Assembly (NCBI GenBank): GCA_024404915.1
Contig: JAKSPJ010000001.1
Location: 62,001-126,000 of the forward strand
Reading direction: 5' to 3'
DNA length: 64,000 nucleotides
From: Oscillospiraceae bacterium
GTDB lineage: Bacteria; Bacillota; Clostridia; Oscillospirales; Ruminococcaceae
Shown here in pieces: positions 1 through 64,000 of this stretch. Both the position numbers and the translations under genes were made by a program. The notes beneath the pieces are model-generated. The model saw nothing but the letters and a program-made list of their open reading frames with translations. It did not search any database and was not told where the DNA came from. Each line of letters begins with the position of its first letter. Positions within the stretch are counted from its first letter, which is position 1.

Positions 1-786
1 ACCACGGCGAATAGCCTCCACGCAGCAGTCAATCTTCGGAATCATACCGCCGGAGATAATGCCCTGACGCTTCAGATTCTGTACTTCACTGATATTCACG
101 GAAGGAATCAGAGTCGAAGGATCATCCTTATCGTACAGCAGGCCTGCGATATCTGTCATGAGAATCAGGTTTTCTGCATTCAGCGCAGCTGCAATGGCTG
201 CTGCCGCAGTATCCGCATTCACATTGTACACCTGGCCATCCGGGCCGCAGGCAACAGTTGCAATAACCGGAACATAGCCATTGTCCAGGGCTGTGAGAAT
301 CGGCTTGGTGTTGATATTGGTGATTTCACCAACCAGACCCAGATCCGGCTTGGATTCCTTTTTGCGTGCCTGAATCAGTGCACCGTCAATACCGGAAAGA
401 CCGATTGCCTGACCGGAATGACGGGTCAGATGCGCAACCAGTTCCTTATTCACCTTGCCTGCCAGCACCATGCGAACCACATCAGCAGTGTCTGCATCGG
501 TATATCTCAGGCCGCCGATAAACTTGCTTTCAATGTTCAGACGCTTCAGCATATCGCTGATTTCCGGGCCGCCGCCGTGTACCAGAACAACACGGATGCC
601 CACCAGAGAAAGCAGGACGATATCGCTCATCACTGCTTCCTTCAGCAATTCGTTGGTCATGGCGTTGCCGCCGTATTTTACAACAATGACTTTCTGATTA
701 TAGCGCTGAATATAGGGCAGTGCATCAATCAGAACCTTGGAACGGATCTGTGTGGAGATATACTCCGGAATTTCCATATTATTCAT
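1..786 (-). CDS. argB: acetylglutamate kinase, 3' end outside window
   Basis: Phosphorylates N-acetylglutamate with ATP, the second step of cyclic arginine biosynthesis, in the cytoplasm. The reverse-strand protein starts MNNMEIPEYIS and has the amino-acid kinase signatures VIVVKYGGNAM near residue 33 and VVLVHGGGPEIS near residue 65, followed by SGIDGALIQA. About 262 codons are visible and the family is usually 290-300 residues, so only a short C-terminal piece is missing at the window edge. The start ATG at 784-786 follows AGGAG that lies across the argJ stop, so the two genes are probably translationally coupled. It is the last visible gene of the arg operon. Confidence 0.95.
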   Translation of the reverse strand, partial: MNNMEIPEYISTQIRSKVLIDALPYIQRYNQKVIVVKYGGNAMTNELLKEAVMSDIVLLSLVGIRVVLVHGGGPEISDMLKRLNIESKFIGGLRYTDADTADVVRMVLAGKVNKELVAHLTRHSGQAIGLSGIDGALIQARKKESKPDLGLVGEITNINTKPILTALDNGYVPVIATVACGPDGQVYNVNADTAAAAIAAALNAENLILMTDIAGLLYDKDDPSTLIPSVNISEVQNLKRQGIISGGMIPKIDCCVEAIRRG

Positions 787-801
787 AGCAGTATGCTCCT
801 C

Positions 802-2094
802 TCAGCTTCTGTAATCGCCGTTGATTTTTACATAATCATATGTAAGATCGCAGCCCCATGCACATGCAGCACATTCACCGCTGTGCAGATCAATAAGTAC
901 CTGGATTTCGTCTTCCAGCAAAACTTCCTTTGCCTTATCCTCAGAGAAAGGAACACCGAATCCTTTTTCAGCCACAGCAATTTCGCCCTTGGCAGATGCC
1001 ATTTTCACATCCACCTTGGAAATATCAAAAGAGCAGTCAGAATAGCCCATTGCACAGGCAATTCTGCCCCAGTTTGCATCTGCACCGAACATTGCTGCCT
1101 TAAAGAGACTGGAACAGATAATGCTCTTTGCAATGGTCTCCGCAGTCTCTTCTGATTCCGCACCGGAAACGATGCATTCAATCAGTTTTGTTGCGCCTTC
1201 GCCGTCAGCTGCACACATTCTTGCAAGATTCAGCATAATGGCATACAATGCGCCACGGAATACCAGATAATCCTCAGATTCCTTGGTAATCTCCGGGTTG
1301 CCCGCCATGCCGTTTGCCATAACGCAGACCATATCATTAGTGGACTGGTCGCCGTCTACGGAAACACGGTTCAGGGTGACTCTTACCACATCGGAAAGTG
1401 CCTGCTGAAGCATCGCACCGGAAATCGCACAGTCTGTGGTCAGGAATGTCAGGGTTGTTGCCATGTTCGGATGAATCATGCCGCTGCCTTTAAGCATACC
1501 GCCCAGTTTGCAGGTTTTTCCGCCCAGGGTAAAGGAAACTGCAATTTCCTTTTCACGTGTGTCAGTGGTCATAATAGCATGAACAGCCTCTGCATTGCCG
1601 TTGACGGAAAGGCCTTCTGCCAATGCAGGAACCGCAGCTGCAATGGGTTCGATGGGCAGAGTCTGTCCGATGACGCCTGTGGAAGCAACCACCACGTCCT
1701 CCGGAGAAATCTGCAGTGCGTCTGCAGCCAGCCGACACATCATTTCTGCCTTTTCCACACCGTCTGCATTGCAGGTGTTGGCGTTGACAGAGTTTACAAT
1801 AACAGCACGGGCTTTGCCGTTTTCCAGATGTTTCTTTGTCACCAGGATAGGCGCACCCTTGAATTTATTCTGTGTATATACAGCAGCAACGTTGCATTCC
1901 TGATCTGCTGCAATCATTGCAAGGTCATTCTTCTTGGGAGCGGTGCTGATGCCGTTTGCCTGATTATCCGGCTCGGAGGCCTCAGACAGCGCCTGATGCT
2001 TCAGACCGCAGCATACGCCATTTGCCTTGAAGCCCTTTGCTGCACAAACACCGCCGTCAACAAAAGTACAGCCTGGAAAGCTCTGCAATTTCAT
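802..2094 (-). CDS. argJ: bifunctional glutamate N-acetyltransferase / N-acetylglutamate synthase
   Basis: ArgJ moves acetyl from N-acetylornithine to glutamate, which recycles acetyl in the arginine pathway; many homologs also use acetyl-CoA. It is a 430-residue Ntn-type enzyme that cleaves itself before a threonine nucleophile. The site is visible as KGSGMIHPNMATTL at residues 202-215, with Thr213 as predicted nucleophile after Ala212. The residue after it is Thr rather than the usual Met. An extra stretch of about 20 residues lies near residues 33-54, between the GFKANGV motif and the DLAMIAAD strand, where most homologs have a short link. It sits 3 bp from argC and 15 bp from argB, so cotranscription is likely. 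Confidence 0.95.
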   Translation of the reverse strand: MKLQSFPGCTFVDGGVCAAKGFKANGVCCGLKHQALSEASEPDNQANGISTAPKKNDLAMIAADQECNVAAVYTQNKFKGAPILVTKKHLENGKARAVIVNSVNANTCNADGVEKAEMMCRLAADALQISPEDVVVASTGVIGQTLPIEPIAAAVPALAEGLSVNGNAEAVHAIMTTDTREKEIAVSFTLGGKTCKLGGMLKGSGMIHPNMATTLTFLTTDCAISGAMLQQALSDVVRVTLNRVSVDGDQSTNDMVCVMANGMAGNPEITKESEDYLVFRGALYAIMLNLARMCAADGEGATKLIECIVSGAESEETAETIAKSIICSSLFKAAMFGADANWGRIACAMGYSDCSFDISKVDVKMASAKGEIAVAEKGFGVPFSEDKAKEVLLEDEIQVLIDLHSGECAACAWGCDLTYDYVKINGDYRS

Positions 2095-2097
2095 AGA

Positions 2098-3057
2098 TTA
2101 CTCCTTTCCAACGAGGCCGGTTTCTTCCGGCATATTTGTCATGATATTGAAGCACTGCAATGCTGCACCGGAAGCACCTTTGCCCAGATTGTCCAGGCGT
2201 GCAGCCAGCAGAATGCGGTCATCGTTTCCGCAAACAAAAATCTCCAGCAGATTGGTTCCGGCCAGTGTGTTGGCAGGCAGGAAACCGTTTTCAAGCACAT
2301 CTGCACCCTGAAGCGCACGAACCTTCACAAACTGCTGACCTTCATAGTGCTTTGAGAACATGGCATGAATTTCCTCGATGCCCGGTGTGCCATTCAGCAG
2401 ACGTCTGTGAAGCGGTACAGATACCACCATGCCTGCGTAATAGTCGCAGACCAGCGGATTAAAGACCGGCGGAAAATCCAGACCGGAAACCTTCTGCATC
2501 TCCGGCAGATGCTTGTGAGTAAGACCCAGTGCATACTGGCGGGGGGAGTAAAAGTCAGCCGGCTTTTCATCGGACTCATATACAGCAATTGCACCCTTTC
2601 CTGCGCCGCTGTATCCGGAGACTGCGTGACATGTCAGTGGATAATCAGAGGGCAGAATGCCGCTGCTGACCATCGGATAAACGATGGATGCAAAGCCTGA
2701 GGCATAGCAGCCCGGAACAGCCACTCTGGCTGCCTTCTCAATCTTTTCACGGTGTGCCGCAGAAAGCTCCGGGAAACCGTAAGCCCAGTCGGGATTGGTA
2801 CGGTGTGCCGTAGAGGCATCAATAATTCGTGTGTCTGGATTCTCCACAAATGAGACAGCCTCAATGGATGCCGCATCCGGCAGACACAGGAATGTCACGT
2901 CGGAAGCGTTAATCATCTTTGCACGTTCTGCGTTGTCTCTGTGCTTTGCGGGGTCTATTTCCAGCAATTCCACATCCGGTCTGTCCTTGATGCGGTCATA
3001 CAGTTTCAAACCGGTGGTGCCGGCCTGTCCATCAATATACACCTTTGTAGTTTTCAT
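2098..3057 (-). CDS. argC: N-acetyl-gamma-glutamyl-phosphate reductase, short type
   Basis: NADPH-dependent reduction of N-acetylglutamyl phosphate to the semialdehyde, third arginine step. The protein is 319 residues from MKTTKVYIDGQAGTTG, with the Rossmann loop at the very N-terminus and the catalytic cysteine in VPGCYASG (Cys117). The length and the IDGQAGTTG start fit the shorter (type 2) ArgC group. I chose the ATG at 3055-3057 over an open frame that runs further upstream, because the family motif begins there. The upstream extension would overlap the small membrane ORF fully. The gene overlaps the end of that ORF by 26 bp. Confidence 0.93.
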   Translation of the reverse strand: MKTTKVYIDGQAGTTGLKLYDRIKDRPDVELLEIDPAKHRDNAERAKMINASDVTFLCLPDAASIEAVSFVENPDTRIIDASTAHRTNPDWAYGFPELSAAHREKIEKAARVAVPGCYASGFASIVYPMVSSGILPSDYPLTCHAVSGYSGAGKGAIAVYESDEKPADFYSPRQYALGLTHKHLPEMQKVSGLDFPPVFNPLVCDYYAGMVVSVPLHRRLLNGTPGIEEIHAMFSKHYEGQQFVKVRALQGADVLENGFLPANTLAGTNLLEIFVCGNDDRILLAARLDNLGKGASGAALQCFNIMTNMPEETGLVGKE

Positions 3058-3261
3058 TTTCTTCGTCCTCTCGCTTCTTCTTAGCAGCACGGTAAAAATG
3101 CCGCAGATTCCATGCGCCTGCCGCCGCCAGAACGGCAATGACCCATATCTGAGATACCAGCAGACTGGAATCCGGAAATTTCAGAATCAAAATCAGCTGA
3201 CCTGCCAGCCATATGACAAATGCAACCAATGTGGAAAGAAAAATGTAGCGTAAACGCCCTT

Positions 3262-3265
<4 letters not shown>
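3032..3265 (-). CDS. small two-helix membrane protein inside the arg operon
   Basis: I do not recognise a family. The 77-residue protein has two predicted membrane helices (about residues 8-29 and 38-55) and a strongly charged tail with KKKREDEENEN. Its ATG overlaps the argH stop codon in an ATGA arrangement and its end overlaps argC by 26 bp, so it is embedded in the arginine operon on both sides. A role in arginine metabolism or transport cannot be read from the sequence. The tight coupling is the main evidence that it is translated. Confidence 0.65.
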
Positions 3266-4647
<1,382 letters not shown>

Positions 4648-4706
4648 ATCAGGAACCCATCCTTCCGATTTAATAGTTTTTTGAATTGATTACTATAAAC
4701 AGAGTA

Positions 4707-4730
4707 GGACGGCCTTGAAAAAAGCCGCCC
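4707..4730 (-). other. hairpin in the argG-argH spacer
   Basis: On the minus strand GGGCGGC pairs with GCCGTCC around a loop containing six T residues. No T tract follows the stem. It is therefore more likely an mRNA-processing or stability element than a terminator between argG and argH. Confidence 0.4.
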
Positions 4731-4760
4731 AGTTCTCTGTCAATGCGTCGTTGATAATAA

Positions 4761-5993
4761 TCAGCCGTTGCGCTTCTGATCCAGCTTTGCCTTTACCTTG
4801 ATCGGCAGACCAAAGAGGTTGATGAATCCTGCGCTGTCCTTCTGATCGTAAACCTGATCCTCATCAAAGGTTGCAACTTCCTCATCATAGAGAGTATCAG
4901 GAGAAGTGATTCCGGCAGTGATGATATTGCCCTTATAGAGCTTCAGCTTCACGGTACCGTTTACAGTACGCTGTGTGCTGTCAATAAATGCATCCATTGC
5001 TTCACGAAGCGGAGTGAACCACTGACCGTTGTAAACGATATCAGCATACTGAATAGCAAGCTGCTGCTTTACTCTTGCAGTTGCCTTGTCAATAGTGATA
5101 GTCTCCAGTGCATCGTGTGCATAGTAGAGAATGGTGCCGCCGGGAGTTTCATAAACACCACGGCTCTTCATGCCAACCAGACGGTTCTCCACGATGTCAG
5201 CGATACCGATACCATTTGCACCGCCCAGCTCATTCAGCTTGCGGACAATATCGCTGCCCTTCATCTTTACGCCGTCGATTGCAACTGCTACGCCCTTTTC
5301 AAATTCGATAGAAACATATGTCGGCTGATCCGGTGCCTGCTCAGGAGAAACACCCAGTTCCAGGAAGCCCGGCTTGTTATACTGCGGCTCATTTGCCGGA
5401 TCCTCAAGATCCAGACCTTCGTGAGAAATATGCCAGAGGTTCTTGTCCTTGGAGTAGTTGGTTTCACGGGAAATCTTCAGCGGAATCTGATGTGCCTCTG
5501 CGTAATCGATTTCCTCGTCACGGGACTTGATATCCCAGATTCTCCAGGGAGCAATGATCTGCATATCCGGGCAGAATGCCTTAATGGTCAGCTCAAAACG
5601 CACCTGGTCATTACCCTTGCCTGTGCAGCCGTGGCAGATTGCATCTGCGCCTTCCTTGATTGCGATTTCAGCAATACGCTTTGCAATAATCGGACGAGCA
5701 AAAGAAGTACCCAGCAGATACTTACCCTCGTAAACAGCACCCGCCTTCACAGTGGGGAATACATAGTTGTCGATGAATTCATCGGTCAGATCCTCAATGT
5801 ACAGCTTGGAAGCACCGGTCTTGATTGCTTTTTCTTCCAGGCCATCCAGCTCTGTGCCCTGTCCGACATCGCCGGAAACTGCAATCACTTCGCAGCCCGG
5901 ATATGTTTCGTGGAGCCACGGAATAATAATAGAGGTGTCGAGACCACCGGAATATGCAAGAACGATTTTCTTTGGAGTTTTCATTTCAGCCAT
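4761..5993 (-). CDS. argG: argininosuccinate synthase
   Basis: ATP-dependent condensation of citrulline and aspartate to argininosuccinate. The 410-residue protein has the N-type ATP pyrophosphatase P-loop AYSGGLDTS near residues 13-21 and the [13 protein letters not shown] segment near residues 120-132. It is the first gene of the minus-strand arg operon. Upstream are a TTGACA/TATAAT promoter (6045-6072) and a 25-bp ARG-box-like palindrome (6090-6114), which suggests arginine repression of the whole cluster. The order argG-argH-argC-argJ-argB covers most of the pathway; argD and argF may lie beyond the left edge. Confidence 0.97.
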
Positions 5994-6044
5994 GATAATT
6001 TCCTTTCTGACAAAGATTTTCTTTGTCGTTAAATTTCATTTACC

Positions 6045-6072
6045 ATTATACTCTATATTTATATTTTGTCAA
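6045..6072 (-). promoter_or_regulatory. argG promoter
   Basis: On the minus strand the -35 is TTGACA (6067-6072) and the -10 is TATAAT (6045-6050), with a 16-bp spacer. It lies about 50 bp upstream of the argG start. Confidence 0.8.
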
Positions 6073-6089
6073 GTACATTTCTGCAATTT

Positions 6090-6146
6090 CATGAATAATT
6101 CAAGAATATTCATGTATATTATACATAATTTCCTGCATATTATGCA
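6090..6146 (-). promoter_or_regulatory. ARG-box-like operator with two further palindromes
   Basis: Positions 6090-6114 form a near-perfect inverted repeat, with CATGAATA at one end and TATTCATG at the other. This is close to the known ArgR/AhrC half-site TGAATA..TATTCA. Two more AT-rich palindromes follow at 6112-6126 (ATGTATA, one base, TATACAT) and 6134-6146 (TGCATA, one base, TATGCA). The array starts 17 bp upstream of the argG -35 and ends just before the stop codon of the CAP gene. Binding by an arginine repressor is inferred. Confidence 0.65.
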
Positions 6147-6147
6147 T

Positions 6148-7251
6148 TTAGCCAATATAATCCTGCGTGCCAAAGAAATGATACACAGATTTTGCAGTAT
6201 AGGCAAAGCCGACACCGATGGAGTTGTATTCATACTCCATGCTGAGAATGTTGCTGCGGTGCCCACCGGAATTGTACCACAAATCCATTGCATCAAAGGC
6301 AGTAGAATCACCTGCACAGACATTTTCGCCATAGGAGCTGAAAACAGCACCCGCCCGCTTCAGCCGCTGTACGGCGGAAGTGCCATCCGAGCCGGTATGG
6401 CTCATGGTATCAGTACTTGCCATATCCTTGCTGTGAGCCAGTGCCGCTTCCGCAAGGGCAGCATCCCACTGCAGCATAGATTTGCCATTCAGCTTACGCA
6501 AACCGTTTGTAATATAGAAGCTCAGCTTTGAGAAGGCAGATAAATCCGTCAGGTCAGCCGCATACATGAAGGATGGTGAAATGCTTGGGTCATATATCAG
6601 GGCAGCATACATTGCATTATTTTTAAAAGAATCCCAGTATTCTGCCTTGCGGTATCCGTCAGGCTCTGTGCAGGCGGAGCAAATCTGATAGTAGCCCATA
6701 ATTCTGCCGCCGCTGGAAAGCGCAATGGTGAGATTGGGAGACTGTGTCAGATAGACAGAATAAGTAATATCATAGTTTCTGCCTCTGCTGCTGCAGCTGA
6801 CAGTAAATTCATCATCGCTCTGCATTTCCAGTGCGGATGTCGGCACCCCCAGAGGCAGTTTTCTGTTGTCAGCCACAAACACTGCTGTCGTGGTGGTTGT
6901 GGTGGTTACTGTGGTAGTTGTGCTGGTAATCGTGGTGGTATAATACGCAGGAGACATCAGATTGATATTACGGGTGATATGTTTCAGAACAAGAATCACA
7001 TCCTGCAGATCAATTACCTGATTACGGTCAGCATCCGCATTTTCAAAGGAGATTGCCGCATCGGCATTTTCCGCAATGAATCTGGAAATCAGAACACCGT
7101 CTGAAATGTCAATTACGCCGTCCTGATTGGCATCTCCCAGCAAAAGCGCCTCTGCCGAAGTCCGTGGAGCCAGGAGAAATACTGATGCAGTCACCATACA
7201 TGCAAACAGAATCAGTGCCGCATAGCTGAGTTTGCTAACTATTTTTTCCAT
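6148..7251 (-). CDS. secreted CAP/SCP-domain protein with N-terminal dockerin
   Basis: An exported 367-residue protein: signal peptide or anchor about residues 8-33, dockerin 38-95 (GDANQDGVIDISDGV and ADADRNQVIDLQDV calcium loops), Thr-rich linker 103-122, an unassigned middle region, and a C-terminal CAP (cysteine-rich/antigen 5/PR-1) domain about 240-367. CAP motifs are visible: HTGSDG near 285, GEN at 308-310 and GHRSNIL at 330-336. The dockerin would dock it to a cohesin scaffold. CAP proteins have mixed functions and the substrate here is unknown. The start ATG at 7249-7251 follows AGAAGGGA; a longer in-frame extension has no such site. The dockerin is N-terminal, which is unusual. Confidence 0.9.
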   Translation of the reverse strand: MEKIVSKLSYAALILFACMVTASVFLLAPRTSAEALLLGDANQDGVIDISDGVLISRFIAENADAAISFENADADRNQVIDLQDVILVLKHITRNINLMSPAYYTTTITSTTTTVTTTTTTTAVFVADNRKLPLGVPTSALEMQSDDEFTVSCSSRGRNYDITYSVYLTQSPNLTIALSSGGRIMGYYQICSACTEPDGYRKAEYWDSFKNNAMYAALIYDPSISPSFMYAADLTDLSAFSKLSFYITNGLRKLNGKSMLQWDAALAEAALAHSKDMASTDTMSHTGSDGTSAVQRLKRAGAVFSSYGENVCAGDSTAFDAMDLWYNSGGHRSNILSMEYEYNSIGVGFAYTAKSVYHFFGTQDYIG

Positions 7252-7298
7252 AAAATCATTCCCTTCTGATATTTCCGGACAAATTGGATAACGTCTAT

Positions 7299-7327
7299 AT
7301 CTTAACATATTTTTCTTTGCATGTCAA
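7299..7327 (-). promoter_or_regulatory. promoter of the dockerin-CAP gene
   Basis: The minus strand has -35 TTGACA (7322-7327), a 17-bp spacer and -10 TAAGAT (7299-7304), about 48 bp upstream of the start codon. Confidence 0.65.
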
Positions 7328-7378
7328 CAGTCTGAATCAATAATTATTAATTGTTTGCCCGACTTGGAAACAGTATAT

Positions 7379-7410
7379 AAAAAGCACCATCTTTTACGAT
7401 GGTGCTTTTT
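7379..7410 (-). terminator. terminator after the pectate lyase gene
   Basis: A 13-bp stem (AAAAAGCACCATC with GATGGTGCTTTTT) surrounds a 6-nt loop, with a T tract on the minus strand. It starts a few bases after the pectate lyase stop and is bidirectional in form. Confidence 0.9.
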
Positions 7411-7416
7411 CCTGAT

Positions 7417-10188
7417 TCAGTTATAAAAGACGATTCGCTTCAGCAGGGTTAAATCTGCTGCCGTAATCTTCTGGTCATCGTTCAGATCAGCCGCTTTCGG
7501 ATTCGGCAGCTCCGTTTCAGGGATGCCGCAAAGCCATTTCTGCAGCAAAACCGCATCAGCAGCAGAGCACACGCCATCCAGGTTGATATCTCCTGCTGCG
7601 GGCATCTCAGGAAGCTTTTCCGTCAGCAGTTTCCAATTCTGGCAGGTACTGCCTGTCATCGTCCACTGCTGAATGTTTGCACCCATTTTCGTAGAGGCAG
7701 CATCCACTTCCACATATTCCGTCATTTGCGAATCCACATTATAAATGACATAAGTTCCATCCGGCTTTTTGCTGAAGCGGAAAGTATCGCAAACGGTATT
7801 CCCGGCATCTGCAATTTCCAGATTTCCGCCGTTCTCGTTCTTGGTAATGTTCAGCATATAGCTGCTGTCTTCCAACGAAATAATCCGATAGTCGTTTGCA
7901 TTGCCAACCTGTTCCAGATACCATTTCTGGCAATTAAGACCATTGCTTTCCCATTGCCGCACATTTGTGTGATTTTTCATATCTGCATTTTCAATATCCA
8001 TCACATAACCTGAGTTCGCATTCTCAAATGTATATGCAAGGGAAGTGTCCATAGAACAGCCGGGGTCAATCGCCTCTTCCAGGAACCAGTTCTGACAATC
8101 AGAACCGTTCACAGACCACTGCTGAATATTTGCGCCGGAGGAAAGAGATGCATCCTGCACCTCAACTGCCGATTTTCCGGAAGAAATCTTCGTCAGAATC
8201 TTGTAGGAACCATCTTCATTTTCCGTCAGCATATACTGCTGCTGGCTGCCGCCATTCCATTGATATAAATCCATATTTGTACCGTCTGCGGTTTTCTTGC
8301 CTTCCACATCCAATGCATAAGAAGCACCGTCGCCGACGCAGCTGATGATGTAATAATAGCCTTCTCCCGCAGAATACATCTTCCAGATGTCATGCGCAGA
8401 TTCCGCATCGGAACCCCACTGCTGGATGTTGGCATTATTCTTTGCTGCCGCATCTTCAACCTGCATATACAGCCCGGACTTTGCATTTCTGAAACGGAAT
8501 GAAGCACCTTCCTGGAAGGAGGCGGCAGAGGGACCGAAGGAGGCAGATGGAGATTCTGTAAATCCGGCGCTGGGAATGCCCGCAGAACGATAGCCGATAT
8601 AATTCATTTTGCTCCTGTCATTCTGACAGCCGCTATAGGTTGTGCAGTATCCCTTTGTCTCATTTGCAGAAAGAATCGCATATTTGTAATTGCTGGAGGG
8701 ACGCCATGTATTCGCAACAGAAAGGCTGGGATTGTTCTGGGTACCCTGTCCCTGCACAGTACGGCTGCACTTACTGAAAATGGAACCGCTTTCAGAATAT
8801 GCACCTGCGTGAGAAATGGAATTCCAGTCGCAGATGACATTGCCGCCATTTTCATACACGCAGTTTTCGGCATGAATTTTGCAGGCAGAATGAACAGTAT
8901 ACGCCATGCTGAACTGGTTAACATAGTTATTCATGGAATGGAAATAGCCATATCGCATCAGGCCGGGGGCTCTTGTCAGCGTCTTATCAAACTGATTGCC
9001 CATAATGGACATTCTCGGATAATTGTTATAAGTCTGATAATCGCTTTCTTTATCATCCGGATAGCCAAGAATCAGACCGTATTCGTGAAGACCGAAGCTG
9101 GAGTTGGATACGGTGCAGTAATCCGCATCATAGCAGCATGCAAAAAATTTGTCGTAGTCAGGCAGGCCGGTGGAAGCCTTATTATAATCAGCGTGGCCTG
9201 TGAAGGTACAGTGGTCTACCCACAGATTTTTGCCCGAACCGAAATATACAACAATCGAGTCATTGCCGTTGGATTCCTTATCATGCTGAAGGTCAAAATT
9301 CTTGATAATGATATTGTCGCCTGTGCCTTTTCCGGAAGCCGTACAGAACTGCACATTATACAATGTATGTGCATTGTAGCTGCCGATAATGGTTTTATTA
9401 TTATGAACGTAAATTCTGCCGTCCGGGCAGTAATATCTGCCGCTGGAATCTTTCTGAAGGCTGGAAACCTTCATATCCGCAGAAACAACAATCGTGTATG
9501 GTTTATCGTCTGAGGCGTATTTTTGCAGGTCTTTGAAATTGTTGACCTCCACCAGCTCACCAAACAGACCGCCGATATCTGCAGCTTTGACCTTGCCGGT
9601 ATTATCATTTTCACAGTAGCCTGCAAAGCCCTGCAATCCGTCACAGTTCAGCAGCCAGAGCTGATTGTCCGCACCAGAGTAGGAAGAAAGCGTCATGCCG
9701 CCTGCAGTCTGTGTCAGTGCAAGAGAAGTATCAGCATAGTTGACAATCTTATAATACAGCCCGTTTCCCAGGCTGTCCTTCTGTACAGGAATCACATACC
9801 AGTGCTGGGTTTTGTGAGACTCGCTGCCATACAGAATGACGTTATTGCCGGCGGTCACACGGTAATTGTCAGGGGTAATCAGTCTGCCGGATTCCGCATT
9901 GGTGATTTTGAAAAATGTACCGTTGCTGTCTGTGCCAACACGGTCAAAGCGCCATGTGCCTGAAAAAGTACCGCCCAGTCCACTCATTTTCAGAGCAGCT
10001 CCGTCTGAAGCGGCGGTTTCACTTAATACGGAAGAATTATCTTTGGCAGCAATGTGCATCAGCTGCGGCGGATAGTCTGTGGAAACAGCAGAGACAGACT
10101 GCATGGGAACAGCACTCAGGGGAATGAGCACTGATACAGCAGCAGACAAAGCAGTCACTGCAGATACAATACGCTTGCATTTTTTCAT
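7417..10188 (-). CDS. secreted pectate lyase (PL1) with ricin-type lectin modules and dockerin
   Basis: A 923-residue extracellular enzyme predicted to cleave polygalacturonan by beta-elimination. Order: signal peptide 1-35; ricin-like beta-trefoil about 40-185; right-handed beta-helix PL1 domain about 200-535; two further ricin-type modules about 560-705 and 715-855, each with QQW or RQW repeats; dockerin 865-923. PL1 motifs seen are WVDHCTF (323-329) and RAPGLMRYGYFHSMNNY (406-422), which includes the region of the catalytic arginine. The dockerin loops are DINLDGVCSAAD and DLNDDQKITAAD. This dockerin differs from the SDAVLLARFLAED type in the GH26 and CotH proteins. It has its own promoter and terminator. 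Confidence 0.93.
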   Translation of the reverse strand: MKKCKRIVSAVTALSAAVSVLIPLSAVPMQSVSAVSTDYPPQLMHIAAKDNSSVLSETAASDGAALKMSGLGGTFSGTWRFDRVGTDSNGTFFKITNAESGRLITPDNYRVTAGNNVILYGSESHKTQHWYVIPVQKDSLGNGLYYKIVNYADTSLALTQTAGGMTLSSYSGADNQLWLLNCDGLQGFAGYCENDNTGKVKAADIGGLFGELVEVNNFKDLQKYASDDKPYTIVVSADMKVSSLQKDSSGRYYCPDGRIYVHNNKTIIGSYNAHTLYNVQFCTASGKGTGDNIIIKNFDLQHDKESNGNDSIVVYFGSGKNLWVDHCTFTGHADYNKASTGLPDYDKFFACCYDADYCTVSNSSFGLHEYGLILGYPDDKESDYQTYNNYPRMSIMGNQFDKTLTRAPGLMRYGYFHSMNNYVNQFSMAYTVHSACKIHAENCVYENGGNVICDWNSISHAGAYSESGSIFSKCSRTVQGQGTQNNPSLSVANTWRPSSNYKYAILSANETKGYCTTYSGCQNDRSKMNYIGYRSAGIPSAGFTESPSASFGPSAASFQEGASFRFRNAKSGLYMQVEDAAAKNNANIQQWGSDAESAHDIWKMYSAGEGYYYIISCVGDGASYALDVEGKKTADGTNMDLYQWNGGSQQQYMLTENEDGSYKILTKISSGKSAVEVQDASLSSGANIQQWSVNGSDCQNWFLEEAIDPGCSMDTSLAYTFENANSGYVMDIENADMKNHTNVRQWESNGLNCQKWYLEQVGNANDYRIISLEDSSYMLNITKNENGGNLEIADAGNTVCDTFRFSKKPDGTYVIYNVDSQMTEYVEVDAASTKMGANIQQWTMTGSTCQNWKLLTEKLPEMPAAGDINLDGVCSAADAVLLQKWLCGIPETELPNPKAADLNDDQKITAADLTLLKRIVFYN

Positions 10189-10225
10189 AAGGGAACCTCC
10201 TGTTATATATTACATCTATGATGCT

Positions 10226-10255
10226 ATTGTATCATTCTTTGAATTGAAAAGTCAA
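10226..10255 (-). promoter_or_regulatory. promoter of the pectate lyase gene
   Basis: The minus strand has -35 TTGACT (10250-10255), an 18-bp spacer and -10 TACAAT (10226-10231). An AGGAGG site follows just before the ATG at 10188. Confidence 0.65.
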
Positions 10256-10383
10256 TAATTTATTATCACCTGTCAGTGTACATTTTCACTATGTGGCGCA
10301 CAAGAATCATGGTGTATCACAAGAATCTTCCCCCAATAAAAATTCCTGTATTTAGCTGTGTGCATATTTTTTTCAAAAATAGC

Positions 10384-10412
10384 TTGACAAACGAAACAGA
10401 ATGTGCTATAAT
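10384..10412 (+). promoter_or_regulatory. promoter of rplJ-rplL
   Basis: Consensus TTGACA (10384-10389) and TATAAT (10407-10412) are separated by 17 bp. They drive the structured L10 leader and are divergent from the pectate lyase promoter. Between the two promoters (10256-10383) I see nothing else recognisable. Confidence 0.9.
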
Positions 10413-10423
10413 ATAAAGGCTTG

Positions 10424-10525
10424 AATAAAACTAGCGAATCCCGTATTCCATAGACAGTTGGCGGTGCGCCTTTGACGTGCAGAAGTCCAGCCGAGGAGTG
10501 CCGGTCGTTCAATGAATTATCATGG
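10424..10525 (+). ncRNA. ribosomal protein L10 leader
   Basis: The leader holds the landmarks of the L10-binding leader found in many Firmicutes: AGACAGTTGGCGGTG on the 5' side and CAGCCGAGGAGTGCCGG on the 3' side, upstream of rplJ and an intrinsic terminator. L10 (with L12) is known to bind this motif for autogenous control. The assignment is by eye; a covariance-model search would settle it. Confidence 0.75.
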
Positions 10526-10531
10526 AACTCC

Positions 10532-10560
10532 GCCTCTCCGATTTCGGGAGAGGCTTTTTT
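10532..10560 (+). terminator. attenuator of the L10 leader
   Basis: GCCTCTCC pairs with GGAGAGGC around a short ATTTC loop and is followed by six T residues. It lies 66 bp before rplJ and is the expected output of the L10 leader switch. Confidence 0.85.
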
Positions 10561-10625
10561 ATCGCTCTGCGATATAGCCTCCGTTCGTTAGTCAAAGCAA
10601 ATTCTTATGCGGAGGTGAAAATCAA

Positions 10626-11135
10626 ATGCCAAGTGAAAAGGTTTTGCAGGCAAAGCAGGAAAAGGTTTCTGCTCTTACTGAACAGCTGAAGAACGCTGTT
10701 GCATGTGTGCTCGTTGACTACAAGGGTATCACTGTTGAGGATGATACAAAGCTGCGTCGTGAGCTGCGTGAGGCTGGTGTTTCCTACACCGTTCAGAAGA
10801 ACACTCTGATCCGTCTTGCTATGCACAACATCGGCTACGATCAGTTTGATGGTATTCTGGAGGGCACAACTGCTATTGCAATCTCTGAGACAGATCAGAC
10901 TGCTGCAGCCCGTATTCTCGGTGAGTTCGCTGAGAAGTCCGACGGAAAGTTCAGCCTGAAGGCTGGTTTCGTCGATGGCGAGGTCTTCGACGCTGAAGGT
11001 GTCAAGGCTCTTTCCAAGATTCCGTCCAAGGAAATCCTGCTCGCACAGCTGGTCGGTTCCCTTCAGGGTCCGATGCAGAAGCTGGCAGCAACATTGCAGG
11101 CTTTGGTGGACAAGAAAAACGAAGAGGCAGCTTAA
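10626..11135 (+). CDS. rplJ: 50S ribosomal protein L10
   Basis: The 169-residue stalk-base protein binds 23S rRNA and anchors L7/L12 dimers. It starts MPSEKVLQAKQEKV, with the family segment VLVDYKGITVEDDTKLRRELREAGV near residues 33-57 and a C-terminal alanine-rich helix that binds L12. The ribosome site GGAGGTG lies 9 bp before the ATG. It forms an operon with rplL, 55 bp downstream, under the L10 leader. Confidence 0.97.
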   Translation: MPSEKVLQAKQEKVSALTEQLKNAVACVLVDYKGITVEDDTKLRRELREAGVSYTVQKNTLIRLAMHNIGYDQFDGILEGTTAIAISETDQTAAARILGEFAEKSDGKFSLKAGFVDGEVFDAEGVKALSKIPSKEILLAQLVGSLQGPMQKLAATLQALVDKKNEEAA

Positions 11136-11190
11136 TTACAGCGCCGCTTGAAATCAAAATTTTAATTTTAATTTGTAAAGGAGAATTATC

Positions 11191-11565
11191 ATGGCTTCCG
11201 AAAAGACAATGAAGTTTATCGAAGATATTAAGGCACTCTCCGTTCTCGAACTGGCTGAGCTGGTTGAGGCAATTCAGGAAGAGTTTGGTGTAACAGCTGT
11301 TGTTGCAGCTGCAGGTGCAGGTGCAGGCGCTGGTGCTGGTGCTGCTGAGGCAGAAAAGACCGAGTTCGATGTTGTTATGACATCCTTCGGTGATGGCAAG
11401 ATGAACGTTATCAAGGTTGTTAAGGACGTTCTGGGTCTTGGCCTGAAGGAAGCAAAGGCTGCTGTTGAGGGTCTCGGCACTCTGAAGGAAGCAGTTCCGA
11501 AGGCAGAGGCAGAGGAAATCAAGAAGAAGCTCGAAGAAGCTGGTGCTACAATCGAGCTGAAGTAA
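11191..11565 (+). CDS. rplL: 50S ribosomal protein L7/L12
   Basis: A 124-residue acidic stalk protein that recruits translation factors. It has an N-terminal dimerisation helix, an Ala/Gly hinge ([17 protein letters not shown], about residues 41-57) and the conserved C-terminal domain with [26 protein letters not shown] precedes the ATG. A strong terminator follows at 11584-11616. Confidence 0.97.
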
Positions 11566-11583
11566 TTTTTACTTCAACGATTC

Positions 11584-11616
11584 AAAAGGCTGCATGTGAA
11601 AGCATGCAGCCTTTTT
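11584..11616 (+). terminator. rplJ-rplL terminator
   Basis: A 13-bp stem (AAAAGGCTGCATG with CATGCAGCCTTTT), a 6-nt loop and a T5 tract, directly after rplL. Confidence 0.92.
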
Positions 11617-11622
11617 GCATAC

Positions 11623-11653
11623 GGAAAAGCCGCACAAAAATGTGCGGCTTTCC
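11623..11653 (-). terminator. subtilase gene terminator
   Basis: GGAAAGCCGCACA pairs with TGTGCGGCTTTTCC on the minus strand, immediately after the subtilase stop codon. It lies tail to tail with the rplL terminator. Confidence 0.8.
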
Positions 11654-11655
11654 TT

Positions 11656-14600
11656 TTATCCGGAATGATTCTGCATAATCAGCATAAGATCTTCCATAGC
11701 AAGGATACCATCCCGATTCAGATCGCATCCTGCATATTGGCTGTCTTTGGGTTCCATTGTGTATGTCTCGGACAAATAGTACATCAGAGCTGTCAGGTCC
11801 AGTACATCCGCCGCAGCATCTCCTGTGAAATCCCCTTCCGGCACTGTTACAGGAAGGGTACTGTCGGAAACCATAATGCTGAATACCCGATCCGGCATAA
11901 GACACGTATTCAGAATATAATTGGCCACGCAGCAAATGGTTATAGACTCCCCCTGCTGCAATGCAATCTGTCCCTCAGTAAGCGTAATCCTCTCGCCATT
12001 ATCTCCATATATCCAGACAGCAGTTTCATAGTCCGTCTCATCAGGCAGATGCAGATAATAGATTCCGTTTTCCGCAGCCTGAAAATGGAATACATGCAGC
12101 GTGCCCGGATAAAAAACCGTCTCGTTGACAGGGGTATTCAGCTGCAGTTCCTGCGTGATAACAGCATCTGCATCCGTATATTCCCCTGCTGCATCCGGAA
12201 CACTGATATAGGCCGCAGATGTGATGCCGATATAGCTGCCGATTCCCACCAGGTATATCTCAGAGCGGCCCAGGTGATCATTGTCTTCACACATAATCCT
12301 GTAATCTGTCCCCTCCTGCAAAAGCGCATCCCCATAGGTAACCTGTAAATCCGGCTCACTGTTCAGCGGTACATATTGCGGAATCTGTATGTCGCAGTCT
12401 TCCATCATCCTGTATGCAGATGTCAGCGAAAAACCTGTGATACCCTTTTGCTGCATACTGCGGTACGCCACACTGACATAGTATTTTTCTCCGGCGGATA
12501 CCGCAATCTGCTGATATGCCAAGGCCAGTTCACAAAGGAAAGAAATGACATTTCCCTGTTGATCAAACACCGTGATACAAGTATCTGAAAGGTCATCCTT
12601 ATAAATGCAGTATTCTGATTTCTCAGGTGTCCACTGATAAACCACGGCACTCTGAAATTCGGGCAGATGTACAGTATGTGTTCCTTCGGTCAGTATTGGC
12701 AGGCCGTCCTCAATTTGCGGCAAAATCTGAAATATTGCCTGTATTTCTTCCGTATAGTGTTCTCCAATCCCACAGATTGTGACTGCATATTTTCCGCTGG
12801 ATATCAGGGGCACTTCTGACTGAATGCAGTAGTCCTTTCCCTCTTTCAGCAAAGTCCCCTCAGCATCGTATACAATGGCATGGGGACGGAGTTCCTTCCC
12901 AGTTTCAAAAGCAGGCAGCACTTCAATGAATGTATTCGCTATGGATTCAACGGCAGACTGCAGCAGTATCACGGTATCCGGCTCAGCTGTAAATTGTATT
13001 GTATAGATACCCGGGTCAAATGTCATTTCCGTTGCTGCATCGTAGGTCCATCCTTTGTCATCACACATCTGGAAGGATTTGATTTCGCCGGAAAGGACTG
13101 CCGCCCTGATTGCCATAGGGCGCAGCAGCGTCATCTGATAAATCGTATCATTCCGGGGATGAAAGGGTTCATTCAGAGAAATCGTCTTATAATGTTCCCC
13201 CTCCGGTATCCATGGCGCAAGCACTTCTGTTTTCGTTTCAGTCTGCAGCTTCCAGTCATCAGAAGCATCTTCTGCTTTTGGAATATCTGTATCTGAAACA
13301 GGCTTCAGCTGAATGAGCCCCCATCCATAGGAATTGTCATATCCGCTTTCCCCCAAGTCCAATGCGTTTTGTTTCAGGAGATGATACATCTGCGACACTG
13401 TAAATTCGGGTTGATAAGACAGCAAATCCGCAAAGGCAGCAGAAGCAAAGGGGCAAGCCATGGAGGTACCGCTCCAGCTCTGAAAACTGTCCCCCGGCAC
13501 GGAAGAAGAAATCAGATATCCAGGTGCGGCAAAGTCCAGGCCGTTTCCGTAATTGGAGAAATAGGCCAGCTGATAGGAAATCCCCTCCTCCGCTGTGATT
13601 TGCTGTACAGCGGAAACGGAGACCGTATTGGAAAATGCAGGGGGATGATGATAACGAATATTGTTGCTTTCGTTTCCTGCGGCAGCGCATACTGCAATAT
13701 CAGCGGCTTCCGCTTCCTTGCAGGCAAGTGCAATCAAGGGGTCAGTGCCGTCTCCGCCAATACTCATATTTATAACATCTGCATGCTGCCGAACAGCATA
13801 CAGTATGCCGCAATATAATTCCACAGAACCGCATCTTCCCTGGTCGCTCAGTGCTTTGATGGGCAGTATTCTGACGTTTTCAGGCGTATTCTGAGCGATG
13901 ATTCCTGCCACATGCGTGCCGTGGCCATGCCCGTCCCGATAGGAACCGTCCCCACCGTAGGAAAAATTAATGCCATTGGACGCAATGCGGTCTTGCAGGA
14001 GAGAATGTGTTTCATCCACACCGGTATCAATCACCGCCACAGTAATTTCCGGCAGCACATCTGTAGTGCTCCGGAGCCAGGAAATGTATTCCTGAGAACC
14101 AATCGCCTGAACGCCCCATGGCAAATCCTGCTCCGTTGAAGCTTCATATTGCGGCAAAGAATAAATCCGTTCAGGACAGACAAGCTGAATACCCGATTGG
14201 GCAGAATATGTCTGATAAGCAGAATAGGCATCCTGGGGGGAATCATACTGCAGCACCTGCAGCCCCTGCCAGCCGCATGCAACCTCCTCCGCATTTGTAT
14301 CTGCAACATGCCCGCTGCTCTGGAGAATCAGCCGTCCGGACTGAAAGGGTGAACGAAGAACCAGCTGCTGATTGCTGGTATACACTGTTTCACAGCCCAT
14401 GGCATCTGCTGCTTCCGCAAGTGTCATATCATGATAATACAGCTGATGATTCTGAATGTGCCATCCTGCGTATTCTCTCCCCTGTTTTTCTCCGTCTGCA
14501 AACAGGTTTTCTGATTCACAGTCAATGGCCAATTCCTGAAACAAGTGCTCAGAATATGCTCTTTGTGCATTGGCATTCTGCACCTGCTGCCGAAAGGCTT

Positions 14601-14712
14601 CCAGAGAGATTCTTGTGTAAGCAGAGAGATGTTCTGAAGGGATACTGCGGCGGAATGGGTACATCGTAAATGCAGCAGTCAGGGCGCAGGCAATTGCCGT
14701 TATTCTTTTCAT
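11656..14712 (-). CDS. secreted subtilisin-like serine protease with C-terminal dockerin
   Basis: A 1018-residue exported S8 peptidase. It has a signal peptide (about 1-20), a long propeptide-like region to about 195, a catalytic domain about 196-475, a large beta-rich region 480-950 of unknown role, and a dockerin 960-1018. The triad is complete: Asp229 in AVIDTGVD, His267 in GHGTHVAG and Ser417 in GTSMACP, with oxyanion Asn347 in AAAGNES. The dockerin first loop reads GDFTGDAAADVLD, with Ala in place of the usual Gly; the second, CDLNRDGILAMED, is canonical. It may process or remodel cellulosomal or other surface proteins; that role is inferred. It lies between ribosomal genes and the HU cluster, and its own promoter is unclear. 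Confidence 0.93.
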   Translation of the reverse strand: MKRITAIACALTAAFTMYPFRRSIPSEHLSAYTRISLEAFRQQVQNANAQRAYSEHLFQELAIDCESENLFADGEKQGREYAGWHIQNHQLYYHDMTLAEAADAMGCETVYTSNQQLVLRSPFQSGRLILQSSGHVADTNAEEVACGWQGLQVLQYDSPQDAYSAYQTYSAQSGIQLVCPERIYSLPQYEASTEQDLPWGVQAIGSQEYISWLRSTTDVLPEITVAVIDTGVDETHSLLQDRIASNGINFSYGGDGSYRDGHGHGTHVAGIIAQNTPENVRILPIKALSDQGRCGSVELYCGILYAVRQHADVINMSIGGDGTDPLIALACKEAEAADIAVCAAAGNESNNIRYHHPPAFSNTVSVSAVQQITAEEGISYQLAYFSNYGNGLDFAAPGYLISSSVPGDSFQSWSGTSMACPFASAAFADLLSYQPEFTVSQMYHLLKQNALDLGESGYDNSYGWGLIQLKPVSDTDIPKAEDASDDWKLQTETKTEVLAPWIPEGEHYKTISLNEPFHPRNDTIYQMTLLRPMAIRAAVLSGEIKSFQMCDDKGWTYDAATEMTFDPGIYTIQFTAEPDTVILLQSAVESIANTFIEVLPAFETGKELRPHAIVYDAEGTLLKEGKDYCIQSEVPLISSGKYAVTICGIGEHYTEEIQAIFQILPQIEDGLPILTEGTHTVHLPEFQSAVVYQWTPEKSEYCIYKDDLSDTCITVFDQQGNVISFLCELALAYQQIAVSAGEKYYVSVAYRSMQQKGITGFSLTSAYRMMEDCDIQIPQYVPLNSEPDLQVTYGDALLQEGTDYRIMCEDNDHLGRSEIYLVGIGSYIGITSAAYISVPDAAGEYTDADAVITQELQLNTPVNETVFYPGTLHVFHFQAAENGIYYLHLPDETDYETAVWIYGDNGERITLTEGQIALQQGESITICCVANYILNTCLMPDRVFSIMVSDSTLPVTVPEGDFTGDAAADVLDLTALMYYLSETYTMEPKDSQYAGCDLNRDGILAMEDLMLIMQNHSG

Positions 14713-14751
14713 AAATCATTTGCCTCTCTTTTGAAATAATACTTTATATAC

Positions 14752-14787
14752 GAAAAAAAATCAGCATATGATATTCTCATATGCTGA
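14752..14787 (-). terminator. terminator after the HU/H1-like pair
   Basis: TCAGCATATGA pairs with TCATATGCTGA around a 5-nt loop. On the minus strand it is followed by eight T residues. It ends the hup-linked transcript just upstream of the subtilase gene. Confidence 0.88.
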
Positions 14788-14794
14788 TTCTCTA

Positions 14795-15283
14795 TTAAAT
14801 TGCAAAACTTCCGGAGAGCAAATCATCATTTACGACATAGTAAACCATGGATTCCACGGTCTTTACATACAGTGTCAGATTCTGAATGTCTTTCTCGTCA
14901 TTGCCCTGTGCCAGCCAATCAGCTTTCGCACGTGCAACCAGAGCATCAGCGGATGCAGATGCACCGGGAAGCTCAATAACAACCTTTGTTTCAGCATCAG
15001 CTTTCTTTTCTGCTGCCTTCTTAGTGGTTGTATTCTTTGCAGCCTTCGGCTTCTCTGCTGCCGGCTTCTTTTCAGCCTTTGCAGCCTTGGGCTCTGCTGC
15101 CTTCTTGGTTGTACGCTTTGCCTTCGGAGCAGCCTTTGCAGGTGCTTCCGCCGGTGCTGCCTGTTCTGCAGCAGTCTCGACCTTTACAGGCTCCTTTGTT
15201 TCTTCCGCAGCAGCCACTTCAGCGACTGCAGCTTCTGCAACAGCCTTTGTGGTATCGGCTGTGGTCTTCTTTGTTCTTGGCAT
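14795..15283 (-). CDS. H1-like basic protein with C-terminal DUF6465-like domain
   Basis: A 162-residue protein from MPRTKKTTADTT, chosen because AGGAGGT lies 8 bp before that ATG at 15281-15283. The first 110 residues are a low-complexity tail of Ala, Lys, Pro, Glu and Thr with repeated KKAA and PKAAK units, like histone H1 tails. The last 50 residues (from KVVIELPG to MVYYVVNDDLLSGSFAI) form a small folded domain that resembles the DUF6465 type; I am only moderately sure of that name. It sits 32 bp downstream of the HU gene, which supports a nucleoid or RNA-binding role. Confidence 0.8.
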   Translation of the reverse strand: MPRTKKTTADTTKAVAEAAVAEVAAAEETKEPVKVETAAEQAAPAEAPAKAAPKAKRTTKKAAEPKAAKAEKKPAAEKPKAAKNTTTKKAAEKKADAETKVVIELPGASASADALVARAKADWLAQGNDEKDIQNLTLYVKTVESMVYYVVNDDLLSGSFAI

Positions 15284-15315
15284 ATTCAGATACCTCCTCT
15301 GACCTAACTCTAAAA

Positions 15316-15597
15316 TTACTCGTTCGGATTGAGAGATTCCTTCAATGTCTTGCCAGCCTTGAAGGTCAGTGCCTTGCAGGGCTTTGTTGTCATAACTTCG
15401 CCTGTACGGGGATTCTTGCACTGTCTTGCAGGACGCTCGTGAACTTCAAATGTACCAAAACCGGTGATAGAAATCTTCTCACCAGCTACGAGAGCCTCAG
15501 AGATTACATCCAGAACCAGATTCAGAGCCTTGTCTGCTTCCTTCTTGGTGCAGTTTTCTTTTGCAGCAATAGCAGCAATCAAATCGTTTTTCTTCAT
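15316..15597 (-). CDS. hup: HU-family nucleoid protein
   Basis: A 93-residue DNA-bending protein. It begins MKKNDLIAAIAAKENCTKKEADKAL and carries the family arm GFGTFEVHERPARQCKNPRTGEV, followed by the C-terminal helix. The length is normal for HU/HBsu. It has a consensus promoter and AGGAGG site and is cotranscribed with the H1-like gene downstream. Confidence 0.96.
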   Translation of the reverse strand: MKKNDLIAAIAAKENCTKKEADKALNLVLDVISEALVAGEKISITGFGTFEVHERPARQCKNPRTGEVMTTKPCKALTFKAGKTLKESLNPNE

Positions 15598-15631
15598 AAA
15601 GATAACCTCCTAAAAATAAGTTCTATAGTGT

Positions 15632-15660
15632 ATTATAAGCGAAAGTTTCATGTTTGTCAA
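15632..15660 (-). promoter_or_regulatory. hup promoter
   Basis: The minus strand has TTGACA (15655-15660), 17 bp, TATAAT (15632-15637), with the start codon 34 bp further on. Confidence 0.88.
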
Positions 15661-15746
15661 ATGCATTGGAATTTTTCGGATGATTACCCACATTCTGCAT
15701 GTATTATCGTGCAGAATCTAAGCGTTTTGACATAGAAAAAGAAGGT

Positions 15747-16736
15747 TCAAAGCATGTGTGCACGGAGTTCTTCGCCGGAAAGCGGGGAAAGATAAGCCGG
15801 TGCAATATCAAATACTGTCTTGCATCCAAAGGCTTTTTCCTCTGCCAGACGTGCAGTTGCACGGGCAAAAGCGACAAGAACACTGGTGGTGAATTCCGGA
15901 TTGGAATCCAGCTTCAGGCTGTATTCAATGAGGTGCTTGTGTTCGCCGTCTGCACCTGTTACACCGCTGCGCATGACAAAACCGCCATGGGGAATACCGG
16001 CGTGATTCTGGTTCAGCTCCTCCTGGGAAATGAAGTGTACAGTGGTATCATACTCATCAAAGTAATTGGGCATGGTCTTGATGTCCTGCTCAATCTTTGC
16101 AAGGTCTGCACCGGGCTTTGCAACAACAAAGCACTCACGCAGATGCTTCTGGCGTGTGGTAAGCTCCGGCATTTTTCCGCTGCGGACAGCTTCCATTGCA
16201 GCTTCCACAGGAACAGTATACTGCTTTCCGTCCTGTACACCTTCTACACGGCGGATTGCATCGGAATGGCCCTGGCTGACGCCCTTGCCCCAGAATGTAT
16301 AATCCTTGCCATCAGGAAGAATGCAGTTGCCATACAGACGTGCCAGTGAGAACATACCGGGATCCCAGCCCACGGAAATCATAGCAACGTGATCTGTTTC
16401 CTTTGCAGCAGCATCCACATTTGCAAAATGCTCCGGAATGCGTGCATGGGTATCAAAGCTGTCAACCACATGGAACAGCTTTGCCAGTTCCGGTGTCTGC
16501 TTCGGCAGATCTGTTGCAGAACCGCCGCAGATAATGACGACATCAGCCTCGTCCTTATGTGCTGCCAGGTCATTATACTGATAAACAGGAACATTTTCAG
16601 TCTGAATCTTGACTGCTGCAGGGTCACGGCGGGTTGCAACAAAAGCAAGAGAAGTATCCGGATTGCTGCGGATTGCGTATTCTACGCCTTTGCCCAGGTT
16701 GCCGTAGCCGACAATACCAATACGAATGTTTTTCAT
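15747..16736 (-). CDS. ddh: meso-diaminopimelate D-dehydrogenase
   Basis: NADPH-dependent reductive amination of tetrahydrodipicolinate to meso-diaminopimelate, a one-step shortcut in lysine and peptidoglycan synthesis. The 329-residue protein has the N-terminal nucleotide loop RIGIVGYGNLGKGVE and family segments VDSFDTHARIPEH, SVGWDPGMFSLARLYG, FWGKGVSQGHSDAIRRV and a late TTSVLVAFARATARL helix. The length matches the dehydrogenase (about 326). The ATG at 16734-16736 follows AAGGAGG. It is a single-gene transcript by its promoter; aspartokinase, the pathway entry, is 3 kb away on the same strand. Confidence 0.94.
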   Translation of the reverse strand: MKNIRIGIVGYGNLGKGVEYAIRSNPDTSLAFVATRRDPAAVKIQTENVPVYQYNDLAAHKDEADVVIICGGSATDLPKQTPELAKLFHVVDSFDTHARIPEHFANVDAAAKETDHVAMISVGWDPGMFSLARLYGNCILPDGKDYTFWGKGVSQGHSDAIRRVEGVQDGKQYTVPVEAAMEAVRSGKMPELTTRQKHLRECFVVAKPGADLAKIEQDIKTMPNYFDEYDTTVHFISQEELNQNHAGIPHGGFVMRSGVTGADGEHKHLIEYSLKLDSNPEFTTSVLVAFARATARLAEEKAFGCKTVFDIAPAYLSPLSGEELRAHML

Positions 16737-16774
16737 GAAGAGTTTCCTCCTTAAATTATAATATAACATTATCT

Positions 16775-16803
16775 ATTATACAACTTTTTCAAGACTATGT
16801 CAA
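16775..16803 (-). promoter_or_regulatory. ddh promoter
   Basis: The minus strand has TTGACA (16798-16803), 17 bp, TATAAT (16775-16780), then AAGGAGG before the start. Positions 16804-16911, between this and the thi promoter, are AT-rich with no further feature seen. Confidence 0.88.
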
Positions 16804-16911
16804 TATTTTCACATACTTTTTTGCTTTATTGTGTTACAAAGCAAAACAAAATCATTTGGATATTCACTGCGCTTCCTGCAAAACAGCTGCATGCTTTTTT
16901 TATTTTAGCTC

Positions 16912-16940
16912 TTGTCAAAACCGGGCAAATGTGATATAAT
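16912..16940 (+). promoter_or_regulatory. thi operon promoter
   Basis: TTGTCA (16912-16917), 17 bp, TATAAT (16935-16940), directly upstream of the TPP riboswitch. Confidence 0.8.
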
Positions 16941-16945
16941 AAGAA

Positions 16946-17035
16946 CATAGGGAGCTTGCAGCAGCAGGCTGAGAGGGAGCTGTCCTGCTCCGACCTTACC
17001 TGATTTGGATAATGCCAACGTAGGGATGCCCATAT
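16946..17035 (+). promoter_or_regulatory. TPP riboswitch (THI box)
   Basis: The conserved core is present in order: GGGAGC, GGCTGAGAGG, GACCTTACCTGATTTGGATAATGCC and AACGTAGGGATG. It is followed by an intrinsic terminator at 17043-17076 and by thiD-thiC, so thiamine pyrophosphate should turn transcription off. Confidence 0.96.
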
Positions 17036-17042
17036 GCAGTTC

Positions 17043-17076
17043 AGCGGACATACCTGCTCTGGTATGTCCGCTTTTT
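17043..17076 (+). terminator. TPP riboswitch expression-platform terminator
   Basis: AGCGGACATACC pairs with GGTATGTCCGCT around a 6-nt loop and is followed by a T tract. It lies 68 bp before thiD. Confidence 0.92.
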
Positions 17077-17143
17077 CTGCGGCAGATCGGGGGCACCACC
17101 TTCTGTCGCACTACAAAATAATTACTGGAGAAAGGAGAATGCC

Positions 17144-17959
17144 ATGCACTCAGTAATTACAATCGCCGGAAGTGATTCCAGCGGAGGCGCCGGTATCCAG
17201 GCAGACATCAAAACAATGACAGCCTTCGGGGTATTTGCCACAAGTGCCGTCACAGCACTCACCGCACAGAACACCCTTGGAGTTGCCGACATTATGAACG
17301 TGTCTCCTGCCTTTTTAGGCAAACAACTGGACTGCGTTTTTTCGGATATTTTCCCAGATGCAGTCAAAATCGGTATGGTTCCCACAGCGGAACTGATTTC
17401 CGTCATTGCAGAAAAGCTGCGCTTTTATCACGCTGCCAATGTTGTGCTGGATCCCGTCATGATTTCCACAAGCGGTTCCGCACTCATGAAGCAGGATGCT
17501 TTCAATGCTTTCAGAACGGATTTGATTCCCCTGGCCGATTTGCTTACGCCTAACATACCGGAAGCACAGGTTCTCGCTGAAATGTCTATTGCAAATGAAG
17601 CAGACATGGAATCCGCCGCACAAAAAATCCACCGTACATTCCGCTGCGCAGTACTGCTGAAAGGCGGCCATCAGTGCAATGATGCCAATGACCTGCTTTG
17701 CACAGAAGACACCATGCAATGGTTCCGTGGAAAACGCATCGGGAATCCCAATACCCATGGCACAGGCTGTACGCTTTCCAGCGCCATCGCTTCTGCACTG
17801 GCAAAGGGGTATTCCATTCCGGATGCGATTGCAATCGCCAAGGAGTACATCTCCGGTGCGCTCAGCGCCATGCTGGACCTGGGAAAAGGAAGCGGCCCGA
17901 TGAATCATATGTTCGCAATCCAAAGTCAATTTGCTGAAAATGGAAAGGAGACTGTCTGA
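17144..17959 (+). CDS. thiD: hydroxymethylpyrimidine / phosphomethylpyrimidine kinase
   Basis: Phosphorylates HMP and HMP-P to HMP-PP for thiamine synthesis, cytoplasmic. The 271-residue ribokinase-fold protein opens with [21 protein letters not shown] and has [12 protein letters not shown] near residue 105, LLKGGH and the anion-hole motif [14 protein letters not shown] near residue 205. AAGGAG precedes the ATG. Its stop overlaps the thiC start by one base, so the two are coupled under the TPP riboswitch. Confidence 0.96.
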
Positions 17960-19272
17960 TGAAACAGTATCACACACAAATGGAAGCTGCCAAGCTGGGC
18001 ATCGTTACGCCCGAAATGGAAATCGTTGCAAAAAAAGAATACATGGATACAGAAGAGCTGCGTGCTCTGGTTGCAAAAGGTGAAGTTGCAATTCCCTGCA
18101 ATGTGCGCCATACTGCCATTTCCCCAGAGGGCATCGGTACAAAAATGCGTACAAAAATCAACGTAAACCTTGGCATTTCAGGTGATGCAAAGAACTATGA
18201 CCTGGAAATGGAAAAGGTTGCACTTTCCCATAAATTCGGCGCAGAGGCCATTATGGATCTGAGCAATTACGGCAAAACCAATGTATTCCGCCGTCAGCTG
18301 GTAGAAACCTCCCCTGCCATGATCGGCACCGTTCCGATGTATGATGCCATCGGCTATCTGGAAAAGGATTTACTGGATATCACTGCTGAAGACTTCCTGA
18401 AGGTAGTTCGTGCCCATGCAGAAGAAGGCGTTGACTTCATGACCATTCATGCAGGCATTAACCGCCGTGCCGTGGAGGCATTCCGTCGTGAAGGCAGAAA
18501 AATGAATATCGTTTCCCGAGGCGGTTCCCTGCTGTTTGCATGGATGATGATGACAGGAAACGAAAACCCCTTCTATGAATACTACGACAAGGTACTGGAT
18601 ATCCTGTACGAATATGATGTTACAATCAGTCTGGGCGATGCACTGCGTCCCGGCTGTATCGACGATTCCACAGATGCAGGACAGATTTCCGAATTGATTG
18701 AACTGGGCAACCTTACAAAGCGTGCCTGGGAGAAAAATGTTCAGGTCATGGTGGAAGGCCCCGGTCATATGGCAATGGATGAAATTGCTGCCAACATGAA
18801 GCTGCAGAAGCGCATCTGCCACAACGCACCGTTCTATGTGCTGGGACCGCTGGTAACAGATATCTTCCCGGGATACGACCATATCACATCTGCCATCGGC
18901 GGCGCAATTGCTGCTGCCAGCGGCGCAGATTTCCTCTGCTACGTTACACCGGCTGAGCACCTTCGTCTCCCGGATGTCAACGACGTAAAGGAGGGCATCA
19001 TCGCCAGCAAGATTGCTGCACATGCTGCAGATATTGCAAAGGGAATTCCTCATGCAAGAGACCTGGATAACAAGATGGCAGAAGCAAGACAGAAAGTTGA
19101 TTGGGATGCCATGTTTGACATTGCAGTTGACCGTGACAAGGCACAGACCTATTTTGAGAGTGTGCCCCCCACTGACAGACACACCTGCTCTATGTGCGGC
19201 AAAATGTGTGCTGTCCGTACTACAAACATGATTCTTGCCGGTGAGAAGGTAGAATTCTGCTCTGAACTGTAA
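17959..19272 (+). CDS. thiC: phosphomethylpyrimidine synthase
   Basis: A radical-SAM enzyme that converts aminoimidazole ribotide to HMP-P, the pyrimidine half of thiamine. The protein is 437 residues, typical of the shorter clostridial ThiC without the long N-terminal domain. Motifs include [22 protein letters not shown] and the C-terminal iron-sulfur cysteines C410, C413 and C417 in CSMCGKMC. The spacing here is CX2CX3C rather than the CX2CX4C usually quoted for longer homologs. A terminator follows at 19291-19326. Confidence 0.96.
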
Positions 19273-19290
19273 TCAGATTGAAGACAAATG

Positions 19291-19326
19291 AAAACAGCAG
19301 CTGCTGACAAGGCGGCTGCTGTTTTT
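19291..19326 (+). terminator. thiDC terminator
   Basis: A 14-bp stem (AAAACAGCAGCTGC with GCGGCTGCTGTTTT, one G-T pair), a 7-nt loop and a T run, just after thiC. Confidence 0.9.
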
Positions 19327-19335
19327 ATACAGAAA

Positions 19336-19365
19336 CAGGCTGTGCAATACAAACTGCACAGCCTG
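19336..19365 (-). terminator. hairpin after lysC
   Basis: CAGGCTGTGCA pairs with TGCACAGCCTG (11 bp). On the minus strand it is followed only by TTTCTG, so it is a weaker terminator for the aspartokinase transcript. Confidence 0.6.
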
Positions 19366-19396
19366 ATTTTCCCTGTATTATAAAAACGCCGGAATC

Positions 19397-20773
19397 TTAT
19401 GAATTCTGTTCTTCAATGACTTCTTCCACAACACTGTTCACAAACATATCGTAGATTCTGCGGATGGACTCCTCGAAGTCACCATCCAGCAAACCAATGA
19501 TAATATTCAGCTCACTGGAACCCTGGTCAATCATCTTGACATTGATTCTTGCATGAGCCAATGCGGCAAAGATTCTTGCTGCGGTACCACGGGTTCTGCA
19601 CATACCACGGCCCACAACAGCCAGCAAAGAGATTCCATGTTCGATATCGCATGCATCCGGGTTAACTGCCTGGCGGATCTTGGAAAGAACGGTCTTCTCC
19701 TTGCCCTTGATGGAGTCCTCAGAAAGAATGATGGACATGGTGTCGATACCGGAGGGCATATGCTCAAAGGAAATGCCCAGCTCTTCCAGAACGGTCAGAA
19801 CCTTGCGGCAGAAGCCCAACTCAGCATTCATCATTGCCTTCTGGATATTGATTGCACAAAAGCCCTTCTTTCCTGCGATGCCGGTAATGGTATAGCCGGT
19901 CTGTGCATCGGAATCTGCACTGTCACCTGCAACAATCAGTGTGCCGGGAGCAGAAGGCTCATTGGTATTTCTGATATTAATCGGAATACCTGCTGCACGG
20001 ACAGGGAAAATTGCATCCTCGTGCAGAACAGTTGCACCCATATAGGAAAGCTCACGAAGCTCTTCATAGGTAATGGTATTGATTACAGCGGCATTCTTTA
20101 CGATGCGGGGGTCTGCAACCAGCACGCCGGATACGTCTGTCCAGTTCTCGTAAATATCTGCACGGACTGCACGGGCAACCAGAGAACCTGTGATATCGGA
20201 GCCGCCACGGGAGAAGGTGATGACCTCACCGTTTGCACCTGCGCCATAGAAACCGGGGATTACAGCACAGGGCATATCCTTCAGTTTATTGCGAAGGAGT
20301 GCCATGGTCTCTGTCATCTGCAGGGTGCCGTTTTCATTGAAGCGAATGACCTCAGCAGCATCCACAAAAGGAAACTGGAGATAATCTGCCAGCAGCATTC
20401 CATTCAGGTATTCGCCTCGGCTTGCGGCATAATCCTTGGTTGCGCCCTCCTTCAGACGTGCTGCAATAATATCCAGCTCATCGGAAGGATCAAAGCTCAG
20501 CTGCAATGCTTTTGCAATTTCCAGATAACGTGTACGGATTGCTGCCAGTGTCTCAGAAAAATCCTTCTCCTCTGCCGCCAGTTTCTGGCAGGTATAAAGC
20601 ATATCTGTAATCTTTGTATCAGCAGAGAAACGCTTTCCGGGAGCAGAAGGCACAACATAGCGGCGTGCTGCCTCCGCAGTGATAATGGACTTCACCTTTT
20701 CAAACTGTCCTGCATCTGCAAGACTGCTGCCGCCAAATTTTACGACTTTACAGCCATTCTGTTTTTCTGTCAT
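19397..20773 (-). CDS. lysC: aspartate kinase
   Basis: Phosphorylates aspartate, the entry to lysine, diaminopimelate, threonine and methionine synthesis. The 458-residue protein has the N-terminal KVVKFGGSSLAD, the kinase segments SRGGSDITGSLVARAV and ENWTDVSGVLVADPR, and two C-terminal ACT-type regulatory segments from about residue 305 (KAMMNAELGFCRKVLTVLEELGI and LAALAHARINVKMIDQGSSELN). It is monofunctional, with no homoserine dehydrogenase part. I see neither a lysine riboswitch nor a T-box upstream. Which end product inhibits it cannot be read from the sequence. Confidence 0.93.
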   Translation of the reverse strand: MTEKQNGCKVVKFGGSSLADAGQFEKVKSIITAEAARRYVVPSAPGKRFSADTKITDMLYTCQKLAAEEKDFSETLAAIRTRYLEIAKALQLSFDPSDELDIIAARLKEGATKDYAASRGEYLNGMLLADYLQFPFVDAAEVIRFNENGTLQMTETMALLRNKLKDMPCAVIPGFYGAGANGEVITFSRGGSDITGSLVARAVRADIYENWTDVSGVLVADPRIVKNAAVINTITYEELRELSYMGATVLHEDAIFPVRAAGIPINIRNTNEPSAPGTLIVAGDSADSDAQTGYTITGIAGKKGFCAINIQKAMMNAELGFCRKVLTVLEELGISFEHMPSGIDTMSIILSEDSIKGKEKTVLSKIRQAVNPDACDIEHGISLLAVVGRGMCRTRGTAARIFAALAHARINVKMIDQGSSELNIIIGLLDGDFEESIRRIYDMFVNSVVEEVIEEQNS

Positions 20774-20812
20774 TTCAAACCAATCCTTTCATATTGTAAA
20801 TTACCACCTAAT

Positions 20813-20841
20813 AGTATAAACGATTTTGCCAAAAAAATCAA
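20813..20841 (-). promoter_or_regulatory. lysC promoter
   Basis: The minus strand has -35 TTGATT (20836-20841), 17 bp, -10 TATACT (20813-20818), about 40 bp upstream of the start codon. Confidence 0.65.
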
Positions 20842-20891
20842 TAGTTGAGGTACACAAAGTTTATAGGATATCACTGCACTTTTTGTATATA

Positions 20892-20951
20892 CAGTTGTCC
20901 TTTCACGAAGGACAGCCAACAGCCGGAGCCTAACTGAAATTCACCGCTCCG
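20892..20951. other. structured intergenic element, possible small RNA or pseudoknot
   Basis: Three pairings can be drawn: a perfect hairpin TGTCCTT/AAGGACA (20896-20914), CAGTT (20892-20896) with AACTG (20932-20936), and CGGAGC (20924-20929) with GCTCCG (20946-20951). The last two cross, so they would make a pseudoknot. On the plus strand the terminator at 20959-20987 follows directly. It lies outside the inferred lysC leader. I do not recognise a known RNA family. Confidence 0.35.
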
Positions 20952-20958
20952 AAACCAG

Positions 20959-20987
20959 AAAAAAGCACTCTCTCAAGAGTGCTTTTT
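20959..20987 (-). terminator. terminator after the barnase-barstar pair
   Basis: AAAAGCACTCT pairs with AGAGTGCTTTT around a 4-nt loop, with T tracts on both strands. It closes the barstar transcript and could also end a plus-strand RNA from 20892-20951. Confidence 0.88.
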
Positions 20988-20991
20988 CAGC

Positions 20992-21264
20992 TCAGTTCCA
21001 CGTTCTGATACAGAACAGCCTGGGATTCTTTCGCTCCGCCATGGACATCTCATACATCACGGCTCTGCCGTAATTCTTCAGATTCCTCAGCAGATACTCT
21101 GCGTTCATCAATACAAGTGTGGTCTGCTTTGGCATTGCCAGCAGACAGTCACACAATGCATCCACATTTTCGCCGTGAAATCCCGGCAAATGAAGCTGAG
21201 AAACCAGTGCATGATAAAAGGCTTCCCGTGTCTGAATCGACTTACAATCAATTGTTGCTACCAT
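20992..21264 (-). CDS. barstar-like ribonuclease inhibitor
   Basis: A 90-residue cytoplasmic protein of the barstar fold. The segment GFHGENVDALCDCL (residues 28-41) matches the barstar barnase-binding helix; Asp35 and Asp39 sit at the same positions as in Bacillus barstar, whereas Trp38 is Cys here. It starts 2 bp after the stop codon of the barnase-like gene, and its GGAGAGGAG site lies inside that gene's last codons. Expression of the toxin and its inhibitor is therefore coupled. The adjacent RNase makes the function clear. Confidence 0.9.
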   Translation of the reverse strand: MVATIDCKSIQTREAFYHALVSQLHLPGFHGENVDALCDCLLAMPKQTTLVLMNAEYLLRNLKNYGRAVMYEMSMAERKNPRLFCIRTWN

Positions 21265-21266
21265 GT

Positions 21267-21929
21267 TTACTCCTCTCCGTACAGCAGTTCAAATGACTGG
21301 TAATGGTCATCCGTATAATAAATCAGGCCATCGTTGGAATACACAATCCGCTTTGCGCCTCTGGATTTTTTTCCCAGGGTATCCACATCGCATTCGTAAT
21401 AGGTTCTTCCGGGGGCAGAGGGCAGAATTCCTTCGTAATTCCCGAAATAAGTTCCGCCGATGCAGGCATTTTCGGCATAGGGTTCCAAAGAACCGCCGCT
21501 CCATCCCAATGCCTGTGCTTCCTTCTTGGTCATAAAATTAGTGGGTAATTCGCCGTAGGTATAAAGATACAGTGCAATGTCATCCTTCGTGGTATAGTAA
21601 CCATCGGGGTCAATTTTTCCCTCTGTAACCAGAGATTCTCCCTCCGACAGCTCCCCTGCGCCGTAGTCATAGACTGCATCTTCCACAGCAATTTCTTCCT
21701 CTGAGGATTCCGCCGCAGTGGTTTCGGTAAATGTCACTGTGGTATCCTCCGGCACGGAAACCATTTCCGTAGGGTGTGTTGCAGGCTCACCAGAGGTCCA
21801 GTCCATAATTTCCATTGTATACACTGCATCCGCTGTATCATTCTCCTGGGAATCTGTTCTTCCCTTGCAGCCGCAGACTGTAAACAGCGTCATCATCAGT
21901 ATTGCAGACAGCAAAATCAGTCGTTTCAT
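21267..21929 (-). CDS. barnase-like secreted ribonuclease, predicted lipoprotein
   Basis: A 220-residue exported RNase of the barnase (N1/T1-type) family. The N-terminal signal has a lipobox VCGC (lipidated Cys21), then an acidic Thr/Glu-rich linker to about residue 105. The barnase domain starts at DGYYTTKDDIALYLYTYGELP. Residues equivalent to barnase Lys27, Glu73, Arg83, Arg87 and His102 are all present: Lys135, Glu179, Arg190, Arg194 and His209 (in TDDHYQSF). The start at 21927-21929 follows AAAGGAG; an earlier ATG would place that site inside the gene. It may degrade RNA for nutrients at the cell surface or act against competitors; the sequence does not decide. Confidence 0.92.
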   Translation of the reverse strand: MKRLILLSAILMMTLFTVCGCKGRTDSQENDTADAVYTMEIMDWTSGEPATHPTEMVSVPEDTTVTFTETTAAESSEEEIAVEDAVYDYGAGELSEGESLVTEGKIDPDGYYTTKDDIALYLYTYGELPTNFMTKKEAQALGWSGGSLEPYAENACIGGTYFGNYEGILPSAPGRTYYECDVDTLGKKSRGAKRIVYSNDGLIYYTDDHYQSFELLYGEE

Positions 21930-22057
21930 GGCAGGTACTCCTTTCAATCCGTATCAATTCTGTTTTTCGGCTCTTTTGTCAGAAACGAAATAAAACTATT
22001 TGGCGTGGCTTCTTTCCAGAAGTCTGCGTGCAAAGACAGCAAACCGCTCCCCATATT

Positions 22058-22086
22058 ATTATAGCACAGATAAGAAAAAAAGTAAA
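22058..22086 (-). promoter_or_regulatory. barnase-barstar promoter
   Basis: The minus strand has a good -10 TATAAT (22058-22063) and a weak -35 TTTACT (22081-22086) at 17 bp, within the tail of the preceding terminator. Confidence 0.5.
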
Positions 22087-22111
22087 GCAGAATCACAATG
22101 ATTCTGCTTTA
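22072..22111 (-). terminator. terminator after the zinc-ribbon membrane gene
   Basis: TAAAGCAGAATCA pairs with TGATTCTGCTTTA (13 bp, 3-nt loop). On the minus strand the sequence continues with CTTTTTTTC. Confidence 0.85.
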
Positions 22112-22117
22112 CAGTAG

Positions 22118-23308
22118 TTATTCTTTTCCTTCAACAAATTCGATAATCTGGTTACTGCTGGTAAAATCCTTGATGCGGAAGTACACCTGTCTTTGTTCAG
22201 CGATGCGGTCCCATTCCTCTTGTGAAACAGTCACGGAATACGCCTTATCCTTGTAAGAGAAATTCACATAGTATTCCACATAGCGATCGGATTCCCTTTC
22301 ATTTTCTGTCAGATCCAGCTCACCATAGAAAGGTTCTTCACCATGTTCACCGGTCTCTGTAATCTGTCTGCTTTCAAACCAATAGTCATATTCGTAATAA
22401 TACTTCGTGCGCTTTCTTGTGGCATAAACCGGCACATCATAGTATTCTGTTTCATAGTGCAGCGGCACAATCTGCGGTGCAGGAGATGCCATGCATACAT
22501 TTAAGGGAACACGGAACATGCCAAACTGACCGTCTCCATAATCATCCCAGCCGCCGTCGTCCCAGCCGTAATCATCGTCATCATAATCATCCACCCATAC
22601 TTCCCGTGAGCGTGTTTCGTAATGGTCCACATAGGTGTAGTCCTCTTCTTTGGTGGTAATCAGTCGTGCATAGGACGGCATTTCCCAGTCATTGTCCTTC
22701 CGTACCTCCATTTGCTCCACCTGCACAACAGTCTGCCATATTGCCTTATCCAGATCTGCCGTCCGTATCCTGCGATATGCCACAGCGTCTATAATACCAT
22801 ATACAATTCCCAGCAATACCAGAAGTACAAAGGGCACTGCAAACATCAGGTAGCAGCACTTTGTTGGCGTCAGCTTCCCCAGAGTAAATTTCTTCTTTGT
22901 GGGAAATTCCGGCTTTGGCGGCGTGGCATTCCCCACATCGTGGTATCGCTCCTTACTCTCAGAACGCGGCGCACTGCAGTATATGCAGGTCTGCACCTCA
23001 TCATCATTCTGCTGGTTGCAGTATGGACAAATCCAGTTCTGTCTGCCAATCCGTACCGCACTTTCGCCGGATACCTCATCCACAAATTCAATCAGATCAT
23101 CCCGCAGATAGAATTTGACATCACGATCTCTTGCATGGCCGCACTGAGCACACTCCTTGTGATCACCCCGAATTGATTTGTTGCCGCAGTATTTGCAGTC
23201 CCAATAGCCCCAGCGGTTTCTTTTTTTTCCGCACTTGGGACATTTTATAAGATTGCCGCTGATGTTCTGATTGTGACACTGTGGACAATTCCAGTTTGAA
23301 TGTATCAT
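22118..23308 (-). CDS. multi-zinc-ribbon single-pass membrane protein
   Basis: I do not know a function. The 396-residue protein has twelve cysteines in six CXXC knuckles: C8/C11, C23/C26, C38/C41, C53/C56, C94/C97 and C108/C111. These would make three zinc ribbons in the N-terminal cytoplasmic part. A single membrane helix follows at about residues 151-175. The outer part contains an acidic Asp/Tyr/Gly patch (VDDYDDDDYGWDDGG, about 240-255) and paired Tyr-rich segments. There is no signal peptide and no catalytic motif. It has its own promoter and terminator. Confidence 0.75.
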   Translation of the reverse strand: MIHSNWNCPQCHNQNISGNLIKCPKCGKKRNRWGYWDCKYCGNKSIRGDHKECAQCGHARDRDVKFYLRDDLIEFVDEVSGESAVRIGRQNWICPYCNQQNDDEVQTCIYCSAPRSESKERYHDVGNATPPKPEFPTKKKFTLGKLTPTKCCYLMFAVPFVLLVLLGIVYGIIDAVAYRRIRTADLDKAIWQTVVQVEQMEVRKDNDWEMPSYARLITTKEEDYTYVDHYETRSREVWVDDYDDDDYGWDDGGWDDYGDGQFGMFRVPLNVCMASPAPQIVPLHYETEYYDVPVYATRKRTKYYYEYDYWFESRQITETGEHGEEPFYGELDLTENERESDRYVEYYVNFSYKDKAYSVTVSQEEWDRIAEQRQVYFRIKDFTSSNQIIEFVEGKE

Positions 23309-23339
23309 AGCGCCTCCTTAAATACAATGATTTACCATC

Positions 23340-23368
23340 ATTATACATGAAATATCTGGTGATGTCAA
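23340..23368 (-). promoter_or_regulatory. promoter of the zinc-ribbon membrane gene
   Basis: The minus strand has TTGACA (23363-23368), 17 bp, TATAAT (23340-23345); AAGGAGG precedes the start codon. The rest of the 255-bp gap to the GH26 gene holds a small hairpin near 23378-23396 and the GH26 promoter. Confidence 0.85.
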
Positions 23369-23482
23369 GCCGTTTTCAGGAATCTTTCGGATTCCTTTTA
23401 CTTCATCTTATATTTTTCTGATAATTACAGTATTCTTTATCCGCTTAATTTTTGCACATGATAGAGAAAAATAAAAAGAAGA

Positions 23483-23511
23483 TTGATTTTTTTGTGCAGA
23501 TATGATATACT
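23483..23511 (+). promoter_or_regulatory. promoter of the GH26 gene
   Basis: TTGATT (23483-23488), 17 bp, TATACT (23506-23511), 53 bp before the start codon. Confidence 0.65.
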
Positions 23512-23563
23512 GATAATAGCGATGGTGGGTAACATCGCAATAATATGAAAGAGGAGATTGTAT

Positions 23564-25582
23564 ATGAAAGGATTAAAAAAGAAACTGGGTGCGGCACTAT
23601 CCGCTGCCGCCGTTGCATGCAGCGCAGTATATGCATTGCCTGTCACAGCGGAAACGAAAGACACTACAGTGCGTATCGAGGGCGAGGATCTGGACGGTGC
23701 TGATTTGTGGACCGACATCTATCAGAAGGAAATACCAGGATTCAGCGGTGAAGGCTTTACTTATCTCACAAACGCAGATCTCAGCTTTACAATGGAAGTA
23801 CCGGCTGACGGCATGTATTCTGTCGTGGTACATGGTGCACAGATTCTGAATCAGGAAGGCCGCTATCAGACAGTGGAAGTCAACGGCAGTGAATACCACA
23901 CCACTGTACCTTACACAGAACAGTGGACTGATTTTGACTTCGGACTGGTCCGGCTGAACAAGGGTAAGAATGAAATCAAGTTCATCAATAAGTATGGCTA
24001 TTTGGTCATTGACTATGTGACAGTATCTCAGGCAGAATTTCCGGATCTGAGCACAGCATCCGCAGAAACCTGTGACCCGGATGCAACTCCGGAAACCAAG
24101 GCACTGATGAAGTACCTCAAGAGTGTTTATGGTAAGAATATGCTGTCAGGCCAGCAGCAGATTTACGGCGGCGGAAACACCGTCAATACCACCATTCGCT
24201 ACAATGCTGAAAAGAATATCTGCGTAGACCAGGATGGCGTCATCTACGAATTTGACGAGGAAAGCAAGGCAACAGCAGACGACGGTTCCACATTTGTCTG
24301 GACCTGCCGTGATGCTGACGGCCGTGAGTACAACTATAACCAGCAAAACCGCAACTACACCTATAACAATTATGAGAACGATGTCAATGTCATTTACGAA
24401 ATGACAGGCAAATATCCCGCCATTCAGGGCTTTGACTTCGGCAGCTACTGCCCCTGCTATGCATGGGATGACGGCGTTGTTAAGCGTATGATTGACTGGA
24501 CTGTGAATAAGGGCGGTATCTGTACTGCATCCTGGCATGTCAATGTCCCCACTGCCATGGCAGATTATGAACTGGGTGAACCGCTGGATTTCAGCAAAAC
24601 AACATACTCTGAAAAAACCAATTTTGTAACCAAGAACTGCATGGTGGAAGGCACAGCCGAATATGATTATTTCCAGCTTTGCATGAAAAATCTTGCGGCA
24701 GAATTGCAGAAGCTGCAGGATGCAGGCGTGCCTGTCATTTTCCGTCCGTTCCATGAAGCAGAGGGAAATCCCAGCAGCACCAGTGACCCCATTGATGGTT
24801 CTGGTGCATGGTTCTGGTGGTCAAAGGAAGGCGCTGTCGTATACAAGGAACTCTGGGCTTTTCTGCAGGATACCCTCCAGAATGAATACGGTCTCCACAA
24901 TCTGATCTGGGAACAGAACCTCTATACATGGTCGGAAGCCTCTGCACAGTGGTATTCCGGTGATGAACGTGTGGATATTGCGGCCTATGACAAATATAAC
25001 GTCAAGTACAATCGTCACGACGGAAAAAGCTCCGGCCCGAATCTGGATGCAGAATCTGGCATTTTCTATAAGCTGGTGAACTTTGTCGAAGGAAACAAAA
25101 TGGTTGCAATGGCTGAAAACGACTCCATTCCGAGCCTGAACAATCTGGAGGTAGAACACGCCTTCTGGCTCTACTTCTGCCCCTGGTATGATTCTGAACA
25201 GGAACGTTTCCTGACCAGCGATTCCTATCAGGATAAGGACGAAGTGAAGCAGCTTTACAACAGTGATTTCTGCATCACACTGGATGAACTGCCGAAAGAT
25301 CTGTTCAGCAGCAATGGTCCTGCTGTGACAACTACAACAGCACCATCCGGAACAACAGTCACCACCACAGGTCAGGGTGCCAGTAGCGGCTTGCGCGGCG
25401 ACGTCAATACGGATGATGTGGTGGATGTTTCCGATGCTGTTCTGCTTGCTCGCTTCCTTGCTGAAGATAAAGAAGCAGCGGTTTCGGGACAGGGAATGAT
25501 CAATGCTGACTGCGATGGTTCTGAGACACTGGATGCGGCTGATGTCGGCATTATTCTGAGCATCATTGCCAAAGTCCTCTGA
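23564..25582 (+). CDS. secreted GH26 beta-mannanase-like enzyme with CBM and dockerin
   Basis: A 672-residue cellulosomal hydrolase predicted to cleave beta-mannan. Order: signal peptide 1-30; CBM35-like beta-sandwich about 35-158 (VRIEGEDL to VIDYVTVSQAE); GH26 TIM barrel about 172-580; Thr-rich linker 588-603; dockerin 610-672. Catalytic residues fit clan GH-A: acid/base Glu398 in FRPFHEAEG and nucleophile Glu518 in VAMAENDS, with WFWWS in between. A segment of roughly 75 residues near 200-275 looks longer than in many GH26 enzymes. The dockerin has the VDVSDAVLLARFLAED form shared with the CotH protein. ATG 23564 is chosen because GAGGAG lies 7 bp upstream; a TTG six bases earlier is less likely. 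GH26 also includes other activities, so mannan is the best guess. Confidence 0.92.
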   Translation: MKGLKKKLGAALSAAAVACSAVYALPVTAETKDTTVRIEGEDLDGADLWTDIYQKEIPGFSGEGFTYLTNADLSFTMEVPADGMYSVVVHGAQILNQEGRYQTVEVNGSEYHTTVPYTEQWTDFDFGLVRLNKGKNEIKFINKYGYLVIDYVTVSQAEFPDLSTASAETCDPDATPETKALMKYLKSVYGKNMLSGQQQIYGGGNTVNTTIRYNAEKNICVDQDGVIYEFDEESKATADDGSTFVWTCRDADGREYNYNQQNRNYTYNNYENDVNVIYEMTGKYPAIQGFDFGSYCPCYAWDDGVVKRMIDWTVNKGGICTASWHVNVPTAMADYELGEPLDFSKTTYSEKTNFVTKNCMVEGTAEYDYFQLCMKNLAAELQKLQDAGVPVIFRPFHEAEGNPSSTSDPIDGSGAWFWWSKEGAVVYKELWAFLQDTLQNEYGLHNLIWEQNLYTWSEASAQWYSGDERVDIAAYDKYNVKYNRHDGKSSGPNLDAESGIFYKLVNFVEGNKMVAMAENDSIPSLNNLEVEHAFWLYFCPWYDSEQERFLTSDSYQDKDEVKQLYNSDFCITLDELPKDLFSSNGPAVTTTTAPSGTTVTTTGQGASSGLRGDVNTDDVVDVSDAVLLARFLAEDKEAAVSGQGMINADCDGSETLDAADVGIILSIIAKVL

Positions 25583-25608
25583 TATCCTGTCCTATCCTTG
25601 CAAATTAC

Positions 25609-25646
25609 AAAAGCAGCGGGTTCTGTGATAGAATCCGCTGCTTTTT
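25609..25646 (+). terminator. GH26 terminator, shared with the phosphoesterase gene
   Basis: A 16-bp stem with one mismatch (AAAAGCAGCGG..TTCT with AGAATCCGCTGCTTTT) and a 5-nt loop, with T tracts on both strands. It lies between two convergent genes. Confidence 0.9.
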
Positions 25647-25655
25647 CAGTATGCA

Positions 25656-26225
25656 TCAAAGGGGATAAGCATCTCCGATTTTCCATGTGCGGTAAACCTC
25701 ACCGGAGAGTGTTTTCCACTGGAATACATGGTTTTCAAATGTCATATAGCTGTGGGGCGATGCTTCCTTGGGGATGGAAACAGAGCCGGGATTCAGGAGT
25801 GAAAACGCATCATGCTCACCGCAGGGCATACAGACCGGCACGTGCGTATGTCCATGGAGCAAAATATCACCCGGCTGCAGCGGAGGCAGCTGCTTTGCAT
25901 GAAAGTGATGTCCATGGGTTGCAAAAATCATTGTCTTGTCATCTGCCAGAAGGGCATATTCTGCCATAATCGGAAAATCCAGCACCATCTGGTCCACTTC
26001 CCCATCACAGTTGCCGCGAACACAGAGAATCTCCGCAGCCAGTGGATTCAGCATGGCAATGACCTCCTTCGGCTGGTAATCCTTCGGCAAATCATTGCGG
26101 GGGCCGTGATACAGAATATCGCCCAGCAAAAGCATTTTATCTGCATTCTCACGCGCATATGCCTCCAGAAGCCGGCGGCAGTAAAATGCAGAACCATGAA
26201 TATCAGATGCAATCAGCCATTTCAT
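25656..26225 (-). CDS. YfcE-type metallophosphodiesterase
   Basis: A 189-residue cytoplasmic calcineurin-like phosphoesterase. Metal-binding motifs are in order: ASDIHGS (7-12), LLGDILYHG, VRGNCDGEVD, FATHGHHF and LHGHTHVP. This arrangement and length fit the YfcE/MJ0936 group, which hydrolyses phosphodiesters in vitro with Mn or other divalent metals. The physiological substrate is unknown. It is transcribed divergently from the DUF5662-like gene. Confidence 0.88.
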   Translation of the reverse strand: MKWLIASDIHGSAFYCRRLLEAYARENADKMLLLGDILYHGPRNDLPKDYQPKEVIAMLNPLAAEILCVRGNCDGEVDQMVLDFPIMAEYALLADDKTMIFATHGHHFHAKQLPPLQPGDILLHGHTHVPVCMPCGEHDAFSLLNPGSVSIPKEASPHSYMTFENHVFQWKTLSGEVYRTWKIGDAYPL

Positions 26226-26285
26226 ACAATACCTCTTTCCACGCAGGAATTCATCTGCGTTTTCTTTTTGTGCAATGTTGCCTAT

Positions 26286-26345
26286 ATTATACCAAAACTT
26301 CTCTCTTCTGTCAAGCTTGCATTTCTTCGCATATTATGATATAAT
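26286..26345. promoter_or_regulatory. back-to-back divergent promoters
   Basis: The minus promoter has -35 TTGACA (26309-26314) and -10 TATAAT (26286-26291) at 17 bp. The plus promoter has -35 TTGCAT (26317-26322) and -10 TATAAT (26340-26345) at 17 bp. Only two bases separate the -35 boxes, so the two polymerases should exclude each other. Confidence 0.8.
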
Positions 26346-26375
26346 ATAGACAAATGATAGAATCGAGGCGATAAT

Positions 26376-26909
26376 ATGAATATTCATCCTATTGCACATT
26401 TCCGCACCATCACACATCATCGGATGGTTGTAATGCTGCATTGCTTCCGTGCAGGCATTCCGCTGCAGGGCCTTCTCCATGACCTCTCAAAGTATTCTCC
26501 TACGGAGTTCATTCCGGGCATGCTGTATTATCAGGGTACACGAAGCCCGAACGAAATGGAGAGAGAAACTCACGGCTATTCTTCTGCCTGGATTCACCAC
26601 AAGGGACGCAACAAGCATCATTTTGAATACTGGAATGATATTAACCCGAAAACCAAGGTATACGAGCCTGTGGAAATGCCAACCAGATATCTGATTGAAA
26701 TGTTCTGCGACCGTGTGGCCGCCAGCAAGGTATACCGTGGCTCAGCTTACCGTAATTCAGACCCCCTGGATTATTTTATGTCCGGCATTGAGCGCAGCAG
26801 GCCCATGCATCCCCAAACAGCAAAGCGTCTGCATTTTCTCCTGAAAATGCTGGCTGTCAAGGGGGAAAAAGCCACCTTTGCCTATATCAGGCACATTCCC
26901 AAACGATAA
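26376..26909 (+). CDS. DUF5662-like protein with HD-type His motifs
   Basis: A 177-residue soluble protein. HDLSKYSPTEFIPG near residue 35 and HHKGRNKHHFEYWND near residues 74-88 are the conserved stretches of what I recall as the DUF5662 family of Clostridia. The spaced His/Asp residues suggest a metal site like that of HD-domain hydrolases. No activity is known to me. It has its own promoter and terminator and no operon partners. Confidence 0.75.
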   Translation: MNIHPIAHFRTITHHRMVVMLHCFRAGIPLQGLLHDLSKYSPTEFIPGMLYYQGTRSPNEMERETHGYSSAWIHHKGRNKHHFEYWNDINPKTKVYEPVEMPTRYLIEMFCDRVAASKVYRGSAYRNSDPLDYFMSGIERSRPMHPQTAKRLHFLLKMLAVKGEKATFAYIRHIPKR

Positions 26910-26914
26910 ACAGC

Positions 26915-26948
26915 AAAACGGAGCAGCCAGCAGACTGCTCCGTTTTTT
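26915..26948 (+). terminator. terminator between the DUF5662-like gene and engB
   Basis: AAAACGGAGCAG pairs with CTGCTCCGTTTT around an 8-nt loop, followed by a T6 tract. It also serves the convergent engB transcript. Confidence 0.9.
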
Positions 26949-26949
26949 A

Positions 26950-27567
26950 TTATTCCTCGTTCTCTTCTTCCCCGTTTTCCTCCACGGGTACCGTGATTTC
27001 TTCGATAAGTCCACGCAGTTCCTGCACACCCTCTCCTGTTACGGAAGAAAAAATGGTAATGTGCAGCTCATCGTACTGGGGCAGCTCCTTTGGGAGGGCA
27101 GCCAGTCTGGCTGTACGCTCCGTTTTATTAAGTTTGTCCGCCTTTGTCAGCACAATGGCAAACGGCATTTCAATATCAATCAGGAAATTCAGCATCTGCA
27201 AATCATTCTTTGTGGGGGGATGCCGCATGTCAATCAGAAGCAGCACCGCACGAATATCACGCTCGTCCTGCAGATAGCCGTTAATCAGATCCTGCCAGCG
27301 GCGAAGTTCCGATTGCGAACGCTTTGCATAGCCATAGCCCGGCAAATCTGCAAAAGTCACATCCTGACAGCGATAGAAATTGATGGTTGCAGTTTTTCCA
27401 GGCACCGCACTGACACGAGCCAGATTTTTCCGCTGAAACAGTTTATTAATCAAGGTTGATTTGCCCACATTGGAACGTCCTGCAAATGCAATCTCCGGCG
27501 TGGTTCCCTTCGGAAGCTGGCTGGCTGTACCATAAGAAGCCGCATATTCCGCAATATTCCAGTTCAT
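26950..27567 (-). CDS. engB: ribosome-biogenesis GTPase EngB/YsxC
   Basis: A 205-residue TrmE-Era-type GTPase needed for late large-subunit assembly. G1 is GRSNVGKST (30-38), G3 DLPGYGYAKRS and G4 LTKADKL. The acidic C-terminal tail EENGEEENEE is short and variable. It lies 16 bp downstream of lon on the same strand, a common arrangement in Firmicutes. Confidence 0.95.
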   Translation of the reverse strand: MNWNIAEYAASYGTASQLPKGTTPEIAFAGRSNVGKSTLINKLFQRKNLARVSAVPGKTATINFYRCQDVTFADLPGYGYAKRSQSELRRWQDLINGYLQDERDIRAVLLLIDMRHPPTKNDLQMLNFLIDIEMPFAIVLTKADKLNKTERTARLAALPKELPQYDELHITIFSSVTGEGVQELRGLIEEITVPVEENGEEENEE

Positions 27568-27583
27568 AAGCCTGCTCCGTTTC

Positions 27584-30061
27584 TCAGCATGTTTTTGAAT
27601 GGCTGTTTTGTTTTTTCTTCTGTGGAATTGCTGTCAGAATCCGTTCGTTTTCTTCCTCCAGCAGGGGTTCCAGCTGTAAATCATAATGGGGCGGAATCAA
27701 TGCAGTATCCAGAACTGTCTCCACCGTTTCACAGGGAATAAATTGAATTTCATTTCTGACTGTTTCATCCAGCTCAGCCAGATCCGGCAAATTCGCCGCA
27801 GGAATCAGCACAGTACGGATTCCGTTTTTATATGCAGCCATGGATTTTTCCACCAGACCGCCAATGGGAAGCACTTTGCCGTGCAGCGTGATTTCGCCTG
27901 TCATTGCAATGTCATGCCGTACCGGAATATGGCTCATGGCAGAAACCAGAGCAGTCAGCATCGTGACGCCTGCACTGGGGCCGTCCTTCGGCACAGCACC
28001 CTCCGGCGCATGAATATGGATATCCTTGTTCTTGAAGAGTTCCGGGTTAATGTCATATTTCTTTGCGACAGAACGTGTGTAGGAAATGGCAAGCTTAGCA
28101 CTTTCCTTCATCACATCACCCAGAGAACCCGTAACCTGAATCTCGCCCTTGCCATCCATTGTCAGCACTTCCAAAGGCATCAGCACACCGCCGACACTGG
28201 TCCAGGCAAGGCCATTTACCATACCAACAGTATCCGCCTTGGAGTAGTAATCGCCGATGAACTTATGAGGGCCCAGTGCTTTTTCCAGTGCAGCAGGTGT
28301 ATACTGCACTTTGATGACATTTTCTGTCAGCAGTGTTTTGGCAGCTTTTCTGCACAGGGAAGCAATGGTACGCTCCAGTGTACGGACACCTGCTTCTTTC
28401 GTATAGTAATCAATCAAGTCGTAAATTGCCGCATCTGTCAGCTTCATCTGGGAAGCCTTCAGACCATTTGCCTTTATCTGCTTTTTCACCAGATGATTCT
28501 TGGCAATATGGAACTTTTCCTCACGGGTATAAGAATTCAGTTCAATGACATCCATACGGTCTAACAACGGCGCAGGAATGGTGGAGGCATTGTTTGCAGT
28601 TGTCAGGAACATAACCTGTGACAAATCAAAGGGCAGCTCCAGATAGTGATCACGGAATTCATGATTCTGTTCGCTGTCCAGTACCTCCAGCAAAGCTGCT
28701 GCAGGATCGCCCTTGAAATCCCCGGAAAGCTTGTCAATTTCATCAAGCAGAATCAACGGATTCATGCTTTTTGCCTGGCGCATGGCTTCCAGAATACGTC
28801 CCGGCATAGCAGCAACATAGGTTTTTCTGTGGCCTCGGATTTCTGCTTCATCACGGACACCGCCAAGGGAAATACGAACAAATTTTCTGCCCAATGCAGC
28901 TGCAATCGACTTTGCAATAGAGGTTTTACCCACACCAGGGGGACCCACAAGGCATACAATCTGGCCTGTAAGATTCGGGCAGATCGCATGGACGCTCATG
29001 GCTTCCAGCACACGTTCTTTCACACGTTTCAGGCCGTAGTGATCCTTATCCAGCTGTACTTCTGCCTTTTGAATATCCAGTTTTTCCGTGGTATACTGGC
29101 CCCATGGCAGAGACAATGCCACATCCAGATAGTTCTGAATTACATAGGCTTCCTGTGAAGTGGGCGGCATTTTTGCCAGCTGATTTGCTTCCTTTTTCAG
29201 TTTTTTCCGCACTTCTTCCGAAGCGTTCAGCTTATCAATTTTATCCGCATAGTTCTGTTCTTCGCCTTCACCCGGCGCATCCTCGCCCAATTCCTCTGCG
29301 ATTGCACGCATCTGCTCACGAAGCAGCATTTCACGCTGTCCCTGCTCCATATGCAGCTGCACCGTGGAATTCAGCTGCATCTCAATATCCATCACCTCAA
29401 TGGCCTTGGAAATAGATGCAAAAAGCATTGTAAGGCGCATCATCATGTCATTTTCTTCCAGAAGCAGCTGCCGCTCCCGATAATCCAGTGTGACATTGGA
29501 CCAGATGGCTGCAAACAACTCCTTTGGGCTGGTTTCTGCCATGACGGAATTGATAAAGTCTCTCGGTATACGGCCGGCACGGGAACAATATTCCTTAAAT
29601 GCTTCTTTTGTCACATTCAGGACAGCTTCAATTTCTTCATCAGATTCGGTGAATTTCTTATAGAGCGGCAAGGTCTGACAGTCAGCGTGCCAGTAAGGTG
29701 TGCTTTCATCCGGTTCGGTCAGATTTGTAATCTTTGCACGGGAAACGCCTTCCACCAGAATATGCATATTTTCTCTGGAATGCATTGCCTGACGCAGTTC
29801 ACAAATAACGCCGATTTTGTACAAATCCTTTTCCTTCGGAAACATCAGCGTTTCATCCCGCTGAGCAACCAGCAGCACCTTGCGGTTTCCCTTTATTGCG
29901 GCATCCACAGCCTTGCGGGAGTTGGCTCTGCCAATCTCAAGGTCAAATACGACTTGTGGAAATGCAACCAATCCACGCAAAGCAATGACCGGCAGATGCA
30001 GCCGTTCTTTTTTTGTTGTCTTTGGTTTATTATTGCTATTTTCCTGCATGCTTCTATCCAT
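27584..30061 (-). CDS. lon: ATP-dependent protease Lon
   Basis: A cytoplasmic AAA+ serine protease for damaged and regulatory proteins. The 825-residue protein has the N-terminal substrate domain (LPVIALRGLVAFPQ), coiled coil about 200-300, Walker A GPPGVGKT (373-380), Walker B LILLDEIDKL, and protease dyad Ser696 in PKDGPSAGVTM and Lys739 in GGLVEKSM. The spacing of 43 residues equals that of Bacillus LonA. The first four residues are uncertain because a second ATG lies 12 bases in and neither has a strong ribosome site. No CIRCE or CtsR repeat is seen in its promoter. Confidence 0.96.
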   Translation of the reverse strand: MDRSMQENSNNKPKTTKKERLHLPVIALRGLVAFPQVVFDLEIGRANSRKAVDAAIKGNRKVLLVAQRDETLMFPKEKDLYKIGVICELRQAMHSRENMHILVEGVSRAKITNLTEPDESTPYWHADCQTLPLYKKFTESDEEIEAVLNVTKEAFKEYCSRAGRIPRDFINSVMAETSPKELFAAIWSNVTLDYRERQLLLEENDMMMRLTMLFASISKAIEVMDIEMQLNSTVQLHMEQGQREMLLREQMRAIAEELGEDAPGEGEEQNYADKIDKLNASEEVRKKLKKEANQLAKMPPTSQEAYVIQNYLDVALSLPWGQYTTEKLDIQKAEVQLDKDHYGLKRVKERVLEAMSVHAICPNLTGQIVCLVGPPGVGKTSIAKSIAAALGRKFVRISLGGVRDEAEIRGHRKTYVAAMPGRILEAMRQAKSMNPLILLDEIDKLSGDFKGDPAAALLEVLDSEQNHEFRDHYLELPFDLSQVMFLTTANNASTIPAPLLDRMDVIELNSYTREEKFHIAKNHLVKKQIKANGLKASQMKLTDAAIYDLIDYYTKEAGVRTLERTIASLCRKAAKTLLTENVIKVQYTPAALEKALGPHKFIGDYYSKADTVGMVNGLAWTSVGGVLMPLEVLTMDGKGEIQVTGSLGDVMKESAKLAISYTRSVAKKYDINPELFKNKDIHIHAPEGAVPKDGPSAGVTMLTALVSAMSHIPVRHDIAMTGEITLHGKVLPIGGLVEKSMAAYKNGIRTVLIPAANLPDLAELDETVRNEIQFIPCETVETVLDTALIPPHYDLQLEPLLEEENERILTAIPQKKKQNSHSKTC

Positions 30062-30130
30062 TCTGCCCTGCGCGGCACAAAACCTTCTTTATCCGTGCGC
30101 AGCCGGACAAAGCGATGGGAATACACTTTA

Positions 30131-30159
30131 TTATACATGATTACAAAAAAAAAATCAAG
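30131..30159 (-). promoter_or_regulatory. lon promoter
   Basis: The minus strand has TTGATT (30154-30159), a 17-bp spacer that is mostly T, and TATAAT (30131-30136). A hairpin (CTTTGTCCG with CGGATAAAG) lies in the leader near 30076-30102. Confidence 0.7.
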
Positions 30160-30203
30160 CACCTTTGGGAACACATTGTGAAATATCTATGAAAATCCAG
30201 CGA

Positions 30204-30238
30204 AAAAAGCAATCTCCTGCAGTGTAACGCCGCAGGAG
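30204..30238 (-). terminator. terminator after clpX
   Basis: CTCCTGC pairs with GCAGGAG (7 bp), followed on the minus strand by ATTGCTTTTTT. Confidence 0.65.
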
Positions 30239-30245
30239 TGTTTTA

Positions 30246-31508
30246 TTATGCTTTTTTCTGATTCTTGATTTCCACATTCTTCGCATTCAGCAATTTCGGC
30301 TGTGTTCCGTTACAGACACAGTCAGCTGTCACAATGACCTTTTTCACACTGGAATCAGAAGGTGCGTCAAACATGGTCTGCATAAAGATTTTTTCCAGAA
30401 TGGAACGCAGTCCACGGGCACCTGTTTTCTGTTCGATGGCACGCTTGGCAATTTCATTCAATGCCTCCGGCTCCACTTCCAGCGCAATCTTATCATAGCG
30501 GAACAGTTTTTCATACTGCTTCATGAGTGCATTTTTCGGCTCTGTCAGAATACGGACCAGAGAATCCTCATCCATCTCATCCAGAGTTGTGATGATTGGC
30601 AAACGGCCAACCAATTCCGGCACAATGCCGAATTTTACCAGATCCTGCGGTATCACCTGGCGGAAAATATTTTCAGTCTTTTCCTTTTTGGACATGACCT
30701 GTGCACCAAAGCCCAGGGCCGAAGACTGTGTACGATTGACAATGTGCTTTTCCAGGCCGTCAAACGCTCCGCCGCAAATAAAGAGAATGTTCTTGGTATT
30801 CACATGCAGGCATTCCTGATTCGGATGCTTTCTTCCGCCCTGTGGGGGCACATTGGATACCGTACCCTCAATGATTTTCAGCAAAGACTGCTGTACGCCT
30901 TCACCGCTGACATCTCGTGTAATGGAAGTATTCTCAGATTTTCTTGCAATTTTATCGATCTCGTCAATGTAGATAATGCCTCGTTCTGCCGCTTCCACGT
31001 CAAAGTTGGAGGCCATCAGCAGACGCTGCAGCACGTTTTCCACATCATCACCCACATATCCCGCTTCCGTGATTGTGGTTGCATCCGCAATTGCAAAGGG
31101 AACATCCAGAATCTTGGCGAGTGTCTGTGCAAGATAGGTCTTGCCAACGCCGGTAGGTCCCAGCAGAAGCACGTTGCTTTTCTGGAGCTCCACATCTTCA
31201 CCGTCATCCTGGCTTAAAATTCGTTTATAGTGATTATACACAGATACTGCAAGGGAAATCTTCGCCTGGTCCTGACCAATGACATACTCATCCAGAACCT
31301 TTTTGATTTCCGCCGGTTTCAGCAGGTTGATACTCTTCTTATCTTTCTTTCCGCTCCTGGCTTTTTTTAACGATTCCTCTGACGGTCCCTTCAGCATTTC
31401 GTAGCAATAACAGACGCATTCATCACAAATGTTATTCGAACCGGCAGAAAACATGGATTGAACCTTACGCTCTGATTTTCCACAGAAGTTACAGATTTTA
31501 TCAGCCAT
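30246..31508 (-). CDS. clpX: ClpX, ATPase subunit of the ClpXP protease
   Basis: A 420-residue AAA+ unfoldase that feeds substrates to ClpP. The N-terminal zinc-binding domain has C6, C9, C28 and C31. Walker A is GPTGVGKT (117-124), followed by [14 protein letters not shown] and [13 protein letters not shown]. The IGF-type ClpP loop appears as ALGFGAQV. It starts 23 bp after clpP, so the two are cotranscribed. Confidence 0.97.
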
Positions 31509-31531
31509 TCTATTCTCCTTTTTGGCGATGC

Positions 31532-32137
31532 TTATCGCTTTGTGACAACCTTATCAATCAGACCATACTTCAAAGCTTCTTCTGCTGTCATGAAGTAGTC
31601 ACGTTCCACATCTTTTTCAATCTGCTTCAGAGACTTGTCTGTATTTTCAGCAAGAATGCGGTTCAGGTTTGCCTTGGTACGCAGCAGATTATCTGTACGA
31701 ATCTTAATGTCAGTTGCCTGACCGGAAAGACCGCCGCCCATAATCAGAGGCTGGTGAATCATGATTTCACTGTTCGGCAATGCCATTCTCTTGCCCTTTG
31801 TTCCGGAGGAGAGCAGCAAAGCACCCATAGAGGCTGCCAGACCGATACAAATCGTGGAAACATCGCACTTGATATACTGCATGGTATCATAAATTGCCAT
31901 ACCGGCTGTCACAGAACCGCCCGGGCTGTTGATATAAAGAGAAATATCCTTCTCCGGATCCTGGCTTTCCAGGAACAGCAGCTGTGCAACCACAAGGCTT
32001 GCAGTAACATCGTTGACATCCTCAGACAACATAATAATACGGTCATTCAGAAGACGGGAATAAATATCGTAGGCACGTTCTCCACGATTGGTTTGCTCGA
32101 TAACCGTCGGAACAAGACTCATATGGCTGTAATTCAT
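31532..32137 (-). CDS. clpP: ClpP protease subunit
   Basis: A self-compartmentalised serine protease of 201 residues from [10 protein letters not shown]. Triad: Ser103 in GLAASMGA, His128 in MIHQPL and Asp176 in the KDVERDYFM segment. The ATG at 32135-32137 follows AAAGGATGG; the open frame extends 14 codons further upstream without a site. It precedes clpX and follows tig, the usual tig-clpP-clpX order. Confidence 0.97.
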
Positions 32138-32193
32138 TGTAACCATCCTTTCTATCAGCAGATATTCGCTTTTCACCATTTTGATTCATAAAG

Positions 32194-32246
32194 CAGATTC
32201 CGGTTTCCGCCCTAATGATGCATTCAGAGCAAAAACCGGTAATCTG
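32194..32246 (-). other. long-range hairpin in the tig-clpP spacer
   Basis: CAGATTACCGGTTT and AAACCGGAATCTG on the minus strand can pair around a 26-nt loop, with one bulge. No T tract follows, so it is not a normal terminator. It may stabilise or process the tig-clpPX message. Confidence 0.35.
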
Positions 32247-32277
32247 TTACATATTGTGGATAATGCGACAGTACAGA

Positions 32278-33615
32278 TTACTCTGCTGTCTCAGTTGTTT
32301 CTGCATCCTCTGCAGCTTCCGGCATATCGTTGTCAACAACAGCATTGTTCTTAACCAGCTCAACAGCCTTCTGAACACGCATGTCTGTACGGTAATCCTC
32401 AACCGGGATTCTTGCCTTAACGAACTCAACCGGCACCTTCATCTGATCTGCAAATTCCTTCAGACCCTCTTCCAGCTCCTCATCAGAAACCTGGATGTCT
32501 TCCAGATCAGCAACCTTCTCCAGAGCCAGACGGAGCATTACTTCCTTCTTAGCCTGGGGCTCGTACTCGTCACGGAGCTGCTCCATGGTCATGCCTGTCA
32601 GCTGGAGATACTCCTCAAGCTTCAGCTCGCCATACTGCTGACGCAGCTGAGTCTCAAACTCGCTGATGCGCTGATCGATGCGGCGATCATTCAGAACCTG
32701 GGGAACAACAGCCTCTGTTGCTGCAACCAGTGTATCGAATACTGCATTCTCGAAACGAACCTGAGCCTGATTTTCAGCAGTCACAACAAGACGCTTCTTA
32801 ATGTCTTCACGAAGCTCAGCCAGGGTATCAAACTCGGAGATATCCTTTGCCAGCTCGTCATCCACTTCCGGCAGCTCCTGCTTGGTAATGCCCAGAAGCT
32901 CAGTCTTGAAGATTGCCGGCTTACCTGCGTAACGCTCATCGCCGTACTCCTCCGGGAATGTCACGTTAACATCAAACTGATCGCCGATATTCTTGCCTGC
33001 AATCTGCTCCTCGAAGCCGGGGATAAACTGACCGCTGCCCAGACGGAGCGGATACTCTTCACCCTTGCCGCCTTCAAAAGCAACATCATCAATGAAGCCC
33101 TCGAAGTTAATCTTTACTTCATCGCCCATCTCAGCTGCACGGTCGGTAACCTCGATCATACGTGCCTGACGCTGGCGGAGTGTTTCAATCTGCTGATCGA
33201 TATCTTCCTCGGAAACCTCGTGAACAACCATCGGTGCGTGGATGCCCTTGTACTCGCTGACTGTAACCTCAGGCTTTGTGATGAGGGTTGCCTTGCAGAC
33301 AGCACCTTCAGCCTTTGTGCAGGAAACCAGCTCAACGGAAGGACGATCGATAATCACGATATTGTTCTCATCCAGAATGGTCTGGATTTCGCCCGGGATA
33401 ATCATGTTGACTGCATCCTCGAAGAAAACATCCTCGCCGTACATTTTCTCAACCAGCTTGCGGGGCACCTTGCCCTTACGGAAGCCCTTTACAGCGATAT
33501 CCTTCTTCTGGCGCTGATAAACACGCTCACATGCGTTTTCAAGATCTTCAGCGGAAATGGAGAAGGTAACTTCTCTCATGTTCACATCTGTTTTTACATC
33601 AGATACTAAGCTCAT
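32278..33615 (-). CDS. tig: trigger factor chaperone
   Basis: A ribosome-associated chaperone and prolyl isomerase, 445 residues from MSLVSDVKTDVNMREVTF. The ribosome-binding signature GFRKGKVPRKL is near residue 44. A central FKBP-type domain (DEVKINFEGFIDDVAFEGG..RLGSGQFIPGFEEQIAGKNIG in pieces) lies about 155-240, and a helical C-terminal domain follows. GGAGGA precedes the ATG at 33613-33615; an upstream extension lacks a good site. It is followed by clpP and clpX. Confidence 0.96.
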   Translation of the reverse strand: MSLVSDVKTDVNMREVTFSISAEDLENACERVYQRQKKDIAVKGFRKGKVPRKLVEKMYGEDVFFEDAVNMIIPGEIQTILDENNIVIIDRPSVELVSCTKAEGAVCKATLITKPEVTVSEYKGIHAPMVVHEVSEEDIDQQIETLRQRQARMIEVTDRAAEMGDEVKINFEGFIDDVAFEGGKGEEYPLRLGSGQFIPGFEEQIAGKNIGDQFDVNVTFPEEYGDERYAGKPAIFKTELLGITKQELPEVDDELAKDISEFDTLAELREDIKKRLVVTAENQAQVRFENAVFDTLVAATEAVVPQVLNDRRIDQRISEFETQLRQQYGELKLEEYLQLTGMTMEQLRDEYEPQAKKEVMLRLALEKVADLEDIQVSDEELEEGLKEFADQMKVPVEFVKARIPVEDYRTDMRVQKAVELVKNNAVVDNDMPEAAEDAETTETAE

Positions 33616-33681
33616 TGGTTTGTCCTCCAAATTCATATTCCCATATAGCACGGGGATTTTTTGTATTTACAGATACATCTT

Positions 33682-33690
33682 ATTATACCA
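33682..33690 (-). promoter_or_regulatory. tig extended -10 element
   Basis: TATAAT (33682-33687) is preceded by TGG on the minus strand, an extended -10 of the TGnTATAAT form. No clear -35 is seen. Confidence 0.55.
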
Positions 33691-33742
33691 TAAATCTGCA
33701 TAATTTTCTACAACTTTTATATGTTTCTTCCTATTATACAGT

Positions 33743-34438
33743 TTATCGTATTTTTTGTGGAATAAAATCTACATAATCACCCGATATCAGATGATAATGC
33801 ACCCCATCTCTTTCTCCATTGATAGCATATCTGTGCATGGAACGGCCATGGACATGTCCATACCAGCAGTCTGTCACATGATGTTTCCACAGTACCTCCT
33901 GTATTTCGTAGTTGCAGCTTGCGCCGTACACAGGGGGATAATGGAGAAACACAAGGGGGGTAAGGTGCTGCTGCACTGCCGCCGTCAGGGATACATCCAG
34001 GCGCTGTGCCTCTCTGGCACTGACCTTTGCATTTGCAGGTTCTTCCGTATCCATATTGACCCATCCCCGGGTTCCGCAGATACCGAAATCCTCATAGGCA
34101 TAGCAGTTATTGTGCAGAATTTTCAGAGTTTTCAATTGATGCTGCTCCATAAATTCCTGCATTTTTTTCATGGTCAGCCACCAATAGTCATGGTTGCCCT
34201 TCACGATGATTTTGCTGGCACCCGGAAGTTCATCCAGCCAGCGAAAATCCGGCAGAGCCTCCTCCATGGTCATGCCCCAGGAAATATCGCCTGCCAGCAC
34301 AACCGTATCCTCCGGCCGGATCAGGTCGCACCATGCTTCCTTGAGAATACGGGTATGATTTTCCCAGCCGGCAAAAATATCCATCGGTTTTTCTGTCCCG
34401 AAGGACAGATGTGTATCACCGATTGCAAACAAACTCAT
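33743..34438 (-). CDS. calcineurin-like metallophosphoesterase
   Basis: A 231-residue cytoplasmic phosphoesterase with metal motifs FAIGDTHLSFG, LAGDISWGM, VKGNHDYWW, VFLHYPPVYG and WYGHVHGRS. The GDTHLS and GNHDYWW forms mark a bacterial subgroup without an assigned substrate. Its ATG overlaps the thrC stop codon (ATGA), so it is the last gene of the long rplS-to-thrC block. It is a different subfamily from the phosphoesterase at 25.7-26.2 kb. Confidence 0.85.
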   Translation of the reverse strand: MSLFAIGDTHLSFGTEKPMDIFAGWENHTRILKEAWCDLIRPEDTVVLAGDISWGMTMEEALPDFRWLDELPGASKIIVKGNHDYWWLTMKKMQEFMEQHQLKTLKILHNNCYAYEDFGICGTRGWVNMDTEEPANAKVSAREAQRLDVSLTAAVQQHLTPLVFLHYPPVYGASCNYEIQEVLWKHHVTDCWYGHVHGRSMHRYAINGERDGVHYHLISGDYVDFIPQKIR

Positions 34439-35931
34439 TGAATGCCAAGCTTCTCACGCACATAGGCATCCATCTGATCCTGTGCGGTAACCTCTGTAAA
34501 GCGGACTGTCTTTGTTTTCAGATCTGCCAGTGCAGCAGGAATTTTCATGCCGGATTTTGCCTGGAGCAGATCCAGAACTGCGTATTCATCTGCGCCGTCA
34601 GCAGTACCGCCGATAGCCTCCAGAACAGCAGCACCAAACTTATAAGGATTTGCTGTGGAAGCAATCAGCATAGGATACTTTTCAGATGCCTTCGCCTGAT
34701 AATCACGGGCAGCAGCAATACCCACTGCGGTATGTGTATCGCTGAGGTAGCCGTTTTCTGCAAACACCTTGCCAATGGTTTCCTTTGTCTGGGCATCATC
34801 CCAGAAGCTGCCGGAGAATTCTGCCTGAATGCGGTTTCTCAGCTCAATGGAAATCTGATATCTGCCCTCTGTTTTCAGTGCACCGAACCACTCACGGATC
34901 TGTGCATCATCCTCGCCTGTCATATGATAAAGCAGACGCTCCAGATTGCTGGAAATCAGAATATCCATGGAAGGAGAAACAGTAGCGTGAAATGTACGGC
35001 TTCTGTCATATACGCCTGTGCGAATGAAATCCGTCAGCACATTGTTGATGTTGGATGCGCAAACCAGATGCTGAATCGGCACGCCCATCTGCTTTGCATA
35101 CCATGCAGCAAGGATGTTGCCGAAGTTACCTGTAGGAACTGTCACGCAGAAGCGCTGACCATTTTCCAGAATGCCCTTTTCCAGCATTGTGACATACGCA
35201 GAAACGTAGTATACAATCTGCGGAACCAGTCTGCCCCAGTTAATGGAGTTTGCGCTGGAGAACTGCATGCCGTTTGCGGCAAGTGCCTCCTGCATTGCAG
35301 GATCCGTGAAAATTGCCTTTACGCCGTTCTGGCAGTCATCGAAGTTACCCTTTACTGCGCAGACACGGACATTTTCGCCCTCCTGTGTCTGCATCTGACG
35401 TTTCTGCATGGAGCTGACGCCGTCCTCCGGATAAAACACCATGATTTTGGTGCCGGGAACATCCTGGAAACCTGCCAGTGCAGCCTTTCCGGTATCTCCG
35501 GAAGTTGCGGTCAGGATAACCACTTCACGGTCAATGCCTGTCTTCTTGATGGAACGTGTCAGGAAATGGGGCAGAATCTGCAAAGCCATGTCCTTGAAGG
35601 CACATGTGGGACCATGCCAGAGTTCCAGCAGCATGGAGCCGTCAGCCAATTCAGCAATTTCCTGTACTGCCGGTGTCTCAAAGCTGCCGGATTCATAAGC
35701 ATTCTTTGTGCACTCACGCAGTTCCTCATCTGTAAAATCTGTCAGATACAACTTGAAGATACGGGCAGCACGTTCTGCATAGGACAATCCCTTGAGATTC
35801 TCAAAGTCCTCTGCTGTCATTTCCGGAATGGATTCCGGTACGAACAAACCGCCGTCTGCGGAAATGCCCTGGGCAATTGCCTCTGCACTGGTTACTTTCA
35901 GTGCTTTGTTTCGTGTGCTGTGGTAAAACAT
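34435..35931 (-). CDS. thrC: threonine synthase
   Basis: A PLP enzyme that converts O-phosphohomoserine to threonine. The 498-residue length is that of the larger fungal/E. coli-like class. It opens MFYHSTRNKALKVTSAEAIAQGISADGGLFVPE; the PLP lysine is in GPTCAFKDMALQ and the phosphate loop in ILTATSGDTGKAALAG. The ATG at 35929-35931 follows AAGGAGG. It is 13 bp downstream of yraN and overlaps the phosphoesterase start. Confidence 0.96.
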   Translation of the reverse strand: MFYHSTRNKALKVTSAEAIAQGISADGGLFVPESIPEMTAEDFENLKGLSYAERAARIFKLYLTDFTDEELRECTKNAYESGSFETPAVQEIAELADGSMLLELWHGPTCAFKDMALQILPHFLTRSIKKTGIDREVVILTATSGDTGKAALAGFQDVPGTKIMVFYPEDGVSSMQKRQMQTQEGENVRVCAVKGNFDDCQNGVKAIFTDPAMQEALAANGMQFSSANSINWGRLVPQIVYYVSAYVTMLEKGILENGQRFCVTVPTGNFGNILAAWYAKQMGVPIQHLVCASNINNVLTDFIRTGVYDRSRTFHATVSPSMDILISSNLERLLYHMTGEDDAQIREWFGALKTEGRYQISIELRNRIQAEFSGSFWDDAQTKETIGKVFAENGYLSDTHTAVGIAAARDYQAKASEKYPMLIASTANPYKFGAAVLEAIGGTADGADEYAVLDLLQAKSGMKIPAALADLKTKTVRFTEVTAQDQMDAYVREKLGIQ

Positions 35932-35944
35932 ACATTCATCCTCC

Positions 35945-36325
35945 TTATAATAATCCGGTTGCATCAAATGCATTCTCTAAATAGGTAATATTTTGCACGG
36001 CAGAGCCTGAATATTCAACCTCCGCCACATCAAATCTAGGCTGATAATCATAGGGATGCTTCAGCAGATACTGCATTGCCGTGCGGACAATCAGCTGCTG
36101 TTTGCGGGGTGTCACCGCTTCCGCACCGCTTTGCAGTGCACCTGTCCGTCGGGTTTTCACTTCCACAAATAATAGCACATCATCCTTGCAGGCAATGATA
36201 TCAATTTCGCCGCCTCGCACCGTAAAATTCCTGGAGAGAATCTGCGCCCCCTGCTTCTGCAGATAGCAGCAAACCGCTTCCTCCCCCAGATTTCCGATGC
36301 TGCGCTGATTATTTCTGCCGCTCAT
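35945..36325 (-). CDS. yraN: YraN/UPF0102 family endonuclease-like protein
   Basis: A 126-residue protein with the restriction-like nuclease core GGEIDIIACKDDVLLFVEVKTRR (in pieces about residues 38-60), where Glu, Asp and the E-x-K motif would bind metal. It is preceded by the typical LGEEAVCCYLQKQGAQILSRNF. YraN proteins are common next to rnhB, as here; the start overlaps the rnhB end by 17 bp. The biological role is unsettled in the literature. Confidence 0.9.
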   Translation of the reverse strand: MSGRNNQRSIGNLGEEAVCCYLQKQGAQILSRNFTVRGGEIDIIACKDDVLLFVEVKTRRTGALQSGAEAVTPRKQQLIVRTAMQYLLKHPYDYQPRFDVAEVEYSGSAVQNITYLENAFDATGLL

Positions 36326-36938
36326 AGAATTTCCGCAAAAAAGACGGCCGATGGGCAGGACAGGGGCCGTATGCCTCTATTGCAGCATAGTGCGCCTTTG
36401 TGCCGTATCCCTTGTGGGCGGCAAAGCCATACTGGGGATACTGCGCATCCAATTCACGCAATGCCGCATCACGGGCAGTTTTCGCCAGGACCGATGCCGC
36501 TGCAATACTGGCAGATCTGGCGTCTCCATGTACCAGTGTCTGTACAGGTACAGGCATCTGCGGCGGTCGATTGCCGTCCACCAAAGCAAGCTGCGGGGGA
36601 ATCTCCAGCTGCTCCACTGCTCTCCTCATGGCCAGCATCGCCGCCTGGAGAATATTCATTTTCTCAATTTCCTCCACAGAGGCACTGGCAATCGCATAAG
36701 CCGCTGATTTTTCTTTTATAATCAAAGCAAGCTCTTCACGCCTTGCTTCCGGAATTTTCTTGCTGTCATTCAGGCCCGGAATTTCCAGGTCCGGCGGCAG
36801 AATCACCGCAGCCGCATACACATCGCCTGCCAATGGTCCTCTGCCTGCTTCATCCACGCCGCAGAAAATCGGAACCTGTGTCCGCAGCCCATTATCAAAT
36901 TCAAACAGTTCCTTATATATCTTCAAAGCCCGTGCCAT
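36309..36938 (-). CDS. rnhB: ribonuclease HII
   Basis: Removes RNA from RNA-DNA hybrids and single ribonucleotides from DNA. The 209-residue protein has the catalytic GVDEAGRGPLAGDVYAAAV segment, ALVDGN, and HGDARSASIAAASVLAKTARD. The ATG at 36936-36938 is 6 bp after AGAGGT; a GTG two codons earlier is adjacent to that site and less likely. It lies between rbgA and yraN. Confidence 0.95.
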   Translation of the reverse strand: MARALKIYKELFEFDNGLRTQVPIFCGVDEAGRGPLAGDVYAAAVILPPDLEIPGLNDSKKIPEARREELALIIKEKSAAYAIASASVEEIEKMNILQAAMLAMRRAVEQLEIPPQLALVDGNRPPQMPVPVQTLVHGDARSASIAAASVLAKTARDAALRELDAQYPQYGFAAHKGYGTKAHYAAIEAYGPCPAHRPSFLRKFYERQK

Positions 36939-36961
36939 ATTCACACCTCTTTAAAAGGTTA

Positions 36962-37819
36962 TCAGGGTTTCTCCAGGGAAATGCGTCCCAGCTTCGCTGC
37001 ACGAAATTCATCCAGCAATGCTATGGCTGCACGCTCCGTATTCGGTACGCCTCCCGGCAGCAGCATGCCACGGTTGCGGGCCATGTGTTCCAGAAGCACA
37101 AAGCCTTCCTCTTCCACATCGGCCGCAATTTTATAGCGGTCACTCAATGCCTGGGGATAACCTGTATGCAGATATGTGAGCAGTCTTGCAGCAAGTGCCT
37201 CCTTATCCAGAATATCATCACGGACTGCACCTGTCATAGCCAGACGGACTGCGGCGTCCTGGTCATCCAGTTTCGGCCAGAGTACACCAGGGGTATCCAG
37301 CAATTCCACGCCGTCAGTTGTTTTAATCCACTGTTGTGTACGGGTTACACCTGCTCTGTCCTCCGCCTTGGCACGCTTGCCGCCTGCCAACCGATTAATC
37401 AGGGAGGATTTTCCCACGTTGGGAATCCCCAGAATCATGACACGGATTGGTCTGCCCTTCATGCCCTTTGCTGCATATTTTTCCAGCTGCGGCTTCAGCA
37501 ATTCCCGCAGCGCAGGCGCAAACTGCTTGACGCCCTTTCCGTTTTTGGAATCCACGGTAATGACAGCAAAGCCCTGCTGTTTGTAATACTGTACCCATTG
37601 TCCTGTTACATTCGGATCTGCCATATCCGCCTTATTCAGAATAATCAGGCGGGGCTTTCTTCCGGTGAGCTGTTTCAGCTCCGGATTACGGCTGCTGACG
37701 GGGAGTCTTGCATCCAGCAATTCCGCAACTGCATCTACCAGTGACAGACTTTTTGCAATCTGTCTTCGTGTTTTCGCCATATGGCCGGGAAACCACTGAA
37801 TATCCTTCATATCTTCCAT
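36962..37819 (-). CDS. rbgA: ribosome biogenesis GTPase YlqF/RbgA
   Basis: A circularly permuted GTPase for 50S maturation, 285 residues. The G motifs appear in permuted order: G4 NKAD (62-65), G1 GIPNVGKSS (131-139), then G3 DTPGVLWP. The N-terminal WFPGHMAKTRRQI is a hallmark. ATG 37819 is preferred over a GTG three codons upstream because AAAGGGAGT is too close to the latter. It follows the two signal peptidase genes. Confidence 0.95.
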   Translation of the reverse strand: MEDMKDIQWFPGHMAKTRRQIAKSLSLVDAVAELLDARLPVSSRNPELKQLTGRKPRLIILNKADMADPNVTGQWVQYYKQQGFAVITVDSKNGKGVKQFAPALRELLKPQLEKYAAKGMKGRPIRVMILGIPNVGKSSLINRLAGGKRAKAEDRAGVTRTQQWIKTTDGVELLDTPGVLWPKLDDQDAAVRLAMTGAVRDDILDKEALAARLLTYLHTGYPQALSDRYKIAADVEEEGFVLLEHMARNRGMLLPGGVPNTERAAIALLDEFRAAKLGRISLEKP

Positions 37820-37854
37820 TACAGACACACTCCCTTTCTACAGCAAACGCTGTT

Positions 37855-38577
37855 TTATACTGTTCCAAATTTCGAAAACGGCATCAGGCGGAACACTACC
37901 TTGCCGATCACTTCAGATTCCGGCACAAGTCCCACATCCGGGTGGCGGCTGTCCTTTGAAATGTGCCGGTTATCGCCCAGCACAAACAGGTAGCCCTCCG
38001 GAATGGTCAGCGGATAAGTAAACGCACCGTAGTCACGGTTTGTCAGGGTACTGGTATAGGGTTCATCCAGTGCCTGTCCGTCCACATAGACAATGCCCGA
38101 TGCAAAATCAATGTCCACAGTTTGTCCTTCCGCAGCAATCAGCCGCTTGACAATTTCTTTCTCAATGCCCGTCTGTTCCTTTACGTTGCCGCTTTCATCC
38201 AGCAAACAGGACTTCTCACTGTTGATAATCAGAATATCTCCGTCATCATATCGGGTGTGCAGACGGGAAACAATCAGTCTGTCGCCGTCTGTCAGTGTCG
38301 GCAGCATGGAATCGCCGTCCACATTGGCAACACAAAATAAAAACGTGAATACAAGAACCACCACAAAGACAGACAAAACCACAGATTCCACAAGGTCCAG
38401 AAAATCCTTCAGCAGTGCCTTCATATCGTAGGAATCTTCCTCGTCCTTTTTTTCAGAAGCCGGCTTTTCCTCTGTTACTGCCGTTTCACGGCTCTCAGCA
38501 GATTCAGCGCCGGAAATCGATTCTTCCGCTGCCTGCACCTGTGTTTCTTCAATGATATTATTTTCCTGCTGTTCCAT
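37855..38577 (-). CDS. lepB: signal peptidase I, second of a tandem pair
   Basis: A membrane-bound serine/lysine peptidase that removes signal peptides outside the membrane. The 240-residue protein has a long acidic cytoplasmic N-terminus (about 60 residues), one membrane helix at 62-84, the nucleophile Ser90 in VDGDSMLPTL, the general base Lys144 in EIVKRLIAAEGQ, and the late GDNRHISKDSR box. It is 23 bp downstream of a paralog, so this genome keeps two in tandem. Confidence 0.94.
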   Translation of the reverse strand: MEQQENNIIEETQVQAAEESISGAESAESRETAVTEEKPASEKKDEEDSYDMKALLKDFLDLVESVVLSVFVVVLVFTFLFCVANVDGDSMLPTLTDGDRLIVSRLHTRYDDGDILIINSEKSCLLDESGNVKEQTGIEKEIVKRLIAAEGQTVDIDFASGIVYVDGQALDEPYTSTLTNRDYGAFTYPLTIPEGYLFVLGDNRHISKDSRHPDVGLVPESEVIGKVVFRLMPFSKFGTV

Positions 38578-38600
38578 ATTCCATGCTCCTCATATCCTTC

Positions 38601-39314
38601 TCAGAATAAAAACGCAAAGCGGTCCTTCCAGTTCTGACAAAGCTCATCTGTTCTGTTATAGCGGAAAAATCCGGTACCCAGGATTTCATTTGTGGGAATC
38701 AGAGCCACAGAGGGACTGCGGCTGTCGGTGCTGTGCAGACGATTATCACCCATAACAAACACATATCCTTCCGGAATTGTAATAGGATAATGGAACGCAC
38801 CCTCATCCATGGTTGTGGGATCTGCAATATACGGCTCATCCAGTTCTGCGCCGTCCACCTTAACAATACCATTTTCAAAATCAATGTCCACTTCCTGGCC
38901 GCCATGTGCAATCAGACGCTTAATCAGCACAATACCCATACCCTGCGTCTCATAGACTTCTTTCTGGTCATAGTCCAGGTAGTGGCCGGAATACTGGTCA
39001 TCAATCACCACAATCTGTCCGTTTTTCGGCTGATAGCCACAGGTAAGAATCACGAGATTATCCTCATGGTACAGCGTCGGATTCATGGAACTGCCATCGA
39101 CGGTTACAGGGCGAAGAATATATGCAAATATCAGTAAAAACAGAAAAACCGTCAACAAGGCAGCTTCCAGAATATCCATCACATCTGCACCGAAGTTTTT
39201 CAGAGTGTAGGTATCTTCCTTCTGTTCCCCGGAGGCTGTCTCCGTGGTTTGTTCTTCCTTTGCTGCGGTTTCGGTTTGTTCTTCCAGCTTTATGGTATCA
39301 TCCTGCTCTGCCAT
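38601..39314 (-). CDS. lepB: signal peptidase I, first of a tandem pair
   Basis: A 237-residue paralog of the next gene. It has an acidic Thr/Glu-rich cytoplasmic tail (1-45), one membrane helix at 46-68, Ser76 in VDGSSMNPTL, Lys132 in VLIKRLIAHGGQ and the GDNRLHSTDSRS box. The substrate-pocket residues after the serine and the insertion near residues 105-125 (DDQYSGHYLDYDQKEVYETQ) differ from the second copy. The pair may therefore divide the cargo. It lies downstream of the rplS terminator and may have its own promoter. Confidence 0.94.
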   Translation of the reverse strand: MAEQDDTIKLEEQTETAAKEEQTTETASGEQKEDTYTLKNFGADVMDILEAALLTVFLFLLIFAYILRPVTVDGSSMNPTLYHEDNLVILTCGYQPKNGQIVVIDDQYSGHYLDYDQKEVYETQGMGIVLIKRLIAHGGQEVDIDFENGIVKVDGAELDEPYIADPTTMDEGAFHYPITIPEGYVFVMGDNRLHSTDSRSPSVALIPTNEILGTGFFRYNRTDELCQNWKDRFAFLF

Positions 39315-39339
39315 ATGCTACCCCTCTTTTTCTTTTTCA

Positions 39340-39372
39340 TAAAAACAAAAGGGGACTGCGCCAGTCCCCTTT
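39340..39372 (-). terminator. rplS terminator
   Basis: AAAGGGGACTG pairs with CAGTCCCCTTT around a 3-nt loop; the minus strand continues TTGTTTTTATG. It separates rplS from the signal peptidase genes. Confidence 0.85.
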
Positions 39373-39385
39373 CGCTTGTTTGCAA

Positions 39386-39730
39386 TCAACGAACCAGTCC
39401 CTTGACCTTTGCTGCCTTACCAACTCTGCCGCGCAGATAGTACAGCTTTGCTCTACGGACGACGCCTCTGCGGACGATCTCGACCTTGTCAACAGCAGGG
39501 GAATGAACCGGGAACACACGCTCGATACCGCAGCCGTGTGCAACTCTGCGGACTGTGAAAGTCTCGCTGATGCCACCGTGCTTCTTTGCGATGATGGTGC
39601 CCTCGAATACCTGAATACGGCTCTTGTCGCCTTCCTGAATGCGAACGTGTACCTTTACAGTATCACCGACGTTCAGCTCCGGCACATTTTCCTTCAGGCT
39701 TGATTTGCTGATCTGCTCCAATGCGTTCAT
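39386..39730 (-). CDS. rplS: 50S ribosomal protein L19
   Basis: A 114-residue protein at the 30S-50S interface. [25 protein letters not shown] starts the family; the C-terminus has [18 protein letters not shown] and [17 protein letters not shown]. The ATG at 39728-39730 follows AAGGAGG. A 205-nt structured leader precedes it. Confidence 0.97.
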
Positions 39731-39943
39731 ACTTTTTTCCTCCTTGAATTGTTTACGGATGTTCATATATGTCTGCGGCAAAGCCGGCCATTCTTCCCTT
39801 CATGAAGCAGTATCGGGAAGAACATACAGCGGACCATCCATTTGTCAGAATGTTGTATGCTTCGGACAAATTGCCATCCATCCTCTGCACAATGCATTTT
39901 GACCTCGCCGGTCAAGGATCGGCGGATATTCAAATGCTGTATT
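39731..39943 (-). promoter_or_regulatory. structured leader of rplS
   Basis: The long 5' UTR contains at least two hairpins on the minus strand: TTGACC/GGTCAA with a 5-nt loop (39899-39915) and ATTTGTC/GACAAAT (39840-39871), flanked by repeated GGATGG. A short L19 leader motif is known in Firmicutes. I cannot match it base by base, so autoregulation by L19 is an inference. No protein-coding ORF is supported here. Confidence 0.5.
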
Positions 39944-39972
39944 ATTATACCACATTCGGCGCTAAAATGCAA
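39944..39972 (-). promoter_or_regulatory. rplS promoter
   Basis: The minus strand has TTGCAT (39967-39972), 17 bp, TATAAT (39944-39949) with an upstream TGG that extends the -10. Confidence 0.8.
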
Positions 39973-40051
39973 GTCTTTTTGCAAATTTGCTCATTTCATG
40001 CAAAAACTGCCGAATACCGCACCGTTTTTTTACAATAAGCACAGAGAAGGC

Positions 40052-40076
40052 AGTCCCTGTCAGTCAGGAACTGCCC
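40052..40076 (-). terminator. hairpin after the ferredoxin gene
   Basis: GGCAGTTCC pairs with GGGACTGCC (one mismatch) on the minus strand, followed by TTCTCTG. It is a weak intrinsic terminator for the ferredoxin gene. Confidence 0.5.
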
Positions 40077-40109
40077 AAACTCTGTTCATTCACGTTACGT
40101 GTCCTGCAA

Positions 40110-40280
40110 TTATGCCTGCTCAGGAGCGCCAACCGGACATGCATCTGCGCATGCGCCGCAATCCAGACATGCATCTGCATCGATTACGTACTTGCCATCT
40201 CCCTCAGAGATTGCACCTGCCGGACATGCATCTGCGCATGCACCGCACTGTACGCATGAATCATTGATCTCATATGCCAT
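40110..40280 (-). CDS. 2[4Fe-4S] ferredoxin
   Basis: A 56-residue clostridial-type electron carrier. Two clusters are bound by C9, C12, C15, C19 and C38, C41, C44, C48 in the repeats CVQCGACADACP and CLDCGACADACP. The near-identical halves show the ancestral duplication, also visible as a direct DNA repeat. GAGGAGGG precedes the ATG at 40278-40280. Monocistronic by its promoter and hairpin. Confidence 0.96.
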   Translation of the reverse strand: MAYEINDSCVQCGACADACPAGAISEGDGKYVIDADACLDCGACADACPVGAPEQA

Positions 40281-40339
40281 AACTGTTTCCCTCCTCATAT
40301 CTGATATGAAAGATGAAGGCGAATCTGCCTTCTACACCT

Positions 40340-40367
40340 ATTGTATCATATTTCAGCAGAATGTCAA
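40340..40367 (-). promoter_or_regulatory. ferredoxin promoter
   Basis: The minus strand has TTGACA (40362-40367), 16 bp, TACAAT (40340-40345). Confidence 0.75.
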
Positions 40368-40456
40368 GTACTTTTTGAAAAAAAATTTATTCCTTCCCAG
40401 ATTTTCTGTCCTGAATAAGCAATATATTACATATTAGCACAATTGTTTTATGTATC

Positions 40457-40514
40457 GGATATGGTTTCATATCCATAGAAAATAATTGACAACTTTCTGT
40501 TTTTCTGGTATAAT
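40457..40514 (+). promoter_or_regulatory. operator-like palindrome and promoter of the double-permease operon
   Basis: A perfect 7-bp inverted repeat GGATATG-GTTT-CATATCC (40457-40474) lies 11 bp upstream of TTGACA (40486-40491), which is 17 bp from TATAAT (40509-40514). The leader then holds two hairpins (TTTCCCC/GGGGAAA and GGCT-CGC/GCG-AGCC) before the AGGAGG site. No linked regulator gene is present. Confidence 0.7.
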
Positions 40515-40611
40515 AGTATAGATTATATAGAAACGATTTCCCCATTCATTTTCGGGGAAAGGCTACGCTTCCAGCGCAGCCTGAATAACAGCAAAAGGAG
40601 GAAAAGCCGTA

Positions 40612-43545
40612 ATGCCGTTTTCCCGTTCCAGTTCTGCATTTCATAACGTCATTCTGCACAAAGCTGCTCCGGCCGCTTTGTCTGTACTCTGTACAATGCA
40701 TCTTTGCTGTGTTTCTTTCCCGGAAACTGCCGCTGCATCATCTGCACAGACGGACGATACGCTTTATTCCCTTTCTTTTCAGCCCAATATCAGCTACAGC
40801 CGCTACTACGATACCTATTGCAGCAGCCTGAATCCGGATACGGAAATCCTGCTTTCAGGGGCAGACTTCTGCGGCACAGAGGGCGGAACCATTTCCGCAG
40901 GAGATTTCGGGGGAAAAACCGATGTCTGTATCTGGGAAAGTCTTGACGGCACCGTCAGCTACGATTTTGACGTGGCGGAAACAGGAAATTACTCCATTGA
41001 AATGCTGTACTACGCCATGGAATCCACCGCCAATCAGTCAGAGTTTTCCCTGATGATTGACGGTGAACTTCCCTTCGCGTCCGCTGCCCGTATCTGCCTG
41101 AACAAAATCTATGTGAATAAAACTGAAATCAGAACAGATACCCGTGGCAATCAGATTCGCCCCGCCCAGACAGAAAAGCCTGCCTGGCAGACACAGTTTC
41201 TCTATGACAAGGATGGTCTCTTCAATACACCCCTGATTTTCCACCTGGAGAAAGGACATCATACCATTACTCTCAAAGGCATCAAGGCAGCACTGGGAAT
41301 CGGCTCCATCCGCATTTGTCAGCCGGATTCCAATATTCGTTCTGAAACGCCGGATCCGTCTGCTCTGGAAAATACCCCCTCTGCCCTTCTGCGGCTGGAG
41401 GGCGAAAGTGCCGCCTGTAAATCCGCATCCACGCTGTATCCCGGATACGACCACAGCAGCTATACCGTTTCCCCCTCTGACCCCGTCAAAATGGTGTATA
41501 ACACCATCGGCGGTGCCAACTGGAATCAGGCCGGACAATCCATCACCTGGGAAATCGCTGCAAATGCTCTGCCCGGTGACGGCTGGTACAAAATCGGCAT
41601 CAAGGCACGGCAGGACACCATGCGTGGACTCTACTCCAATCGCCGCATTCTCATCGACGGCGAAATTCCCAATACCGCATGCAGTCAGGTGAAATTCTAC
41701 TACGACAGCAGCTGGAATCTGACCACCGTTTCTGACGGAGAAGAACCTGCGTACGTTTATCTGACAGCCAATGAAGCCCATACCCTGACCATGGAGGTCA
41801 TGCCGGGAGAAATCGGGGAATACATGCGGCGTCTGGAAGACGTGGTGACAGATTTAAACACCTGCTACAAGCAGATTCTGATGATTACAGGACCGAACCC
41901 GGATAAATACAATGACTACTATGTGGAGGAAAGCATTCCTACTTTAATCAGCGATTTTCAGCGATTGTCAGAAGCGCTGAAGGAAGCACAGAACGGCATT
42001 GAAACCCTTTCCGGTTCATTGGGCTCTGAGGCAGCCGCACTCCAGAGAATGTATGTGATTCTGGACAAGTGCATCAAAAAGCCAAGCCGCATTCCAAGCT
42101 ACGTTTCTCAGATTAAGGACCATATTTCCACCATTTCCACATTTATCTGCGACTACCGCAACCAGCCGCTGGAAATCGACTATATCGAACTGGCTTCTCC
42201 GGACCGGTCTTTCTCCTCCATCAAATCCAATCCTCTGAAACAGCTCGCATTTCAGTGCAAGGCCTTTGCAGGCTCCTTTACGGAAGATTACACCACCCTT
42301 TCCGATGTGGATCCGGAAGAGGAAAACGTCATTTCTGTCTGGGTGAATCTGGGCAGAGATCAGGCACTGGCAGTGAAAGATCTGGTAGAAAATGAATATG
42401 CCGTCGCTCATCCCGACACACCCATTGCTGTCAACCTTGTCGTCGGCGGCGTTGTGGAGGCTTCACTTGCAGGAGAGGGACCGGATGTGGCACTGTTTCT
42501 GGGCGGCGAATTCCCTGTCAACCTCGCCTGCCGTGGCCTGCTGGCTGATTTGTCACAGTTCCCGGATTATCAGCAGCAGATGACAGATTATCACCCGGAG
42601 GCCGCTGTACAGTATTCCTACAACGGCGGCGTATACGGCATGCCCCTGACACAAAGCTGGACAATGATGTTCTATCGTTCTGATATTCTCACAGAACTTG
42701 GCTATACGGAACTGCCCCGCACATGGGATGACCTGATTGATATGCTGCCGGCACTCCAGCGGAATCACCTGGGTATGGGACTGATTCTGCCCTCCACCAA
42801 TGTGGCAGCTTCCACGGAACCGGGACACACCTTTGCATCTCTGTTGCTGCAGCGGGGACTCAATTATTATAACGATGCACAGACACGCACACAATTTGAT
42901 GCGGTACCTGCAATCCAGTGCTTTGAAAAATGGACGGACTTCTACAGCGACTATCGTTTTATGCAGACCTATGATGCCTACAGCTATTTCCGTACGGGAC
43001 AGTATCCCATTGTGATTGCAAACTACAGCTTCTGCAATCAGCTTTCCGTGGCTGCTCCTGAAATCAAGGGACTTTGGGATTTCACCGTTATGCCGGGTAC
43101 GGTACAGGAGGACGGCACCATTAACCACGCCTCCAATTCCGGCGGCACAGGTGCTGTTATTTTCAATAAGGTGAAAAACAAGGATGCCGCATGGGAATTT
43201 GTAAAATGGTTCTGTTCTGCGGAGGTACAGGCCGAATATGGTGCAAAACTGGAAGGCCTGCTGGGACAGATGGGACGTTATGAAGCCGCCAGCACAAAGG
43301 CTCTGGCACAGCTGAACTGGTCCGCTGAGGAACAGAATCTGCTGATGGCCCAGTGGCAGTCACTGAAGGAGATTCCCGTTCTCCCCTCCTCCTATGCCGT
43401 AACCAGAAATATTATGAATGCATTTCGTGAAACGGTCAACTCCAATGAAAATCCCCGTGATACGCTGATGTACTACAACTGCGACATGAACGAAGAAATA
43501 CAGCGGAAACGAGAAAACCTCGGTTTAAAAAATGAGAAGGATTAA
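40612..43545 (+). CDS. extracellular solute-binding protein fused to two beta-sandwich modules
   Basis: First gene of the operon. The 977-residue exported protein has a signal peptide (about 1-43), two CBM-like beta-sandwich regions (about 100-240 and 258-400, the second opening ALLRLEGESAACKSAS), a helical segment rich in heptads (about 400-520), and a C-terminal MalE-like binding domain (about 570-977; NVISVWVNLGRDQALAVKDLV, YGMPLTQSWTMMFYRSDIL, NSGGTGAVIFNKVKNKDAAWEFVKWFCS). Ordinary sugar-binding proteins are 400-450 residues. There is no convincing lipobox. It presumably delivers a carbohydrate to the permeases downstream; the extra modules may grip a polymer or the wall. AGGAGG precedes the ATG. 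Confidence 0.85.
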   Translation: MPFSRSSSAFHNVILHKAAPAALSVLCTMHLCCVSFPETAAASSAQTDDTLYSLSFQPNISYSRYYDTYCSSLNPDTEILLSGADFCGTEGGTISAGDFGGKTDVCIWESLDGTVSYDFDVAETGNYSIEMLYYAMESTANQSEFSLMIDGELPFASAARICLNKIYVNKTEIRTDTRGNQIRPAQTEKPAWQTQFLYDKDGLFNTPLIFHLEKGHHTITLKGIKAALGIGSIRICQPDSNIRSETPDPSALENTPSALLRLEGESAACKSASTLYPGYDHSSYTVSPSDPVKMVYNTIGGANWNQAGQSITWEIAANALPGDGWYKIGIKARQDTMRGLYSNRRILIDGEIPNTACSQVKFYYDSSWNLTTVSDGEEPAYVYLTANEAHTLTMEVMPGEIGEYMRRLEDVVTDLNTCYKQILMITGPNPDKYNDYYVEESIPTLISDFQRLSEALKEAQNGIETLSGSLGSEAAALQRMYVILDKCIKKPSRIPSYVSQIKDHISTISTFICDYRNQPLEIDYIELASPDRSFSSIKSNPLKQLAFQCKAFAGSFTEDYTTLSDVDPEEENVISVWVNLGRDQALAVKDLVENEYAVAHPDTPIAVNLVVGGVVEASLAGEGPDVALFLGGEFPVNLACRGLLADLSQFPDYQQQMTDYHPEAAVQYSYNGGVYGMPLTQSWTMMFYRSDILTELGYTELPRTWDDLIDMLPALQRNHLGMGLILPSTNVAASTEPGHTFASLLLQRGLNYYNDAQTRTQFDAVPAIQCFEKWTDFYSDYRFMQTYDAYSYFRTGQYPIVIANYSFCNQLSVAAPEIKGLWDFTVMPGTVQEDGTINHASNSGGTGAVIFNKVKNKDAAWEFVKWFCSAEVQAEYGAKLEGLLGQMGRYEAASTKALAQLNWSAEEQNLLMAQWQSLKEIPVLPSSYAVTRNIMNAFRETVNSNENPRDTLMYYNCDMNEEIQRKRENLGLKNEKD

Positions 43546-43572
43546 CAATGGAAAGGAAGGTGAATCACGGTT

Positions 43573-44505
43573 TTGAAGCAATTGCAGAAAGAAGAAAAAA
43601 AGGCAGATCGCCGTCGGCTCTGGATTCGGATCAAACAGAATAAAGAGGCATATCTGATGATGCTGCCTTTTATGCTGGTATTCGTAATTTTCACAGTGGT
43701 GCCTGTGCTTATGTCACTGCCCATCGGCCTGACAGATTTCGATATGGTTACATATCCCCCGAAGTGGGTGGGACTGGATAATTTCTATCATCTTTTCCTC
43801 AATGACAGTATTTTTATCAAATCCATCCGTGTGACACTGGTATTTGCTATTTTCACCGGTCCCCTCAGCTATCTGCTCAGCTTTTTGCTGGCATGGCTCA
43901 TTAACGAGATGAATAAGACCATGCGTGTCATTTTCACTCTGATTTTTTATGCACCCTCCATGGCATCCGGTGTCTATGCCGTATGGCAGCTGATTTTCTC
44001 CGGTGACAGCTACGGCATTGCCAATTCTGCCTTGCTGAATCTTGGCATCACCACATCTGCCATTCAGTGGCTTACGGATTCACGCTATATCCTGACAGTT
44101 GTCATTATTGTTCAGCTATGGGTCAGCATGGGTGCAGGCTTTCTTGCCATGCGTGCCGGCTTCCAGAATATCGACCGGAGCCAGTATGAAGCAGGTGCCA
44201 TCGAAGGCATCCGCAACCGCTGGCAGGAGCTGATTTATATTACCATTCCGGGCATGGGGCCATCTCTGATGTTTGCCGCCGTCATGCAGATTGTATCTGC
44301 ATTTACCGCAGATATCGTCGCCAGAAATCTGGTCGGATTCCCCAGCACCGACTACGCCGCACATACTATCATGACACATGCCTTTGACTACGGCTGGATT
44401 CGTTATGAAATGGGCTATGCCTCTGCCATCTGCATGATTCTGTTCATTGCCATGTTTGCAGCAAACAAGTTCATCAGCAAACTGCTGGGCAAATATATGG
44501 AGTAA
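43573..44505 (+). CDS. sugar ABC transporter permease, MalF-type (first pair)
   Basis: A 310-residue inner-membrane permease with six predicted helices. The cytoplasmic EAA loop that contacts the ATPase reads QYEAGAIEGIRNRWQELIYITIP (in pieces about residues 205-227). A TTG start at 43573 is inferred after GGAAGGTGA, because no in-frame ATG lies close by. It pairs with the next gene. No ATPase gene is in the operon, so a shared MsmX-like ATPase encoded elsewhere would be needed. Confidence 0.9.
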   Translation: MKQLQKEEKKADRRRLWIRIKQNKEAYLMMLPFMLVFVIFTVVPVLMSLPIGLTDFDMVTYPPKWVGLDNFYHLFLNDSIFIKSIRVTLVFAIFTGPLSYLLSFLLAWLINEMNKTMRVIFTLIFYAPSMASGVYAVWQLIFSGDSYGIANSALLNLGITTSAIQWLTDSRYILTVVIIVQLWVSMGAGFLAMRAGFQNIDRSQYEAGAIEGIRNRWQELIYITIPGMGPSLMFAAVMQIVSAFTADIVARNLVGFPSTDYAAHTIMTHAFDYGWIRYEMGYASAICMILFIAMFAANKFISKLLGKYME

Positions 44506-44520
44506 AGGAGGCACTCTATC

Positions 44521-45411
44521 ATGACACAGCATACAACCAAAAAGAATACACAGAAAATGAAAGCCTCCAATCGCCGTGCAGGCAGAAAAATCGGCGGCAC
44601 AATCTGCATTTTTCTGTTTCTTCTGATTCTCGGCACCTTCATGATGCTCCCCATCTGGCTGATGATTGTCAACTCTTTAAAGCCTGTCAATGAGATGTTT
44701 ATCTTTCCGCCGAAGTGGTACACCCTGAATCCCACACTGGATAACTTCAAGGATACCTATCGTGTCCTGGGGCAGATGTGGGTTCCCTTTTCCCGATATG
44801 TATTCAACAGCATCTTTGTAACGGCGGCTGTCACCATTCTGCAATGTGTATTTGCCTCCATGGCGGCATTCTGTCTGGCAAAGGTTGATTTCCCGGGCAA
44901 TAAGCTGATGAACGGCATCATAGTCCTGGCACTGCTTTATAACAGCAATGTCATCTACCTGATGCAGTACATGGTTATGTCAGAACTGCATATGATTAAT
45001 ACTATGTCGGCCCTGATTTTTCCTTCGGTGGCTTCCACCATGGGGCTTTACCTGATGCGGCAGTCCATGTCATCTGTTCCGGATGCCATGATTGAAGCCG
45101 CAAAAGTGGACGGCGCAGATCTCTTTACAATCTGCTGGCGCATTGTGATTCCCAATCAGAAGCCTGCACTGATGACAATGGCAATCTTCGCCTTCCAGGG
45201 TGCATGGAATATCACCGGCGGCAGCGTGGTTTATGATGAATCCCTGAAAACACTGCCCACCGTCATTCAGCAGGCTGCATCTGCCGGCATCTCCCGGCAG
45301 GGCGTCACCATGGCAGCAGCAGTTATTCTCTTTGTGCCGCCTGTGCTGTTCTTCATCCTGGCACAAAGTCAGGTTATGGAAACCATGGCACATTCCGGTA
45401 TCAAAGACTAA
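44521..45411 (+). CDS. sugar ABC transporter permease, MalG-type (first pair)
   Basis: A 296-residue permease with six helices and the EAA loop IEAAKVDGADLFTICWRIVIP near residues 192-212. The PPKWYTLNPTLDNF segment after the first helix is typical of MalG-like proteins (CUT1). AAAGGAGG precedes the ATG, 15 bp after its partner. Expected to form a heterodimeric channel with the upstream permease. Confidence 0.9.
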   Translation: MTQHTTKKNTQKMKASNRRAGRKIGGTICIFLFLLILGTFMMLPIWLMIVNSLKPVNEMFIFPPKWYTLNPTLDNFKDTYRVLGQMWVPFSRYVFNSIFVTAAVTILQCVFASMAAFCLAKVDFPGNKLMNGIIVLALLYNSNVIYLMQYMVMSELHMINTMSALIFPSVASTMGLYLMRQSMSSVPDAMIEAAKVDGADLFTICWRIVIPNQKPALMTMAIFAFQGAWNITGGSVVYDESLKTLPTVIQQAASAGISRQGVTMAAAVILFVPPVLFFILAQSQVMETMAHSGIKD

Positions 45412-45438
45412 TATTCCTGCGGAAAGGAGGCCTTCACC

Positions 45439-46962
45439 TTGCAACATCTTACCAAACGTGCACTGCGCTTCTGTGCGGCAGGGGTTTTCACCGCCGCTGC
45501 ACTGTGTTCTTTTGCCGCAGTGCCTGTATCCGCAGACGAACCATACGATGTCTATAACTACAACTATCTCGGGGAAGCGGTACCCTCCCAGGCAGGATAT
45601 CTGGCCAGCCGGACGGTTTCAGGAACAGACCTGAATACCACGGCATGGAACGACCCTTCCGACCTATGCAGGGATGCGGATGACCTGTTCTATCTGGCGG
45701 ATTCCGGAAACAACCGCATTTTGCAGATTGACAGCAGCTTTCAGAAAGTGCTGAAAATCTACGATACCTTCACTATGCCGGATGGCTCTGAAACCACACT
45801 CAATCATCCGAAAGGGATTTATATTTCCCCAGATACGGGCCTCATGTACATTGCGGACAACGAAAATGCCCGTGCGCTGATCTGCAGACAGGATGGCTCT
45901 GTGGTTATGGAACTGACAAAACCGGATTCCAATGTATATGACCAGGATCTGACATTTCTGCCGCAGAAGATTCTCTGCGATAATGCGGGCAATGTGTATA
46001 TCATTCTGAACAATACCACGAAGGGTGCCGCCATGTTCGATGCCGATGGCACGTTCATCGGTTACTACGGTGCCAACCATGTGGCGGCAACTGCCCAGGT
46101 CATTGCCAATCATTTCTGGAACGCCATTGCTTCCGAAGAAGAAAAACGCTATCGTGCAAGAAGTACACCAACTGCCTTTGACAATTTCGATATTGACACG
46201 GTGAAGGGCTTTATTTTCACCTCCACCTCTTCCGCCTCCTCTGATACGGATATTGTAAAAAAAGTCAATCCGGAGGGCTATAATCTATTCAGCTATATGT
46301 CTGATTTCCGCTGGGGAGATTTGTTCTCCACCTGGTATTCCGGAAAGAACTACAAGACCAAAATCGTGGATATTGATATTGGCGATGACGGTTCCATTAA
46401 TTGTCTGGATGCCACCACAGGCAGAGTATTCCAGTATGACAAAGAAGCAGATCTGCTGTTTATCATGGGTACTGTGGGTGACCAGGTAGGCGGCTTCACA
46501 GCAGGCAGTGTCTCTGCACTGGAAACCAGGGGCGAAAACTGCGAAACCATTTATGTGCTGGATTCCGCCAAGGGCACGGTGACTGTTTTTGAGCAGACAG
46601 TGTTCGGCAGTATTGTACACGAGGCAGATGCCCTGTATAATGGCGGCTATTACCAGGAGGCACTGGAACCCTGGATGGAAGTACTGAAGCGGGACGGCAA
46701 TTACCGACGTGCCTATCTGGGTATTTCCAGCGCATACTACAACATGGGAATGTATAAGGAATCCATGGAGTACGCCAAAAAGGCAGATTCCTCCCAACGC
46801 TATAACCGTGCCTTTGAACGGTATCGCTCCCAGTGGCTGAAGGCGCATTTCACTGCCATACTGGCAGCCGCTGCAGCCCTGTTTGCCGCAGTATACGGAT
46901 GGAGATATCTTGGAAAAAAGCGACACATTCCCGGAAAAGACAAAGGAGGTAATGCTTCATGA
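45439..46962 (+). CDS. secreted NHL-propeller/TPR protein with C-terminal membrane anchor
   Basis: A 507-residue exported protein, TTG start after AAAGGAGG. Order: signal peptide 1-32; NHL-type beta-propeller about 68-385 ([40 protein letters not shown] and similar repeats, in pieces); TPR-like helices about 393-450 ([36 protein letters not shown]); one membrane helix 469-492; basic tail. The propeller and TPR would face outside, tethered to the membrane. It may act as a scaffold for the transport complex; that is inferred from position between the permease genes. No enzyme signature is evident. Confidence 0.8.
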
Positions 46963-47588
46963 TGGATCTGACCCAGCCCCAATGGGTGAAACATGTTGTG
47001 TTCCATCCCTTTGAAGGCTTTGAGGATTTGCGCTGGAAAAAAGGCGGTTCCCTGAAATATACCGCTGTCATTATTTTCCTGCTGTTCTTCGCCCTGATTG
47101 CCTATGATCGCTGGTGCGGTTTCCAGTTTCGTCCCCTGCCGGATGCCATGTTCAATGTTGTACCCTATATCATGCGCTCCGTAGTATATTTTCTGACATG
47201 GGTCCTGGGCAACTGGGCTGTCTGTACCCTTCTGGACGGGGAAGGCACAATGAAAAACATCTGCATCTACAGCTCTTATGCCCTGATTCCCTACATTGTG
47301 TCTACCTATGTCAATGTCATTCTGTCCCACATTCTGGTACGGGATGAGCAGGTTTTCTTTTCCACGGTGTATTATATCGGCCTGATCTGGACAGGGATAC
47401 TGCTGTTTTCTGCCATTAAGGCTGTTCATCAGTATTCTTTCGCAAAAACAGTCACCGCCATTCTGCTGACGCTGGCCGCCATGCTGATTATTCTGTTTCT
47501 GGCAGTGCTGTTTCTCAGTCTGTTTCAGAAGGTCTATGTATTCTTCTATTCTCTCTATACAGAAATTCTGTATCGCATTCGTGTTTGA
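46959..47588 (+). CDS. Yip1-like multi-pass membrane protein
   Basis: A 209-residue integral membrane protein with about five helices. The N-terminal [16 protein letters not shown] box and the following [30 protein letters not shown] pattern (in pieces) resemble bacterial YIP1-family proteins. Its ATG overlaps the upstream stop (ATGA) after AAAGGAGG. Function unknown; bacterial Yip1-like proteins are often found in operons with transporters. Confidence 0.8.
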
Positions 47589-47602
47589 AAGGCGGTGAAA
47601 TC

Positions 47603-49951
47603 ATGCAGAAACCGAACTTTCTTTTTTGTATGCTCTGCACAGCTGCACTGTCACTTTCCACTTTTTCCGCCCCTCTTTCCGGCTTTGCCGCAGAAGACGC
47701 TGAGGAAGAAAGCGGCAGCTCTGCCGTCACGGCCGATGAGGAGCCCTGGTCTGAACGCACCCCCTCCGATGTATTCGCAAAAATGAAAAAAGCGGCTGAA
47801 AATGATAAGCTGGAATTCTGGATATGGGATGCAGACCTGTGCGATTCCGACAACGGAGATCAGCCGGAAGATATTTTTGCCCTGGTGAATAAGTCAAACG
47901 GCTATGTCTGGTGGTCATCCCCCATCAATGCCGGGGGCGATGCCATTGCAACACCGGTACTGAAAAACGAACTGCAGTCCGGCCTTGTGCTGACTGCTGC
48001 TCAGATTCACGATCGTTCTACACAAAACTACCGCTCCGGTGATTCCAACAAGACCGTCCGCACATTTTCAGATATCCCCAACGGCGTTCAGGTGACCTAT
48101 TTCTTCCGCAAAAGCGGCATAAAAATCCCGGTCTCCTATGTGCTGAAAGAGGACTATCTGGAAGTATCCGTGGATACGGAAAAAATCAGTGAAAAGCATG
48201 GCCCGGAGGACGAAAAACCGGTGCTTACCCAGGCACTTTCCATTTTGAATGCCTTTGGTGCTGCTGACGAACAGGAAGAGGGCTATTTTGTAATTCCTGA
48301 CGGAAGCGGTGCCCTGATTCAGTTTCACAATGAAAAATATGCCGCCAAGCCCTACAGCCAGATGATTTATGGCGTGGATACCACGGCTGTTCCCAAAACA
48401 AAAGGAGCTGTGACAGAGGGGGTTTCCCTGCCCATGTACGGCATTTGCAAGGGTGAAAATGCCCTGCTGGCAGTGGCGGCAGAAGGCGACGGCAACTGTG
48501 CTGTCTGCGCCGATATCAGCGGAACAGGACAATCCAACACGGAATACAACCGCTGTTATTTTCAGTTTATTCTTCGCAGTTCTGACCAGTATTTTCTTGG
48601 GGGTGACCAGCAGAATCCTCTGGATATCTATGCGAAATCCATTGAAAATCATCCGCTGAAAGTGCGGTATTATCCCCTTTCTGCGGCAGATGCGGTAAAT
48701 CAGGACAAAGGGGAAGTACTGGATTATGTGGATATTGCAGCAAGATACCGCCAATATTTAATAGAAGAACAGCATGTTGCACCCAAAGCTCAGAAAGAGG
48801 ACGCACAGCTGTATATTGATTTCTACGGCGGCTGCATGAAGCAGAAAAATATTCTTGGATTTCCCAAATTCATGAAGCAGTGCATGACCTCCTATGCTGA
48901 AATGGAAACCGTTCTTTCGGATTTACAGGCAGCGGGGGCTGACAATCTGACTGTCACCCTGAACCAGTGGAACGATGATGGTATCAGCGGAAAGGCAGAC
49001 TACAAAACCAAGGCGTCTTCTACCCTGGGAGGTACCTCCGCATTCCGGCATCTGCTGCAGTATATGGACAGCAATCAGATTACCTGGTATCCCTGTGTCA
49101 GCAATACGGCTTTCTATTCCGGAAATGGTTTTCTTGCCCTGAATGATACATCTGTGCGTGTATCAGGCTCCTTCGCACGCATCGTGGATTATGAACGTGC
49201 CTACGGCGTTCCATACGGCAAAAAGAAAACCATGTCTCTGCTTTCTCCAAGCGTTTTTCCACAGCTGTTTCAAAAACTCAGCAGCAATTATCAGAAGGCC
49301 GGATTTCACAGTGCATGCATCGGCGAACTCTCCTCTGTTCTTTACGGAGACTACGGCAAAAAATCCAATACGCCAAGAGAAGATACCAAAAAAAATATCA
49401 CGGATGGACTGCAGAATCTGAAGGAAAACGTGGGCAGTATTCTCTCCAGTGATCCCAACGCCTATGTACTGCCCTATACGGATACCATAACGAATATGCC
49501 GCTGTATTCCAGCCGATTCCATATTTTTGATGAGGATATTCCTCTGTATCAGATGGTCATGCACGGACTTGTGCCCTATTCTACAAAGGCGGTCAACGGC
49601 AGTGCAGCCCCGGAACAGCTGGTCCTGCTGGCGCTGGCAGCCGGCAGCAATCTGCGTTTTGACATGATGTATGCGGAAACCAGCGAATTGAAAGATACAG
49701 ATTTTGACGTTTATTATTACGCTTACCACGCATACTGGACAAAAAATGCAGCACAGTATTATCTGTTCACCAAGGATATCCTGGCTTCTGTCAGTGATGC
49801 GGCAATCATCAGCTATCAGCGCACAGATGATATCATTACCACGAAATATGACAACGGCGTTACAACCGTTGTCAGCCTGTCGGATGGTTCCGTCAGCTGG
49901 AACGGACAAACACGCCGCCTGAAGGATTATGTTAAGGAAGGAGATGCATGA
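47603..49951 (+). CDS. large exported DUF5696-like protein
   Basis: A 782-residue secreted protein: signal peptide about 1-30 (ending near GFAAEDAEE), beta-rich N-terminal half (about 60-390) and a C-terminal half that could be a TIM barrel (from LYIDFYGGCMKQKNILGFP near residue 405 through TVTLNQWNDDGISG and ITWYPCVSNTAFYSG). I recall this layout as DUF5696, which occurs beside sugar permeases in Firmicutes. The order of strands suggests a glycosidase-like fold, but I cannot name catalytic residues. The start is ATG 47603 after AAAGGCGGTG. Its end overlaps the next gene. Confidence 0.7.
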   Translation: MQKPNFLFCMLCTAALSLSTFSAPLSGFAAEDAEEESGSSAVTADEEPWSERTPSDVFAKMKKAAENDKLEFWIWDADLCDSDNGDQPEDIFALVNKSNGYVWWSSPINAGGDAIATPVLKNELQSGLVLTAAQIHDRSTQNYRSGDSNKTVRTFSDIPNGVQVTYFFRKSGIKIPVSYVLKEDYLEVSVDTEKISEKHGPEDEKPVLTQALSILNAFGAADEQEEGYFVIPDGSGALIQFHNEKYAAKPYSQMIYGVDTTAVPKTKGAVTEGVSLPMYGICKGENALLAVAAEGDGNCAVCADISGTGQSNTEYNRCYFQFILRSSDQYFLGGDQQNPLDIYAKSIENHPLKVRYYPLSAADAVNQDKGEVLDYVDIAARYRQYLIEEQHVAPKAQKEDAQLYIDFYGGCMKQKNILGFPKFMKQCMTSYAEMETVLSDLQAAGADNLTVTLNQWNDDGISGKADYKTKASSTLGGTSAFRHLLQYMDSNQITWYPCVSNTAFYSGNGFLALNDTSVRVSGSFARIVDYERAYGVPYGKKKTMSLLSPSVFPQLFQKLSSNYQKAGFHSACIGELSSVLYGDYGKKSNTPREDTKKNITDGLQNLKENVGSILSSDPNAYVLPYTDTITNMPLYSSRFHIFDEDIPLYQMVMHGLVPYSTKAVNGSAAPEQLVLLALAAGSNLRFDMMYAETSELKDTDFDVYYYAYHAYWTKNAAQYYLFTKDILASVSDAAIISYQRTDDIITTKYDNGVTTVVSLSDGSVSWNGQTRRLKDYVKEGDA

Positions 49952-50876
49952 ACCTGTGAAAATGCCATATGAACGCAGAAAAGCACTCTACGGATACGGG
50001 TTTATCTCCATCTGGCTGATCGGCACAGTCCTGTGGTTTCTGGTGCCCTTGTTCGAGTCCTTTTGCTATTGCTTTATGGACAACACGCTGCTTCGGCCGG
50101 ACGAAGGCGGCATGAAAAAAATCTGGCTTTCTTTTGCAGGAGGACAATGGCTTTCCAATTTTAAATTTGCCTTTGCCGCTGACCCTTATTTTAAACAGTA
50201 TCTCATTTCTGTATTGAAGGATACTGCACTGACCACGCCCATGATTCTCATTTTCTCCCTGTTTATTGCTGTCATTCTGAATCAGAAATTCAAGGGCAGA
50301 GGCTTTGCCCGTGCCATATTTTTCCTGCCTGTGATTATTGCCACAGGACCTGTGTACAATATTATCAGCGGTGATATTGCCGCAACAGGCGCAGACAGCG
50401 GCGCACAGTTTTCCACCCTGTTTGAAACGGATATCGTGGATAAACTGCTGGAGTTTCTCGGTGTCATGAATATCAACGCACAGCTGACCGATGTAATTAA
50501 TTCCGTTGTCACAAATATTTTCGGTCTGGTCTGGAGTTCCGGCATTCAGATTCTCATTTTTCTGGCAGCGCTGCAGAATATCCCTGTATCTGCTAAAGAA
50601 GCCGCTTCTATGGAGGGGGCAACCGCCTGGGAATATTTCTGGAAAATTACGCTGCCCTATGTCAGCCCCATGATTCTGGCCAATTTCATTTACACCATCA
50701 TCGACTCTTTTACAAAAACAAACAATGCTGTTATGGCCCGTGTGCTGGAAAAACAGCTGGGCTGGGATTTTGCACAGGCGGCCGCTATGGCATGGAGCTA
50801 TTTTGCCATTGTCATGATTGTGGTGGGCATTATTGTAATGCTGATGAACCGCTATGTGTTCTATGAAGTGGATTAA
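49944..50876 (+). CDS. sugar ABC transporter permease, MalF-type (second pair)
   Basis: A permease of about 310 residues with six helices and the EAA loop AKEAASMEGATAWEYFWKI plus LPYVSP. The start is uncertain: AAGGAAGGAG ends at 49943, directly before ATG 49944, and an in-frame GTG at 49956 is better spaced. Either way the gene overlaps or abuts the DUF5696-like gene. It is clearly diverged from the first MalF-type copy (longer loop with AATGADSGAQFSTLFETD), so it is not a recent duplicate. Confidence 0.88.
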   Translation: MHEPVKMPYERRKALYGYGFISIWLIGTVLWFLVPLFESFCYCFMDNTLLRPDEGGMKKIWLSFAGGQWLSNFKFAFAADPYFKQYLISVLKDTALTTPMILIFSLFIAVILNQKFKGRGFARAIFFLPVIIATGPVYNIISGDIAATGADSGAQFSTLFETDIVDKLLEFLGVMNINAQLTDVINSVVTNIFGLVWSSGIQILIFLAALQNIPVSAKEAASMEGATAWEYFWKITLPYVSPMILANFIYTIIDSFTKTNNAVMARVLEKQLGWDFAQAAAMAWSYFAIVMIVVGIIVMLMNRYVFYEVD

Positions 50877-50887
50877 GGAGGGATGAC

Positions 50888-51994
50888 ATGAAGAAAAAAA
50901 CAGCTCTCCCTGTCCAGGAAACACCCGTCACACCCGCACCGGCGGCTTCGGAACGTGCACAGGTTCCGGATTCCGCAATACCGGTTGTCCACGAGGAGCA
51001 TGTCATCGGTGACGGCATGAGCAAAAAAGAAGCTATGCAGAAACGCATGCAGAATATGACTCGTTCCGAAATCAATGCACTGCGGCGAAAACAAGCCATG
51101 GAAGCCTGCTGGCCCGTGTTCCGTTTCCTGATTCTGTTCGGTCTGGGCTTCGTGATTCTCACACCGCTGCTGTTCATGATCAGCTACGGCTTTCGTGATA
51201 ATGCGGATATGCATGACCCCACCATTATCTGGATTCCACGGCACCTTACTCTGCGGATTATGAAGGAAACCATGAAGGCAATGGGCATGATGCAGTCTAA
51301 AAACAACCCCATTATCAATACACTGGTGTTAAACGTGGGATGTTCAATATGCCAGGTCATCACATGCGCCATTACAGGATACGGCTTTGCACGGTTTCAG
51401 TTCAAAGGAAAAAAACTGCTCTTCGGCATCGTCATTCTTATGATTCTCGTCCCCACGCAGATTATCTCCATACCACTGAACAGTACTTTCCGCCATTTCC
51501 TCTTTGACCATTTCAATCTGATTGACAGCATGCTTGCTATGTACCTCCCTGCACTGACTGCCAACGGCATCCGCTCCGGACTGATGATTTTTATTTTCAG
51601 ACAGTTTTTCCGTGGCCTGCCGAAAGAGCTGGAGGATGCGGCATATCTGGATGGCTGCGGTCCCTTCGGCACATTCTGGAAGGTCATGATTCCGAATGCA
51701 GGTTCCTCTTTCCTGACGGTGTTCCTGTTTTCGATTGTATGGTACTGGAATGATTATTATGTCGCCAGTGCATTTTTCACCAACCTGAAAACCATATCTC
51801 TGGTATTGAAGAATCTGGACGGCACACTGAACCTTTCCATTTTCAACAATGCCAACGCCAATATCAGTGCAAGAGAAAAAATTGTCTGGCTGGAAGCAGG
51901 CTGTCTCATCTCCATCACACCGCTGCTGATTCTGTATACCTGTCTGCAAAAGTATTTCACAGAGGGCATTGAGCGTTCCGGTCTGGTGGGATAA
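50888..51994 (+). CDS. sugar ABC transporter permease, MalG-type (second pair)
   Basis: A 368-residue permease. About 75 extra cytoplasmic residues lie before the first helix (Pro/Ala/Glu-rich, then SKKEAMQKRMQNMTRSEINALRRKQAME, in pieces), which is long for the family (about 280). The EAA loop reads EDAAYLDGCGPFGTFWKVMIP. TAAGGAGGG precedes the ATG. It is the last gene of the operon, followed by a strong terminator. The N-terminal extension could bind the ATPase or another partner. Confidence 0.9.
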   Translation: MKKKTALPVQETPVTPAPAASERAQVPDSAIPVVHEEHVIGDGMSKKEAMQKRMQNMTRSEINALRRKQAMEACWPVFRFLILFGLGFVILTPLLFMISYGFRDNADMHDPTIIWIPRHLTLRIMKETMKAMGMMQSKNNPIINTLVLNVGCSICQVITCAITGYGFARFQFKGKKLLFGIVILMILVPTQIISIPLNSTFRHFLFDHFNLIDSMLAMYLPALTANGIRSGLMIFIFRQFFRGLPKELEDAAYLDGCGPFGTFWKVMIPNAGSSFLTVFLFSIVWYWNDYYVASAFFTNLKTISLVLKNLDGTLNLSIFNNANANISAREKIVWLEAGCLISITPLLILYTCLQKYFTEGIERSGLVG

Positions 51995-52038
51995 ATAAAG
52001 TTGAAAAGGTCGATGCAGTCAGCCCTGCATTCTACTGC

Positions 52039-52078
52039 AAAAAAAGGAACTCACGTCATAAACGTGAGTTCCTTTTTT
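52039..52078 (+). terminator. terminator of the double-permease operon
   Basis: A 17-bp stem (A-rich foot, then GGAACTCACG with CGTGAGTTCC) around a 7-nt loop and a T6 tract. It also faces the convergent CotH gene. Confidence 0.93.
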
Positions 52079-52091
52079 GCATTTCAATTTC

Positions 52092-54878
52092 TCAATCCAC
52101 ACGGGCAACGATACGCAGAATCATTGCTACATCGCCGGATTCCAGTGCGCCGTTTCCGCTGACTTCCGCATTTTGCTTGCCCTGAACGGTCACATTGGCT
52201 TCACGGTCCTCTGCCAGATAACGTGCCAGAAGCACAGCATCGGATACGTCCACATTGCCATCACAGTTGACATCACCACGCAGCGTCACATGGCCCTGCT
52301 GCTGGGAAGAATTTGTTGTGGTTGCAGTAGTCTGTGTTGTTGTGGTGGTTGTGACTGTTGTTGTGGTGGTCACATCCGGCCCTGTGGAAACGGGGCTGCC
52401 CTGTGCATACACCGCCTGAATAGTCACCTGATTGCTGTTTGGCAGCAATTCCATAGATACGGAAGATGCATCGCCGCTGATGAATTCTGCGCCTTCCACA
52501 ATCCATTTTTCCAGATGCCAGCCATCATTCGGCTTGGCCTTCAGTGTCAGAACACCGTCTTTTGCATATACACCTGTCCAGCTGCCGTTTTCACATGCCA
52601 GATCCAGTGTGTTGAATTTCACATAGCCCTTGGAAGCATCGTTTTTCAGCACCACGTTTACAGTCTGCGTACTGATTCCGCCGCCAATGCTTTGCAGCAG
52701 CATGGATTCTGATGCCGTTGCACGGCTCTTCCAGAAGGAGCGAATTGTCTCGACCTCTGTCCTGAACTTACTAACAGCCTTTGTCAGTGCATCGTTCTGA
52801 TTGCCCTGGCCCGGCTGCTGCTGTCCCGGACCGAAATTCCAGCCGCCGCCCCAGGGATTGTCATTGCCCCAGCCATAGCGTACATAGGTCTCTGCCATAG
52901 AATCTGTATACAGTTTTTCCAGTTCGTCCAGGCGTGCGACCACATCATCTGCTTTATAGCAGGCATTGCACATGTCGAAATATGTGCGGAGGAACAGCTG
53001 ACGGAATTGCTCTGTTTCCATCAGGCCGAAGAACAGCTTTGGGAGCCATTCATTTTTCTGTTTCAGAGTCTGGTATGTGTTGGTGTAAGCATTGCTCTGG
53101 TTGTAAAGGCCCTGACCATACTCCGTATCAAACAGAATGAAACGCCACTGACCGTCCGCATATTTCTTGCTTTCATCGATAACCTCTGTTTTCCACAGAG
53201 CGTAGTTGTTGGAACCAAAGTCGGAATTGCCTACGATCAGTTCTGCTGCAAAATAATCTGCAAGGCTCTTCATATCAAACAGCGGCGCATATTTTTCATA
53301 GACACCCTCATTCCTGAAGTTCTCTGACATCACCATGTTTTTCAGCTGTTTGTAATCATTATATCCCTGTTCACTGCCCTCTGAAAGCTCGTCTGTTTTA
53401 ATCATGCAGACGCTGCCTTCTTTCACCTTGAAGTGGTCAGAGATATACTCTTTGCCCAGCTTTTCCACAATGTTATATGTGCCCCAGAATTCGCCGTCAA
53501 TAAACAAAACGCATTCTATCTGTCCCTGCGTACCAATCTGGCGGTCAGTCACCATCTCGTGATTCAGTCTGTCACGGATTTTTGTTTTCTCATCATTGCC
53601 GCCGTTGCGAAGTGTCAGTCTGCTGAAGGACTGAATCGGCTCTCCCTTGTGATTGGTCAACTGGCCATTGAAGAAATCGTAATCCAGCTTGGAAGTGCCA
53701 TAATCTGTTCTGGCGTAGAGATTCAGGCTCTTCTGCACGGAAGAACGGGTTGCAGCACCGTGAATACGAATACCCACATTTGCCTGATAGGTGGACTGTC
53801 CTTTTTCAAATACGGTGATATTTGCAGGACGCTCCCATTCGCTGCCGGTCTGGGTATAATTGGCAGGATGATTCCAGGATTCCATGGGATTGCCCTGGCT
53901 TTCGCTGTAAATCCTGCCCTTGCAGTAGATGCCTGTTTCATAATCAAAGAGGTTATCCGGATCTGTTACCAGAGAAATCACACGCATATTCATTTCACAA
54001 TCGCTCTGGTTATATCCGATAAAATAGCTCTTTGTAACAATATTGCTTCGTTTGCCGTTGGCATCAAAGGCGGCTGCACGGACAATCATTGCCTTATCCA
54101 CGGGGGAAGAAGGCGGCGTATAACCATCTGCAATGTCCGTGATGGCGGCATACACATTTGCCTCAGATGACCTGTCATACACTTTGATAGAGCCATTCAG
54201 CTGCTGGGACTGCATCGTGGGGTCACTGCCGTCTGTGGTATAATACACAGTACAGCCCTGGGGTGCCGTGATATTCAGTTCAAAGCCATCATTGTAGAAA
54301 CCGCTTTCCTTGGAAAACTGCGGCTCGCTCACGATGATATCTGCGTTCTGTCCCTGAGGATTATTGCTGCCGGGCGTAAGCTGCTGCAGCACAGCAAAGG
54401 TACTGCTTCCGTCTGGCACTCTGCCATAGGCGGTATTGTCACTCAGTGCAGGAACCTCCATGGTTTCCACCATATTGCCCTGCGGATTGGAGAGAATCAG
54501 GGTTTCGCCGCTTTTGGATAAACCAAAGGAGGCACCCTGGACACCGCTTTCCTCGCTGACACCGCAGTACACCACGAGATATCCTTTCGGGGGAATCACG
54601 CTGTTCTCCGGGAAGGTATAGCGCATCGGCGCTGCCTCATCATCCGTCAGGCCGTAACCTGCAAGAGAAACCTGTGTATCTCCCGTATTGTAAAACTCCA
54701 CATAATCATAAAGTCCGCCATCCGATGCAGGCAATGCTGTGTTTTTCGTACACACTTCATTGATTACCACTGCATCCGCTGCCCATACGATGAGCTGCGG
54801 CATAGCAGACAAGGAACCCATCATCAGCACTGCGGCACTGCCTACTGCTCCGCTTCGCTGAAAGAATCGCTTTTTCAT
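52092..54878 (-). CDS. secreted CotH-like protein with LTD module and dockerin
   Basis: A 928-residue exported protein. Order: signal peptide 1-34; lamin-tail-like domain about 36-160 (VVINEVCTKNTALPASDGG..DYVEFYN); chitobiase-type beta domain 178-290 (YYTTDGSDPT); CotH kinase-like domain about 300-720 (RIHGAATRSSVQKSLNLYAR, LFDTEYGQGLYNQ near 582); beta module to 825; Thr linker 836-856; dockerin 866-928. CotH of Bacillus spores is a protein kinase, and CotH modules are known in ruminococcal cellulosomes. The second dockerin loop (EVSGNGALESGD) is degenerate. A Gly/Gln/Pro-rich stretch near 675-695 is an insertion. It may phosphorylate or bind cellulosomal partners. Confidence 0.9.
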   Translation of the reverse strand: MKKRFFQRSGAVGSAAVLMMGSLSAMPQLIVWAADAVVINEVCTKNTALPASDGGLYDYVEFYNTGDTQVSLAGYGLTDDEAAPMRYTFPENSVIPPKGYLVVYCGVSEESGVQGASFGLSKSGETLILSNPQGNMVETMEVPALSDNTAYGRVPDGSSTFAVLQQLTPGSNNPQGQNADIIVSEPQFSKESGFYNDGFELNITAPQGCTVYYTTDGSDPTMQSQQLNGSIKVYDRSSEANVYAAITDIADGYTPPSSPVDKAMIVRAAAFDANGKRSNIVTKSYFIGYNQSDCEMNMRVISLVTDPDNLFDYETGIYCKGRIYSESQGNPMESWNHPANYTQTGSEWERPANITVFEKGQSTYQANVGIRIHGAATRSSVQKSLNLYARTDYGTSKLDYDFFNGQLTNHKGEPIQSFSRLTLRNGGNDEKTKIRDRLNHEMVTDRQIGTQGQIECVLFIDGEFWGTYNIVEKLGKEYISDHFKVKEGSVCMIKTDELSEGSEQGYNDYKQLKNMVMSENFRNEGVYEKYAPLFDMKSLADYFAAELIVGNSDFGSNNYALWKTEVIDESKKYADGQWRFILFDTEYGQGLYNQSNAYTNTYQTLKQKNEWLPKLFFGLMETEQFRQLFLRTYFDMCNACYKADDVVARLDELEKLYTDSMAETYVRYGWGNDNPWGGGWNFGPGQQQPGQGNQNDALTKAVSKFRTEVETIRSFWKSRATASESMLLQSIGGGISTQTVNVVLKNDASKGYVKFNTLDLACENGSWTGVYAKDGVLTLKAKPNDGWHLEKWIVEGAEFISGDASSVSMELLPNSNQVTIQAVYAQGSPVSTGPDVTTTTTVTTTTTTQTTATTTNSSQQQGHVTLRGDVNCDGNVDVSDAVLLARYLAEDREANVTVQGKQNAEVSGNGALESGDVAMILRIVARVD

Positions 54879-54933
54879 AAAAATACTCCCTTCTCGTCAT
54901 AAGATATTAGTCATTCCCCCATAATCTGTATAT

Positions 54934-54962
54934 AGTATACCATATTTTTCCCCATTCGTCAA
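54934..54962 (-). promoter_or_regulatory. promoter of the CotH-dockerin gene
   Basis: The minus strand has TTGACG (54957-54962), 17 bp, TATACT (54934-54939). The following 160 bp up to the ppa promoter are AT-rich with nothing recognised. Confidence 0.7.
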
Positions 54963-55122
54963 TACAACACAGTCAAATTTAGCCATTGCCCTATTTTTCT
55001 TTTTTATGCACCTCATAAGTCATGATTGATATGATAATGTGATATGAATTTGCCTATATTTAGATAAGGTTTTTTGTAATGGGACAGGAATTCATGCAAA
55101 ATCACAAAAATCGAATTGATAA

Positions 55123-55151
55123 TTGACATTCTTTCTAATTTATGATATACT
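55123..55151 (+). promoter_or_regulatory. ppa promoter
   Basis: TTGACA (55123-55128), 17 bp, TATACT (55146-55151), with a leader of about 100 nt before ppa. Confidence 0.82.
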
Positions 55152-55259
55152 TTATAGGGTAAATGAAACAAAAAGAGTATGTGCTGTTTTTGCGGATAAG
55201 GGAAACCATTTCGCTTTCCGAAACAGTGTCATACCGGAAACGAAAGGTGTATATCTGAT

Positions 55260-55790
55260 ATGAATATTTGGCATAACATCAATCCCAAGCGCATTACACC
55301 TGATGATTTTGTTGCTGTCATCGAAATCCCCAAGGGAAGCAAGAACAAATATGAGCTGGATAAGGAAACAGGTCTCATTAAGCTGGACCGCATTCTCCAT
55401 ACATCCACACACTATCCTGCAAACTACGGCCTGATTCCCCGCACCTATGCTGATGATAATGACCCGCTGGATGTGCTGGTACTTTGCTCTGAGACCATTT
55501 CTCCCATGACGCTGGTTCAGTGCTATCCCATCGGCGTAATCCGCATGCTGGACCAGGGTCACAGAGATGACAAAATCATTGCCATTCCCTTTGATGACCC
55601 CAACTACAACAGCTACAAGGATATTGCAGACCTGCCACGTCACATCGTAGAGGAAATGGTTCACTTCTTCTCGGTGTACAAGGAACTGGAAAAGAAATCC
55701 ACCGCCGTGGACGAATTCGGCGATGCGAACGCTGCCCGTGAAATTATTTCAGCGGATATCGACCGCTATGTGGAACACTTCTGCAAATAA
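55260..55790 (+). CDS. ppa: inorganic pyrophosphatase, family I
   Basis: Hydrolyses PPi and so drives biosynthetic reactions. The 176-residue protein has VIEIPKGSKNKYELDKETG, LDRILHTSTHYPANYGLIPRT (in pieces) and the metal site DDNDPLDVLVL, where Asn replaces the Gly of the usual DGDPLDVLV. It is followed by prs, which consumes ATP and is linked through nucleotide synthesis. Confidence 0.95.
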   Translation: MNIWHNINPKRITPDDFVAVIEIPKGSKNKYELDKETGLIKLDRILHTSTHYPANYGLIPRTYADDNDPLDVLVLCSETISPMTLVQCYPIGVIRMLDQGHRDDKIIAIPFDDPNYNSYKDIADLPRHIVEEMVHFFSVYKELEKKSTAVDEFGDANAAREIISADIDRYVEHFCK

Positions 55791-55915
55791 TCTGCCGCAC
55801 TCGGCTCTGAATGGGAAATACAGAGCCGCCAACTATCCGGAAGGAACAAATATGCTGCTTTCTGAAGCAGAAATATTTGTAAGTAAAAATGAAATGGGAA
55901 AGGAAGAACCCGATT

Positions 55916-57070
55916 ATGACCGCTGCTGCCACAGATGAATTGTACCACAACCACAAAAGTGTTGCCCCCATCGGCATTATTGCCATGGCAGGCGCAGAAG
56001 AGCTTGCTGCCAAGATTGACAGCTATCTTGTTCGTTGGGCAAACGAAAACGGATTTCAGGACAATAGCTACCTGATTGAGTGTGAGTGCCCCAGATTTGC
56101 CTCCGGTGACGGAAAAGGTCTGATTAAGTCCACTGTCCGTGGACTGGACCTGTTTATCGTGATTGATGTCGGCAACTACAGCTGCACCTACAAAATGTTC
56201 GGCCGTTCCAACTGCATGTCTCCGGATGATCACTATCAGGACCTGAAGCGTATTATTCAGGCAGTATCCGGCAAGGCACATCGTCTGAACATCATTATGC
56301 CGCTGCTGTACGGCGGCAGACAGCACCGCAGAAATTACCGTGAGTCCCTGGACTGCGCATGCGCTTTGCAGGAACTGCAGGCAATGGGTGTTCACAACAT
56401 CATTACCTTTGATGCACATGATCCCCGTGTAAACAATGCTGTTCCGCTGATGGGTATGGATAACGTCATGCCTTCCTATCAGGTACTGAAAACCATGCTG
56501 AATACATTCCCGGATCTGGACCTCTCCCCTGACAAGTTCATGGTCATCAGCCCGGATGAGGGTGCTCTGAACCGTAACATGTACTACGCAACTATGCTGG
56601 GTGTCAACCTGGGCATGTTCTACAAGCGCAGAGATTACTCCAGAGTGGTTGAGGGCAAAAACCCGATCGTTGCACACGAATACCTTGGCAACCCTGTAGA
56701 AGGCAAGACTGTTTTCGTTGCAGATGACATCATTGCTTCCGGCGGTTCTATGCTGGATCTGGCAGAAAAGCTGAAGGAACGTGGTGCTGCACGCACCATC
56801 GCATATGCAACCTACGGTCTCTTCACCCACGGCCTTGAGAAGTTCGATCAGGCATATGCAGACGGCACACTGGACGCTGTATTCGGCACAAACCTGACCT
56901 ACCGTATGCCGGAGCTGCTGGAGAGAGAATGGTTCCATGAGGTGGATGTCTCCAAGTACGCAGCATACTTCATCGCTGCCATCAACCATGATGTGTCCAT
57001 CACCACTGTTATCAATTCCCACGATAAAATTGAAGCCTTGCTGGCAAAGCAGCGTGCTGCTAAAAAATAA
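55916..57070 (+). CDS. prs: ribose-phosphate pyrophosphokinase, long form
   Basis: Makes PRPP from ribose 5-phosphate and ATP. The 384-residue protein is about 70 longer than the classic 315-residue enzyme, mostly in the N-terminal half. Motifs: ITFDAHDPRVNNAVP at about 165-180, where the classic enzyme has DLHAGQIQGF, and the PRPP loop TVFVADDIIASGGSM near 268. GGRQHRRNYRESLDCA is also characteristic. The start at ATG 55916 follows GGGAAAGGAAG. It lies 125 bp after ppa and is followed by a terminator. The long form is known in Clostridia; whether a classic copy exists elsewhere is not visible. Confidence 0.9.
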   Translation: MTAAATDELYHNHKSVAPIGIIAMAGAEELAAKIDSYLVRWANENGFQDNSYLIECECPRFASGDGKGLIKSTVRGLDLFIVIDVGNYSCTYKMFGRSNCMSPDDHYQDLKRIIQAVSGKAHRLNIIMPLLYGGRQHRRNYRESLDCACALQELQAMGVHNIITFDAHDPRVNNAVPLMGMDNVMPSYQVLKTMLNTFPDLDLSPDKFMVISPDEGALNRNMYYATMLGVNLGMFYKRRDYSRVVEGKNPIVAHEYLGNPVEGKTVFVADDIIASGGSMLDLAEKLKERGAARTIAYATYGLFTHGLEKFDQAYADGTLDAVFGTNLTYRMPELLEREWFHEVDVSKYAAYFIAAINHDVSITTVINSHDKIEALLAKQRAAKK

Positions 57071-57086
57071 TATTACCGCATAAGCC

Positions 57087-57119
57087 AAAGGCTGCGTCCC
57101 TTACGGGTTCGCAGCCTTT
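57087..57119 (+). terminator. prs terminator
   Basis: AAAGGCTGCG pairs with CGCAGCCTTT around a 13-nt loop that has an inner CCC/GGG pairing, followed by TTTC. Confidence 0.82.
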
Positions 57120-57140
57120 CTGTTTCATCAAGGAGTCATT

Positions 57141-58064
57141 GTGTTCACAATTGTTTTTTCAAATATCATCACCCTGTTTCTGTATGCATTGCTTGGGTTT
57201 CTTCTATGCAAGGGCAACAAGGTAAAAATCACACATGCCAGAAGCTTTTCCGGGCTGCTTTTGTTTGCACTCAGCCCTGCCATGATTCTCAATTCCTTTC
57301 TGCAGCTGGAATGCACTGCGGAAAACAGCGCACGCATCCTGAAGTATTTTCTAGCCACTCTTCTGATCCAGCTGCTGTTTTTTGCCTTGCTGTATCTGGC
57401 ATTTCGTAAAAAATATGCAGATGCCCGATACCGCATTCTCTGTGCCGGAGGTGTGTTGGGCAATGTGGGCTTTTTCGGTATGCCGGTCATCAGCAGCCTG
57501 TTCCCGGATGAGCCGATTGTCCTGTGCTACAGTTCCATCAATGTCATGTCCATGAATCTCATCGTCTTTACCCTGGGCGTATATCTCATCACCAATGACC
57601 GCAAATACATTTCTGCAAAAAGTGCGCTGATGAACCCCACAACCCTTTCCATACTGAGCTCACTCCCTGTGTTCTTCCTCAGCATTCACTTTCCTGCGCC
57701 CCTGGAGTCCGCCATTGGCATTATGGCTAAGATGGTCACCCCCATCAGCATGATGATACTGGGTATGCGGCTTTCCGCTGTCTCTGTCAAAAAGATTTTC
57801 ACCAGGCTGCCGGCCTATACAACCGCATTTTTCAAGCTGATTGCCTTTCCCGTGTTCGCATTCTTCTGCGTCAGATGGATTCCCTTTTTCGACAACACCC
57901 TGAAGGCCACCGTGGTGGTACTGGCTGCCATGCCCTCCGGCGCAGTCATAGAAACCCTGGCGGAACTGCACGAATGCGAACAGGAATTCTCTGCCAATGT
58001 GGTTCTGCTGACTACCATGCTCAGCCTTTTCACCATACCGCTGATTGCGGCAGTATTGCTGTAA
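57141..58064 (+). CDS. AEC-family auxin-efflux-carrier-like transporter
   Basis: A 307-residue membrane protein with ten predicted helices in two five-helix halves. Family features: LLFALSPAMILNSF near residue 44, GVLGNVGFFGMPVISSLF near residue 112 and a second half from KMVTPISMMILGMRLS. AEC members export or import small organic acids such as malate. A GTG start at 57141 is preceded by AAGGAG. Substrate unknown; neighbours give no hint. Confidence 0.85.
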   Translation: MFTIVFSNIITLFLYALLGFLLCKGNKVKITHARSFSGLLLFALSPAMILNSFLQLECTAENSARILKYFLATLLIQLLFFALLYLAFRKKYADARYRILCAGGVLGNVGFFGMPVISSLFPDEPIVLCYSSINVMSMNLIVFTLGVYLITNDRKYISAKSALMNPTTLSILSSLPVFFLSIHFPAPLESAIGIMAKMVTPISMMILGMRLSAVSVKKIFTRLPAYTTAFFKLIAFPVFAFFCVRWIPFFDNTLKATVVVLAAMPSGAVIETLAELHECEQEFSANVVLLTTMLSLFTIPLIAAVLL

Positions 58065-58077
58065 TCCTGTCAATCAT

Positions 58078-58106
58078 TTGACAAGAGACTGATTTTATGG
58101 TATGAT
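58078..58106 (+). promoter_or_regulatory. trkA-trkH-patatin promoter
   Basis: TTGACA (58078-58083), 17 bp, TATGAT (58101-58106), after the AEC gene. Confidence 0.7.
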
Positions 58107-58195
58107 ATATACTGCAGAAATATGGATTCCACAAATGCTGTGGAACCTTTTGCTTCATCATTTCTGACATCGCTTTGCTTTGGGAGGCGGATTAT

Positions 58196-59551
58196 TTGAA
58201 TATTATTATTGTGGGCTGCGGAAAAGTCGGAAAGAATCTGGCGGAACAGCTCAGCGAAGGCGGAAATAATATCACCGTCATTGACAACAGACCGGACCAT
58301 GTTTCAGACACTACAGAGCGCTACGATGTGCTGGGCGTTGTGGGAAACGGCGCATCCCATGCAGTACTGGAGGAAGCCGGCATCAATAATGCCAATCTTC
58401 TGATTGCTGTAACCGGTTCTGACGAGCAGAATCTGCTCTGCTGCCTGATTGCAAAAAAGGCCGGCGGCTGCCAGACCATCGCCCGTGTACGAAATCCCCA
58501 GTATTACGCAGAGGCCCCATACCTCAAGGAAGAACTTGGCCTTGCCATGGTTATCAATCCGGAGCGGGAGGCCGCAGAAGAAATCGCCAGAATTCTTCGG
58601 TTCCCCTCTGCCATCAAGATTGACACCTTCGTGAAGGGCAAAATAGAACTGCTGAAATTCAAGCTGCCGGAGGATTCTCCACTCTGCGGTATGGCCGTCA
58701 GGGAGATTGCACCGAAGCTGCACTGCGACCTGCTGGTCTGTACCATAGAGCGTGGAGAGGAAACCTTTATCGCATACGGCGATTTCTGCTTCCAGGCAAA
58801 GGACATCGTATCCCTCATTGCAGACCCGAAAACAGCAATCACCTTCTTCCGCAAAATCAAGCACAAGGCAAGCCCTGTAAAAGATGTGCTGATTGCAGGA
58901 GGCGGCGATATCACCCATTATCTCTGCAAGAGCCTGGAGAAAACGGGCATCGGAATAACGGTAATTGAGAAGGAACAGAAACGGGCAGATGCCCTCTCTG
59001 ACACCCTGGACAATGTCAATGTGATTCTGGCAGATGCCATCAACCAGGAAATTCTTATGCAGGAGAATCTGGACAAAAAGGATGCCTTTGTATCCCTGAC
59101 GAATCTGGATGAAGAGAATATTCTGCTTTCCCTGTATGCACGTTCTGTCAGCCAGGGCAAAATCATCACAAAAATCAACCGGATTGACTTTGACCAGGTC
59201 ATTGACAGGCTGGATCTGGACACCATCATTTATCCGAAAAATCTGACCTCCAATCATATCATACGGTATGTCCGTGCCATGAAAAAAACCATCGGCACCA
59301 ATCTGGAAACACTGTATCAGATTATCAAGGGAAAGGTAGAGGCGGCAGAATTCATCGTAGCAGACGAATGCCCTCTGACCTCTGCACCGCTGATGGAGCT
59401 GAAATTCAAGGAAGGCGTCCTGGTGGCAGCCATTTTCCGAAACCACAAGGTATTGATTCCCCGAGGCAGCGACCGTATTCAGGTGGGAGACTCCGTGGTC
59501 ATTGTCACGAATCAGATGGGGTTGCATGATATCAACGATATATTGCGGTAA
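58196..59551 (+). CDS. trkA: Trk potassium-uptake regulatory subunit
   Basis: A 451-residue cytoplasmic gating protein with two RCK_N-RCK_C halves. The first dinucleotide loop is IIIVGCGKVGKNLAEQL with Asp32 after the second strand; the second half starts VLIAGGGDITHYLCKSL and has VIEKEQKRADAL. A TTG start (58196) is chosen because GGGAGGCGG lies 5 bp upstream and the Rossmann strand begins at once. trkH starts 12 bp downstream. Confidence 0.95.
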   Translation: MNIIIVGCGKVGKNLAEQLSEGGNNITVIDNRPDHVSDTTERYDVLGVVGNGASHAVLEEAGINNANLLIAVTGSDEQNLLCCLIAKKAGGCQTIARVRNPQYYAEAPYLKEELGLAMVINPEREAAEEIARILRFPSAIKIDTFVKGKIELLKFKLPEDSPLCGMAVREIAPKLHCDLLVCTIERGEETFIAYGDFCFQAKDIVSLIADPKTAITFFRKIKHKASPVKDVLIAGGGDITHYLCKSLEKTGIGITVIEKEQKRADALSDTLDNVNVILADAINQEILMQENLDKKDAFVSLTNLDEENILLSLYARSVSQGKIITKINRIDFDQVIDRLDLDTIIYPKNLTSNHIIRYVRAMKKTIGTNLETLYQIIKGKVEAAEFIVADECPLTSAPLMELKFKEGVLVAAIFRNHKVLIPRGSDRIQVGDSVVIVTNQMGLHDINDILR

Positions 59552-59563
59552 CAGGAGGCTTTC

Positions 59564-60994
59564 ATGAATCTACGAATGACATCATATATTCTCGGACTGC
59601 TTCTGCTGTTTGAGGGAGCCTTTATGATGATTCCCACCATTACAGCGGCGGTCTATCACGAGCAGGAACTCCTGATGTTTGCCGTCATCGCTTTATCCTG
59701 TATGCTTATCGGCTTCCTGATTACCCGCTGGAAACCGAAGAACAAGTCTCTTTTTCCGAAAGACGGATTTGTCATCTGCGCATTGAGCTGGATTGTACTC
59801 AGTGTATTCGGCGCACTGCCATTTGTTGTTTCGGGCACCATTCCCGGTTTTATTGATGCGCTGTTTGAATCCGTATCCGGATTCACCACCACCGGTGCAA
59901 GCATTCTGCACACACTGGAGGGGATTCCCAAATCTGTTCTGATGTGGCGCAGCTTTACCCACTGGGTCGGAGGCATGGGCGTACTGGTGTTCATTATGGC
60001 ATTTCTCCCTATTGCAGGCGGCCGCAATATGTATCTGATGAAAGCAGAGAGCCCGGGACCCTCCGTAGGAAAACTGGTACCCCGGGTCAAGACCACAGCC
60101 AAACTGCTGTATCTGATTTATTTCAGCATGACTCTGATACAGTTTGTTCTGCTGCTGGTTGGCGGAATGCCCCTGTTTGATTCCATCTGCATTTCAGTTG
60201 CCACTGCGGGCACAGGCGGATTTTCATGTTCCCCGGAGGGCATGAATTATTCCCCCTTCTGCCTCACTGTCATTACAATTTTTATGTTTTTGTTCGGCGT
60301 GAATTTCTCCTGTTATTTCCTTCTGCTGCAAAAAAAATTCAAGGAGACTTTCACCACGGAATTGAAAGTCTATCTTGGCATCATTGCATTTGCAATTCTC
60401 ACAATCTCGCTGAATGTGCGCCATATGTTCTCAACCCTGTCCGAGACTGTTCTGCACAGTTCCTTTACAATCGGTTCCCTGCTTTCCTCCACTGGATTTG
60501 CCACCGTGGATTTCAATGAATGGCCCCAGTATTCACGCACTCTGCTGGTCATTCTCATGTTCATCGGTGCAATGGCAGGCAGCACCGGCGGCGGCATCAA
60601 AGTCTCCCGTATCGTGATTCTGTTCAAAGACATGCTGAATGATCTGAGTGCGATGATCCATCCGCATCAGGTGAAGAAAGTGAAAATGGACGGCCACACG
60701 GTTGACGGAGAAATTATCCGCACGGTGCACTCATTCATGACTGTCTATCTTATTATATACGCAATCAGCATGGTCATTCTTTCCTTTGACGGCCTGGATC
60801 TGACAACGAATTTCACCGCAGTTGTTGCAACACTGGACAATATCGGCCCCGGTCTGAATCTGGTTGGTCCCATGTCCAATTTCGACGTATATTCTACTAC
60901 TTCAAAAATTGTATTGATATTCGATATGCTTGCAGGCAGACTGGAGTTATTTCCCATGATTCTGCTGCTGACCCCATCCACCTGGAAAAAATAA
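59564..60994 (+). CDS. trkH: Trk potassium transporter membrane subunit
   Basis: The 476-residue channel-like subunit has eight to ten helices and four pore loops with filter glycines: SGFTTTGAS, ATAGTGGFSC, LLSSTGFATVDF and TLDNIGPGLN. The length matches TrkH. AGGAGG precedes the ATG. It forms the K+ uptake complex with TrkA. The spacer to the patatin gene is 69 bp. Confidence 0.96.
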   Translation: MNLRMTSYILGLLLLFEGAFMMIPTITAAVYHEQELLMFAVIALSCMLIGFLITRWKPKNKSLFPKDGFVICALSWIVLSVFGALPFVVSGTIPGFIDALFESVSGFTTTGASILHTLEGIPKSVLMWRSFTHWVGGMGVLVFIMAFLPIAGGRNMYLMKAESPGPSVGKLVPRVKTTAKLLYLIYFSMTLIQFVLLLVGGMPLFDSICISVATAGTGGFSCSPEGMNYSPFCLTVITIFMFLFGVNFSCYFLLLQKKFKETFTTELKVYLGIIAFAILTISLNVRHMFSTLSETVLHSSFTIGSLLSSTGFATVDFNEWPQYSRTLLVILMFIGAMAGSTGGGIKVSRIVILFKDMLNDLSAMIHPHQVKKVKMDGHTVDGEIIRTVHSFMTVYLIIYAISMVILSFDGLDLTTNFTAVVATLDNIGPGLNLVGPMSNFDVYSTTSKIVLIFDMLAGRLELFPMILLLTPSTWKK

Positions 60995-61063
60995 GGATGC
61001 CGCGTCATCTGCAGGATGAGAATGCGTTGTCGGTAATCCAAAAGGATTGCATCGGAGGTAATC

Positions 61064-61942
61064 ATGAAAATTAAAACAGGACTTGTTATGGAAGGCGGCG
61101 CAATGCGCGGCCTGTTCACCGCAGGTATCATTGATGTATTTATGGAGCATCAGCTTTCATTTGATACTGTGGTAGGCGTATCAGCCGGCGCAACATTCGG
61201 CTGCAATTTTCTGACCAATCAACCGGGGCGGGCACTGCGCTACTGCATCCGTTTCTGCCATGATCCCCGATTCTGCAGCGTACCCTCTCTGCTTCTGACA
61301 GGTGATATGTTCGGGGCGGAATTCTGCTATCACACCATTCCCGAAAAGCTGGATCCCATTGACAATGACGCATTCGTCAGACAGAAAACGCCATTCTATA
61401 TTGTCTGCACCGATGTTGAAACGGGAAAGCCCATCTATCATCAGTGCAAAGACCTCATCAGCAGAAATGAGCTGGAGTGGGTACGAGGTTCAGCCTCCAT
61501 GCCCCTGGCATCCCGAATTGTCAGTGCAGGACCCTATAAGCTGCTGGACGGCGGCATTTCTGATTCCATTCCGCTGAAATACTCGGAATACAAGGGCAAT
61601 GCCCACAATGTAGTTATTCTGACACAGCCTGAAGGGTATCTGAAAAAGCCCAATTCTATGATACCGGCCATCCGCCGCGTTTATAGAAACTATCCGAATC
61701 TTGTACGCACCATTGAACGCCGCCATCTGATTTACAACAAACAGCTGGAATACATTGCACGATGTGAAAGCAACGGCACGGCACTTGTCATACGGCCGCC
61801 TCATAAACTGCCTGTGAATCATACCACACATAACCCCGATGTTCTCCGTGAGACATATGCCATCGGCCGCCGCACGGGCCTGCTGATGATTGACCAGGTT
61901 AAGGCATTTCTTGGGCAGCAGCAGAGAGTAAAACATTCTTGA
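61064..61942 (+). CDS. patatin-like phospholipase
   Basis: A 292-residue cytoplasmic lipid acyl hydrolase of the RssA/YjjU type. The oxyanion loop is GGAMRGLFTAG, the nucleophile Ser40 sits in GVSAG, and Asp162 is in LLDGGISDSIP. The IVCTDVETGKPIYHQC and IRRVYRNYPNLVRTIERRHLIYN segments fit bacterial DUF6363-tailed patatins. GGAGGT precedes the ATG. It may belong to the trkAH transcript; a strong terminator follows. Confidence 0.9.
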   Translation: MKIKTGLVMEGGAMRGLFTAGIIDVFMEHQLSFDTVVGVSAGATFGCNFLTNQPGRALRYCIRFCHDPRFCSVPSLLLTGDMFGAEFCYHTIPEKLDPIDNDAFVRQKTPFYIVCTDVETGKPIYHQCKDLISRNELEWVRGSASMPLASRIVSAGPYKLLDGGISDSIPLKYSEYKGNAHNVVILTQPEGYLKKPNSMIPAIRRVYRNYPNLVRTIERRHLIYNKQLEYIARCESNGTALVIRPPHKLPVNHTTHNPDVLRETYAIGRRTGLLMIDQVKAFLGQQQRVKHS

Positions 61943-61952
61943 TAATGCTAAC

Positions 61953-61988
61953 AATGTGGGAGAGAAAATGCGTATTTTCTCTCCCACA
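61953..61988 (+). terminator. long perfect hairpin after the patatin gene
   Basis: A 16-bp perfect stem (ATGTGGGAGAGAAAAT with ATTTTCTCTCCCACAT) and a 4-nt loop, followed by ACTATTTTCGCCTTTTTTC. It ends the patatin transcript and faces the membrane gene at 62009. Confidence 0.8.
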
Positions 61989-62008
61989 TACTATTTTCGC
62001 CTTTTTTC

Positions 62009-62644
62009 TTAGTAATAAAGAACTGTTCCGTCCATAACAAATGTAAATACAGTTAATAATCCCGCAACTACACCGCTTACTACTGCAAGTCTAATCTTAT
62101 TTTTCTCATTAGAATACATTTTCCACAATAAAAATATACCAATCAAATCAACAACTGTCTGAAATAAAAACTTATGATTCATCATTACCGACAGCAACAA
62201 TGATATAAACTCATAGACTAATAGCCCGATTGGCAATGATAATGCTATTATTCCCACCATATTGTTTTTTTGGGCTAAATGTGCTATCAGTGCACATAAT
62301 CCACAAATTGCGGATGGAATCAACCATATCGCAGACTGCACGAGTGCCTCTGATAACTCACTAATTCTAGGGTACTGAAACAACGGTGAAATCAGAAAAT
62401 GTACAATAAAAAAAGAAGTATTCATAAATGCAAAATAAAGAAACGTTCCCACAGAGGCTTCCCATGCTTTATCATAAAGCATAACAACTATCATTCCTGA
62501 AATCGCCCAAAATCCAAGAGAACCAGAAAACGAACTAAATGTCCAAATATTATTTCCTGGAAATAAATCCAATACTGCGCATAGTGTGCCAGCAACTATT
62601 CCAAAAACAATAGCCAATAGCAATCGATTCTCAAATTTTTTCAT
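62009..62644 (-). CDS. AT-rich six-helix membrane protein of unknown function
   Basis: A 211-residue protein with about six membrane helices starting directly after MKKFENR. Similar segments (SSFSGSLGFWAISGMIVV, SVGTFLYFAFMNTSFFIVHF) are what I recall from DUF6518-type proteins; this name is tentative. The base composition is clearly more AT-rich than its neighbours, with many A/T-ending codons, which suggests acquisition from another genome. A perfect 10-bp inverted repeat lies upstream. No partner genes. Confidence 0.75.
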   Translation of the reverse strand: MKKFENRLLLAIVFGIVAGTLCAVLDLFPGNNIWTFSSFSGSLGFWAISGMIVVMLYDKAWEASVGTFLYFAFMNTSFFIVHFLISPLFQYPRISELSEALVQSAIWLIPSAICGLCALIAHLAQKNNMVGIIALSLPIGLLVYEFISLLLSVMMNHKFLFQTVVDLIGIFLLWKMYSNEKNKIRLAVVSGVVAGLLTVFTFVMDGTVLYY

Positions 62645-62678
62645 ATATTCCCTCTACGTTAAAGCAGAATTTACCATC

Positions 62679-62705
62679 CAGATAAATTCAAATTCAATTT
62701 ATCTG
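62679..62705 (-). promoter_or_regulatory. operator-like inverted repeat upstream of the AT-rich membrane gene
   Basis: CAGATAAATT and AATTTATCTG form a perfect 10-bp inverted repeat with a 7-bp spacer, 35 bp before the start codon. It could bind a dimeric repressor. Confidence 0.5.
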
Positions 62706-62766
62706 AATTATAAGTAATAACGTAAACTATTACTATAATAAAATGCAATATAGAAAAAAGTATTCA

Positions 62767-62811
62767 ATTTACGCCATAAAATACATTTATGCCATTTACG
62801 CCATTTACGCC
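62767..62811. repeat. short tandem ATTTACGCC repeats
   Basis: Four copies of the 9-mer ATTTAYGCC occur, at 62767-62775, 62785-62793, 62794-62802 and 62803-62811; the last three are directly tandem. They lie in a 286-bp AT-rich gap between the membrane gene and the ppdK terminator. I see no other feature there. Confidence 0.7.
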
Positions 62812-62856
62812 AAAAGGGTACAGAATAGCAATCTCTACTCTTTTTTTATTGCAATT

Positions 62857-62893
62857 AAAAAAACACCCCGTAATTCCAAAGAATACGGGGTGT
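62857..62893 (-). terminator. ppdK terminator
   Basis: ACACCCCGTA pairs with TACGGGGTGT around an 11-nt loop; the minus strand continues with a T7 run. Confidence 0.92.
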
Positions 62894-62930
62894 CATTTGC
62901 ATTATAGCGATGGAATCATCCTGCGCAGCA

Positions 62931-64000
62931 TTATTTTGCTTCAGCAATTGCAGCCTGAGCAGCAGCCAGTCTTGCAATCGGAACACGGAACGGAGAGCAG
63001 GAAACATAGTCCAGGCCAATCTTGTGGCAGAACTCAACGGAAGTCGGATCGCCGCCGTGCTCACCACAGATACCGCAGTGGAGCTTCGGGTTCACCGGCT
63101 TGCCAAGCTCGATTGCCATCTTCATCAGCTTGCCAACGCCTGTCTGATCCAGCTTTGCAAACGGATCATTTTCGAAAATCTTTGCATCGTAGTAAGCACC
63201 GAGGAACTTACCAGCATCATCACGGGAGAAGCCGAATGTCATCTGTGTCAGGTCGTTTGTACCGAAGCAGAAGAAGTCAGCTTCCTTAGCGATATCGTCA
63301 GCTGTCAGAGCAGCACGCGGAATCTCGATCATGGTACCAACTTCGTACTTCAGGTCTGCGCCTGCCTCTGCGATAACAGCATCAGCAGTCTCAACAACAA
63401 CCTTCTTTACATACTTCAGCTCCTTGACTTCGCCAACCAGCGGAATCATGATTTCCGGCTTAACGGTCCAATCCGGATGTGCCTTCTGTACATTGATAGC
63501 AGCCTTGATGACAGCCTTTGTCTGCATTGCAGCAATTTCCGGATATGTAACAGCCAGACGGCAGCCACGGTGACCCATCATCGGGTTGAACTCGTGGAGA
63601 GAAGCGATAATTGCCTTGATGTCCTCAACAGTCTTACCCTGAGCATCTGCAAGTGCCTTGATGTCAGCTTCTTCTGTCGGAACGAACTCGTGGAGAGGCG
63701 GATCCAGGAAACGGATTGTAACAGGGTTGCCTTCCAGAGCCTCATAGAGAGCCTCAAAGTCAGCCTGCTGCATCGGCTCAATCTTTGCCAGAGCAGCTTC
63801 ACGCTGTTCAACTGTATCTGCACAGATCATCTCACGGAAAGCAGCGATTCTGCTCGGCTCGAAGAACATGTGCTCTGTACGGCAGAGACCGATACCTTCT
63901 GCGCCCAGCTCTCTTGCCTTCTTTGCATCAGCCGGTGTATCTGCATTGGTACGAACCTTCAGCTTACGATACTTGTCAGCCCAACCCATAACACGGCCGA
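62931..64000 (-). CDS. ppdK: pyruvate phosphate dikinase, C-terminal part
   Basis: Interconverts pyruvate, ATP and Pi with PEP, AMP and PPi; in anaerobes it often works glycolytically. About 356 residues are visible, from GRVMGWADKYRKLKV to the stop; the gene begins beyond the right edge (family about 880). This is the PEP/pyruvate TIM barrel: GIGLCRTEHMFF, GHRGCRLAVTYPEIAAMQ, EVGTMIEIPRAAL, FFCFGTNDLTQMTFGFSRDD and the catalytic cysteine loop LHCGICGEHGGDP. A strong terminator follows. Confidence 0.96.
   Translation of the reverse strand, partial: GRVMGWADKYRKLKVRTNADTPADAKKARELGAEGIGLCRTEHMFFEPSRIAAFREMICADTVEQREAALAKIEPMQQADFEALYEALEGNPVTIRFLDPPLHEFVPTEEADIKALADAQGKTVEDIKAIIASLHEFNPMMGHRGCRLAVTYPEIAAMQTKAVIKAAINVQKAHPDWTVKPEIMIPLVGEVKELKYVKKVVVETADAVIAEAGADLKYEVGTMIEIPRAALTADDIAKEADFFCFGTNDLTQMTFGFSRDDAGKFLGAYYDAKIFENDPFAKLDQTGVGKLMKMAIELGKPVNPKLHCGICGEHGGDPTSVEFCHKIGLDYVSCSPFRVPIARLAAAQAAIAEAK

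Follow-up and report, generated by a model that had tools for sequence, protein, structure and literature searches.

A conserved Firmicutes operon that probably encodes two CUT1 glycan importers and a membrane-tethered accessory set

Here we describe an eight-gene operon (positions 40457-52078, + strand) in a stretch of 64,000 nucleotides from an Oscillospiraceae bacterium, hereafter the window. The operon probably encodes a cell-surface glycan-uptake cassette in which two CUT1 importers are combined with a membrane-tethered accessory set, the second permease pair serving as a hub, with a shared ATPase and plant-derived ligands. The cassette is found in about one-tenth of the sampled Firmicutes genomes and in about a quarter of the sampled genomes of the window's family. 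It occurs in bacteria of gut and soil, fibre degraders of the rumen and gut among them, and three of its eight genes are without an assigned role.

The eight open reading frames are co-directional and bounded by one promoter and one terminator, with intergenic gaps of 27, 15, 27, -4, -4, -23 and 11 bp, in order. This bears out the layout given in a first-pass annotation of the window (eight genes on one strand, short gaps or overlaps, a single promoter and terminator). The promoter is an extended -10 sigma-A element (TTGACA-17-TATAAT with TG; 40486..40514, +) that matches the consensus at 12 of 12 positions. It is unique in the window, even when two mismatches are allowed, and a perfect -35/-10 pair lies near the start of the first gene in seven of ten orthologous loci. 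A LacI-type operator guessed beside it (GAAACGATTTC) was dropped, as orthologues are without it. The intrinsic terminator hairpin (about 52036..52080, +; dG -27.4 kcal/mol, z -7.5) lies between the operon and a convergent gene (52092-54878, -) whose 928-aa product combines LTD, CotH kinase and dockerin domains and is an extracellular CotH protein of the cellulosome type. Upstream of the operon, the opposite strand carries a tandem pair of type I signal peptidase genes (Peptidase_S26; 37855-39314, -) and a gene that by inspection encodes an L19-like ribosomal protein. Signal peptidases flank the cassette in loci L063, L065, L069 and L071 as well.

The first gene encodes a 977-aa solute-binding protein (SBP1; 40612..43545, +), followed by a MalF-type permease (F1; 43573..44505, +; BPD_transp_1 E 4e-7) and its MalG-type partner (G1; 44521..45411, +; E 2.4e-6). 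Three non-transporter genes come next, for an NHL/TPR protein (45439..46962, +), a Yip1-like protein (46959..47588, +) and a DUF5696 protein (47585..49951, +). The operon ends with a second pair, F2 (MalF-type; 49929..50876, +) and G2 (MalG-type; 50888..51994, +; BPD_transp_1 E 4.3e-17). Family matches of the eight proteins are SBP_bac_8/1, four BPD_transp_1, NHL with weak TPR, Yip1 and DUF5696. EAA loops were located by inspection of the translations in F1 (EAGAIEG), G1 (EAAKVDG) and F2 (EAASMEG), and G2 carries EDAAYLDG. The nearest NCBIfam models of the four permeases are UgpA/UgpE, GlcT/GlcU and MalF/MalG. Assignment to CUT1 rests on the SBP_bac_1/8 binding protein, the MalF/MalG pairs with their EAA loops and the presence in the genome of a MalK/MsmX-type ATPase.

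None of the eight genes encodes an ATPase, a regulator or a classical CAZyme. Family searches of the genome, on which all own-genome counts rest, found one MalK/MsmX-type ATPase gene with OB_MalK and TOBE_2 domains (G000:C31:65995), in agreement with the earlier expectation of an MsmX-like ATPase elsewhere. The same searches returned two more CUT1 importers, on contigs C30 and C31, each a MalF/MalG pair with its own binding protein (missed by PF01547), and the idea that the cassette is the genome's only CUT1 system was dropped. In the window's family, a 330-aa ABC ATPase that lacks the MalK-type OB/TOBE domains is encoded near the cassette at L109:398-1387, and nine other loci have related ORFs.

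A sample of 398 genomes across Firmicutes contained 39 with DUF5696 (PF18952) above cut-off. In the window's family the count was 35 of 100, some of these being weak partial matches, and full-length copies were found in 27 of 99 family genomes, the window's own genome not counted. Synteny was assessed at 53 DUF5696 loci, four of which (L061, L066, L088 and L095) are truncated by contig ends. All eight functions were present at 46 of the 49 evaluable loci, 42 by a strict script and four by inspection (L067, L068, L072 and L093, which have the full order and over-long ORF bounds). The synteny across Firmicutes that the first-pass annotation had set as a check is thus found, and its view of the operon as a glycan-linked module holds: the module is real, syntenic and tied to glycan uptake. 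F2 and then G2 lie downstream of DUF5696 in essentially all 53 loci. SBP1-F1-G1 is absent beside the core in L081, L082 and L086 and sits after G2 in L089 and L092, while the NHL/TPR, DUF5696, F2 and G2 genes hold together in all five. Because SBP1-F1-G1 alone goes missing or moves, the constant core is NHL/TPR-Yip1-DUF5696-F2-G2, which SBP1-F1-G1 accompanies nearly always. L081 and L082 are two such cores on one contig of genome G062, about 26 kb apart, each consisting of an NHL/TPR-Yip1 fusion, DUF5696, F2 and G2.

The NHL/TPR protein has a signal peptide, an NHL propeller (NHL E 2.3e-10), TPRs and a C-terminal membrane helix; a profile search of the PDB with it hits both NHL-propeller and TPR structures. 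The Yip1-like protein (Yip1 E 2.4e-14) is a multi-pass membrane protein. In nine of the 53 loci the two are a single protein of 670-835 aa; because of these fusions they probably form one membrane-anchored unit. Of the earlier proposal that they organise the complex, the part borne out by the nine natural fusions is the link between the two proteins themselves. We infer an accessory role for this unit and DUF5696. It most likely lies with importer 2, in presenting, holding or trimming glycans, because the three remain neighbours of F2-G2 also in the loci from which SBP1-F1-G1 is missing or in which it has moved.

The DUF5696 protein is exported (PF18952 E 2e-154), and an ATG start at 47603 (782 aa, the length given in the first-pass annotation) is more likely than the TTG at 47585 (788 aa). 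A literature search found no paper mentioning DUF5696; the present analysis assigns it a fold and a genomic context and proposes a role that can be tested. Searched against the PDB, a 36-member DUF5696 profile matched the GH129-related entries 5opq (E 3.6e-11), 8rzk (E 4.7e-11) and 5wzn (E 7.7e-7), and hhalign paired it with a PF11308 protein (L142) at a probability of 96.9% over residues 71-784. An AlphaFold model from 14 sequences was of moderate quality (pLDDT 51.9, pTM 0.55) and was used for fold ranking alone; a single-sequence model (pLDDT 33.5) was discarded. With the 14-sequence model, Foldseek placed GH129 at the top (E 1.8e-9), and VIA-align gave GH129 structures Z scores of 19.1 (5opq), 18.5 and 17.8 (5wzp), against 10.6 for the next family. 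The protein thus has the GH129 fold, and as a name for its fold GH129 is right.

Like the GH129 enzymes NagBb (5wzn) and ZgGH129 (5opq, 8rzk), DUF5696 runs from an N-terminal sandwich through a barrel to a C-terminal domain. Identity to them is about 13%, however, and PF11308, the Pfam family of GH129, matches neither the window protein nor any of the 36 profile members. Among 54 DUF5696 members, none of the acidic residues in the barrel is invariant, the best kept being D589 (49/54), D649 (46/54) and D633 (32/54). The positions altered in the quadruple mutant of NagBb (5wzq, compared with wild-type 5wzn) are likewise unconserved, a further departure from NagBb. Because no barrel acid is invariant, catalysis by DUF5696 is unproven. 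An active GH129-type exo-glycosidase that trims glycan side chains before uptake would be compatible with two importers, and it has in its favour both the fold and the name GH129 given to the protein in the operon of Caldicellulosiruptor bescii (PMC8579813). The missing PF11308 match, the variable barrel acids and the unconserved mutant positions nevertheless make this activity doubtful. A glycan-binding protein or pseudo-enzyme is plausible.

SBP1 has a signal peptide and no lipobox; 20 SBP1 relatives, some with over-extended ORF starts, likewise showed no lipobox within their first 60 residues. The solute-binding domain of SBP1, at the C-terminal end, is of the SBP_bac_1/8 type (E 1.5e-25), and its N-terminal region of about 500 residues, which includes a coiled-coil-like linker stretch, is related to CBM35/CBM6-like modules. 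The CBM-fused binding protein described earlier is supported at the level of the family: the N-terminal region matches CBM_35 in eight of 21 members (best E 1.4e-8), and also CBM_6, and the window copy on its own matches neither.

A second class of binding protein (SBP2) is associated with the cassette. Of the 53 loci, 19, mostly from lineages other than the window's family, contain extra binding-protein genes, 25 in all. Nearly all of these share the strand of the cassette; they usually lie right after G2 or immediately 5' of SBP1, and at locus L080 five stand one after another. In the window's family most loci, the window's own included, have no cassette-adjacent extra gene. The window's own genome encodes an orphan SBP2 lipoprotein on another contig (G000:C12:169906-171306; SBP_bac_1/8 type, E 7.6e-11), in which inspection shows a VSGC lipobox and around which about 8 kb are free of permease genes. 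In BLAST searches it groups with the cassette-adjacent binding proteins and not with those of the genome's two other CUT1 systems. When 18 genomes from other families that carry the cassette were searched with it, it gave 12 matches below 1e-10, of which 10 are cassette-adjacent as judged from coordinates; these include all three in G335 and the sole match in C. bescii, at the AxoE position.

Across 99 family genomes, SBP2 and the cassette occur together in 21, SBP2 alone in five, the cassette alone in six and neither in 67 (odds ratio 47, Fisher P 8e-12, a statistic that ignores phylogeny). A control binding protein from the same genome gave an odds ratio of 7.3 with the cassette, so the co-occurrence partly reflects shared lifestyle; when genomes are stratified by the control, the SBP2 link persists in both strata. 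A genome of the window's family may hold as many as eight or more SBP2 paralogues, at scattered sites. About 55 of them were inspected, in 41 regions, some on short contigs and a few from genomes without the cassette, and a MalF/MalG-type permease was found within the fetched flank in just one region. Their neighbours point to no single pathway: AraC-type regulators make up 7 of 68, and there are a few GH5, GH94 and GH31 enzymes. At locus L189 (G407:C5:29949-42787) at least six intact SBP2-type genes, accompanied by fragments, stand in tandem and have no permease close by, and the same genome has one full-length DUF5696. Upstream of the orphan SBP2 of the window's genome, at L135:3028-5730, is an exported BNR/Sortilin-type protein that looks GH74-like by inspection, a possible hint at xyloglucan.

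The first-pass annotation had proposed one envelope machine, in which SBP1 alone serves both permease pairs. One binding protein and two pairs, tightly spaced in a single operon, fit that proposal, as does the like arrangement in most Ruminococcaceae relatives, and a single binding protein is literally what the operon contains. It is probably not what the system contains: a second one is cassette-adjacent in other lineages, the window's genome keeps a homologous orphan, and the core persists in the five loci in which SBP1-F1-G1 is absent or moved. We therefore regard the single machine as improbable, and two importers as more likely. Importer 1 would consist of SBP1, apparently non-lipidated, and F1-G1; importer 2 would be F2-G2, fed by the SBP2 lipoprotein encoded on C12. 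The expansion and dispersal of the SBP2 family in related genomes would make F2-G2 a hub permease. The single ATPase at C31:65995 probably powers both importers, and the NHL/TPR-Yip1 unit and DUF5696, at the outer face, would hold, hand over or trim oligosaccharides, likely for importer 2. That SBP2 is the partner of F2-G2 in this genome, and that one ATPase is shared, is what we infer. Against two importers stand the six family genomes with a cassette and no SBP2, the five with SBP2 and no cassette, and the identity of only about 27% between the orphan and its cassette-adjacent homologues; the C30 and C31 importers could be the partners of the orphan in place of F2-G2.

The gene string itself has a published counterpart. 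The xylan degradation locus of C. bescii reads xloEFG-X-GH129-axoFGE followed by xyn genes, is xylan-induced and is under XynR/AraR control, and MsmK is the shared ATPase of the CUT1 importers of this organism (PMC8579813). In the C. bescii genome of our set (G179) the cassette lies at 212,375-223,471. The XynR operator of the xylan degradation locus, published for Athe_0174 (PMC12285236), lies at L115:205-224, 151 bp upstream of SBP1, its single occurrence among all fetched loci, and downstream of the cassette are, in order, a binding protein, GH43, GH10, GH39 and GH10. Because of this operator and these neighbours, the cassette in C. bescii is the published xylan-uptake locus. The earlier statement that no function is described for the set was thus too strong, although no paper describing how widely the cassette is conserved came up in a literature search, and protein 'X', the NHL/TPR-Yip1 counterpart, is given no role in the xylan locus. 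A putative connection with the R. albus 7 genes Rumal_1426-1429, which are induced on cellulose (PMC4300822), was considered and not retained.

Because of the C. bescii locus and the CBM-like modules, the likely ligands in the window's organism are plant cell-wall oligosaccharides of the xylan/hemicellulose type. Import of a non-plant glycan, such as an envelope polysaccharide of the cell itself or host mucin sugars, would suit the perfect-consensus promoter, which looks constitutive, the action of functionally characterised GH129 enzymes on mucin or carrageenan (PMC8106489, PMC6923384) and the flanking glycosidases, which differ by lineage (GH26, GH95, GH3), but is quite unlikely given that the C. 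bescii locus is induced by xylan and adjoins xylanase genes, and given the CBM35/CBM6-like region of SBP1 and the dockerin protein adjoining the operon.

The two-importer reading has a bolder extension, which we put forward tentatively and hold to be less likely true than false: F2-G2, with the NHL/TPR-Yip1 unit as scaffold and a non-catalytic GH129-fold protein, would accept many interchangeable, scattered binding proteins and thereby many plant glycans. Such a hub would give Firmicutes a counterpart of the utilisome, one whose capture subunits can be exchanged. It would explain the many permease-less sugar-binding lipoproteins of gut Ruminococcaceae and would alter genome-based prediction of their substrate range.

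The cassette can be set against several known systems. The SusC TonB-dependent porin and SusD lipoprotein of SusCD-type utilisomes are absent among its eight proteins. A Gram-positive polysaccharide utilisation locus comprises transporter, CAZyme and regulator; the window locus falls outside that definition, being made up of transporters and accessory proteins with signal peptidases and the CotH/dockerin protein as neighbours. Closer are the CUT1 importers of Bacillus, Streptococcus and Caldicellulosiruptor that share MsmX or MsmK. These likewise have a binding protein, MalF/MalG permeases with EAA loops and no dedicated ATPase, one MalK-like ATPase being encoded elsewhere. Unlike them, the cassette has two permease pairs in one operon together with NHL/TPR, Yip1 and DUF5696 proteins, a CBM-fused SBP1 without lipobox, and scattered SBP2 paralogues. 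The closest system is the C. bescii locus. There, NHL/TPR is fused to Yip1, AxoE (SBP2) is encoded just after G2, xylanases come next and XynR is in control, whereas in the window's genome the homologue of SBP2 lies on a different contig and the operon is without xylanase or regulator. From Athe_0174 onward, however, the C. bescii genes have the same order as those of the window, with SBP1-F1-G1, NHL/TPR-Yip1 ('X'), DUF5696 ('GH129') and F2-G2. F1-G1 corresponds to XloFG and F2-G2 to AxoFG, and in both organisms the ATPase (MsmK in C. bescii) is encoded elsewhere.
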